From NCBI GenBank assembly GCA_003165655.1, contig PMOY01000361.1, positions 1-36,944 on the forward strand: 36,944 nucleotides of DNA, read 5' to 3'. Origin of the DNA: Solirubrobacterales bacterium (GTDB lineage: Bacteria; Actinomycetota; Thermoleophilia; Solirubrobacterales; Solirubrobacteraceae). The notes under the pieces were generated by a model. The model was given only the letters and a program-made list of their open reading frames with translations. It did no database searches and was not told where the DNA came from. The first letter of the stretch is position 1, and each line of letters starts with the position of its first letter. The position numbers and the translations under genes are program-made. Shown here piece after piece: positions 1 to 36,944 of the stretch.

Positions 1-1
1 A

Positions 2-955
2 GACACCGACCTGGTCGCCTTCGTCGACAGCGACTGCCTCCCACGCTCAGGCTGGTCCGACCAACTCGTGAACCTGCTCGACGACCCACGGCTCGCTCTC
101 GTTGCTCCCCGCGTGGCCAGTCTCCCAGGCACCTCCGCCGTCGCGCACTACGAGATGCGTTGCTCGCCGCTCGACCTCGGACCTCAACCGTCGCTCGTCG
201 CACCCGGTCGGCGCGTGACCTTCGTCCCTTCCGCAGCTCTCGTCGGGCGCACCGCGGCGCTGCGCTCGGTCGGCGGCTTCGACGCCTCCTTGCGCGTCGG
301 AGAGGATGTCGACCTCGTGTGGCGCCTGGTCGGCCAGGACTGGACCGTCCGCTACGTCCCCGACGCGATCGTCGAGCATCGTCCGCGCCCCTCACCCGTC
401 GCGCTTGCCCGTCAACGCTTCCGGTACGGTACATCGGCCGCGACGCTCGAGCGCCTGCACCCGGGTGCGGCGGCGCCCCTCCACATCACGCCGGGGACCG
501 TTGGGGTGTGGCTCGCAAGCTGCCTCGGCTGCGACACCGCGATACTCGCGCTCGCCGCCACGACGCTTCCCGCCGCGCGCGCCGCGCAGGACCGGACCGC
601 GCGAGGACATGCCGTGCTCCTCCGGGCCCGGGGTCACGCGGTGGCGACGCGCCACCTGGCGCGGGCCCTGACGCGCGAGTGGCTGCCGCTCACATTGCTC
701 GCGTCGGTGCGCAATCCGCCGGCACGCCGGTTCATGGCCGCGGCGTTCGTCCTCGACACCGTCGTCGCCTACGTATCCGGCCCGCGCCGAGCGGGACCGC
801 CGAGCTTCGTGGCGCTCCGCCTGCTCGACAACGCGTCCTACTGCGTCGGCGTATGGCGAGGGGCGCTCAGCCTGCGAACGCCGGCACCGCTGCTCCCGCG
901 GCGCGTCCGCTCGTCGCCCTCTCGGGCGAGATCCCTCGCGACCGCACGAGCCTGA
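2..955 (+). CDS. mftF: Mycofactocin glycosyltransferase MftF (3' part, truncated by window edge)
   Basis: The reading frame is open from base 2, so the 5' end lies outside the window. It is a GT2-type glycosyltransferase: FVDSDC near the start is the DxD-type metal/nucleotide-sugar site, and GGFDASLRVGEDVDLVWRL is the usual GT2 acceptor/ED motif. The stretch with SPLDLG, PG and FVPSAAL is what I recognise as specific to MftF, which adds glucose units to the redox peptide cofactor mycofactocin. The C-terminal half is hydrophobic and probably membrane-associated. In known clusters mftF is the last or near-last gene of mftABCDEF, so the rest of the mycofactocin locus probably lies upstream. The neighbours downstream are oxidoreductases and P450s, the setting in which mycofactocin-dependent enzymes occur. 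Identity is fairly secure; the missing N-terminus cannot be checked. Confidence 0.85.
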   Translation, partial: DTDLVAFVDSDCLPRSGWSDQLVNLLDDPRLALVAPRVASLPGTSAVAHYEMRCSPLDLGPQPSLVAPGRRVTFVPSAALVGRTAALRSVGGFDASLRVGEDVDLVWRLVGQDWTVRYVPDAIVEHRPRPSPVALARQRFRYGTSAATLERLHPGAAAPLHITPGTVGVWLASCLGCDTAILALAATTLPAARAAQDRTARGHAVLLRARGHAVATRHLARALTREWLPLTLLASVRNPPARRFMAAAFVLDTVVAYVSGPRRAGPPSFVALRLLDNASYCVGVWRGALSLRTPAPLLPRRVRSSPSRARSLATARA

Positions 956-1022
956 CTCTCCGCCACGCGATCCGGTCCGTCGCGGCAGGGGACCGGTCGG
1001 TACTGTAAAGAAACCGTTAGTG

Positions 1023-1036
1023 ACCAAACGCATGGT
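1023..1036. promoter_or_regulatory. KstR2-like TetR operator, site 1
   Basis: ACCAAACGCATGGT matches the recurrent pattern ACCAnnCGnnTGGT with symmetric outer ACCA/TGGT and a central CG. It sits at the upstream edge of the likely -35 box of the importer operon. Confidence 0.6.
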
Positions 1037-1078
1037 TGCATTTTGCTCGGGGGCTGGTACGATGGCCGCCGAAAACCA

Positions 1079-1100
1079 AATGAACGTTTGTTTGTTCATT
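1079..1100. promoter_or_regulatory. Perfect inverted repeat AATGAAC-N8-GTTCATT
   Basis: Seven-base arms are exact and separated by eight bases, with the repeat lying just downstream of the predicted transcription start and before the leader ORF. The sequence differs from the ACCA/TGGT sites, so if it is an operator it is for another regulator; it could also form a weak stem in the mRNA. Confidence 0.4.
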
Positions 1101-1120
1101 GAGCCGTTTGGAGGGAGAGC

Positions 1121-1210
1121 GTGAGCACCTTGCAGGCGAATAGGGTCACGATCGTCGCCCATAGCGTCTCGGCGCGCAGCCTCGCCAGACCTCGGACGCA
1201 GACGAGATGA
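1121..1210 (+). CDS. Putative 29-residue leader peptide, overlapping the ABC ATPase start
   Basis: A GTG at 1121 preceded by GGAGGGAG opens a 29-codon frame, VSTLQANRVTIVAHSV and onward, that stops at TGA 1208-1210. The ATG of the ABC ATPase begins at 1207, so the two overlap as ATGA. The ATPase has no clear ribosome-binding site of its own, so translation of this small frame could carry ribosomes onto the ATPase start. It is absent from the ORF track because of its size. It has no membrane segment and no recognisable family. It may be a coupling leader or a chance frame; the strong ribosome-binding site is the main argument for it. Confidence 0.4.
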   Translation: MSTLQANRVTIVAHSVSARSLARPRTQTR

Positions 1211-2742
1211 GCTCGAACTCACCCGTTGTCCTGTCGATCGAAGGTCTCTCGAAGACCTTCACCGGCCAGAAGGCTCTGAGGTCGGTCGACTTCCAGGTGC
1301 ACGCCGGCGAGATCCGTGCGCTGGTGGGGCCGAATGGCAGCGGCAAGTCCACGCTCGTCAAGATCCTCGCCGGCTACCACCAGCCAGACGAGGGGGCCGT
1401 GGCGACAGTGGACGGTCAGCCGTTTGAACTCGGCCATGCGGATGCCGCGTTCGCGGCTGGGCTGCGCTTCGTCCACCAGGACCTCGGTCTCGTTCCCGCG
1501 CTGGGGGCGATGGACAACCTGGCGCTCGGCCGCGGTTACATCCGCGGACGGTCCGGCACGATCTCGTGGCGGCGAGAGCGGGAGACCGGTGAGGAGCTAC
1601 TTGCTTCGCTCGGTTACGATTTCGATTTCCGGGCTCCCGTCTCGAGCCTCGCGGCCTCGGAGCGAACCGGGATCGCGATTGCCCGTGCGCTCGAGGGCTG
1701 GAGGGGTCACGCCAAGATCCTCGTGCTCGATGAGCCCACGGCATCGCTCCCGGCGGCGGAGGTGAACCGGCTCTTCGAGGTCGTGCGCACCGTGCGCGAC
1801 AACGGTGTCGCGGTGATCTACGTGTCCCATCACTTCAACGAAGTGTTTGACATCAGCGACACGGTGACCGTACTCCGCGACGGCGCCCACGTCGCCACCC
1901 TGCCGACGGCCGATGTCGACGAGCCCCGCCTGGTCGAGCTGACGATCGGCCGCAAGCTCGCGGAGCCTCGCGACGCGCAGTCGGCCACCGCGATCGCGGA
2001 CGCGGGCACAGCACTGCTTCAGCTCATCGGCGTCGGCGGTCGGGTCGTCCAGCACCTGGACGTGGAGGTCGGACCAGGCGAGATCGTTGGCGTCGCGGGC
2101 GTTACCGGGTCCGGCCGCGAGGAGATCTGCGGTCTGGTCTTCGGCGACCACCAGCGCTCCGGCGAGGTGCTCATCGAAGGGCGCTCCGTGCCGCCGGAGA
2201 GGCCCGACCTGAGCCTGCGTCTGGGGATGGCCTACGTGCCGCCGGAACGGGCCGCCAAGGCCGCGTTGCTCGACCAGACCGTACGTCAAAATACGACGAT
2301 CAGCTGGCTCAAGCCGTTCTACGGTCCCCGCGGCTTGCGCCGTGCCGACGAGCGGGCCGAGACCAATATCTGGCTCGACCGCCTCGAGGTGGTGCCGCGC
2401 GACAGCGAGGCGCTCTTCCAAACGCTGAGCGGTGGCAACCAGCAGAAGATCGTCCTCGCCCGCGCGCTGCGGATCAAGCCACGCGTCCTCGTGCTGGACG
2501 AGCCGACGCAGGGTGTCGATGTCGGTGCCAAGGCAGCGATCCACGACATCCTGCGCAATGCGGCCGCCGAGGGAGCCGGCGTGCTCGTTGCCTCCGCCGA
2601 GTCCGAGGAGCTGGTCCAGCTCTGCGATCGCATCATCGTCATGAACCAGGGCCGGGCGGGCCGCGAGTGCCTGGCCGCGGAGGTGTCCGCCGATGAGCTG
2701 ACCGAGTACACGCTGCGAACACTTGCGGCCGATCCCGCATAG
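1207..2742 (+). CDS. Sugar-type ABC importer ATP-binding protein (RbsA/MglA family, two nucleotide-binding domains)
   Basis: This 511-residue protein has two fused nucleotide-binding domains, the layout of RbsA, XylG and MglA. Domain 1 has Walker A GPNGSGKS (41-48) and Walker B ILVLDEPTASL near 175, with a degenerate signature SLAASERTGIAIARAL. Domain 2 has a degenerate Walker A (GVTGSGRE near 300), which is normal for the family, the signature LSGGNQQK near 408 and LDEPTQGVDVGAK. It drives uptake with the permease encoded 13 bp downstream. The genes for the racemase and oxidoreductases around it suggest that the cargo is not a sugar, as this family also takes other small molecules. No binding protein is encoded beside it; the best candidate is the lipoprotein at 14390-15538, which has similar operators. 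The start at 1207 is chosen from the alignment-like N-terminus and the ATGA overlap. Confidence 0.93.
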   Translation: MSSNSPVVLSIEGLSKTFTGQKALRSVDFQVHAGEIRALVGPNGSGKSTLVKILAGYHQPDEGAVATVDGQPFELGHADAAFAAGLRFVHQDLGLVPALGAMDNLALGRGYIRGRSGTISWRRERETGEELLASLGYDFDFRAPVSSLAASERTGIAIARALEGWRGHAKILVLDEPTASLPAAEVNRLFEVVRTVRDNGVAVIYVSHHFNEVFDISDTVTVLRDGAHVATLPTADVDEPRLVELTIGRKLAEPRDAQSATAIADAGTALLQLIGVGGRVVQHLDVEVGPGEIVGVAGVTGSGREEICGLVFGDHQRSGEVLIEGRSVPPERPDLSLRLGMAYVPPERAAKAALLDQTVRQNTTISWLKPFYGPRGLRRADERAETNIWLDRLEVVPRDSEALFQTLSGGNQQKIVLARALRIKPRVLVLDEPTQGVDVGAKAAIHDILRNAAAEGAGVLVASAESEELVQLCDRIIVMNQGRAGRECLAAEVSADELTEYTLRTLAADPA

Positions 2743-2755
2743 CTAGGAGTGGACG

Positions 2756-3799
2756 TTGTCAACGCAGAATTCGAAAGAAGAAACCATGACCGCATCGCCA
2801 GTCCGAGAGCCTGCGCCGCCGCCGACGGGGCTAGCCAGCTCGGGGTCATCGCTGCGCTCGAAGCTCCCGGGGCTCAACAGCATCAGCCTGCTGCTGATCT
2901 GGGCAGCGGTGATCGTGCTCTTCGGCATCACCCAGACGAGCACGTTCCTGACGACCGAGACGCTCAAGACCTTGGCCGCCGATCAGGCGATCACGGCGAT
3001 CATGGCGCTCGCGTTGCTCCTGCCGCTGGCCGCCGGCGCATACGATCTCTCGATCGGGGGGGTCATGGGGTTGGCGGTCGTCCTCGTCGCCTATTTCCAG
3101 TCCCACTATCACTTGGGGTTCGTCTTCGCTATTTTGCTGACGCTCTGCGCGGGCCTGGGGATCGGGGCGATCAACGCGTTCGTGATCGTGCGGCTGCGCG
3201 TCGACTCCTTCATTGCCACGCTCGGCATGTCCTCCGTCTTACTCGCGGCGGTGGAGTGGATCAACGGCGGCCAGGAGATCGTCACCGGCATCTCCACCAA
3301 GTTCACCAATCTGGGCAGTGATCAGCTGCTCGGATTCCAGTTGCCGTTCTATTACATGCTCGTCATCGGGGGGATCCTGTGGTACGTCCTCGAGTACCGG
3401 CAGGCCGGACGCTACATGTATGCGATCGGTTCGAATCCGGACGCGGCCCGACTCGCCGGCGTTCGGACCGGCCGCCTGACCGTCACGGCGCTCCTGGGAT
3501 CGGCCTTTATCGCCTCGCTGGCCGGTGTGATCTTCACGGCGGAGATCGGCTCGGCGACGAACCAGGCCGGGCCGCCCTACCTGCTGCCGGCGTTTGCCGC
3601 CGCCTTCCTCGGGGCGACGCAGTTCCGGGCCAAGGTGGTCAACGTGCCCGGCACGCTGATCGCGGTCTACGCGCTGGCGACGGGGATCAAGGGCCTGCAG
3701 CTCTCAGGAGCGGCCTTCTGGGTCAACGATCTCTTCAACGGCCTCGCGCTGATCATTGCCGTCGCGTTCGCGGTCCGGGCGAGTCGCAAGCGCGCATAA
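2756..3799 (+). CDS. ABC importer permease (RbsC-like, BPD_transp_2 family)
   Basis: A 347-residue polytopic membrane protein with roughly eight to ten hydrophobic segments from residue 40 on. The segment AAGAYDLSIGGVMGLA resembles the conserved DLSVGS region of RbsC-type permeases, and SNPDAARLAGVRTGR is the cytoplasmic coupling loop that contacts the ATPase. The TTG at 2756 is taken as the start because AGGAG lies six bases before it; an ATG at 2786 is the alternative and would shorten the soluble N-terminus. It is co-transcribed with the ATPase upstream and the racemase, which begins four bases after its stop codon. Confidence 0.92.
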   Translation: MSTQNSKEETMTASPVREPAPPPTGLASSGSSLRSKLPGLNSISLLLIWAAVIVLFGITQTSTFLTTETLKTLAADQAITAIMALALLLPLAAGAYDLSIGGVMGLAVVLVAYFQSHYHLGFVFAILLTLCAGLGIGAINAFVIVRLRVDSFIATLGMSSVLLAAVEWINGGQEIVTGISTKFTNLGSDQLLGFQLPFYYMLVIGGILWYVLEYRQAGRYMYAIGSNPDAARLAGVRTGRLTVTALLGSAFIASLAGVIFTAEIGSATNQAGPPYLLPAFAAAFLGATQFRAKVVNVPGTLIAVYALATGIKGLQLSGAAFWVNDLFNGLALIIAVAFAVRASRKRA

Positions 3800-3803
3800 C
3801 CGG

Positions 3804-4919
3804 ATGGGCCTGCTCAGCGGGGTCCGGGTCGTCGACTTCAGTCGCTTACTGCCGGGCGCGGCGTTGACGCAGCTCTTGGCTGATCTCGGGGCTGATGTCA
3901 TCAAGATCGAGCGGCCGGGCTCCGGTGACGATATCCGGCGCGCCGGCCCGGCCGCGCACGGCAGCTCGGCGGTCCACCTGTTCCTCGATCGCGGAAAGCG
4001 CTCGGTTGCGCTCGACCTGAAGACGTGCGAGGGCCGCCTCGCGGCGACGAAGATCGTCGGCACGGCCGACGCTGTCGTCGAGTCGTTTCGTCCGGGCACC
4101 GCTGACGCGCTCGGGCTCTCGTACGAGGCTCTGCGGGAAGGAAATCCGAGGCTCGTGTATTGCTCGGTCAATGGCTACGGCAACAGCGGGCCGCGCGCGC
4201 CGGCGGCCGGCCATGATCTCAACTACTGCGCCTACGCCGGCATCCTCGACTTCGGCGGCTGGGGAGCTGAAGGGCCGCGAGCACCCGGCGCGCAGATCGC
4301 CGACGTGACCGGCGGCGCCGTGGCCGCGGTTGGCCTGCTCGCGGCGCTCGTGTCCGCCGGGCGCACGGGGGAGGGTACGCGGATTGATGTCGCGCTCGCG
4401 GACGTGGCGCTGTGGACAATCGGGATCCACGTGTCGAGCTACCTCGCCGGTGGTGCGCAGGGGCCGCGCAGCAGCGACCTCAACGGGCACTGGGCGTGCT
4501 ACGACGTCTATGAGTGCGCCGACGGACGCTTCATCGCTGTCGCCGCGCTCGAGCCAAGATTCTGGACGAAGCTCGCCGAGGGTCTTCGGCGTCCCGATCT
4601 CGCCGTTCGCCAGTACGACCGCGCGGTCATCGCGGAGCTTCGCCAGCTGTTTCGCTCGCGCTCGCTGGCTGAATGGCTCGCGAGCCTCGAGGGCTACGAC
4701 GCCTGCGTAGCTCCCGTCCAGCGCTTCGACGAAGTGACGGCCGACGAGCAGTTCGTCAACAACCGCATGTTCATCGAGGCCCCGGCGGGGACGGGCAGAA
4801 TCACCCAGGTGGCCACGCCGCTGCGCTCACCGGCGATCGAGGAGCCGAGGCGCTCGGCGCCGATAGCCGTCGGTGAGCATACCGCCGAGGTGCTGGAGGA
4901 ATGCGGCGTCGAGGGGTGA
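3804..4919 (+). CDS. Alpha-methylacyl-CoA racemase (CoA-transferase family III)
   Basis: This 371-residue protein belongs to the CaiB/BaiF CoA-transferase family, and the details point to alpha-methylacyl-CoA racemase rather than a transferase. GHDLNYCAYAG gives His137, IADVTGG gives Asp167 and AVAALEPRF gives Glu250; these correspond in motif and spacing to the catalytic His, Asp and Glu of the mycobacterial racemase Mcr. The enzyme interconverts 2R- and 2S-methylacyl-CoA thioesters so that an S-specific acyl-CoA dehydrogenase can act; this is needed for methyl-branched and sterol side chains. It is the third gene of the importer operon, four bases after the permease, which suggests that the imported compound becomes a methyl-branched acyl-CoA. 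Substrate is inferred only. The start at 3804 agrees with the usual family N-terminus (LSGVRVVDFSR). Confidence 0.85.
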   Translation: MGLLSGVRVVDFSRLLPGAALTQLLADLGADVIKIERPGSGDDIRRAGPAAHGSSAVHLFLDRGKRSVALDLKTCEGRLAATKIVGTADAVVESFRPGTADALGLSYEALREGNPRLVYCSVNGYGNSGPRAPAAGHDLNYCAYAGILDFGGWGAEGPRAPGAQIADVTGGAVAAVGLLAALVSAGRTGEGTRIDVALADVALWTIGIHVSSYLAGGAQGPRSSDLNGHWACYDVYECADGRFIAVAALEPRFWTKLAEGLRRPDLAVRQYDRAVIAELRQLFRSRSLAEWLASLEGYDACVAPVQRFDEVTADEQFVNNRMFIEAPAGTGRITQVATPLRSPAIEEPRRSAPIAVGEHTAEVLEECGVEG

Positions 4920-4940
4920 GGATCGTCGCACACTGGGTGC

Positions 4941-5966
4941 TCATCGACGGAAGCGTCTGACCCCGTCATCGCCGGTCTCCGAGACGGCTTGTCCGGTCGT
5001 TTCGAGATGCTGCAACACGCACAGCGTGACCGAGAGCATCGACTGCCGCCGATTGTGGTCAGGGTCGCCCTCGACGAGCTCGAGCACGAGCGCGTGTGCG
5101 CTCCGGGGCTGCGTCGACAGCGCGGCAAGGATTCGCTGTGAACGAGCGACCGCAGCGGCGCGCGCCTCGCCCAGCCGCAGCGCGGGATCGTTGACTGCGC
5201 GGCCGTGACCTGGCAGCAGCAGCGATGCGTTCAGCTCACGAATCCGATCGATCGCCGCGAGGTGCTCGCCGTACGGGTCCGGCGTGTGGCCATACTCGAG
5301 GAACGGCTCCGGGCTTCCGTAGGCGAGATCAGCGGAGATCAGCCAGCGTCGCGGCTCGTTGAAGAGCACCACCTGGGTCGGCGAGTGCCCAGGTGCCGGG
5401 ACCACACGCCATCGACCAAGACGCGTCGCCAGGATGTCGCCCTCGGTGAGGAAGCGCTCGGGAGATATGCGGTCGTGATGGACGTCGTCGGCGAGGCGGG
5501 CGTCGACCCATGCGTCGAGCTCTACTCCCGGGATGCCTTCATGGAGGCCCATGCGTCGACGAGTCTCCACGGGAATCGCCGGGTCCCGCAGCACGTCATC
5601 GATCGTGTCGGGCCCGATCGCTCGCACGAACTCACAGCCGGTCTGCTCGACGACCGTCGCGGCGCCTCCTGCGTGGTCGGCGTGGAGATGGGTGCACAGG
5701 AGCAAGCGCACGGCGCCGGGCTCGACGCCGGCCAGCTCGAGGGCGCGGGCGAGCGCGGACCACCCCGGGGGGAGGCTCGTTCCGCAATCGATCAGGCAGA
5801 ACCCGTCGGCCAGAGCGAGCAGATAGCAGTTGACGGACGTCGGAGCGCGGTAGGGAAGGGGCAGGCGAAGGCACCACAGCCCGTCTTCGATCACGTAGAC
5901 GCTGGTATCGGTGGGCCGCCGCGGAACCGGCCGGAGGTCCGCCGGGAGGAAGCGGCCGGTGGTCAT
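4941..5966 (-). CDS. Metallo-beta-lactamase-fold hydrolase
   Basis: A 341-residue MBL-fold protein. It shows LIDCG (Asp60), the metal motif CTHLHADH (93-98), APGHSPTQ, the LISADL aspartate and LLPGHG, so all metal ligands of a binuclear glyoxalase-II/LACTB2-like hydrolase appear present. The last 80 or so residues resemble the small helical/winged domain of LACTB2-type enzymes. Likely substrates are esters or thioesters; a role in hydrolysing a CoA thioester or lactone of the pathway is an inference. It lies 49 bp downstream of the SDR gene on the same strand and probably shares its promoter at about 6.87 kb. No good ribosome-binding site is visible before the ATG at 5966. It converges with the racemase gene. 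Confidence 0.88.
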   Translation of the reverse strand: MTTGRFLPADLRPVPRRPTDTSVYVIEDGLWCLRLPLPYRAPTSVNCYLLALADGFCLIDCGTSLPPGWSALARALELAGVEPGAVRLLLCTHLHADHAGGAATVVEQTGCEFVRAIGPDTIDDVLRDPAIPVETRRRMGLHEGIPGVELDAWVDARLADDVHHDRISPERFLTEGDILATRLGRWRVVPAPGHSPTQVVLFNEPRRWLISADLAYGSPEPFLEYGHTPDPYGEHLAAIDRIRELNASLLLPGHGRAVNDPALRLGEARAAAVARSQRILAALSTQPRSAHALVLELVEGDPDHNRRQSMLSVTLCVLQHLETTGQAVSETGDDGVRRFRR

Positions 5967-6015
5967 GAGGTCGATTGCGCGCGGCGATCAGGACTGGCGA
6001 TTCCGAGCGCGGTGA

Positions 6016-6804
6016 TCAGCCGTTGCTACCGCGCCACGCCAGCGACCCTCCGTCGATGAGGTGCGTCGAGCCGTTGATCCACGATGCGTCGTCCGAGGCG
6101 AGAAAGCACACGAGCTTCGCCACTTCCGCCGGCTTGGCAAGACGGGGCATCAGGTGTGTCGAGACAATCATCCGGTCAACAGCCTCCTTGTCGGTGGCGG
6201 CCTGGCGCCAGCGATCGACCATCTCGGTGTCGATTCCACCGGGTGCGATGCAGTTACATCGGACGTCTGGGGCGAGATCGAGCGCGGTCGTTTTCGTGAG
6301 CGCCTGAACCGCAGCCTTGGTGGCGCTGTAGACAGGGCAGCCGGGATAGGCATTGAATGCTCCCGTGGACCCGGTGTTCACGATCGCCGGCCCGCGCGTC
6401 GAGCGACGCAAGTGCGGCGCGGCGAACCTCGTCGCGAGCCAGACGGCTCTGAGGTTCACGTTGCAGACCTTTTCCCACACGGCTTCGGGCAGGGTGTCCA
6501 CCGTGAGATCCGCTGTATAGAACGACTCCTGGATGCCGGCGTTGTTGTGAAGCACGTCCAGGCCACCGAAGTGCTCGACGACCTGAGCGACGAGCGCGGC
6601 AATCTGCGCCGAGTCTTCAACGTCACAGTGGAAATACTCGGCTGAACCGCCGATCTGGCGAATCTGCGCCACGGTCTCGATCCCGGCGGCATCGTTGACG
6701 TCGGACACCGCCACGACTGCGCGCTGCCGCGCCATCTCCAACGCAGAAGCACGCCCGATGCCGCTGCCGGAGCCCGTTACGAGACAGATCTTCTCGTCCA
6801 ACAT
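6016..6804 (-). CDS. Short-chain dehydrogenase/reductase (classical SDR)
   Basis: A 262-residue classical SDR: the NAD(P) motif TGSGSGIG is at 10-17, NNAG at 87-90, the catalytic serine is in NTGSTG (Ser146), and YSATK gives Tyr159 and Lys163. The aspartate in VAVSDVND at the end of beta-2 suggests NAD(H) rather than NADP(H). It would interconvert a secondary alcohol and a ketone. It lacks the insert that I associate with mycofactocin-dependent SDRs, so free NAD is likely. GGAGACGAGGG precedes the ATG at 6804. It is the first gene of a minus-strand pair with the hydrolase and faces the P450 operon across a shared regulatory region with a near-perfect operator. Confidence 0.93.
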   Translation of the reverse strand: MLDEKICLVTGSGSGIGRASALEMARQRAVVAVSDVNDAAGIETVAQIRQIGGSAEYFHCDVEDSAQIAALVAQVVEHFGGLDVLHNNAGIQESFYTADLTVDTLPEAVWEKVCNVNLRAVWLATRFAAPHLRRSTRGPAIVNTGSTGAFNAYPGCPVYSATKAAVQALTKTTALDLAPDVRCNCIAPGGIDTEMVDRWRQAATDKEAVDRMIVSTHLMPRLAKPAEVAKLVCFLASDDASWINGSTHLIDGGSLAWRGSNG

Positions 6805-6864
6805 CCCTCGTCTCCTTCGGTCGATTGTTGGTATCTACCGGACGGGCCGACCCCGCGGACCCTG

Positions 6865-6897
6865 AGCATAGCTTACCGACCATACGTTTGGTATAAT
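6865..6897. promoter_or_regulatory. Divergent promoters with KstR2-like operator, site 2
   Basis: ACCATACGTTTGGT at 6879-6892 is a palindrome with a single mismatched pair, and it touches TATAAT (6892-6897), a consensus -10 for the P450 operon. On the other strand TATGCT (6870-6865) is a candidate -10 for the SDR gene. One bound repressor would cover both promoters. Confidence 0.65.
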
Positions 6898-6987
6898 CGC
6901 CGCGGCGGTCATACCACCGCGCAGCGGTTGCGCGGAGCGCGCAAATCACCCCGGAGGACGCGTGCCGCGCGTCGAGGAGGATCTTCC

Positions 6988-8235
6988 ATGACGGTCTCGA
7001 TGTCCGAAGCGCCAGACATTCTCTCGGAGGCGCACGGGCGCGATCCATACTCCTCCTACCGGATCCTGCTCGAGGACTTCCCGGTGGTGTTCCATCCCGG
7101 GACCAGCGCCTGGCTCGTGAGCCGACACGAGGACATCACCCGGGTGATGAAGAGCAAGGAGATGTCCTCAGAGCATTACGCGGCACAGATCGAGCCGGTG
7201 CACGGCCGGACGATCATCCAGCTCGAGGGCAAGGAACACACGATGCACAGACGGCTGCTCGCGCCTTTCTTCCGCGGCAACGGTCTCGAGGCGTTCAAGC
7301 CGACGATCGAGGAGGTCGCCGAGTCGCTCGTGGCTCGGCTCGTGGACGATCAGGACGCAGCCGTCCGCGGCGCCGACGGACGTGCCGAAGTCGACCTCAG
7401 CCGCGCGTTCTTCAAGCCGTTTCCGATCACCGTGATCGAGCGGATGCTCGCGCTTCCGAGCGCTGACCACGAGAACTTCAGCCGGTGGTACCGGGACATC
7501 ATGGGCTTCATCGGAAACCTCGCCGGCGCAGCCGAGCCGATCGCCCTGGGTCTTCAGGCCCGCAAGGAGCTGACGGACTACTTCTTGCCGCTCATCGACG
7601 AGCGCCGGAAGGGGACAGGCACCGATCTGCTGACGCTCATGTGCCAAGCCGAAGTCGATGGCGATCATCTGACCCGAGAGGAGGTTCGCGCCTTTGTGAG
7701 CCTGATGCTTGTCGCAGGGGGCGAGACCACCGACGGGGCTCTCGGCAACATGTTCATGAATCTGATCAAGAACCCCGACCAGCTCGCCGCCGTCTACGAA
7801 GACCGCAGCCTGATCGTGGATGCGTTTGCGGAGACCCTTCGCCACACGCCGCCGGTCCACCTCTCCGCGCGTCAGCCGCTCGCGGACATCGAGCTCGGGG
7901 ACGTGACGATTCCCGCTGGGGCCACGATCTTCTGCATGATCGGTGCCGCCAACCGCGATCCCCGGAAATTTGCCGATCCGGAGCGCTTCGACATCTTTCG
8001 CACGGACAACGACACGTCACGCGCGTTCAGTGCCGCCGCGGATCATCTGGGGTTCATCAACGGCCGCCACTTCTGCGTGGGCGCGATGCTGGCCAAGGCG
8101 GAGATCGAGATCGGTGCCAACGCGGTACTCGACCGCATGACCGACCTTCGATTCGCCGACGGCTTCGTGCCGCAGGAGGCGGGCTTGTTCACCCGTGGGC
8201 TCGACAGCCTCCGGGTCACGTTCATCCCGGCGTAG
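6988..8235 (+). CDS. Cytochrome P450 (first copy)
   Basis: A 415-residue soluble bacterial P450. The I-helix has AGGETTD, the K-helix ExxR is ETLR, and the heme loop FINGRHFCVG places the thiolate cysteine at residue 363. It would hydroxylate a substrate using electrons from a ferredoxin system; no ferredoxin or ferredoxin reductase gene is seen in the window. GAGGAGG lies eight bases before the ATG at 6988, so this start is preferred to the longer frame in the ORF track. It is the first gene of an operon with the SnoaL-like protein, an acyl-CoA ligase, a second P450 and an FAD oxidoreductase. Conserved steroid, terpenoid and fatty-acid P450s share these motifs, so the substrate cannot be assigned. 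Confidence 0.95.
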   Translation: MTVSMSEAPDILSEAHGRDPYSSYRILLEDFPVVFHPGTSAWLVSRHEDITRVMKSKEMSSEHYAAQIEPVHGRTIIQLEGKEHTMHRRLLAPFFRGNGLEAFKPTIEEVAESLVARLVDDQDAAVRGADGRAEVDLSRAFFKPFPITVIERMLALPSADHENFSRWYRDIMGFIGNLAGAAEPIALGLQARKELTDYFLPLIDERRKGTGTDLLTLMCQAEVDGDHLTREEVRAFVSLMLVAGGETTDGALGNMFMNLIKNPDQLAAVYEDRSLIVDAFAETLRHTPPVHLSARQPLADIELGDVTIPAGATIFCMIGAANRDPRKFADPERFDIFRTDNDTSRAFSAAADHLGFINGRHFCVGAMLAKAEIEIGANAVLDRMTDLRFADGFVPQEAGLFTRGLDSLRVTFIPA

Positions 8236-8309
8236 GTGGAGTCACTGCTGACCCACGTCTTTACCTCGGCGAACATCGCGGAGCACGCCTAACCATCAGG
8301 AGTCTCTAC

Positions 8310-8771
8310 ATGAGCGACACAAGTGAGATCATCCGGCTCACCCTCGACTACGCCTGGTACCTCGATAACCTCGACCTCGACGGCGTCATGGAGCAATTCA
8401 CCGATGACGCGGTCATGGACGCGACGCCAATCGGGCTTACTCTGAACGTTGGCAAAGCGGATGTTCGCGCCTTCTTCGGTGACGTCGTGTCACAGCTTTC
8501 TCATGAGAGCCATCTCACTTCCAACCATCGTGTCGACGTTGCAGATGACGCCGCCACCGCTGTCGGCACCGTCTACTATGATGCGCACGCCGTCACGCTC
8601 GAAGGCGTGCACGCGCGAGCTCGTGGCTTCTACGAGGATGAGTACAGACGGACGCCGTCGGGTTGGCGCATCAGTTCACGGGTGGTCAAGGCACTGACAC
8701 CGCCGAGTATGCAGGCGTTCTCGATGTATGACTCAGAGCGCGATTCGGATACCAGCGCGCGGACGCCCTGA
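8310..8771 (+). CDS. SnoaL-like / NTF2-fold protein
   Basis: A 153-residue protein of the NTF2-like (SnoaL_4) type: an N-terminal helix with YAWYLDNLDLDGVMEQF, then a curved sheet with HLTSNHRVDV and ARARGFYEDEYRRTPSGWRISSR. The family forms cone-shaped ligand pockets and includes polyketide cyclases, ketosteroid isomerases, epoxide hydrolases and hydroxylase partners. The first aspartate region (LDLDGVMEQFTDDAV) and central His pair are usual for SnoaL_4 members next to ring-hydroxylating or P450 enzymes. The reaction here is unknown. CAGGAG precedes the ATG at 8310. It lies between the P450 and the ligase in the same operon. Confidence 0.8.
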   Translation: MSDTSEIIRLTLDYAWYLDNLDLDGVMEQFTDDAVMDATPIGLTLNVGKADVRAFFGDVVSQLSHESHLTSNHRVDVADDAATAVGTVYYDAHAVTLEGVHARARGFYEDEYRRTPSGWRISSRVVKALTPPSMQAFSMYDSERDSDTSARTP

Positions 8772-8818
8772 GTCTCGGAAGCGCCCGACCTTTCCTTTCC
8801 TTCGACGACGCCCTGGAC

Positions 8819-10453
8819 ATGGAACTGACGATGATGCGCGGCCGCGGTCCGGGGCTCGGGACGTATGCCTCGAGATTCGAGCTCCCTGAGCGCACGCTGC
8901 TCCACGTCCTTCGCCACCAGGCGCAGGCGCGCGCCGATCATCCTTGGCTGGTCTTCGACGGGTCCGAGACGCTGACGTTCGGCGCGGCCCAAGAGCGTGT
9001 CAACCAAGCCGGCCACGCGCTGCGCGCGAGGTTGATTGGCCCAGGCGACAACGTCGCGCTCTTTCTTCGCAACCAGGTCGAGTTTCTCCCCGCGTTCCTC
9101 GGGGCGCAAGCAGCCGGCGGCGTCGCGGTGCCGCTCAACGCCGGCTCTCAGGGTCCACTGTTGCAGTACGTGATCGAGGCTTCCGCGGCGAGGGCCATTG
9201 TCGCCCGTGCCGATTTGCTCGACCGGCTTGAAGCCCTCGACGCGCTCGGTGACGTGCGGCTGGTCGTCGTGTGCGGCGAGGGCCCATTGCCCGCTGATAT
9301 CCATGGTGCGACGACCGTGCGGTGGCCCGACTTCCTCGACGGCCACCCCGTCACCCCGGTCAGCGAGCTGCCGCGTGGCACCGATGTCGGGCTGATCCAG
9401 TTCACGTCTGGGACGACGGGCAACTCGAAAGGCGTCGTCTACCCCAATCAGTTCCTGTACCTGTACTCGGCGATGGTCACCGACACGCAGGAGCGCAAGC
9501 ACGACGACGTTCTCACCACGCCCCTGCCGCTCTTCCACGTGGCCGCGCTTCACATGATCGCCGGATCTGCTCTCCACGCGGGTTGCACCGCCCACCTGAA
9601 GTCGCGCTTCTCGGCAACGAACTACTGGCAGGAGGTGGCGGCCGATGGCGCCACGTTCGGAATCCTCCTCGGCCCGATGGCAGAGATCATCCTCAAGCAT
9701 GGTCCCGAGGTTCCTGAGCACCGCATGGAGAGCATCTTCTGCGTGCCGTTCCCGCCCAATGGCGCGTCGTTTGAGAAGCGCTATGGCGTGACGCTGCTGT
9801 GGCAGGGCTACGGCATGACTGAGATCTATCCGCTACCGATGCCGAAACGGCTCGAGGAGGGGGTCCCACGCGACACGATCGGACGGCCCGCTTCGTGGAT
9901 CGAGTTCGCGGTCGTCGACGCGGACGATCGGATCCTCCCGGCCGACGAGGTCGGAGAGCTGGTGTTCCGGCCTCGCCTGCCGCATGCGATGGCGCGCGAA
10001 TATTTCAACGCGCCCGAGGCGACGACGAAGGCCTTCCGCAACTTCATGTTTCACACGGGCGATCTCGCCTGCTACGACGACGAGGGACGCCTGCATTACC
10101 GCGGGCGCCAGCAGGATCGGATCCGTCGCCGCGGCGAGAACATCTCGGCCGACGAGCTCGAGTTCGTCGCCATGAGGCACCCCTCGGTCGTGGAGGCGGC
10201 GGCCTACGGCGTCCCGGGTGAGTTCGGCGAGCAGGAGGTCAAGCTCGACATCGTCCCGCGGGACGATCTCGACTGCCCGGCGCTCCACGCCTGGCTCGCC
10301 GACCAGCTCCCGCGTTTCATGGTGCCGCGCTACATCGAGCTGAAGCACGAGCTTCCGAAGACACCAAGCCAGAAGATCCTCAAGTACCAGCTGGCCGAGG
10401 CGCCCCTCGACCGCAACGAGGTCTTCGTGTTCGAGACGGTCACCAAGCGGTGA
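8819..10453 (+). CDS. AMP-forming acyl-CoA ligase (ANL superfamily), first copy
   Basis: A 544-residue adenylate-forming enzyme. The phosphate-binding loop FTSGTTGNSKG is near 195-205, GYGMTE near 330-335, the hinge region HTGDLACYDDEGRLHYRGRQQDRIRRRGENIS follows, and the catalytic lysine is probably Lys519 in TPSQKILKYQL. It activates a carboxylic acid to an acyl-CoA via acyl-AMP. The sequence is like the crotonobetaine/carnitine-CoA ligase CaiC branch rather than a long-chain FadD. The ATG at 8819 lacks a clear ribosome-binding site; ATG codons at 8831 and 8834 are alternatives. It ends four bases before the second P450, supporting one transcript. In a KstR2-like regulon the CoA thioester made by such a ligase would be the natural inducer; this is an inference. 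Confidence 0.93.
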   Translation: MELTMMRGRGPGLGTYASRFELPERTLLHVLRHQAQARADHPWLVFDGSETLTFGAAQERVNQAGHALRARLIGPGDNVALFLRNQVEFLPAFLGAQAAGGVAVPLNAGSQGPLLQYVIEASAARAIVARADLLDRLEALDALGDVRLVVVCGEGPLPADIHGATTVRWPDFLDGHPVTPVSELPRGTDVGLIQFTSGTTGNSKGVVYPNQFLYLYSAMVTDTQERKHDDVLTTPLPLFHVAALHMIAGSALHAGCTAHLKSRFSATNYWQEVAADGATFGILLGPMAEIILKHGPEVPEHRMESIFCVPFPPNGASFEKRYGVTLLWQGYGMTEIYPLPMPKRLEEGVPRDTIGRPASWIEFAVVDADDRILPADEVGELVFRPRLPHAMAREYFNAPEATTKAFRNFMFHTGDLACYDDEGRLHYRGRQQDRIRRRGENISADELEFVAMRHPSVVEAAAYGVPGEFGEQEVKLDIVPRDDLDCPALHAWLADQLPRFMVPRYIELKHELPKTPSQKILKYQLAEAPLDRNEVFVFETVTKR

Positions 10454-10457
10454 TGCG

Positions 10458-11705
10458 ATGATCACGGCAGCGGTTCCGAACGACGACCTCATGTCGGCCG
10501 AGCTCCTGGCCGATCCGTATCCGGCGATGGCGGCGTTGCGCGAGAGCGACCGCATCCACTGGAGCGACGCGCAGCGGGCTTGGCTCGTGACCCGCTACGA
10601 CGATGTCGTCGAGGGATTCGGCAACCCCCTCCTGTCGTCGGACCGCGTCCGGCCGTTGCTCGCCACGATGACCGACAAGCAGCGTCAGTCGGCGGGCCGG
10701 GTCATGGAGCTGCTCGCCGGGTGGATGGTCGTCACCGACCCGCCCGAGCACACTCGCCTCCGGCGCCTGGCCGCCAACGCATTCAACCCGCGCCGCGTGG
10801 CGGCGATGGAGGGGCGGATCCGGGGCCTCGTCGACGACATGCTCACGCGTTTCATCGCCGACGGCTGCACCGATCTCATCGCGGACTTCTCCTTCCCGCT
10901 CCCCGCCACGGTGATCGCCGAGCTCCTCGGCGCGCCGCCCGGGGACCGCGACCGCTTCCGCCACTGGTCCGAGGACCTCGCGCAGGTCGCGTTCGGCGCC
11001 GGCGGTGCGGGGCGCCCCGACCGCCACGAGCGCGGGATGCGGGGCCTGCAGGAGCTGCTCGACTACTTCGAGGGCCTGATCGAGGACGCCCGCGCCGATC
11101 CCGGCGGCGAGAACATGATCGCCGGGCTGCTCGAGGGCGACGGGAAGGGGAACGTCCTCGACCTCGAGGAGACGAAGGCGATGCTCGCCCTGATGCTGTT
11201 CGCCGGGCACGAGACGACGACGAACCTGATCGCCACCTCGACGGTCCGGCTGCTCGAGCGCCCCGACCAGCTCGCGCTCCTCCGCGAGCAGCCCGACCTG
11301 ATCAACCAGACCGTCGAGGAGACCCTGCGCTACGAGGGCGCCATTCGCGTCCTCATCCGTTGGGTCATCGAGGACTTCACGTGGCACGGGAAGGAGGTGC
11401 GCGCGGGTCAGCGCGTCTTTCTGCTCCTCGGCGGCGCGAACCGCGACCCGGCGAAATTCAACGATCCCGACCGCCTCGACATCACGCGCAAGCCCAACCC
11501 GCACGTCGCGTTCGGCAAGGGCGTGCACGCGTGTATCGGCGCGCAGCTCGCGCGCGTGGAGACGCGCATCGCCCTGGCCGCCGTGTTCGAACGGCTTCCC
11601 GGACTACGCGTGGCCCACCAGGAGCTCAAATGGACGCCGAGCCTGGCCTCGCGCGCTCTGCGCTCCGTCCACGTCGAGCACGATGCCACTCAGACCCGCG
11701 GCTGA
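10458..11705 (+). CDS. Cytochrome P450 (second copy)
   Basis: A 415-residue P450 with all key motifs: WMVVTDPPEHTRLRR in the C-helix, AGHETTT in the I-helix, EETLRYEG for ExxR, and heme loop FGKGVHACIG with Cys359. It is clearly diverged from the first P450 at 6988, and its heme motif is the canonical one, so they are more likely two enzymes for different steps than recent duplicates. The ATG at 10458 is four bases past the ligase stop codon. The FAD oxidoreductase follows after 30 bp. The substrate is unknown. Redox partners are not encoded in the window. Confidence 0.95.
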   Translation: MITAAVPNDDLMSAELLADPYPAMAALRESDRIHWSDAQRAWLVTRYDDVVEGFGNPLLSSDRVRPLLATMTDKQRQSAGRVMELLAGWMVVTDPPEHTRLRRLAANAFNPRRVAAMEGRIRGLVDDMLTRFIADGCTDLIADFSFPLPATVIAELLGAPPGDRDRFRHWSEDLAQVAFGAGGAGRPDRHERGMRGLQELLDYFEGLIEDARADPGGENMIAGLLEGDGKGNVLDLEETKAMLALMLFAGHETTTNLIATSTVRLLERPDQLALLREQPDLINQTVEETLRYEGAIRVLIRWVIEDFTWHGKEVRAGQRVFLLLGGANRDPAKFNDPDRLDITRKPNPHVAFGKGVHACIGAQLARVETRIALAAVFERLPGLRVAHQELKWTPSLASRALRSVHVEHDATQTRG

Positions 11706-11735
11706 CCGCGGTCGTCTGTCCCCACAGGAGAGCGC

Positions 11736-13121
11736 ATGCCCAAGTACGACGTGGTCATCATCGGGGCCGGCGCCGCCGGTCTCACAAGCGGGGCCCTGCT
11801 GGCCAAGGAGGCGAAGTCCGTCTGCGTCGTCGAGGCGGGCAAGTACCTCGGCGGCCGTGGCATGGCCGTCCCGGAGGAGGGGTTCAAGCTGAACCTCGGC
11901 GGGCACCTGCTCGAGGACGGCGGCGGCGGTCTGACGAAGATCTTCGAGTATCTCGGCAAGGAGCTCACGCACGGCGCGGCCTCGGCGGACCAGCTGATCT
12001 GGGACCACGACAAGCTCGAGTGGGGGTCGATCCGCGACCGCTTCCAGGGCGACCGCAGCGAGCTCAGGCGGGTGATCAAGATCCTCCTCGCGACGCCCTA
12101 CGGCGAGCTCGACCGCCTCGACGATCAGCCCTTGCGCACGTGGCTGGCGCAGCACACGTCGGATCCGGCCGTCTTCGACCTGTTCGAGTTCATCTCGGTC
12201 CTCGAGTGCATGACCGACGACTGGTATGACCACTCGGCGTCGGAGAACCTCATCGCCCGCAAGATGCACTTCGAGGAAGCGGGCAAGGCGGCGTATTCGT
12301 TCTGGCCCGGCAAGGGCTGGGACGGGCTCTTCGACGACCTGCGCGATGCCGTCGTCGAGCATGGCGGCGAGGTACTGCTCAACACGCCCGTCGAGACGGT
12401 GCTGATCGAGGACGGGCAGGTGAAGGGCGTCGCCCTCGGCCGCGACAAGGTCCTGCCCAACGAGGTCCTCGAGGGCGACATCGTCGAGGCCGACTGCGTC
12501 ATCTCCACGCTGCCGGTATGGAACGTCCTGCGCGTCGTGCCCGAGCAGCACCTGCCCGACTGGTACACGGCGCAGATCCGCTTCCTGGCCCAGGACCACC
12601 TGCGCATTTCCTGGCTCGGCCTGTACATGGCTACCAAGCAGCCGGTGCACATCAACGACCCGACGGAGCTCGCCACGTGGCTGCACGCGCCGACGAGCCG
12701 CCTGTCAGGCTTCTTCTTCAACCAGACGGCGATGGACCCGTCGACGTCCCCGCCCGGTAGCAACCTGTACGTGTGCGGCGGCATCATCCCGGGCTTCAAG
12801 GCGCGCGACATGGAGTACGTGAAGAGGAAGTTCGAGGAGTTCGAGGCGGACCTGAAGGTCATGTACCCGGGCCTCAAGGAGACGTACTGGCGCCGGCGGC
12901 ACCTCGTCCACGATCCCTCGTTCGGCGTGATCCAGAAGCCCGGGCTCGTCGGCATCTTCCGGCCGCACTGGCGTGCCCCGAACGTCGATGGGCTGTACTT
13001 CGCGTCGGAGACGTTCCGCAGCCGCGGCATCGGCGTGGACCGCGCCGCCCGCGCCGGCCTCACGGTGGTGGAGGACTATCTCGGACGCAAGCTCGATGGT
13101 CACTTCGGCTGGCACTACTAG
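11736..13121 (+). CDS. FAD-dependent oxidoreductase, phytoene-desaturase-like, first copy
   Basis: A 461-residue flavoprotein of the amine-oxidase/CrtI type. The dinucleotide fold VIIGAGAAGLTSGALLAKE is at 6-24, followed by GGRG, and the C-terminal FAD motif is near GLYFASETFRSRGIGVDRAARAG. CrtI-like proteins desaturate or isomerise hydrophobic substrates; here the substrate is unknown. AGGAGAG precedes the ATG at 11736. It is the last gene of the P450 operon. A clear paralogue lies at 19637 with matching landmarks (LAKE, YLGGR, WYDHSASENL/WWEHSASENL, YSFWP, RGIGVDRAARAG/RGIGIDKAARSG), also beside an acyl-CoA ligase, so the ligase plus flavoprotein module is present twice. Confidence 0.88.
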   Translation: MPKYDVVIIGAGAAGLTSGALLAKEAKSVCVVEAGKYLGGRGMAVPEEGFKLNLGGHLLEDGGGGLTKIFEYLGKELTHGAASADQLIWDHDKLEWGSIRDRFQGDRSELRRVIKILLATPYGELDRLDDQPLRTWLAQHTSDPAVFDLFEFISVLECMTDDWYDHSASENLIARKMHFEEAGKAAYSFWPGKGWDGLFDDLRDAVVEHGGEVLLNTPVETVLIEDGQVKGVALGRDKVLPNEVLEGDIVEADCVISTLPVWNVLRVVPEQHLPDWYTAQIRFLAQDHLRISWLGLYMATKQPVHINDPTELATWLHAPTSRLSGFFFNQTAMDPSTSPPGSNLYVCGGIIPGFKARDMEYVKRKFEEFEADLKVMYPGLKETYWRRRHLVHDPSFGVIQKPGLVGIFRPHWRAPNVDGLYFASETFRSRGIGVDRAARAGLTVVEDYLGRKLDGHFGWHY

Positions 13122-13175
13122 ACAGCTGATCCGCTTCGGCTGCGCGGGCAGTGACCGCAAGGGATCGCACCTAGC

Positions 13176-14279
13176 TCATCGAAATGGGCTTGCGGGCGCG
13201 TCACTGGCACCCGTAAGTTGGCCAGGGCTCCAGGGGCGGACGGTTGTGCCACCGTCCCCGGTGGTCTGCTGATAGTCCGCCGTGAAGAGGTTATACGGGT
13301 GGGCCGGCGGCATGGCGCTGACCCGATCGAGCAGCGTGCGCTCCCCGGGCGGAAGCTCCAGCTCCAGTGCGGCCAACGCGTCGTCGAGCTGACCAAGCGT
13401 GCGCGCGCCGATGATCGGCGCGGTGATGCCGGGATGGCCGGCGGCCCAGGTCATGGCCACCTGCGCCGGCGGCCGGCCGAGCCGTTCGGCGACGGCGACC
13501 AGCGCTTCCAGGATCGGCCAGTCCCGCTCGGTGAAGCGATTCAGGAGCGCCGCGTAACCGGGGCTCGAGCCGAGTCGTCCCTGATCGTTGGCACCGTCGC
13601 GGGAGTACTTGCCGGTCAGGAACCCACCTCCCACCGCGCCCCAGGGGCAGACCCCGATGCCGAGGTGCTGGGCCGCCGGTAGATGCTCGCGCTCGATCGT
13701 GCGTTCAACCAGCGAGTACTCCGGTTGGAGGGCGATCGGCCCCGCCCGCCCGTCTCGCTCGGCGAGCGTCTTGGCGCGCGCCAGGTACCACGCGGGGACG
13801 TCGGAGAGACCGTAGTAGCGGATCAATCCGGCGGCCACGAGGCCGTCGAGCGTCCTCACCACCTCGTCGACCGGCGTTGCCGTGTCCCAGTGGTGCATCC
13901 AGTAGAGGTCGACGTAGTCGGTGCCCAACCGCTCCAGGGAGTCGCGGAGCGAACGATGAATGCTCTTTGCCCCATTGCCGCCGGCATTGGGATCTCCCGG
14001 CCGCGTGCCACCGGAGAACTTCGTGGCGAGCACGATCGCATCACGCTCGCCGCCCTCGCTGAGGAACCGACCCACCATCCGCTCGCTCGAGCCGTCGTTG
14101 TAGATATTGGCGGTATCGATGAAGTTCCCGCCCGCCTCGCGGTAGCGGGTCCAGATCTGGCGCGAGATGTCGACGTCGGCGCCCCATCCCCAGTCCGTGC
14201 CAAAGGTCAGGGTGCCGAGCGCCATCGGGCTGACCCGCAAGCCCGAGTGACCGAGTGTCACGTAGGCGTCGAGGCCCAT
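13176..14279 (-). CDS. Aldo/keto reductase
   Basis: A 367-residue member of the AKR (TIM-barrel, NADPH) superfamily, similar to the AKR9/AKR11-type branch. The catalytic tetrad is visible as Asp55 and Tyr60 (FIDTANIYNDG), Lys87 (LATKFSG) and His129 (LYWMHHWD). IIGARTLGQLDDALAALE is the usual C-terminal NADPH-binding segment. It would reduce an aldehyde or ketone to an alcohol, or work in reverse. It lies 110 bp downstream of the binding-protein gene on the same strand and may be read from the same operator-bearing promoter. No strong ribosome-binding site is visible before the ATG at 14279. The last 30 or so residues are low-complexity and probably disordered. Confidence 0.93.
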   Translation of the reverse strand: MGLDAYVTLGHSGLRVSPMALGTLTFGTDWGWGADVDISRQIWTRYREAGGNFIDTANIYNDGSSERMVGRFLSEGGERDAIVLATKFSGGTRPGDPNAGGNGAKSIHRSLRDSLERLGTDYVDLYWMHHWDTATPVDEVVRTLDGLVAAGLIRYYGLSDVPAWYLARAKTLAERDGRAGPIALQPEYSLVERTIEREHLPAAQHLGIGVCPWGAVGGGFLTGKYSRDGANDQGRLGSSPGYAALLNRFTERDWPILEALVAVAERLGRPPAQVAMTWAAGHPGITAPIIGARTLGQLDDALAALELELPPGERTLLDRVSAMPPAHPYNLFTADYQQTTGDGGTTVRPWSPGQLTGASDAPASPFR

Positions 14280-14389
14280 CGCTACACGCGCTCGGCGGCC
14301 TGCCGACCAAAGGTCTCTGACAGACCCTCGATCGACAGGACCGGATGCGTGCTCATCGGCTCATGCTCACCGGCTCGCCGCGCTGGTGT

Positions 14390-15538
14390 TCAGCTGACGT
14401 GCCAGAGGGCTTTGAATGCTGCCTGGTAGTTGGGCGGGTCCCAAGCGGTCGCGTTGGTGGTGTTGGCCTTGGTTTGGAGGATGGTGGGGCTGGCGAGTGG
14501 GTCGGTGATTTGGGGGTCGCCGACGAAGTGGCGGGCGAGCGCGTCGATGTCTGCCCACGAGATCCACGCCACGGGGTAGGCCGTCCAGGCGTATTCGGTG
14601 CCGTTGAGGATGTTGGCGAGGTTCGGCGCGGACGCGTTCTGCCCGACGATCTTGACTTTCGAGCTCAGGCCTGCGCCTTTGAGGGCCGCGGCGACGCCGG
14701 AGGCGAAGTTGCCATCGGCGAACGCGACGTAGTTGATGTCGGGGTTCGCCTGCACGGTGCTGACCACGGCTGCGGGTAGGGTCGTGCCGACGTCGGTGAG
14801 TTCCTCGTTGATGATCTTGACGCTGCAGGCTGAGCAATCGCTCGTGATCGTCTTCTGGAGCGTGTTGGACAGTGACGTCAGGATCGGGAAGACCGGCATG
14901 TTGAACATTGCGACGTGGGCGTCGCCCTTGCTGTCGGAGACGATGAAGTTGCCGAGGATCTGGCCGTCGCGGTTGAACACCGGTGTGTGGGTGACCTCCG
15001 TGATGATCGGCGGTGACGCTGTGTCGGGCACGCCGGAGTTGACGACCGGGACGTGCTCCGCCAGGGCGTGCTTCAGGGCCGTCTCGGTGACCGCGTCTTG
15101 GAACCCGTTGAGGATAATTCCGTCAGGATGAAGCGCCAGCGCCGCGTTGATCTGCTGGACGACGTTCTCCGGTGTGCCGGTGGAGACGAGCGGCTTGAAC
15201 TTCCAGCCCAGCGCCGCCGCGGCTTGACCGGCCGCGCTCAGGCCGGCCGCGCAGACCGGCAGGTTGCACTCGACAGCAGCGATGAGCTTCCCGGTCGGGG
15301 GCTTCTTGGTCAGTGGTGTCGTGATGCCGTTACCGGTCGGCTCCTGCAGATAGGGCGCCACCGCTTTCGTCGCCGCGGCGACGTTCGCCGACGACGCGCC
15401 ACTTGACGCGGACCCACCACTCGACGCGGACGTAGAACTCGAGCTCTTACTGGTGCTCCCACACGCCGCGACCAGGACCACGGCAACAATCACTCCGGCC
15501 ACCGCCAGCAACCGTCGACCAATCAGACTCACGTCCAT
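14390..15538 (-). CDS. Substrate-binding lipoprotein of a sugar-type ABC importer (Peripla_BP_4 family)
   Basis: A 382-residue exported lipoprotein. The signal peptide RRLLAVAGVIVAVVLVAAC ends in a lipobox with the lipidated Cys, followed by a Ser/Gly-rich linker of about 30 residues. The mature part is a two-lobed periplasmic-binding-protein fold (KLIAAVECNLPVCAAG, DGIILNGFQDAVTETALKHA, VVSTVQANPDINYVAFADG). The ATG at 15538 is preferred to the ORF-track start because GAGGAGAG is just upstream and the signal peptide then has normal length. No permease or ATPase is adjacent. The orphan importer at 1207-3799 is the right family and carries the same kind of operator, so they probably form one transporter. 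Two operators lie upstream of this gene. Confidence 0.9.
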   Translation of the reverse strand: MDVSLIGRRLLAVAGVIVAVVLVAACGSTSKSSSSTSASSGGSASSGASSANVAAATKAVAPYLQEPTGNGITTPLTKKPPTGKLIAAVECNLPVCAAGLSAAGQAAAALGWKFKPLVSTGTPENVVQQINAALALHPDGIILNGFQDAVTETALKHALAEHVPVVNSGVPDTASPPIITEVTHTPVFNRDGQILGNFIVSDSKGDAHVAMFNMPVFPILTSLSNTLQKTITSDCSACSVKIINEELTDVGTTLPAAVVSTVQANPDINYVAFADGNFASGVAAALKGAGLSSKVKIVGQNASAPNLANILNGTEYAWTAYPVAWISWADIDALARHFVGDPQITDPLASPTILQTKANTTNATAWDPPNYQAAFKALWHVS

Positions 15539-15573
15539 CACTCTCCTCAGGCCTCGCAATGCAGAAAGGGACA

Positions 15574-15587
15574 ACCAACCGCTCGGT
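15574..15587. promoter_or_regulatory. KstR2-like operator, site 3
   Basis: ACCAACCGCTCGGT, within CAACC and GGTTG flanks, fits ACCAnnCGnnTGGT with one mismatch (CGGT for TGGT). It is 36 bp upstream of the binding-protein start, probably within the 5' leader or at the promoter. Confidence 0.5.
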
Positions 15588-15632
15588 TGAGCGTCGGGAG
15601 GTTCAAGCTACTAGCACAAATTCCAAAAGTCA

Positions 15633-15646
15633 ACCATTCGTTTGGT
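15633..15646. promoter_or_regulatory. KstR2-like operator, site 4
   Basis: ACCATTCGTTTGGT inside CAACC and GGTTG flanks (15631-15648) is a strong palindrome. Its centre is 59 bp from site 3, so two dimers could flank or cover the promoter of the minus-strand binding-protein gene. Confidence 0.65.
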
Positions 15647-15701
15647 TGTTTAGCATCGTCTTAACGTAAACCTGAGGAAGTCCTCACGGGCCGGTGCGGA
15701 C

Positions 15702-16685
15702 TTAGGCCCTGACGTAGGCGATCCGATCATTCGCCGCGCTGGAGAGCCACAGCTCGCCGTCGACCTCGAGCGCAGTCGCGGCGGTTCCGAAGACCTCGTG
15801 CTCGAGGCGGACGAGCTCCTCGACGGCCAGGGTCTCGGGATCGATCTTGAGCGCGACCACCGGGAAGTTGCACGACGCGTAGGTCGTGACTCCGTCGAAG
15901 ACGGTCTTGGGTTCGCTGATCTGCCCGGCGGTGAGGACGTGGCCATCCTCGCTCCACTTGACGTTGTCGGGCAGAAAGTCCAGCTGGATCGTGTCGCGCC
16001 TCACCGGTGAGACCCCGCGCGACAGGCGAACGAAGGTCTTCGTCGCCCAGGACGCCACGTAGAACCACCGACCGTCGGGCGAGACGTTGACGCCGTTGGG
16101 GGCGCTAAACGCGCTCTGCGGCACTTCCTCCCATCCCTGCCCGGCATGCCACTCCATGAGACTGCCCGTGATCCTGCCGGCGTAGACCTTGTCAAACGCC
16201 GTCGGGTCGGCGAGGTCGAGGTAGTTCGTCGCCACGATGCCACCGTCGGGCAGCGGCGCGACCGCGTTGCCCCAGACGCCCGGCGCCTGGAGGATCGCGC
16301 CAATCCACCGGACCGCCGGGCGGTCGGCGGTCGTGTCGACCTCGAAAACCTCGATCGACTCGCGCTGGCCGTGGTTGACGAGGTAGAGCGTGTGCACGTC
16401 GCCATCTCCCGGTCGCAGCGCGAGGCCGTGCGCGTTGAAACTGGCGATGTCCGGCGCCTCGACGTCGCCGTAGATGCCGCCGGACGGCGCGAACGCGACC
16501 TGCGACGGAAACAGCTCCTCGCCGGTCTTGGCGAGGCTGTCGACGAGGTACATGTGGCCTTGGGGGTGTTCGGGTCCAGCCATTCCGCTGGCAATCAGCC
16601 AGCGTGTGCCGGGGACGCGTGCCAGATCTTCCGCGTTGTACAGACCGGTGATGAAACCGAGCTCGGTCGACGTCATCGTGCTCAT
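15702..16685 (-). CDS. SMP-30/gluconolactonase-like beta-propeller protein
   Basis: A 327-residue protein with the repeating blade pattern of the SMP-30/paraoxonase-like calcium-dependent propellers: NAHGLALRPGDGDVHTLYLVNHG, GNAVAPLPDGGIVATNYLD, SAPNGVNVSPDGRWFYVASW and LPDNVKWSEDGHVLTAG. The Asn and Asp residues in NGVNVSPDG and DNVKW are at the places where such enzymes bind calcium. Family members hydrolyse lactones or esters; here a lactone formed by oxidation of a cyclic ketone is a possible substrate, which is inference. No signal peptide is seen, so it is probably cytoplasmic. AAGGAGGAG precedes the ATG at 16685. It lies 132 bp downstream of the enoyl-CoA hydratase on the same strand. 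Confidence 0.82.
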   Translation of the reverse strand: MSTMTSTELGFITGLYNAEDLARVPGTRWLIASGMAGPEHPQGHMYLVDSLAKTGEELFPSQVAFAPSGGIYGDVEAPDIASFNAHGLALRPGDGDVHTLYLVNHGQRESIEVFEVDTTADRPAVRWIGAILQAPGVWGNAVAPLPDGGIVATNYLDLADPTAFDKVYAGRITGSLMEWHAGQGWEEVPQSAFSAPNGVNVSPDGRWFYVASWATKTFVRLSRGVSPVRRDTIQLDFLPDNVKWSEDGHVLTAGQISEPKTVFDGVTTYASCNFPVVALKIDPETLAVEELVRLEHEVFGTAATALEVDGELWLSSAANDRIAYVRA

Positions 16686-16817
16686 CTCGCTCCTCCTTCA
16701 GGGGCCTGCGATGTGACGGCACAAGCCCGGGTTCGAATCAATAGGTGTGCTTGCCCATCGCGGCGGCCCAGGGACCTTGGCAGGTGGACGTGACCGGAGA
16801 ACGCTTGCGGTTGACGG

Positions 16818-17609
16818 TCAGCGGTGGTTGAACACCGGCTCGCGCTCCTCGAAGTGCGCCTGGATGGCCTCTTTGTGGTCTTCGGAATAGAGCGATACCC
16901 GTTCAAGCTCCGCAGCGAACTCGAAGACGCCCGCTCCGAGCAGCTCCGCGACCTTGGCAAAGATCCGCTTGGTCCCGCGGATCGCCTGGCCCGGACCATC
17001 GGCCAGCTGACGCGCAATCGCTGTCGCCCGGATGAGCACTTCGTCTCGCGGCAAGACCTCGTTGATGAGCCCGATCTGGAGGGCACGCTCGGCGGGCATG
17101 GGCTCTCCGGTGAGCAGGTGGTAGCGGGCAGCCGGAAACCCCGCGTTGAGCGCCCACATGAGCGCCCCGCCGTCGCCGGCCGTGATGCCCGCCTTCACAT
17201 GCGGGTCCATGATGTCGATGCCCTCACCGGCGATGATGATGTCCGAGTTCACCGCGATGGTCGCGCCGACGCCGACGCAGTTGCCGTTCAGGGCAGCGAT
17301 CAGGGGCTTATCGAGGGACAGGATGTTTTGGACGAGGCGACGAACCGTGCGGAAAACGTCGTCGTACTCTCGTGGATGTAGGTCGCGGATGTAGCTGACG
17401 TCGCCGCCTCCGCAGAATGCGTCCCCCGCGCCGGTGATGACGATGACGTAGACGTCGTCATCACCACCCAGGAGGTAGAAGGCCTCCGCGAGCTGCTCGT
17501 GCAGTCGGCCGTTCATCGCGTTGCCGGTCTCAGGGATGTTGAGCGTGAGCGTCGCGACGTGATCGTCGACATCGACCAGCAGCGTCTCTAGGTCGCTGTA
17601 GACCGCCAT
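16818..17609 (-). CDS. Enoyl-CoA hydratase/isomerase (crotonase family)
   Basis: A 263-residue crotonase-fold protein. The first oxyanion-hole region is ITGAGDAFCGGGDVSYIRD, the second is LNGNCVGVGATIAVNSDIIIAG, and the helix after it has AGITAGDGGALMW. In classical hydratases two glutamates act; here the second position falls near HVKAGITAGD and at least one of them seems replaced, so isomerase, hydrolase or ring-cleaving activity is as likely as hydration. It acts on a CoA thioester, probably downstream of the ligases in the island. The ATG at 17609 is chosen because AGGAGAAGG lies just before it; the ORF-track start is upstream, within operator DNA. A perfect palindromic operator is 31 bp upstream. 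Confidence 0.92.
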   Translation of the reverse strand: MAVYSDLETLLVDVDDHVATLTLNIPETGNAMNGRLHEQLAEAFYLLGGDDDVYVIVITGAGDAFCGGGDVSYIRDLHPREYDDVFRTVRRLVQNILSLDKPLIAALNGNCVGVGATIAVNSDIIIAGEGIDIMDPHVKAGITAGDGGALMWALNAGFPAARYHLLTGEPMPAERALQIGLINEVLPRDEVLIRATAIARQLADGPGQAIRGTKRIFAKVAELLGAGVFEFAAELERVSLYSEDHKEAIQAHFEEREPVFNHR

Positions 17610-17639
17610 TGCCTTCTCCTGACCTCGTGGGATAAAACA

Positions 17640-17653
17640 ACCAAGCGCTTGGT
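17640..17653. promoter_or_regulatory. KstR2-like operator, site 5 (perfect palindrome)
   Basis: ACCAAGCGCTTGGT is perfectly self-complementary and matches at all fixed positions the KstR2 consensus AnCAAGnnCTTGnT as I remember it. It is immediately upstream of the enoyl-CoA hydratase gene. Confidence 0.75.
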
Positions 17654-17704
17654 CGAGCCTATCAACGCGGCGCCGGAGCGTCAACGCTCGAAGGGACGCA
17701 TTGG

Positions 17705-17720
17705 CCCACCGATCGGTGGG
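17705..17720. promoter_or_regulatory. Second perfect palindrome CCCACCGATCGGTGGG
   Basis: A 16-bp perfect inverted repeat between the divergent enoyl-CoA hydratase and ligase genes. Its internal spacing does not fit the ACCA/TGGT pattern, so it may bind another regulator or be fortuitous. Confidence 0.3.
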
Positions 17721-17740
17721 TTGATTATGATCCGACGCCG

Positions 17741-17757
17741 ACCAACCGGCGGTTGGT
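17741..17757. promoter_or_regulatory. Variant operator, site 6 (half-sites three bases further apart)
   Basis: ACCAACCGGCGGTTGGT is a perfect 17-bp inverted repeat with half-sites like those of the other operators but an odd three-base centre. It is 60 bp upstream of the ligase start. Confidence 0.45.
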
Positions 17758-17816
17758 CATTCAGGTCGTCTACCTCCAGACGGAGCCAGACTCATGACCC
17801 AGCGCCCCAGGACGCA

Positions 17817-19594
17817 ATGACGGCCACGTCTCGGACGCACCCGGGCGGCTGGGCTGAGTCGATCACGATTGGCGACCTCCTGCTTCGGAGCGCATCGCAA
17901 CGCGGGTCGGCCGACGCCGTCGTCTTTCCCGAGGAGCGCCTCGCCTACGTCGAGCTCGCGGCGCGCGCAAGGCAGCTGGCGCGCGGGCTCATCGGGCTCG
18001 GCGTCTGCCCTGGCGAGCACGTCGGCGTGCTGATGGCCAACAGCCCCGAGTGCATCGCCGCCATTTACGCCGTCGCCCTGGCGGGAGCAGCCGTGGTCCC
18101 GATCAACACGCGATATCGCGCGGTCGAGCTGCCATACGTCATCACCCATGCTGATCTCGCAGCGATCATCACCAGCGACCGCATCGACGAGCACGTCGAC
18201 CTGCTCGGACTGATCCAGGGCGCGCTGCCCGCCCTCGCTGATGCGTCCGAGCCCGGTCGCCTCGCGCTCGGGTCTGCTGCACCGCGACTGAGGGCCGTCG
18301 TGGTCTTAGGGGCGCGACGGAGCCCGGGCACGGTGGATGAGGCGCGGCTGCTCAGCCTGGCCGAAGGTGTCGGTGAGGAGGAGCTCGATCGCCGCCGCAG
18401 CGGTGTCCGCGTGCGCGGGACCGCGGTGGTGCTCTACACCTCCGGCACGACGTCCCAGCCGCGTGGATGCATCCTGACCCACGAGGCTCTGGTCCGCGCC
18501 TGGACCGAAGTGGGGAGGATCTTGCGGATGGGACCGCAGGATCGCTGCTGGGCGCCATGTCCACTGTTCCATCTCGGGGCTGTCGGGCCCCTGTTGATGT
18601 GCGCCGCTCACGGTGCCGCGTTTCTGTCAGACACGTTCTTCGACCCCGAGCGCGCGCTCGAGCTCATTGAACGCGAGCGGGCGACCATCCTGTATCCCGC
18701 TTATCCCCCGATCACGCAGGCCGTGCTCACGCATCCGACGTTCTCCCGCACCGACCTGAGCACCGCGCGCGCGATCGTCAATGTCGCTCCACCCGATTCG
18801 CTGCGCCAAATGCAGGCTGCGCTTCCCAAGGTGATCCAGCTATCGCTGTACGGGCTGACGGAGGGCGGGGCGCAATCACCTACAACCGGCTCGACGACGA
18901 CCTCGACGTGCGCGTGGGAACCTGCGGCACGCCGCTCCCTGGATCCGAGGTGCGGATCGTCGATCCCGAGACCGACGCGGACCAGCCAGCCGACGGCGAG
19001 GGCGAGATCCTCATTCGCGGTGTGACCGTCTGTGAGGGCTACTACCGGGATCCTGAGAAGACGGCGGCGCAGTTCGATCGGTGCGGCTGGTTCCACACCG
19101 GCGATCGGGGATCGCTCGATCCGGAGGGTCACTTGCGGTTCCTCGGCCGCCTCAAGGACATGCTGAAAGTGGGTGGCGAGAACGTCGCCCCGGCGGAGAT
19201 CGAGTCGCATCTGAGTCTGCACCCGGCGGTCAAGCTGGTGGTGGTCGTTGGCGTCCCCGACGACAGACTCGAGGAGGTTCCGGCCGCATTTGTCGAGCTC
19301 ATCCCTGGTCGCGCGGTCAGCGCGCACGACCTGCGCGAGCACTGCACCGGCCAGATCGCCCGATTCAAGGTCCCCCGGTACATACGCTTCGTCAGCGAAT
19401 GGCCGATGTCTGCGACCAAGGTACAGAAGGACCCGCTGCGCGAGCGACTGCTCGAAGAGCTTCGGGCCGAGCGTGTCGGGGCCGGCACGCTGGTCGGCGA
19501 AGGTGCGGTGCCGCTGGATGACCAGGCGGCGCTGCCGGTGGACGCCGAGACGACGGTTGACAAGCACCGCGCGGCGAGTAGGATCGACCGCTAG
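17817..19594 (+). pseudogene. AMP-forming acyl-CoA ligase, second copy, split by a one-base frameshift
   Basis: The 5' frame (17817 on) has the adenylate-forming motifs LYTSGTTSQPRGC (206-218) and LYGLTEGG (344-351), then turns to nonsense. The 3' frame continues with ITYNRLDDD, CGTPLPG, WFHTGDRGSLDPEGHLRFLGRLKDMLKVGGENV and the lysine region SATKVQKDP. Adding one G to the run at 18867-18870 restores LTEGGGAITYNRLDDD, exactly what the family shows, giving about 592 residues. Everything else is intact, so this is either a very recent inactivation or a homopolymer sequencing error. The ATG at 17817 is used; a weak CAGGA precedes it. The enzyme would make an acyl-CoA. The gene is followed after 42 bp by the second FAD oxidoreductase. 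Its last 35 or so residues form an unusual acidic tail. Confidence 0.85.
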
Positions 19595-19596
19595 CA

Positions 19597-19610
19597 ACCA
19601 AACGATCGGT
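19597..19610. promoter_or_regulatory. KstR2-like operator, site 7
   Basis: ACCAAACGATCGGT lies in the 42-bp gap between the frameshifted ligase and the FAD oxidoreductase. It fits the pattern with one mismatched pair and suggests that the flavoprotein gene can be controlled independently of the ligase. Confidence 0.55.
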
Positions 19611-19636
19611 CGATCAACGACCAAGAGGGGAGACCT

Positions 19637-21007
19637 ATGAAGTACGACGTCATCGTGGTCGGCGCCGGTACGGCCGGATTGGTCGCCGGGTCGCTGCTGG
19701 CCAAGGAGGGCAGGCGCGTGGCGATAGTGGAGAGTCACCGCTACCTCGGTGGCCGGGCGATGTCCCATCGCCATCGCGGCCACGAGATCGGTCTGGGTTC
19801 GCATCTGGTCGAGGATCCGGGTGACAGCCTGTCGCGGGCGTGTGAGTACATCGGCGTGACGATGGAGCACAGCGAGCGGAGTGATTCGATGCCGTTCTGG
19901 GATCGCAATGGGTGGAAGCCGATTCAGGAGTTCTACGGGGGGGCGGCGAAACAGGGACTGAAGCGCTGCATCGAGGCGGTGACCGGGACTGAGTACAGCG
20001 AGTTGGACAACTGGGATCACGCGTCCTTGCGCGAGTGGATGGCGCAGTACACGAACGACGAGGGGGTGTTCCTGGTCTGGGAGGCAATTTCGGTGCTCGA
20101 GCAGATCACCTTCCGCTGGTGGGAGCACTCGGCGTCGGAGAACCTCTACACGCGGAAGCTCCATTACGAGAAGAAGCGGACCGCCGGCTACTCGTTCTGG
20201 CCGATGGGCGGCTGGGAGAAGCTATGGAACGAGATGGCCGAGTCGTTCACAGCGATGGGTGGAGAGGTCCTGCAACCGGAGACCGTCGAGCGCGTCGTGG
20301 TGGAGGAGCGTCAGGTCAAGGGCGTCGAGCTGCGCAATAAGGAGGATCGCGAGCGCCCCGGCACGTTCCTCGAGGCAGACCAGGTGGTGATCAACGCTCC
20401 GGTCTGGGACCTGTCGAAGCTGTTCGACGAGGGTGTTCTCCCCTGGGATCTGCAGCAGCGCATCCGTCTGCTCGCCAACAACCGCAACAAGGCCTGCTGG
20501 CTCGGTTATTGGATCGCGGCGAAGGAGCCGGTGATCGCCTCGAGCGAACGGGAGATGGCCTCGTTCTTCGCCACGCCGCGAACCGGCATGCCCGGGTTCA
20601 CGCTCAACTTCACCGGCTATGACCCGAGCATCTCTCCCGAGGGCGAGTACCTGACCTGTTTCGGTGCGGCGTTCGACGCGACCGAGCACTACGGTGACCG
20701 TCAGTGGTACGACTCGATGTTCAAGAAGCTGTGGTTGGACGTCGAGGACATGCTGCCGGCGGCGAAGCACGCACTGTGGAAGAAGCCGCACATCGTCACG
20801 ACGTACGGTGTGATCTGTAAGCCGGGCCTCGTGGGCTCGGTCCGGCCCGATACCTATGTGCGTGGCCTCGAGGGCGTGTGGTTGACGGGCGACACGACAC
20901 GAGCGCGCGGGATCGGGATCGACAAGGCAGCGCGCTCGGGAATCACCGCGGCCGAGGCCGTCCTCGGCAAGCGCCTGCCGTTCTTCGCCGACACGGTGCG
21001 TTACTGA
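19637..21007 (+). CDS. FAD-dependent oxidoreductase, phytoene-desaturase-like, second copy
   Basis: A 456-residue CrtI/amine-oxidase-type flavoprotein, paralogous to the one at 11736. The FAD fold VVGAGTAGLVAGSLLAKEG is at the N-terminus, followed by YLGGRAM; the C-terminal FAD-contact motif is GVWLTGDTTRARGIGIDKAARSG. GAGGGGAG precedes the ATG at 19637. The shared WWEHSASENLY and YSFWPMGGW stretches distinguish this pair from carotenoid desaturases and mark a separate subfamily. It is adjacent to an acyl-CoA ligase, as the first copy is, so it may desaturate a CoA-activated or hydroxylated ring or chain; this is inference. An operator lies just upstream. Confidence 0.88.
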   Translation: MKYDVIVVGAGTAGLVAGSLLAKEGRRVAIVESHRYLGGRAMSHRHRGHEIGLGSHLVEDPGDSLSRACEYIGVTMEHSERSDSMPFWDRNGWKPIQEFYGGAAKQGLKRCIEAVTGTEYSELDNWDHASLREWMAQYTNDEGVFLVWEAISVLEQITFRWWEHSASENLYTRKLHYEKKRTAGYSFWPMGGWEKLWNEMAESFTAMGGEVLQPETVERVVVEERQVKGVELRNKEDRERPGTFLEADQVVINAPVWDLSKLFDEGVLPWDLQQRIRLLANNRNKACWLGYWIAAKEPVIASSEREMASFFATPRTGMPGFTLNFTGYDPSISPEGEYLTCFGAAFDATEHYGDRQWYDSMFKKLWLDVEDMLPAAKHALWKKPHIVTTYGVICKPGLVGSVRPDTYVRGLEGVWLTGDTTRARGIGIDKAARSGITAAEAVLGKRLPFFADTVRY

Positions 21008-21026
21008 CGCGTCAGCGCCTGTCACA

Positions 21027-21040
21027 ACCAAACATTTGGT
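21027..21040. promoter_or_regulatory. KstR2-like operator, site 8 (upstream of the regulator gene)
   Basis: ACCAAACATTTGGT, within CAACC and GGTTG arms (21025-21042), is a nearly perfect palindrome; the centre is CA instead of CG. It is 42 bp upstream of the TetR gene, the expected place for autoregulation. CATACT (21070-21075) is a possible -10 seven bases before the GTG start. Confidence 0.7.
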
Positions 21041-21082
21041 TGACACTCTTGGCTATCCCGGGCTTCTGACATACTGGGTAGC

Positions 21083-21784
21083 GTGAGCGAGGTATCTGCC
21101 GCGGTCGCCCTGTCGCTTCCCGAGCGCAGGGCAGCTGCTTTAAGGAAGGGCAAGACCGACGATACGTCGCGCACGCGCCGGCGGAGGAAGCGCGACGAGG
21201 AGGTTCTCAACGCCGCGGCCAAGGTGTTCTCCGAGCGAGGCTATTCGGATGCGTCCGTGCAGGACGTGGCGGACGAGCTCGGGATCTTGAAGGGGAGCCT
21301 GTATCACTACATTCGCACGAAGGAAGATCTTCTGTTCTGGCTCCTTGAAGAGGTTCACCGTGACGTCGAGGAGATTCTCGACGAGATCGCCGAGATGGAC
21401 GGCGTCAACCCGTTGGAGCAACTTGACCTCTACGTCCGCCGACAGGTTGTGTACAACCTCGAGAACCTGAAGAGGATCTCGATCTACTACCAGGATCTCG
21501 ATCGTCTGAGTGAGCCACGCCGCAAGCACATCATCGAACGGCGGGCGGAGCACGACCGCTTCATCACCAGCCTCATCTCCGATGCCCAGGCGCAGGGACT
21601 TGCCAATCCTGATCTTGATCCTCGGCTCCTGAGCAACTGCCTCTTCGCCACGATCATCTGGACGTATCGCTGGTACAAGCCGCGGGGTCGGGCGAGTCGC
21701 GAGGCGGTCGCCGACGTGTGCGCGAAGTTTGCTCGGGCCGGCATCGGCGGCGCCCCGGCAATCGAAGCGACAAGCGCCAGCTAG
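21083..21784 (+). CDS. TetR-family regulator resembling KstR2
   Basis: A 233-residue TetR protein. A basic, probably flexible N-terminus of about 35 residues precedes the helix-turn-helix (VQDVADELGILKGSLYHYIRTKEDLL). The ligand domain has ISIYYQDLDRLSEPR and PDLDPRLL followed by IIWTYRWYKPRG, which resemble KstR2 of mycobacteria (GILSGSLYHH, IYQDEAKRL, PDLD and VRWYRPGG, from memory). KstR2 represses genes for the last steps of sterol ring breakdown and is released by a CoA thioester. The gene has an operator upstream and is the only regulator inside the island, so it is the best candidate to bind all eight sites. The GTG at 21083 has no good ribosome-binding site and may be leaderless. The ORF converges with the next operon. 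Confidence 0.9.
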   Translation: MSEVSAAVALSLPERRAAALRKGKTDDTSRTRRRRKRDEEVLNAAAKVFSERGYSDASVQDVADELGILKGSLYHYIRTKEDLLFWLLEEVHRDVEEILDEIAEMDGVNPLEQLDLYVRRQVVYNLENLKRISIYYQDLDRLSEPRRKHIIERRAEHDRFITSLISDAQAQGLANPDLDPRLLSNCLFATIIWTYRWYKPRGRASREAVADVCAKFARAGIGGAPAIEATSAS

Positions 21785-21825
21785 GGCCCGCGGCCGTTCG
21801 GACCCGGCGCCCACTCCGCCGTGGA

Positions 21826-22725
21826 TCACAGCCTGATCCCGGCCGTCCCCTCGAGCACCTCGATCAGCGCCGCGAAGTCATCCTCGCCGTAACCGCGGCC
21901 GGTCGCGGCCGTGAGGATCTCACGCGCGTAGGCCGCGGACGGGAACGGCGCTCCGAGCGCCTTGCCTTCCCCGAGGCAAAGATTGACGTCCTTGAGCATG
22001 TGCTCGGTCTTGAACAGCGTGGCGTAATCGTGGTTGCGCATCGGCCCGGCCTTGAGCTCGAGCATCGTCGAGGATCCGGCGCCCGCCGCGACCACCTTCG
22101 TGAGCGCGTCGAGGTCGACCCCGGCGCGCTTGGCGACGAGCAGCGCCTCGCCCACGGCCGCGGCGTTGATCGCCGCGAGGGCGTTGTTGATGAGCTTCAC
22201 CATCTGGCCATGGCCGAGGGGTCCGGCGTGGACGATCAGCGACCCCATCGCCTCGAGCACCGGGCGGGCACGGTCGAAGTCGCCGGTCGTGCCGCCGGCC
22301 ATGATCGTGAGGGAGCCGTCCTGCGCCTTCGGGGAGGAGCCGGTGACGGGGGCGTCGACCAGGTGAACGCCGTGGGTGGCGAGGGCCTCACCGATCGTTC
22401 GCGTCGCCGTAGGGCCGATCGTCGAGCAGTCGATGCACAGCAGGCCTGGCCGGGCACCTTCGACGGCGCCGGCGGCACCGAGCAGCACCTGCTCGACCTG
22501 GGGACCGTCGACGACCATCGTGACGACAACGTCGCTCGCCGCGGCGGCCTGCGCCGGCGTGTCGGCGAGCGCCGCGCCGTGCTCGGTGGCGAATGCCTCC
22601 GCCTTCGCCCGGGTTCGGTTCCAGACCGTCAGCGCAAAGCCCGCCCGGCTCAGGTTGGCGGCCATGCGCGAGCCCATGATCCCGAGTCCGAGGAAGGCAA
22701 TGCGGTCAGGCACGGGGGACATCAT
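21826..22725 (-). CDS. NAD(P)-dependent 3-hydroxyisobutyrate-dehydrogenase-like protein
   Basis: A 299-residue beta-hydroxyacid dehydrogenase. The dinucleotide motif FLGLGIMGSRMAANL is at 11-25, the substrate loop DAPVTGS at 124-130, and the catalytic lysine is Lys177 in GQMVKLINN. NRTRAK after beta-2 suggests NADP preference. Such enzymes oxidise 3-hydroxyisobutyrate, tartronate semialdehyde-type or related hydroxyacids. The ATGATG start overlaps the TGA of the hyuB gene, so it is the third gene of a translationally coupled operon with the hydantoinase-like subunits. In that setting it may reduce or oxidise a product of the hydrolase. The neighbouring TetR island ends convergently here and carries no operator for this operon. 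Confidence 0.93.
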   Translation of the reverse strand: MMSPVPDRIAFLGLGIMGSRMAANLSRAGFALTVWNRTRAKAEAFATEHGAALADTPAQAAAASDVVVTMVVDGPQVEQVLLGAAGAVEGARPGLLCIDCSTIGPTATRTIGEALATHGVHLVDAPVTGSSPKAQDGSLTIMAGGTTGDFDRARPVLEAMGSLIVHAGPLGHGQMVKLINNALAAINAAAVGEALLVAKRAGVDLDALTKVVAAGAGSSTMLELKAGPMRNHDYATLFKTEHMLKDVNLCLGEGKALGAPFPSAAYAREILTAATGRGYGEDDFAALIEVLEGTAGIRL

Positions 22726-24263
22726 CGCGCTTCTGGCGGCAGGGGCGAGCCGTGAGCCGTGGCTGCTGCGTCACGGCTCCGATCAACGGGGTCGCCGTAC
22801 CCGCCGCCGCCGGGCGTCTCGATCCGCAGTCGCTGGCCGGGAGCGAGCTCGCCGACCACCTTCGCCGGCAGCTCCTCGCCGTCGAGCGAGTTTCGCCCCG
22901 GCTTCCCGGGCGACCCGCCGGCCGCGCCGGTGGGGGCGTGGCGGCGGCGCTCGGTGATCAGCGAGTAGCGCAGCGGCGCCAGCGCCTCGAGCTCGCGGAG
23001 CACTCCGTCGCCGCCGCGGAACCTCCCGGCGCCGCCCGTCCCGCGCCTGAGCTCATAGCGGGTCACGCGCAGCGGGAACTCGAGCTCGAGCGCCTCGATT
23101 GGGGTGTTGAGCGTGTTGCTCATCGCCACGTGCACGCCGCTGGGCCCATCCGCGTCGGGGCAGGCGCCCTGGCCGCCGCCGATCGTCTCGTAGTACGCGA
23201 GCTGCTCTGACCCGAGCGTGAGATTGTTCATCGTCCCCTGACCGAGCGCGCGCCCGAACGCGCCGAGGACCACGTCGGCGACGCGCGATGATGTCTCGAC
23301 GTTGCCCGCCGCGACGGCGGCCGGGGAGCGCGCGTTCAGGATCGAGCCGTCGGGGGCACGCACGTGGACCGGGCGGTACGCGCCGGCGCTCGGCGGGATG
23401 TCGGGGTCGGTCAACACGCGGATCGCGAAGTAACAGGCCGATCGGGTGACGGCGAGGGGACAATTCAGGTTGCCCTCGTGCTGGACGGCGCTGCCGGTGA
23501 AGTCGAGCGTCACCTCCTCGCCGCGAATCGTCGCCGTGAGCACGATCTCGAGGTCGCCCGCCTGAGTCTCGAGCACGTCGCGGGCGGTTCGCGTCCCGTC
23601 GCCGAGCGCGCGGATGCATGCACGGGTGCGCCGCTCCGCATAGTCGAGCACGGCGGCGAACGCCTCACGCAGCGTCGCGCCGCCGGCCTTGTCATGCAGC
23701 TCGGCGACGCGGCGCGCTCCGGCGCGGCCTGCCGCCAGCTGCGCCCGGAGGTCGGCGCGGCGCTGAGCGGGCTGGCGCATCATCTCGCTGAGCTCTTCGA
23801 TCGCGCTGTCGTCGAGGACGCGAGGGGCGATCACCACGCCTTCGTCCTCGAGCGTATGGCTGTCCGCCGGCATCGAGCCGGGCGTCGGCCCGCCGACGTC
23901 GGCATGGTGGGCACGGCTGGCGGCGAAGGCGATCAGCGCGTCGCCGGCGAACACCGGGAGGATCACCGTGATGTCGGGCAGATGGGTTCCGCCGGCGTAC
24001 GGGTCGTTGAGGATCCACGGGCGGCCGGGGGCGTGGTCCTCGTCGAGCACCGCGGCCACGGCCGCGGGCATCGCGCCGAGGTGGACGGGGATGTGCTCGG
24101 CCTGCATGACCATCTCTCCGGAGGGCTCGAACAGCGCCGTCGAGGCGTCGCGGCGCTCCTTGATGTTCGCCGAGTGGGCGGAGCGGACGAGCACAGCTCC
24201 CATCTCATCGCAGATCGCCCGCAGCCCGCCGGTGAGGACCTGGAGCTCGATCGGATCGATCAT
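22722..24263 (-). CDS. hyuB: Hydantoinase B / oxoprolinase-family subunit
   Basis: A 513-residue protein of the HyuB family, partner of HyuA. Diagnostic stretches are DPIELQVLTGGLRAICDEMG at the start, SANIKERRDASTALF, HIPVHLGAMP, LNDPYAGGTHLPDITV, RAHHADVGGPTPGSM, TGSAVQHEGNLNCP and a C-terminal RRGTGGAGRFRGGDG and PGGGGYGDP. The ORF track extends the frame far upstream to 25382, but the real start is the ATG at 24263, which overlaps the hyuA stop as ATGA; the added part is an off-frame shadow of hyuA. HyuA/HyuB complexes cleave hydantoins or 5-oxoproline, or carboxylate ketones, using ATP. Which of these applies cannot be told from sequence. Confidence 0.93.
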   Translation of the reverse strand: MIDPIELQVLTGGLRAICDEMGAVLVRSAHSANIKERRDASTALFEPSGEMVMQAEHIPVHLGAMPAAVAAVLDEDHAPGRPWILNDPYAGGTHLPDITVILPVFAGDALIAFAASRAHHADVGGPTPGSMPADSHTLEDEGVVIAPRVLDDSAIEELSEMMRQPAQRRADLRAQLAAGRAGARRVAELHDKAGGATLREAFAAVLDYAERRTRACIRALGDGTRTARDVLETQAGDLEIVLTATIRGEEVTLDFTGSAVQHEGNLNCPLAVTRSACYFAIRVLTDPDIPPSAGAYRPVHVRAPDGSILNARSPAAVAAGNVETSSRVADVVLGAFGRALGQGTMNNLTLGSEQLAYYETIGGGQGACPDADGPSGVHVAMSNTLNTPIEALELEFPLRVTRYELRRGTGGAGRFRGGDGVLRELEALAPLRYSLITERRRHAPTGAAGGSPGKPGRNSLDGEELPAKVVGELAPGQRLRIETPGGGGYGDPVDRSRDAAATAHGSPLPPEAR

Positions 24264-26287
24264 CGCTCGAGCCTGATCGTGCCGGTGGGATCGACGTGGC
24301 CGGACCATTCGGGGGGAACGAGGAGGGTTGCCTCCGGGAGCTCGACCACGGCGGGACCCGAGATCTTCGTCCCGGACGCCAGGGCGCCGCGCAGGAGCTG
24401 GACGTCGAGGGTTTCGCCTCGGAAGGTCGCCTGACGGGTCAGCTCGGCTTCGCGCGGAGATGACTGATTGTCGTCGGCGGTCAGATCCGGCTCGGCGCCC
24501 GCGAGCGCGGCGGCCACCCTGACGGTTACCAACTCGAGCTCCTGCGCCGGGTCGCGGTAGCCGTAGCGCTCCTCGTGCTCGTCCTCGAAAGCCTCGCGTA
24601 GCTCGCTTGGGCTCGGACCGACGCCGGCGGTGATCGCGAGCTCGAACGCCTGCCCCCGGTAGCGCAGCTCGTAGACCGCGGTCAAGCCGGCGTCGGGCTC
24701 GCCGAGCGCCCGGCGCGCGTCGTCGCCCAGCTCCGAGACGGTCTCGCGGAGCGCTTCGTCGCTCAGCGCCTCCCCGCTCAGGAGCACGGTGCGCTGGGCG
24801 TCGCGCCGTCGGGGCGCGACGATCAGCCCGAGCGCGGCGAGCACTCCCGACGCGCGGGGGCAGACGATCGTCCGGATTCCGAGCTCGTCCGCGATCGCCG
24901 CGGCGTGCAGCGGCCCGGCGCCTCCGAACGCAAGCAACGCGTACCGCCGCGGATCGACGCCCCGCTCGACGGTGATGACGCGCAGCGCCTGGATCATCTC
25001 GGCGTTGGCGACGCGGATGATCCCCTCGGCGCAGGCGATCAGGTCGAGTCCGAGCTCCGCCCCCAGCTCTCCCACCGCGGTTTCGGCCGCGCGGGGGTCG
25101 AGCGCGACGCCGCCGGCGAGCTCGTTCTCGGCCGAGAGGTAGCCGAGCAGCAGGTTCGCGTCGGTCACCGTCGGCTCGATGCCGCCGCGCCCGTAGCAGG
25201 CCGGTCCCGGGTCCGCGCCCGCCGAGCGCGGACCGACGCGCAGCGCGCCGCCGGGGTCGCGCCAGGCGATCGAGCCGCCGCCGGCACCGACCGTATGCAC
25301 ATCGAGCATCGGCAGCGCGACTGGACGGCCGGCGAGCACGCCGGAGCTGCGCTCGCGGACCACGCCGCCATCGACGACGCATACATCGGCCGAGGTGCCG
25401 CCCATGTCGAGGCAGAGCACGTCGGGTGAGCCGGCGGCCGCGGCGGCGTAGGCGCCGCCCGCGGCACCGGCCGCCGGTCCCGACAGCACCATCCAGGCGG
25501 CGTGGCGGCCGGCGGCGCCAGCGTCGATCAGCCCGCCACCCGACTGCATGATCGCGGGCTCCGGAAGGCCCGACTCGCTTGCACGCTCGACGAGCCTGCT
25601 CAGGTACCGCCGCAGGAGGGGCGTCAGCGCCGCGTCGATCTCGGTCGTCGCCGCCCGTTCGTACTCGCGGAAGGTCCCGACCACCTCGTGTGAGAGCGAG
25701 ACGTGCGTGTCCGGGAGCGCTCGCGCGAGTGCCTCGCCGATCGCGCGCTCGTGCTGCGGGTGGCGGTAGGAGTGCAACAGCACGACAGCGACCGCCTCCG
25801 GGGCGGCGCGGGCCACGCGGTGCGCGAGCGCGTCGACGTCGTGGGGGTCAAGCGGCCGCAGCGGTCCAGCGGGCGTCATCCGCTCGGGCGCCGCGAAGCG
25901 CAGCTCATCCGGCACCAGCGGCGCCGGCCTCATCGCACAGAGCCGGTACAAATCGGCCCGATTCTGCCGCCCCAGCGCCACCAGATCCGTGAACCCCTCC
26001 GTCGCCACCAGCGCTGTCCGCGCCCCCTTGCCCTCGAGCAGCGCATTCGTAACCACCGTCATCCCATGGGCGAAGACCTCGACATCCTCCGCGGAGCGCC
26101 CCGCGCGCTCCAAGGCAGCGGAGACCGCCGCCATCACACCAACCGATTGATCGTCCGGCGTCGTCGGCGCCTTCGCCGTGACCACACGCCCATCCACGGC
26201 GATCACGGCATCGGTGAACGTCCCGCCAACATCGACACCCAAGAGCACCACAAGGAAGGTATCTGACGGTGACCCGGCACCAGCCAT
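24260..26287 (-). CDS. hyuA: Hydantoinase A / oxoprolinase-family ATPase subunit
   Basis: A 675-residue HyuA-family ATP-binding subunit. It begins with LLGVDVGGTFTDAVI, the sugar-kinase-like phosphate loop, then has GMTVVTNALLEGKGARTALV, QSGGGLID, LCLDMGGTSADVCVV and DPGPACYGRGG, and ends in the oxoprolinase C-terminal domain. These ATPases phosphorylate or activate the substrate for the HyuB subunit. The start is uncertain: the ATG at 26287 or a GTG about 14 codons later (before LLGVDVGG), as neither has a clear ribosome-binding site. It is the first gene of the coupled operon with hyuB and the hydroxyacid dehydrogenase and diverges from the reductase-like gene at 26345, with a 57-bp gap that must hold both promoters. 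Confidence 0.92.
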   Translation of the reverse strand: MAGAGSPSDTFLVVLLGVDVGGTFTDAVIAVDGRVVTAKAPTTPDDQSVGVMAAVSAALERAGRSAEDVEVFAHGMTVVTNALLEGKGARTALVATEGFTDLVALGRQNRADLYRLCAMRPAPLVPDELRFAAPERMTPAGPLRPLDPHDVDALAHRVARAAPEAVAVVLLHSYRHPQHERAIGEALARALPDTHVSLSHEVVGTFREYERAATTEIDAALTPLLRRYLSRLVERASESGLPEPAIMQSGGGLIDAGAAGRHAAWMVLSGPAAGAAGGAYAAAAAGSPDVLCLDMGGTSADVCVVDGGVVRERSSGVLAGRPVALPMLDVHTVGAGGGSIAWRDPGGALRVGPRSAGADPGPACYGRGGIEPTVTDANLLLGYLSAENELAGGVALDPRAAETAVGELGAELGLDLIACAEGIIRVANAEMIQALRVITVERGVDPRRYALLAFGGAGPLHAAAIADELGIRTIVCPRASGVLAALGLIVAPRRRDAQRTVLLSGEALSDEALRETVSELGDDARRALGEPDAGLTAVYELRYRGQAFELAITAGVGPSPSELREAFEDEHEERYGYRDPAQELELVTVRVAAALAGAEPDLTADDNQSSPREAELTRQATFRGETLDVQLLRGALASGTKISGPAVVELPEATLLVPPEWSGHVDPTGTIRLER

Positions 26288-26344
26288 GAACCGAGGAGCC
26301 TTCGCCGGTCTTTACTCACAAAATCGACGCGACTGGAGGCAGAG

Positions 26345-26791
26345 ATGAGCACCGTAGTGGTCGGACTGACGACGTCACTGGACGGCTTTATCGCCGGCCC
26401 CAACGACGGTCCTGGCAATCCGCTCGGCGACGGCGGAGGCAGGCTCTTCGATTGGTGGTCCGCCGGCACCGAGCGCATCGGCCCCGACGACCGCTTCAAG
26501 CCACCGGCGCGCAGCGTCCCGGTGGTCAGGGAAATGTTCGAATGCGGGGCGATCATCACCGGCAGGCGCACCTTTGACGGCGAGCGGACCATCGCCGTCG
26601 GCGCGGCCGACGTCGCCCAGCAGTACCTCAAGGCTGGCCTGCTCGACGAGATCCACATCAACCTCGTCCCCGTCCTCCTCGGCGACGGCGTTCGCCTATT
26701 CGCCAACCTCGAGGATCAGGTCGACCTCGAATGCACCCGCGTCGTCGAATCCGACGGCGTCACCCACCTGCGCTACCGGGTCAACGAGTAG
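26345..26791 (+). CDS. RibD-C/dihydrofolate-reductase-like protein, apparently internally shortened
   Basis: A 148-residue protein of the bacterial dihydrofolate-reductase-like (RibD C-terminal) family. The N-terminal half has SLDGFIAGPNDGPGNPLGDGG, RLFDWW and IITGRRTFD; the C-terminal half has TIAVGAADVAQQYLKAGLLDEIHINLVPVLLGDGVRLF. Relatives are about 190-200 residues long, and the part between GRRTFD and the ADVAQQ helix normally holds 40-50 residues, including strands with PVFVVTH and FVTDG. Here the two halves are joined directly at FDGERTIAV. The frame is intact, so this looks like an in-frame deletion. GGAGGCAGAG precedes the ATG. The loss would remove part of the central sheet, so the protein may be inactive. 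Function of the family members is mostly unknown. Confidence 0.82.
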   Translation: MSTVVVGLTTSLDGFIAGPNDGPGNPLGDGGGRLFDWWSAGTERIGPDDRFKPPARSVPVVREMFECGAIITGRRTFDGERTIAVGAADVAQQYLKAGLLDEIHINLVPVLLGDGVRLFANLEDQVDLECTRVVESDGVTHLRYRVNE

Positions 26792-26835
26792 GGGTGGCTG
26801 CCGGGCGTCACCGACTGCGGCGATGTCGCTGAGCG

Positions 26836-27084
26836 TCAGTCCTCGAGGTGCTCGCTGTCAGCCTCGCCGTACACCGACTCCGCTGACTCCTCATCGGGCC
26901 CGGCGTCTCGCATGATCCGGGCCGGAGTGTGCTGGTCGCCGTGCGATGCATGGTCGATGAGATCCTGCTCCGCGAGCTCAAAGCCCTCGGACTGACCGCC
27001 TCCACCCTCATCCACGGCTCGTCGCTCCTCGCGATGGCGCTCGGCGCGAGACATGATCGGGTCTGCGGGCGTGTCGTCGTCCAT
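26836..27084 (-). CDS. Small acidic hypothetical protein
   Basis: An 82-residue very hydrophilic protein, starting MDDDTPADPIMSRAERHREERRAV. It contains GQSEGFELAEQDLIDHASHGDQH, which I recall as a recurring motif of small uncharacterised actinobacterial proteins, and ends acidic. No membrane segment, cysteine or known domain is visible; it is probably largely disordered with one helix. The ATG at 27084 is preferred over the TTG used by the ORF track; GGGAGGAG lies 12 bases upstream, a longer spacing than usual. It converges with the reductase-like gene. Function unknown. Confidence 0.65.
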   Translation of the reverse strand: MDDDTPADPIMSRAERHREERRAVDEGGGGQSEGFELAEQDLIDHASHGDQHTPARIMRDAGPDEESAESVYGEADSEHLED

Positions 27085-27263
27085 GCCCGGACTGTACTCC
27101 TCCCATATCAAGATTTCGAAGCGCCGAAAGGGGCGATCATTGGAATCTCATATGGAGAACGAAAGTTGGGCCAACCTTTCGACACGCTTCGCGTTTCTAC
27201 TGATCGTGGGGGTCGGCGGACGATTCGGTATTCCTCGTCGTCACGTGACGGTCTTGGGGGCGG

Positions 27264-27298
27264 CGGCGCCCCGGGTTAGGGATTCCCCCGGGGCGCCG
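27264..27298. repeat. Hairpin A with a 12-bp perfect stem
   Basis: CGGCGCCCCGGG, an 11-base loop and CCCGGGGCGCCG form a perfect 12-bp stem. There is no T-tract, so a classical terminator is not shown. Its right arm continues into GGGGCGCCGTCGGGCCGAC (27290-27308), which recurs at 27594 with one difference. Confidence 0.6.
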
Positions 27299-27353
27299 TC
27301 GGGCCGACCGTGATGTTCGGGTCGGCGGGGTTTCCGCGGTCTGCGTCGACCCG

Positions 27354-27367
27354 GGCACTTCGGTGCC
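27354..27367 (+). other. Small hairpin with UUCG tetraloop
   Basis: GGCAC-TTCG-GTGCC is a 5-bp stem closed by the very stable UUCG loop; outer CCC/GGG pairs extend it past one mismatch. It lies between the two large hairpins and would be structured in any transcript through the region. Confidence 0.4.
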
Positions 27368-27561
27368 GGGGCGGTCCCGAATGCGTGGTGCGTGCTGGGC
27401 GCTTCGGTGCATCGCTCGAGGTGCAGGAAGTGGCTGATCTTCGGGACGCGATTTCGCGGACCGAAGTTCAACCAACCTTTCTCCTCACTCAGGCGTTGAT
27501 GTAGGTGGGGGCTACTGGAAGTCGGCTTTTCCCAGGTCGTCGGATGTCGGCCACGGGAGAC

Positions 27562-27603
27562 GCGGCGCCTCGAGGGAAGTCGCGTCTTCCTTCGGGGCGC
27601 CGT
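27562..27603. repeat. Hairpin B with an about 18-bp stem
   Basis: GGCGCCTCGAGGGAAG (27564-27579), loop TCGCGT and CTTCCTTCGGGGCGCC (27586-27601) pair over 16 positions with two G-T wobbles in the RNA sense, plus two outer pairs. The right arm runs into GGGGCGCCGTCCGGCCGAC (27594-27612), which matches hairpin A at 18 of 19 bases, so the two look like members of a REP-like family. Confidence 0.6.
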
Positions 27604-27745
27604 CCGGCCGACTGGCGCAGAAGGCGGGCGCGGGGGCCGTCTTGCCGGCGGGTGTGCTCGAGCCGAGGGTGCCTCGTACGACCTCTGCGGATATCGGCGA
27701 TGCAGTCTGCTGGACTCTCGCCGCCAGATAGCGAATAATGCGCGC

Positions 27746-29743
27746 ATGCGGGCGACGGCGGCAATCTCAAGCTTCCGCCAGGTGGGGGAGCTCAGGCTCC
27801 TCGTGGGTCAGACTGACGACCACCTGGTCGCGCAGGTGCGTGCCGGAGACGAGGCCGCTTTCGAGGCGATTTACGATCGATATGCTCGCGGCCTGCTCTC
27901 GTTTTGCACGCAGATGCTCGGGAGTCGCGAGGCGGCGGAGGACGCGCTGCAGCTGACCTTCGTCTCCGCGTATCGGGCGCTGTGTAGTGGGCAAAGCAAC
28001 ATCTCGCTGCGGCCCTGGCTGTACACGATCGCGCGCAATCGCTGCCTGTCTGAGCTGCGCACCCGGCGCGATGCCGTCAGCACGGATGGAATCGATGTCG
28101 ATCGACCATTCGACGGCCTCGCACACCAGGTCCAGCAGCGCGAGGAGCTACGCGAAATGCTGGAAGACCTGCAGCGGCTCCCGGCTGACCAGCGCGCGGC
28201 GCTGGTGCTGTTCGAGCTCGGCGACCACTCGCACCATGAAATTGCTCAGGTGCTGGGCGTGCGCCGGGAGAAAGTGAAGGCGCTCATCTTCCAAGCCCGC
28301 GAGGCGCTCGTGCGTAGCCGGCAGGCGAGGGATCGTCCGTGCGCGGAGATCCGGCAGCGGCTGGCAACGCTCCAAGGGCGGATCCTCCCCCGCAGCACGA
28401 CGCGCGCCCACATCGATCGCTGCCCGAGCTGCGCGGCGTTCGAGCACGAGGTCGGGCATCAGCGGACCGTGCTCGCGCTCGTTCTGCCCGTGATGCTGAC
28501 CGGCGAGCTCAAGGCGTCGGTGCTGGCCTCGGTGCTGGGGGGTGGCGGAGGTTCGGTTGCGGTCGGCGCCGGCGCCGGAGGCGGAGCAGTCGTCGCGGGT
28601 GGCGCGGGCGGCGCGGGCGCCGGAGGGAGCAGCGCCGTGGTGGCGGGTGGCGCGACAGCCGGAGGCAGTAGCGCCGGCGTCGCGGGTGGCGCGACCGCGG
28701 CCGGTGCCGCGACCGCCGGCCCGGTCGTCGCGAGCGTTGGCGCCGCGAGCAGCCTCGCCGGCGTTGGCGCAGGTGCGGCCAGCTCAGCGGTGGTCGCCGC
28801 CGCGCCGGTCGCGGCGGTCTCGACCGGGCTGGCCGCGGTGGGCACGGACTATGCCGGCACCGGGGTCGCTGGGCTGAGTGCAGCCGGGATCGTCACGAAG
28901 ATCCTCACCGCAGCCGTGATCGCGACCAGCGTCGCCGGAGTCAGCCGGGCCACCAGCCACCAGAGCCGACTGCCTTCAGTGCCGGCGCTGATTCAGCAGA
29001 CCCCGGTGACGCCCGCCCCCACCTCGTCCGCGTCGACGACGTCTGCGCCGAGCGATCCCACCTTGGTCGCCTCGACGACGTCTTCGGCGAGCGAGCCCGC
29101 GGCGAGCGACCCCAGCTCGATTACGCCGACGATGTCTTCGGCGGGCGGTGCCACCACGAGTGGATCGACGACGTCTCCGGCGGGCGGTGCCAGCACGAGT
29201 GGATCGACGACGTCCACGGCGAGCGATCCCACGGCGAGCGATCCGACGGCGAGCGATCCCGCGGCGAGCGATCCCGCGGCGAGTGATCCCGCCTCAAGTG
29301 ATCCGGCGGCGAGCACGGCGAGCGATCCGACGGCGAGCGATCCGACCGCGAGCGATCCCGCGGCGAGCGATCCCACCCCGAGCGGCGCTGACGCGAGTGG
29401 ATCGACGACGTCGACGGGGAGCGGTTCTGACGCGAGTGGATCGACGACGTCGACGGGGAGCGGTTCTGGCTCGAGCGGATCGACGACGTCGACGGGGAGT
29501 GGCGCTGGCTCGAGCGGATCGACGACGTCGACGGGGAGCAGCTCTGGCTCGACTCCGCCGACGACGTCCACAGCAAGCGATCCCGACTCGGCCGCGTCGA
29601 CGACGTCCACCGCGAGCGACCCGGACTCGACTGCGACGTCGACGTCCACGGCGAGCGACCCCGACTCGAGTGCGACATCGACGGCAAGCGACCCCGACTC
29701 GGCCGCCGTTTCCACCGACGCACCTGCAGACACCGACTCCTAG
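27746..29743 (+). CDS. ECF sigma factor fused to a zinc-finger domain, membrane helix and repetitive Ser/Thr/Asp tail
   Basis: A 665-residue protein. Residues 30-100 are sigma region 2 (FEAIYDRYARGLLSF, AEDALQLTFVSAYRAL, RPWLYTIARNRCLSELR); 135-195 are region 4 (RLPADQRAALVLFELGDHSHHEIAQVLGVRREKVKALIFQARE). Cys199 with H222-x3-C226-x2-C229 forms a zf-HC2-like anti-sigma zinc motif. Residues 265-375 are a Gly/Ala/Val-rich stretch, about 376-400 a likely membrane helix (AAGIVTKILTAAVIATSVAGV), and 401-665 a Ser/Thr/Ala/Asp/Pro tail of SDPTA units and four 13-residue DASGSTTSTGSGS repeats. Sigma and anti-sigma functions would thus be on one membrane-anchored chain with the tail outside, as in some ECF groups with long C-terminal extensions. 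How it is released is unknown. Probably leaderless at 27746. Confidence 0.85.
   Translation: MRATAAISSFRQVGELRLLVGQTDDHLVAQVRAGDEAAFEAIYDRYARGLLSFCTQMLGSREAAEDALQLTFVSAYRALCSGQSNISLRPWLYTIARNRCLSELRTRRDAVSTDGIDVDRPFDGLAHQVQQREELREMLEDLQRLPADQRAALVLFELGDHSHHEIAQVLGVRREKVKALIFQAREALVRSRQARDRPCAEIRQRLATLQGRILPRSTTRAHIDRCPSCAAFEHEVGHQRTVLALVLPVMLTGELKASVLASVLGGGGGSVAVGAGAGGGAVVAGGAGGAGAGGSSAVVAGGATAGGSSAGVAGGATAAGAATAGPVVASVGAASSLAGVGAGAASSAVVAAAPVAAVSTGLAAVGTDYAGTGVAGLSAAGIVTKILTAAVIATSVAGVSRATSHQSRLPSVPALIQQTPVTPAPTSSASTTSAPSDPTLVASTTSSASEPAASDPSSITPTMSSAGGATTSGSTTSPAGGASTSGSTTSTASDPTASDPTASDPAASDPAASDPASSDPAASTASDPTASDPTASDPAASDPTPSGADASGSTTSTGSGSDASGSTTSTGSGSGSSGSTTSTGSGAGSSGSTTSTGSSSGSTPPTTSTASDPDSAASTTSTASDPDSTATSTSTASDPDSSATSTASDPDSAAVSTDAPADTDS
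29390..29545 (+). repeat. Four tandem 39-bp repeats inside the sigma-factor tail
   Basis: Copies begin at 29390, 29429, 29468 and 29507; the core GTGGATCGACGACGTCGACG is exact in the first two, and the last two vary at a few bases. Each encodes 13 residues (GSTTSTGSG with variable ends). Flanking DNA has many shorter GCGAGCGATCC units encoding SDP. Copy number is likely to vary between strains. Confidence 0.85.
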
Positions 29744-29827
29744 CCTCGCTCTCCGCGCCGCGCTTTCTTCGCAGTTACCGCGTCCCCATTTAGCGACGGT
29801 AGAGGGCCGGGCGGCACCATCAGTGCC

Positions 29828-30043
29828 ATGCATCCCGGTTACTGCCCCCAATGTAAAGAGCGAGTCACTCCGTTTGCCGCCGGCTGCGCGCTGTGCGGCG
29901 CTGACCTCGACCCGCGGCGTTGGCAGAAGCCTCCGTCGGTCGGCCAGCGCTTGTCCGCACGCCTCCCCGCGCGCCTCCCCGGACGCTGGCGACGCTCGCG
30001 CCTCGCTCAAGCAGCGAGCGTTTCGAAACACGGCGCCCGGTAA
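29828..30043 (+). CDS. Small zinc-ribbon protein
   Basis: A 71-residue protein beginning MHPGYCPQCKERVTPFAAGCALCGADLDP. Cys6, Cys9, Cys20 and Cys23 form a CxxC-x10-CxxC zinc ribbon; the remainder is very basic (RLSARLPARLPGRWRRSRL) and could bind nucleic acid or the membrane surface. I recall similar short proteins in related actinobacteria but cannot name a function. It follows the sigma-factor gene by 84 bp and is short enough that only the four cysteines and the conserved-looking start support it as real. Confidence 0.6.
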   Translation: MHPGYCPQCKERVTPFAAGCALCGADLDPRRWQKPPSVGQRLSARLPARLPGRWRRSRLAQAASVSKHGAR

Positions 30044-30068
30044 GCGGCGGGGGCGCAGGGCGCCCGCC
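30044..30068 (+). terminator. Possible terminator hairpin after the zinc-ribbon gene
   Basis: GGGCG-CAGGG-CGCCC (30051-30065) with an outer GGC/GCC pair past a two-base bulge lies directly after the stop codon. No T-tract follows, so terminator function is a guess. Confidence 0.3.
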
Positions 30069-30150
30069 AGGCTCCGGGGCTCACGAGGTCAGCGAGCTAG
30101 CGCGCGCCTTCCCAATCCCGGGAGCGCCCGTCTGAGACCCGCTGCCAGTC

Positions 30151-30588
30151 CTAGCCGCTCTCGACCGCGCGCCGGAGCACGTCGCGCAGCAGACGCTGGT
30201 CGGTAAGGGACAAACGCCCGATCGCTTCAGGCACCTTGGCCATGTGGCCGCGGACCCGCGTGCGGACGTCGGTTCCTGCCGGGGTGAGGACGACGTGCTT
30301 GACCCGGCGATCCTGGGCGTAGGGGCGGCGGGTGACCAGCCCGCGAGCCTCGAGGCGGTCGACGATGCCGGTGACGTTGGAGTTGTCACACGAGAGCATC
30401 ATCGCGAGCTCGTGCATCGGCATCGCCGTCCCGGGCTCCATCTTCATGAGGGCTCCGGCCTGGGCCGGATGCAGATCCAGCTCGGCTGCCGCAGCGAGGA
30501 AGCGGCGTCGTTCGGCGCCGAGCAACTGGCGCAGTATGTCCCAGGCCTCCTCGGCGGGTGAAAGCTGCGTCTGCGCGACCGTGGTCAT
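30151..30588 (-). CDS. MarR-family transcriptional regulator
   Basis: A 145-residue MarR protein with the full winged helix-turn-helix: AGALMKMEPGTAMPMHELAMMLSCDNSNVTGIVDRLEARGLVTRRPYAQDRRVKHVVLTPAG. The helices at both ends would form the dimer interface and ligand cleft. It is transcribed away from the ABC exporter genes, with 65 bp between the two starts; that gap is filled by two inverted repeats. The standard reading is that it represses both itself and the exporter until a toxic ligand binds. The ATG at 30588 has no clear ribosome-binding site, and TAGACT on the minus strand (30603-30598) would start transcription almost at the ATG. Confidence 0.93.
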   Translation of the reverse strand: MTTVAQTQLSPAEEAWDILRQLLGAERRRFLAAAAELDLHPAQAGALMKMEPGTAMPMHELAMMLSCDNSNVTGIVDRLEARGLVTRRPYAQDRRVKHVVLTPAGTDVRTRVRGHMAKVPEAIGRLSLTDQRLLRDVLRRAVESG

Positions 30589-30600
30589 GACGGATGAAGT

Positions 30601-30619
30601 CTATTGACCTGGTCGATAG
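30601..30619. promoter_or_regulatory. MarR operator candidate 1
   Basis: CTATTGACC-T-GGTCGATAG is a 19-bp inverted repeat with one mismatched pair, centred between the divergent MarR and exporter genes and close to the MarR promoter. Confidence 0.65.
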
Positions 30620-30623
30620 TTGA

Positions 30624-30644
30624 CTACATCAAGGTTTGAGGTAG
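30624..30644. promoter_or_regulatory. MarR operator candidate 2
   Basis: CTACATCAAGGTTTGAGGTAG is an imperfect 21-bp inverted repeat (CTACnTCAA/TTGAnGTAG) overlapping the likely exporter promoter (TTGACT 30620-30625, TAGGGT 30642-30647). The GTG at 30654 would be nearly leaderless. Confidence 0.55.
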
Positions 30645-30653
30645 GGTGGGCGT

Positions 30654-31673
30654 GTGAGCGATGGCGCCGCAGCGATCGAGGTCGAGGAGCTGGTTCGTGA
30701 GTTCCGCAAGGGCCCGCGAGCGGTCGACGGCATCGACCTTGCTGTTTCCCCGGGCGAGATCTACGGTTTCCTCGGGCCCAACGGCGCAGGCAAGTCGACA
30801 ACCGTCCTGATGCTGACGACGTTGCTGCCGCCGACGAGCGGGCGTGCGCGCGTCGGCGGTTTTGACATCGTGCGCCAGGGCTCGCAGGTGCGCTCGACGA
30901 TCGGGGCCGCATTGCAGGAAGCCGCCTTGGACCCGATCCTCACCGCCCGGGAGCATCTGCTGCTGCAGGCAACGCTGCAAGGGATCGGAAAGGCGGAACG
31001 TAAAGTCAGGGCGAACGCGCTGCTCGAGCGTGTCGGCTTGACCGAGGCGGCCGATCGCCGTGTGGGCGGCTATTCGGGCGGCATGAAGCGGCGGCTCGAC
31101 TTGGCCTTGGCGCTCGTCCACGGGCCGCGGATCCTCTTCCTCGACGAGCCCACGACCGGTCTCGACCCCCAGAGCCGGGCCGCGCTATGGGAGGAAGTCG
31201 CGCGGCTCGCGCACGACGAGGGGATGACGGTCTTTCTGACGACCCAGTATCTCGAGGAGGCCGACGTACTGGCCGACCGGGTCGGCATCATCGACCACGG
31301 CAAGATCGTCGCCGAGGGCACGCCGGCACAGCTCAAAGCCGAGATCGGAAGTCCGAGCGTCGAGGTCTCGCCGGTCGACGGGGGTGCCGACGAGCTGCTT
31401 GCCGAGCTCCTGGCCGGCTTTGGCACGCCGACGCACAATGGCCGTGGCAGCGTGACGGTGCCATTGCCGGGAGGCGAAGCTCAGCTCGCTGAGATCGTCC
31501 GCGCGCTCGACCAGGCGGATCTCCACGTGGCGTCACTGCAACTGCATCAGCCGTCGCTTGACGACGTATTTCTCGCCAAGACGGGCCGCAAGCTGGAAGG
31601 AACCGCGGCAGAGACCGCTGATGAGCAGCCCGCACCCGGCGCACGCGGCCGCGGTCGTCGTCGTGGACGCTGA
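30654..31673 (+). CDS. ABC exporter ATP-binding protein (DrrA-like)
   Basis: A 339-residue ATPase of the DrrA/daunorubicin-resistance type. Walker A is GPNGAGKST near 42-50, the Q-loop region ALQEAALDPILT is present, the signature is YSGGMKRRLDLALAL, Walker B LFLDEPTTGLDP and the switch TTQYLEEAD. The C-terminal 100 residues are the DrrA-type extension and end in a very basic GRGRRRGR tail. It pairs with the two following permeases to export drugs or lipids. It is controlled, by position, by the divergent MarR. The GTG at 30654 is chosen because frame and promoter agree; no ribosome-binding site is seen. Confidence 0.93.
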   Translation: MSDGAAAIEVEELVREFRKGPRAVDGIDLAVSPGEIYGFLGPNGAGKSTTVLMLTTLLPPTSGRARVGGFDIVRQGSQVRSTIGAALQEAALDPILTAREHLLLQATLQGIGKAERKVRANALLERVGLTEAADRRVGGYSGGMKRRLDLALALVHGPRILFLDEPTTGLDPQSRAALWEEVARLAHDEGMTVFLTTQYLEEADVLADRVGIIDHGKIVAEGTPAQLKAEIGSPSVEVSPVDGGADELLAELLAGFGTPTHNGRGSVTVPLPGGEAQLAEIVRALDQADLHVASLQLHQPSLDDVFLAKTGRKLEGTAAETADEQPAPGARGRGRRRGR

Positions 31674-31715
31674 GTGGTCGATGGCGATTCGTGGACGCTG
31701 ATTCGTGGACGCTGA
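31661..31715 (+). repeat. Three copies of CGTGGACGCTGA across the ATPase/permease junction
   Basis: TCGTGGACGCTGA at 31661-31673 contains the ATPase stop codon. TTCGTGGACGCTGA then occurs twice in direct tandem (31688-31701 and 31702-31715), the last copy supplying the permease GTG start. It looks like a small local duplication that set the spacing between the two genes. Confidence 0.7.
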
Positions 31716-32502
31716 GCTGAGCGCGGCCCCGGGACTGCTCGAGCAGATCGCCGCGGTGGCGCGCCGGTCGATTACGCGTACGCTGCGCCAGCGCGCGCTG
31801 CTCGTGTTCCCGCTGCTCTTTCCGTTGATCCTGTTTGCGATCAACGGCAGCTCACTCAGTGCCGCGACGAAGATTCCCGGCTTTCCCACCAGGAGCTACC
31901 GCGCCTTCGCCCTGGCCCTTCCCTTCATCCAGGGAGCGCTGTTCGTCGCGATCGCTACCGGCACCGACCTCGCTCGCGACATCGAGACCGGCTTCTTCAA
32001 CCGCCTCGCGCTGACCCCGCTGCGTGGCTCAGCACTCCTCGTCGGTCAACTCGGCGGCGCCCTCGTGCTGGCATGCATCCAATCGGTCGTCTATCTGCTC
32101 GTCGGACTCGCGACCGGCGTCGGCATCGCGAGCGGTGTCGCGGGCGCGTTCGTCCTCCTGGCGCTGTCGATCCTGATCTCCTTCGGATTCGCGAGCCTCG
32201 GTGCGCTGCTGGCTCTGCGCTTCGGCACCGGCGAGGCGGTCCAGGGGATCTTCCCCTTGCTCTTCGTCAGTGTGTTCCTGAGCTCCTCGAGCCTCCCGCG
32301 CAACGTGATCAAGGTCCACTGGTTTAAGGAGGTTGCGACATACAACCCGGTCTCCTACCTGATCGAAGGCGTCCGCAGCCTAATCATCACAGGGTGGGAC
32401 AGTCGGGCGCTGGCGCTCGGTTTCGGGTTCGCGGCGCTGCTCGTCATCATCACTCTCGGGCTCGCCAGCGCCGCGATGAAGACGAGGCTGGTGCGGACGT
32501 GA
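31705..32502 (+). CDS. ABC exporter permease 1 (ABC2 membrane, DrrB-like)
   Basis: A 265-residue ABC-2-type permease. An amphipathic N-terminus is followed by about six membrane segments, beginning ALLVFPLLFPLILFAI, and the cytoplasmic stretch ARDIETGFFNRLALTPLRGSALLVGQ is the family's coupling region. The motif FKEVATYNPVSYLIEGVRSLII near the C-terminus is also typical. The GTG start at 31705 lies in a duplicated 14-bp repeat and has no clear ribosome-binding site. It overlaps the second permease by GTGA, so the two are translationally coupled and probably form a heterodimer. Confidence 0.9.
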   Translation: MDAELSAAPGLLEQIAAVARRSITRTLRQRALLVFPLLFPLILFAINGSSLSAATKIPGFPTRSYRAFALALPFIQGALFVAIATGTDLARDIETGFFNRLALTPLRGSALLVGQLGGALVLACIQSVVYLLVGLATGVGIASGVAGAFVLLALSILISFGFASLGALLALRFGTGEAVQGIFPLLFVSVFLSSSSLPRNVIKVHWFKEVATYNPVSYLIEGVRSLIITGWDSRALALGFGFAALLVIITLGLASAAMKTRLVRT

Positions 32503-33269
32503 GGCGCTTTCTCTATGTGGCGCGGGGGGTTGGCTGGCGCTCGATCCACAACACGCTGGTCAGTCCCGCGATCCTCCTGCCTTCGATCATCTTTCCGCTG
32601 TTCTTCCTCGTGGCATTCGCCGGTGGACTCTCGCGGCTCGCCGATGTCCCGAGCTTCCACTACGCCCCCGGCTATACGTCATTCCAGTACGTGTTCGTGT
32701 TCCTCCAGTCGGCGGCGTTCGGAGGCGTGTTCACGGGCTTTGCCGTCGCGCGCGACTTCGAATCGGGATTCGCCCGGCGCCTCCTGCTGAGCGCTCCCCG
32801 CCGGAGCGGAATCATTGCCGGCTACGCCATCGGAGCCCTCCTGCGCTGGCTGATCACCGGCACCGTTGTGACGCTCGCTGCCCTGATCGCCGGGATGAAC
32901 GTCGATGGGACCCGGACCGACCTGCTGGGCCTGCTCGGACTCGGGATCCTCTTCAACTTTGTCGCGGCGCTGTGGGGGTGCGGTCTCGCGATGTTCCTTC
33001 GCACCGAGCAGGCGGGCGCGGTGATTCAGATGCCCGTGTTCGTCCTGCTGTTCCTGGCGCCGGTCTACGTCCCGCTGCCCCTGCTTACCGGCTGGATCCA
33101 CGACGTCGCCCGCCTCAACCCGGCCACCGTCGTGCTCGAAGCCGCGCGAGGGCTGCTCGCGGGCTCGCCGGTCAAGTTCGCGCTCGCGCTCGCCCTGCTC
33201 GCCGGCGCCGCGGCGTTGCTGGCGATCTTCGCCCGTCGCGGTCTGGCGTCGGCCGAACGCGCCGGCTAG
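32499..33269 (+). CDS. ABC exporter permease 2 (ABC2 membrane, DrrB-like)
   Basis: A 256-residue ABC-2-type permease. The ORF-track frame begins at 32394, but the GTG at 32499 overlaps the stop of permease 1 as GTGA and gives the proper start, VRRFLYVARGVGWRSIHN. Six hydrophobic segments follow (LLPSIIFPLFFLVAFAGG first); ARDFESGFARRLLLSAPRRSGIIAGY is the coupling loop and WIHDVARLNPATVVLEAARGLLAG the conserved C-terminal region. It is distinct from permease 1, so the exporter is likely to be ATPase homodimer with two different permeases. Confidence 0.9.
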   Translation: MRRFLYVARGVGWRSIHNTLVSPAILLPSIIFPLFFLVAFAGGLSRLADVPSFHYAPGYTSFQYVFVFLQSAAFGGVFTGFAVARDFESGFARRLLLSAPRRSGIIAGYAIGALLRWLITGTVVTLAALIAGMNVDGTRTDLLGLLGLGILFNFVAALWGCGLAMFLRTEQAGAVIQMPVFVLLFLAPVYVPLPLLTGWIHDVARLNPATVVLEAARGLLAGSPVKFALALALLAGAAALLAIFARRGLASAERAG

Positions 33270-33524
33270 CTGAGATCAGGCCGTCTGAACATGCTCACCA
33301 CGCAAGAAGTTCGTGATCGACCCGCACGGATTGATCAAGGCCTGATGATCTCCCGCCGGAGGCGCGCCGCAGGTCGGCCTGCTGCGCGCATCCGGGCTTC
33401 GCTCATCGCATTCGGGCTTTGCTCACCGGATCCGGTCAGCTGCTCAGCGCCGCGGCCATCGGTATAGATTGGGACGAGCTCGCGTTGCAGGCGGGCGGGC
33501 CGTGGTCAGACAGAGGAGGGAACT
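33270..33524 (+). promoter_or_regulatory. Intergenic region before the aldehyde dehydrogenase, with a 20-bp tandem repeat
   Basis: Two imperfect tandem copies of CGCATCCGGGCTTCGCTCAT lie at 33387-33406 and 33407-33426 (CGCATTCGGGCTTTGCTCAC), three differences. The rest holds no gene or clear promoter. GAGGAGGGA lies just before the GTG at 33525. Confidence 0.4.
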
Positions 33525-34988
33525 GTGAGCACAACCGTGAAGGCCGGGCAACTACTGATCGGCGGTGAGTGGGTCGAGCCGGTCTCGGGTGGGCAATTCG
33601 ACACACGCGATCCGGCGACCGGAGAGATCCTCGGCATGGTCGCCGAGGGGACGGCTGAGGACGTCGACCGCGCCGTCGCTGCGGCTCGCGCCGCGCTGCG
33701 CGATCCGGCTTGGCGCGATCTGCTTCCGGCGGCCCGCGCCCGGCTGCTGTGGCGGATGGGCGAGCTGATCGACGAGCATGCTGACGAGCTCGCCGAGCTG
33801 GAGACGCGTGACCAGGGCCAGCCGTTTGCCATCTCGCGCAACGTGAGCATTCCCGCGGCCGCCGAGCACTTCCGTTACTACGCGGGCTGGGTCACCAAGA
33901 TCGAGGGCGAGGTGCTGCCCAACTCGTTCCCTGGCACGCGCGTCTTCAACTACACCCGCCGTGAGCCTGTCGGCGTCTGCGGGCTGATCATTCCCTGGAA
34001 CTTCCCGCTGCTGATCGCGAGCTGGAAGATCGCGCCGGCGCTCGCCTGCGCCAACACCTGCGTCGTCAAGCCGGCCGAGCAGACTTCGCTGTCGATGCTG
34101 CGTCTCGCCGAGCTGGTGGCTCAGGCCGGTATCCCGCCGGGCGTGGTCAACGTGGTCACCGGCGACGGCGTAGCTGGTCAGGCGATTGCCGATCACCCCG
34201 ACGTCGACAAGGTCTCGTTCACCGGATCCACAGAGGTGGGTCGTTCGATCGTGCGTGCCTCGGCCGGCAACCTGAAGCGGGTCACGCTCGAGCTCGGCGG
34301 CCAGACGCCGGTCGTGGTTCTTGCCGATGCTGACCTCGAGGCCGCCGTGGCCGGAGCGCTTCAGGGCGCCCTGCTCAACAGCGGTCAGGTGTGTGCGGCG
34401 TACAGCCGCTTCTACGTGGACCGCTCCCGCGCGGAGGAGTTCGCCGCGCGTTGCGCCGGGGCGGTGGCAGCCATGAGGCTCGGCCCGGGGATGAACCCCG
34501 AGACACAGCTCGGACCGCTGGTCTCGGCGGAGCACCTCGACAAGGTCACGCGCATGGTGGCCCGCGGCCGCGAGGCCGGCGCCGACCTCGTGGCCGGGGG
34601 CGAGCGGGCCGGCGGGGAGCTCTCCGCCGGATTCTTCTACCGCCCCACCGTGCTCGCCAACGTCACCTCGGACATGCCGACAGCCCGCGAGGAGGTATTC
34701 GGGCCCGTGCTCTCGGTGCTGCCCTACGACGACCCGGCGGAGCTGGCCGACCTCGCCAACGGCACCGAGTACGGGCTGGCGGCGTCGATCTGGACGCGCG
34801 ACGTCGGCCGGGCGCACGAACTGGCTGCGCAGATCAGAGCGGGGACCGTGTGGGTGAACATGGCCAACCCGGTCGATGCCGGGTCCTCGTGGGGCGGTTT
34901 CAAGGCCAGCGGCTGGGGTCGTGAGATGGGGAAGTACGCACTCGAGCTCTACACCGAGCTCAAGAGCGTCTGGGTGGCGCTTGACTGA
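33525..34988 (+). CDS. NAD(P)-dependent aldehyde dehydrogenase
   Basis: A 487-residue ALDH-superfamily enzyme with all key residues. IIPWNFPLLIASWKIAPAL is the cofactor/oxyanion region, VSFTGSTEVG the Rossmann turn, LELGGQTP has the general base Glu256, and NSGQVCAAYSR the nucleophile Cys290. EEVFGPVLSVLPYDD and WVNMANPVDAGSSWGGFKASGWGREMG complete the fold. It oxidises an aldehyde to a carboxylate with NAD(P)+; the sequence resembles betaine-aldehyde/phenylacetaldehyde-type enzymes. GAGGAGGGA precedes the GTG start. It stands alone between the exporter and the small winged-helix gene, so its pathway is not revealed. Confidence 0.95.
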   Translation: MSTTVKAGQLLIGGEWVEPVSGGQFDTRDPATGEILGMVAEGTAEDVDRAVAAARAALRDPAWRDLLPAARARLLWRMGELIDEHADELAELETRDQGQPFAISRNVSIPAAAEHFRYYAGWVTKIEGEVLPNSFPGTRVFNYTRREPVGVCGLIIPWNFPLLIASWKIAPALACANTCVVKPAEQTSLSMLRLAELVAQAGIPPGVVNVVTGDGVAGQAIADHPDVDKVSFTGSTEVGRSIVRASAGNLKRVTLELGGQTPVVVLADADLEAAVAGALQGALLNSGQVCAAYSRFYVDRSRAEEFAARCAGAVAAMRLGPGMNPETQLGPLVSAEHLDKVTRMVARGREAGADLVAGGERAGGELSAGFFYRPTVLANVTSDMPTAREEVFGPVLSVLPYDDPAELADLANGTEYGLAASIWTRDVGRAHELAAQIRAGTVWVNMANPVDAGSSWGGFKASGWGREMGKYALELYTELKSVWVALD

Positions 34989-35006
34989 GCCTGCGTCGGG
35001 GCGGCT

Positions 35007-35390
35007 CTATCCGGCTTTCCTGAGGTGCTGGTCGATGGTCCCGTCGGCGAGCGCGGCCTCGCCGAGGTGAGTGATGCGCCAGACCGGCAATCGCGAGTAT
35101 GAGATCGAGGAGACGAGGTCAGCGCGCTCGAGACTCTCCAGAGCTTTGGTCACACATCCAAAGAGCTGCATGGCCTGCTGGTTCCCGGCACCGGGAAAGC
35201 CCCTGAGGAGGTCGTTGCACAGCAGTTGGACTCGCACACTGGACCCCGGCTTGACGCCGTTCGGTCCCAAGCCCGGCAGCACTAACATGGCCAGATCTTC
35301 GGCGCTGAGCGCCTTGAGGCGCTTGATCTCGACCTGGGCTGCAGCCTCCTCCGCCACCTTCTTCTCGCTCTTGCGGAATAGCGGCGACAT
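35007..35390 (-). CDS. Small winged-helix-like hypothetical protein
   Basis: A 127-residue protein beginning MSPLFRKSEKKVAEEAAAQVEIKRL, a charged helix, then LSAEDLAMLVLPGLGPNG and LLCNDLLRGFPG, and a C-terminal helix-turn-helix/wing-like part (VTKALESLERADLVSSISYSRLPVWRITHLGEAAL). I recall relatives with this exact layout in Solirubrobacterales but no known function. The ORF track starts at 35678; the ATG at 35390 is preferred because the recalled family starts there, though no good ribosome-binding site is seen. It could be a small DNA-binding protein; no regulator partner or operon is evident. Confidence 0.7.
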   Translation of the reverse strand: MSPLFRKSEKKVAEEAAAQVEIKRLKALSAEDLAMLVLPGLGPNGVKPGSSVRVQLLCNDLLRGFPGAGNQQAMQLFGCVTKALESLERADLVSSISYSRLPVWRITHLGEAALADGTIDQHLRKAG

Positions 35391-35538
35391 CGGGCAGGCG
35401 AACAATAGACGAGCCCCGACGCGTGCTGGATCGAGGCGAGGCGACGTCGCCGCACCGCGATGATCTGGGCGCCGTCGCGCGCTAGGTTCTGGCCTGACAC
35501 GTGCCGGTAGCCAAGCCGCGGTTCTCGGAATCGTTCCA
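35391..35538. other. Short non-coding spacer
   Basis: Between the winged-helix-like gene and the GAF terminator hairpin, no gene or clear promoter is visible. It must carry the promoter for the 35390 gene on the minus strand. Confidence 0.3.
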
Positions 35539-35574
35539 ACCACGCCAGGGCTAGCCGCTAGCCCTGGTTGTGGT
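35539..35574 (-). terminator. Hairpin overlapping the stop codon of the GAF gene
   Basis: On the plus strand CCAGGGCTAG-CCG-CTAGCCCTGG (35545-35567) is a perfect 10-bp stem with a three-base loop, and ACCAC/GTGGT outside extends it past a small mismatch. The TAG stop of the minus-strand gene (35558-35560) lies in the stem. No T-tract follows. Symmetric, so it could stop transcripts from both sides. Confidence 0.55.
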
Positions 35575-36286
35575 GTGCGGCGTGCAGCTGGATCTCGCTG
35601 AGGACTGACCCGGCGAGGTTGGACAGGATCTCGACCTGTTCGGCGGTCCAGTGTCGGGGTTCGTGGTCGATCGCGCACAGGGTGCCGAGGACGTGTCCGT
35701 TGGGAGTGATCAGTGGCGCGCCGGCGTAGGCGATGACGCCGAGATCCCGAATCGCGGGGTTATCGCGGAGCACGGGGTGCTCGCGCGCGTCGGAGATCAC
35801 GAGCGGGCGGCGCGACTGGACGACGTGCTGACAGAAGGAGTGTGAGAGGGGAGTCTGTCGCTGCGACGCCCAGGGCTGCTGGAGTCCCAGGCAGCTCTTG
35901 AAGAACTGCCGGTCGTGGTCGACCAGCGACACGAGCGCGACCGGCACGTTCAGCACGGTCGCCGTCAGCCGCGTCAGGCGATCGAAGCTGTCCTCTGGCG
36001 GACTGTCGAGCAGGAGAGTGCGATGCAGCTCGTCCAACCGCTCGGGGGCCTGCACACTGCTCGACGGCGCCCGCGCGTGCTCATGGCGGCGTGCCGCTCG
36101 CTCCGAGATCGCCTCGATGGACTGCTCGGAGTCGGAGTCACCGCGACGCCCGGCAAGAAAGGCCAGCCGCACGATCGTCGCGTCTCTCACGAATTGCGCA
36201 GCGCTGATTCCCTGCAGCGTCGACTCGTCCTCCAAGAGCTGCCAGAGATCTTCGCTGAAGCGGACGGTGGTGGCGCGCATTGGCAT
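35558..36286 (-). CDS. Ribbon-helix-helix plus GAF domain protein
   Basis: A protein of 242 residues from the ATG at 36286 (245 from the ATG at 36295). The first 50 or so residues (MRATTVRFSEDLWQLLEDESTLQGISAAQFVRDATIVRLAFLA) look like a CopG/Arc-type ribbon-helix-helix DNA-binding domain. Residues of about 75-235 are a GAF domain of the phytochrome-like sensor type: LLDSPPEDSFDRLTRLTATVLNVPVALVSLVDHDRQFFKSCLG, LSHSFCQHVV, DAREHPVLRDNPAIRDLGVIAYAGAPLITPNGHVLGTLCAID. Similar GAF proteins usually head histidine kinases or diguanylate cyclases; here there is no output domain except the possible DNA-binding one, so a one-component sensor is an attractive guess. Conserved Cys in SFCQHVV is a possible thiol or cofactor site. 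Confidence 0.82.
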   Translation of the reverse strand: MPMRATTVRFSEDLWQLLEDESTLQGISAAQFVRDATIVRLAFLAGRRGDSDSEQSIEAISERAARRHEHARAPSSSVQAPERLDELHRTLLLDSPPEDSFDRLTRLTATVLNVPVALVSLVDHDRQFFKSCLGLQQPWASQRQTPLSHSFCQHVVQSRRPLVISDAREHPVLRDNPAIRDLGVIAYAGAPLITPNGHVLGTLCAIDHEPRHWTAEQVEILSNLAGSVLSEIQLHAAHHNQG

Positions 36287-36569
36287 GACACACATCCTAC
36301 CGATAGCGTCAAGGGGATGTTTTAGGTCTCGCTAATGCGCCAACAGCCCTCGGGTGGTAGCATCCGCCATCGGATACGACATCGGTTGTCGTCGGTGGAG
36401 GTCTACCCACAGGGAGGCCATGTCGCCGGTCACGCCGACCACCCACACGAGCGGCCAGTCTCGACGGTCCGAGAAGGCGTCTTGCTCCTGCTCGCGACCG
36501 ACGCGCGGATCGCGTCCGTGGCAACTCTCAACGCAAGCCCATTCCCACACCCAAACCGAAAGACGATTC
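36287..36569. promoter_or_regulatory. Divergent intergenic region with two small adjacent hairpins
   Basis: Two neighbouring stems are visible: ATCCG-CCAT-CGGAT (36362-36375) and ACGACA-TCGGT-TGTCGT (36376-36392). No known riboswitch consensus is recognised. On the minus strand TTGACG lies before the GAF gene. The frames in this region look non-coding. Confidence 0.35.
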
Positions 36570-36896
36570 ATGTTGCAATCGACAACCATGCAGTCCCGCA
36601 GGTCCGATGTGAGCGGCGATTTCGACACGCGGGCCGGTGACGTTCGCATCGCCGACCCGGGCGACTTCGCGCGCGGTCAGCGCAACCTCGGTCGCGGTCA
36701 CGTCGCCGGCGATTTCGCCACGGGAATGCGCAGCACAAGCGTGCTGAGCGTCACCGGGGACTTCGCCACCGGAACGCGGCGCTCACCCAGGCTGACAAGG
36801 ATCGGCGATTTCGCCACCGGGATGCGCGCAGTTTCGGCCGCGGTCATCGTTGATGACTTCAGGAGCGCCGAGAACGAGCTACCCCTCGCTGCGTGA
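36570..36896 (+). CDS. Small protein of about six 16-residue GDFATG repeats
   Basis: A 108-residue protein from the ATG at 36570 (in frame with the longer ORF-track entry at 36354). GDF or DDF triads occur at residues 16, 31, 47, 63, 79 and 95, a near-perfect 16-residue period, with GDFATGMR or GDFATGTR in the three central units. The DNA of these units is also similar (GGCGATTTCGCCAC). There are no cysteines, membrane segments or signal peptide. A short repeat of this length could form a solenoid or an oligomer surface, but no fold or function is known to me. It is divergent from the GAF gene. A weak GAAAGACG lies before the start, so the exact start is uncertain. Confidence 0.6.
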   Translation: MLQSTTMQSRRSDVSGDFDTRAGDVRIADPGDFARGQRNLGRGHVAGDFATGMRSTSVLSVTGDFATGTRRSPRLTRIGDFATGMRAVSAAVIVDDFRSAENELPLAA

Positions 36897-36944
36897 CGCC
36901 AATATCCCAGGAGGTTCACCGTCGTCTAGAGGGGGCCACCTGCC

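Follow-up and report, generated by a model that had tools for sequence, protein, structure and literature searches.

The window, by which we mean the whole stretch of DNA analysed here (36,944 nucleotides), comes from a Solirubrobacterales bacterium whose genome is available as a draft assembly of 434 contigs (4.2 Mb). On its forward strand lies a gene for a 665-residue protein in which an ECF sigma factor and an anti-sigma domain are followed by a linker, a probable membrane helix and a long tail. The features of the locus are as follows:

27711..27739, +, sigma-70-type promoter-like site TGGACT-N17-AATAAT, 6 nt 5′ of the ATG
27746..29743, +, ECF sigma/anti-sigma fusion gene, the 665-aa product also having a probable membrane helix and a disordered tail
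27869..28069, +, sigma region 2, residues 42-108, PF04542 (Sigma70_r2) E 6.6e-14, AlphaFold2 (AF2) pLDDT ~95
28169..28309, +, sigma region 4, residues 142-188, PF08281 (Sigma70_r4_2) E 2.9e-11
28340..28537, +, class I anti-sigma domain, residues 199-264, from AF2, invariant columns and zf-HC2 matches in relatives
28538..28879, +, uncharged Gly/Ala/Ser/Val low-complexity linker, residues 265-378
28880..28942, +, hydrophobic helix, conserved and probably membrane-spanning though marginal, residues 379-399
28943..29740, +, Ser/Thr/Ala/Pro/Asp low-complexity tail, residues 400-665 (266 residues), with 39-nt and 15-nt repeats

The gene is real and in frame: it starts with an ATG, at the same start codon as its orthologues, and ORF analysis finds zero internal stops. 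The promoter-like site was found once where 0.1 would be expected in shuffled sequence. Its position only 6 nt from the ATG, together with a comparable TGGACT...CAAAAT-6 nt-ATG arrangement in the closest orthologue (L139), suggests a leaderless mRNA transcribed from a housekeeping-type promoter. An AT-richer -10-like hexamer precedes the start codon in the window (27711-27745) and upstream of L139, L134, L135, L140 and L143, at a distance of ~6-8 bases in most of these relatives. These shared hexamers suggest that leaderless transcription may extend to the fused family.

Sigma and anti-sigma domains

The initial annotation had placed sigma regions 2 and 4 on a single chain, and the domain search bears this out. 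Both PF04542 and PF08281 score above their cut-offs while regions 1 and 3 are absent, which identifies the protein as an ECF factor, and the NCBIfam sigma70-ECF profile gives 79.9 bits against a cut-off of 42.9. Two cysteines of region 2, C54 and C100, are more than 90% conserved in the fused family and might have a redox or metal role.

The sigma regions are directly followed by a candidate zinc module. AF2, run on residues 1-419, gave a pLDDT of ~95 across sigma 2, sigma 4 and the first three helices of this module (199-208, 218-225 and 227-246); a loop carrying P248 and a less certain helix at 254-264 come next. In class I anti-sigma domains, a flexible link joins a bundle of three helices to helix 4, which touches sigma 2 (PMC7406223), and the predicted bundle of helices 1-2-3 with its flexibly linked helix 4 fits this anatomy. 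The predicted zinc ligands C199, H222, C226 and C229 are invariant in 42 relatives, as is P248, and the four ligands are also invariant in an alignment of 32 homologues; C199 played no part in choosing the homologue set. The zf-HC2-like motif of the initial annotation is indeed present as HxxxCxxC at residues 222-229, and 28 of the 42 relatives match zf-HC2 (best E 1.3e-4), but the window protein alone scores 13.5 bits, under the Pfam cut-off of 22.2. RsiW ranked second in a PDB profile search and was the sole anti-sigma factor found, with a weak match (E 0.059). Most of the top Foldseek matches were sigma factors complexed with their anti-sigma factors (AlgU-MucA, sigmaE-RseA, SigW-RsiW), and the isolated anti-sigma domain gave no significant Foldseek match.

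The strongest evidence that the module is an anti-sigma domain comes from a Rosetta-stone test, in which a profile built from fused domains only was run on 247 genomes of the phylum and 16 loci were read. At 11 of these the domain forms the N-terminal part of a separate protein encoded beside a same-strand ECF sigma gene, and in 10 of the 11 proteins a hydrophobic segment over threshold follows it; at four others (L151, L159, L160 and L161) it is fused to a sigma factor. Judged by this profile, the fused module is homologous to proteins encoded beside ECF genes. Since the profile finds separate membrane anti-sigma factors next to sigma genes, the identification does not depend on the motif alone. 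The proposal that the sigma factor has an anti-sigma domain of its own is well supported by the AF2 model, the invariant ligands, the zf-HC2 matches of relatives and the stand-alone homologues: in the window protein, an ECF sigma factor and a complete class I anti-sigma domain share a single chain.

A paralogue in the same genome (L014, contig C113, reverse strand) is 283 aa long and ~50% identical. It ends just past the zinc motif and has no helix 4, linker, hydrophobic helix or tail; no linker or tail could be read in its other two frames, and its sequence is that of a naturally truncated or decayed copy.

Linker, hydrophobic helix and tail

The linker of the window protein contains one charged residue in 113 and is disordered in the AF2 model (pLDDT mostly <50). 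This lack of charge is general, as only 21 of 1621 residues are charged between the anti-sigma domain and the helix in 34 fused proteins, whereas the matching juxtamembrane segment of the 11 stand-alone anti-sigma factors is short and basic, with 65 of 191 residues charged. That the segment from inhibitor to membrane is uncharged in fused proteins and short and basic in separate anti-sigma factors is a new observation. The ECF52-like L160 and L161 also possess an uncharged Gly/Ala tract. Linker length is variable, down to 10-20 residues in relatives of the same architecture.

Within a hydrophobic segment at ~374-399, AF2 places a helix at 379-399 (pLDDT ~70), whose position is conserved in relatives as a Lys followed by ~20 hydrophobic residues. 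The single membrane helix of the initial annotation therefore keeps a conserved segment and a predicted helix in its favour, but it is marginal. Its KD value is 1.88 and its insertion energy, estimated like the others given here on the scale of Hessa et al. 2005, is +2.8, compared with ~-0.2 for the helices of L109 and L126. Its hydrophobicity does not exceed that of shuffles of its own composition, and the same test reached p<0.05 in only 1 of 34 relatives. Flanking Lys and Arg residues average 0.9 before the helix and 1.5 after it, so that an N-inside orientation is not favoured and the charges indicate no clear topology. We take residues 379-399 to be a membrane helix, probable though marginal. 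A second one, at 242-260, was also considered and is unlikely: this stretch (estimated insertion energy ~+4.7) belongs to the anti-sigma domain, where AF2 assigns it to the end of helix 3, the invariant-Pro loop and helix 4.

Beyond the helix, residues 406-665 comprise 76 S, 51 T, 43 A, 29 P, 25 D and 21 G with a single K/R, and the tail is 48% Ser+Thr and 11% Pro. Its repeat periods of 39 and 15 nt correspond to 13 and 5 codons. No stop interrupts frame +1, in which the codon-position pattern stays steady over 401-665, while the other frames contain stops. Orthologues have in-frame low-complexity tails too, including two in complete single-contig genomes (L029 in G035 and L034 in G015). The initial annotation had named a frameshifted tail as one finding that would undo it; the codon pattern and the orthologues' tails rule against one. 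The exact length is uncertain, given a 434-contig draft and two relatives (L022 and L025) whose contigs stop inside this region. Thus, of the long external tail first proposed, the ~266 in-frame residues stand, and the external location is plausible by analogy with ECF52 (PMC5826349).

Orthologues with 59-75% identity in the sigma and anti-sigma domains differ widely in the composition of their tails. Among relatives, the tail is of Thr/Pro in L022 and of Ser/Thr/Gly/Ala in L023 and L024, and it is rich in Lys/Arg in L028, L032 and L033. Even close orthologues have no tail sequence in common, a finding that speaks against binding of a specific ligand. Probably the tail functions generically, as a disordered stalk or a target of proteases, and not as a specific sensor. 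Control of sigma release by the state of the tail, as initially suggested, could with such complete divergence operate only generically, through length, disorder, protease access or glycosylation. The host genome encodes a PMT-family candidate, which nothing ties to the window tail.

A different kind of tail occurs in one fused sigma/anti-sigma protein (L151:595-2859, -), where an Ig-like Big_7 domain is accompanied by another long region, propeller-like by eye but with only a weak DPPIV_N match. L151 is thereby a candidate for the same architecture equipped with a folded external sensor.

The family and related systems

Sigma homologues were found in all 61 of 61 related genomes, and in 60 of these the listed best match extends beyond the zinc motif. 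The complete genome G035 has ten matches to the module, seven of which coincide with sigma matches, giving at least seven fused genes; among the places listed by a module search of 21 genomes, most coincide with fused sigma ORFs. In a careful tree of the sigma domains, the Thermoleophilia fused proteins form one clade (support 95/90), and the ECF52-like pair (100/100) and the L109/L126 pair (100/99) are each separate. A quick tree had suggested several independent origins of the fusion, but one clade uniting all fused forms withstands an AU test (p 0.75), and we make no claim of independent origins. No neighbouring gene or synteny is shared among the loci of 12 relatives, and none of them has a recurring neighbour fit to be a separate anti-sigma factor or operon partner. 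A Dehalococcoidia (Chloroflexota) contig also encodes a similar sigma/anti-sigma/helix fusion outside Actinobacteria (L126:2223-4346, +), with a weak Ig-like match in its tail.

Fused sigma/anti-sigma architectures were described earlier for ECF48, ECF52 and ECF53 (PMC8999054), and the reading given in the initial annotation is mostly the published ECF52/ECF48 idea. ECF52 (SCO4117 of Streptomyces coelicolor) has the same order as the window protein, that is sigma 2, sigma 4, zinc anti-sigma domain, linker, helix and low-complexity tail, and, like the window family, it is restricted to Actinobacteria; the likeness of the Gly/Ala linker was seen in the ECF52-like L160. L160 follows the ECF52 plan: its zf-HC2 match exceeds the cut-off, and it has an NPCBM carbohydrate-binding domain (E 3.2e-27) and a clearer helix (KD 2.13). 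In contrast, domain search finds no NPCBM in the window protein, its probable membrane helix is weaker than that of ECF52, its tail is Ser/Thr/Asp-rich whereas the ECF52 extracytoplasmic region is proline-rich, and its sigma domain falls in another clade than the ECF52-like pair, within the limits of the AU test above. A sigma-only truncation of SCO4117 kept partial function (PMC5826349).

The mycobacterial ECF48 also carries sigma factor, CHCC anti-sigma domain, one helix and a tail on one chain. L109, a probable ECF48 member by its architecture, differs from the window protein in its charged acidic linker, its strong membrane helix and a sigma domain that groups with L126 in another clade. 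ECF53, compared here by its description only, has a C-terminal extension with a zinc finger and a transmembrane part (PMC8999054). IutY (ECF243) of Pseudomonas putida is likewise a sigma factor fused to a membrane anti-sigma factor, and its activation by regulated proteolysis was shown experimentally (PMC8999054); unlike the window protein, it belongs to Gram-negative, iron-starvation cell-surface signalling. RsiW, ChrR and RslA, which are class I zinc anti-sigma factors, share with the window module a CHCC helix bundle and the linked helix 4 with which they clamp an ECF sigma factor. They are separate proteins, with a short basic segment ahead of a strong helix in those membrane-bound relatives that were examined here.

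Among the papers searched, none combines ECF sigma factors and Thermoleophilia. The window protein is a member of a separate, very common and unstudied branch of fused sigma factors in soil actinobacteria. What is new here is this separate and abundant Thermoleophilia clade, the total turnover of tails on a conserved core, and the contrast in linker charge.

Proposed mode of activation

Sequence and structural model support both domains, sigma and anti-sigma, and their union on one chain; we infer intramolecular inhibition, membrane insertion with the tail outside and activation by proteolysis. The best explanation, which we hold to be somewhat better than an even bet, is a one-chain autoinhibited sigma factor that is tethered to the membrane and probably released by proteolysis. 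The class I zinc anti-sigma domain would hold sigma regions 2 and 4, which directly precede it in the chain, inactive, and the inhibited module would probably be tethered to the cytoplasmic membrane through the uncharged flexible linker and one helix. The disordered tail would most likely lie outside and probably serve as a stalk or protease substrate with no specific binding domain. An envelope signal would then most likely lead to cleavage of the tail, cleavage of the helix and release of the sigma module, which would bind RNA polymerase once the inhibitor was removed or loosened. Such release has a demonstrated precedent in IutY and proposed ones in ECF48, ECF52 and ECF53 (PMC8999054). The host genome encodes an M50 site-2-type protease (E 2.6e-47), which lends the model little weight because M50 proteases are present in 14 of 14 control genomes.

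A more speculative extension, which we regard as a long shot, is that the Gly/Ala tract halts a ClpXP-like protease at the anti-sigma domain after intramembrane cleavage, so that the sigma factor is released and not destroyed, the marginal helix easing release. In this reading a processive protease meeting no tract would digest from the new end through the inhibitor into the sigma factor, a hazard that only one-chain systems face, and the slippery tract would stop it where it adjoins the folded anti-sigma domain. ClpXP is reportedly hampered by Gly/Ala repeats (PMC9531181), and the presence of the tract in ECF52-like proteins and its absence from the separate anti-sigma factors examined here are as this reading predicts.

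The membrane is the point most open to dispute. The protein could instead be a soluble, cytoplasmic autoinhibited sigma factor whose anti-sigma domain senses redox or zinc, with a disordered cytoplasmic tail and a helix that packs on a partner or on the protein itself. The marginal helix, no better than shuffles, would suit this, as would the lack of the positive charges that precede the helix in stand-alone relatives (the 21/1621 and 65/191 charged residues above), the over-representation of the CHCC zinc motif in soluble class I anti-sigma factors (PMC7406223), and the Lys/Arg-rich tails of L028, L032 and L033, which are odd for an exported tail and speak against the membrane model. However, strong membrane helices follow the same domain in 10 of 11 stand-alone relatives, NPCBM follows the L160 helix and Big_7 the L151 helix, both domains being usual in exported proteins, and the window tail is almost devoid of basic residues; we consider a soluble protein rather unlikely. 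If the protein is tethered, it might also be active without cleavage, a signal loosening the anti-sigma domain and the sigma factor acting while anchored through its long linker. The ~113 flexible residues of the window protein would allow this, but relatives of the same architecture manage with 10-20, and we found no demonstrated precedent in the ECF literature consulted, where proteolysis has IutY; permanent tethering is quite improbable.

It is more improbable still that the C-terminal half is no inhibitor at all, its zinc motif being structural, as such motifs may be (PMC7406223), and the protein being an ordinary ECF factor governed by its own transcription. The sigma-70-type promoter does suggest constitutive expression, yet the module is homologous by profile to anti-sigma factors adjoining ECF genes and is kept with invariant ligands across the order. 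Finally, the draft state of the assembly, the repeats and the contig ends of L022 and L025 might raise the suspicion that the tail is an assembly or frameshift artefact; against its open frame, its steady codon pattern and the in-frame low-complexity tails of most relatives, L029 and L034 included, this is scarcely credible. Overall the observation is well founded, with one soft spot, the membrane helix.

Few fused sigma/anti-sigma proteins have been studied experimentally (SCO4117 and IutY), and the fusion is a common type of regulator in a whole actinobacterial order. With its divergent tails on a conserved sigma-inhibitor core, the family constitutes a natural experiment on the roles of tail, linker and helix. 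It also bears on how a sigma factor may be freed from an inhibitor that is unable to diffuse away.
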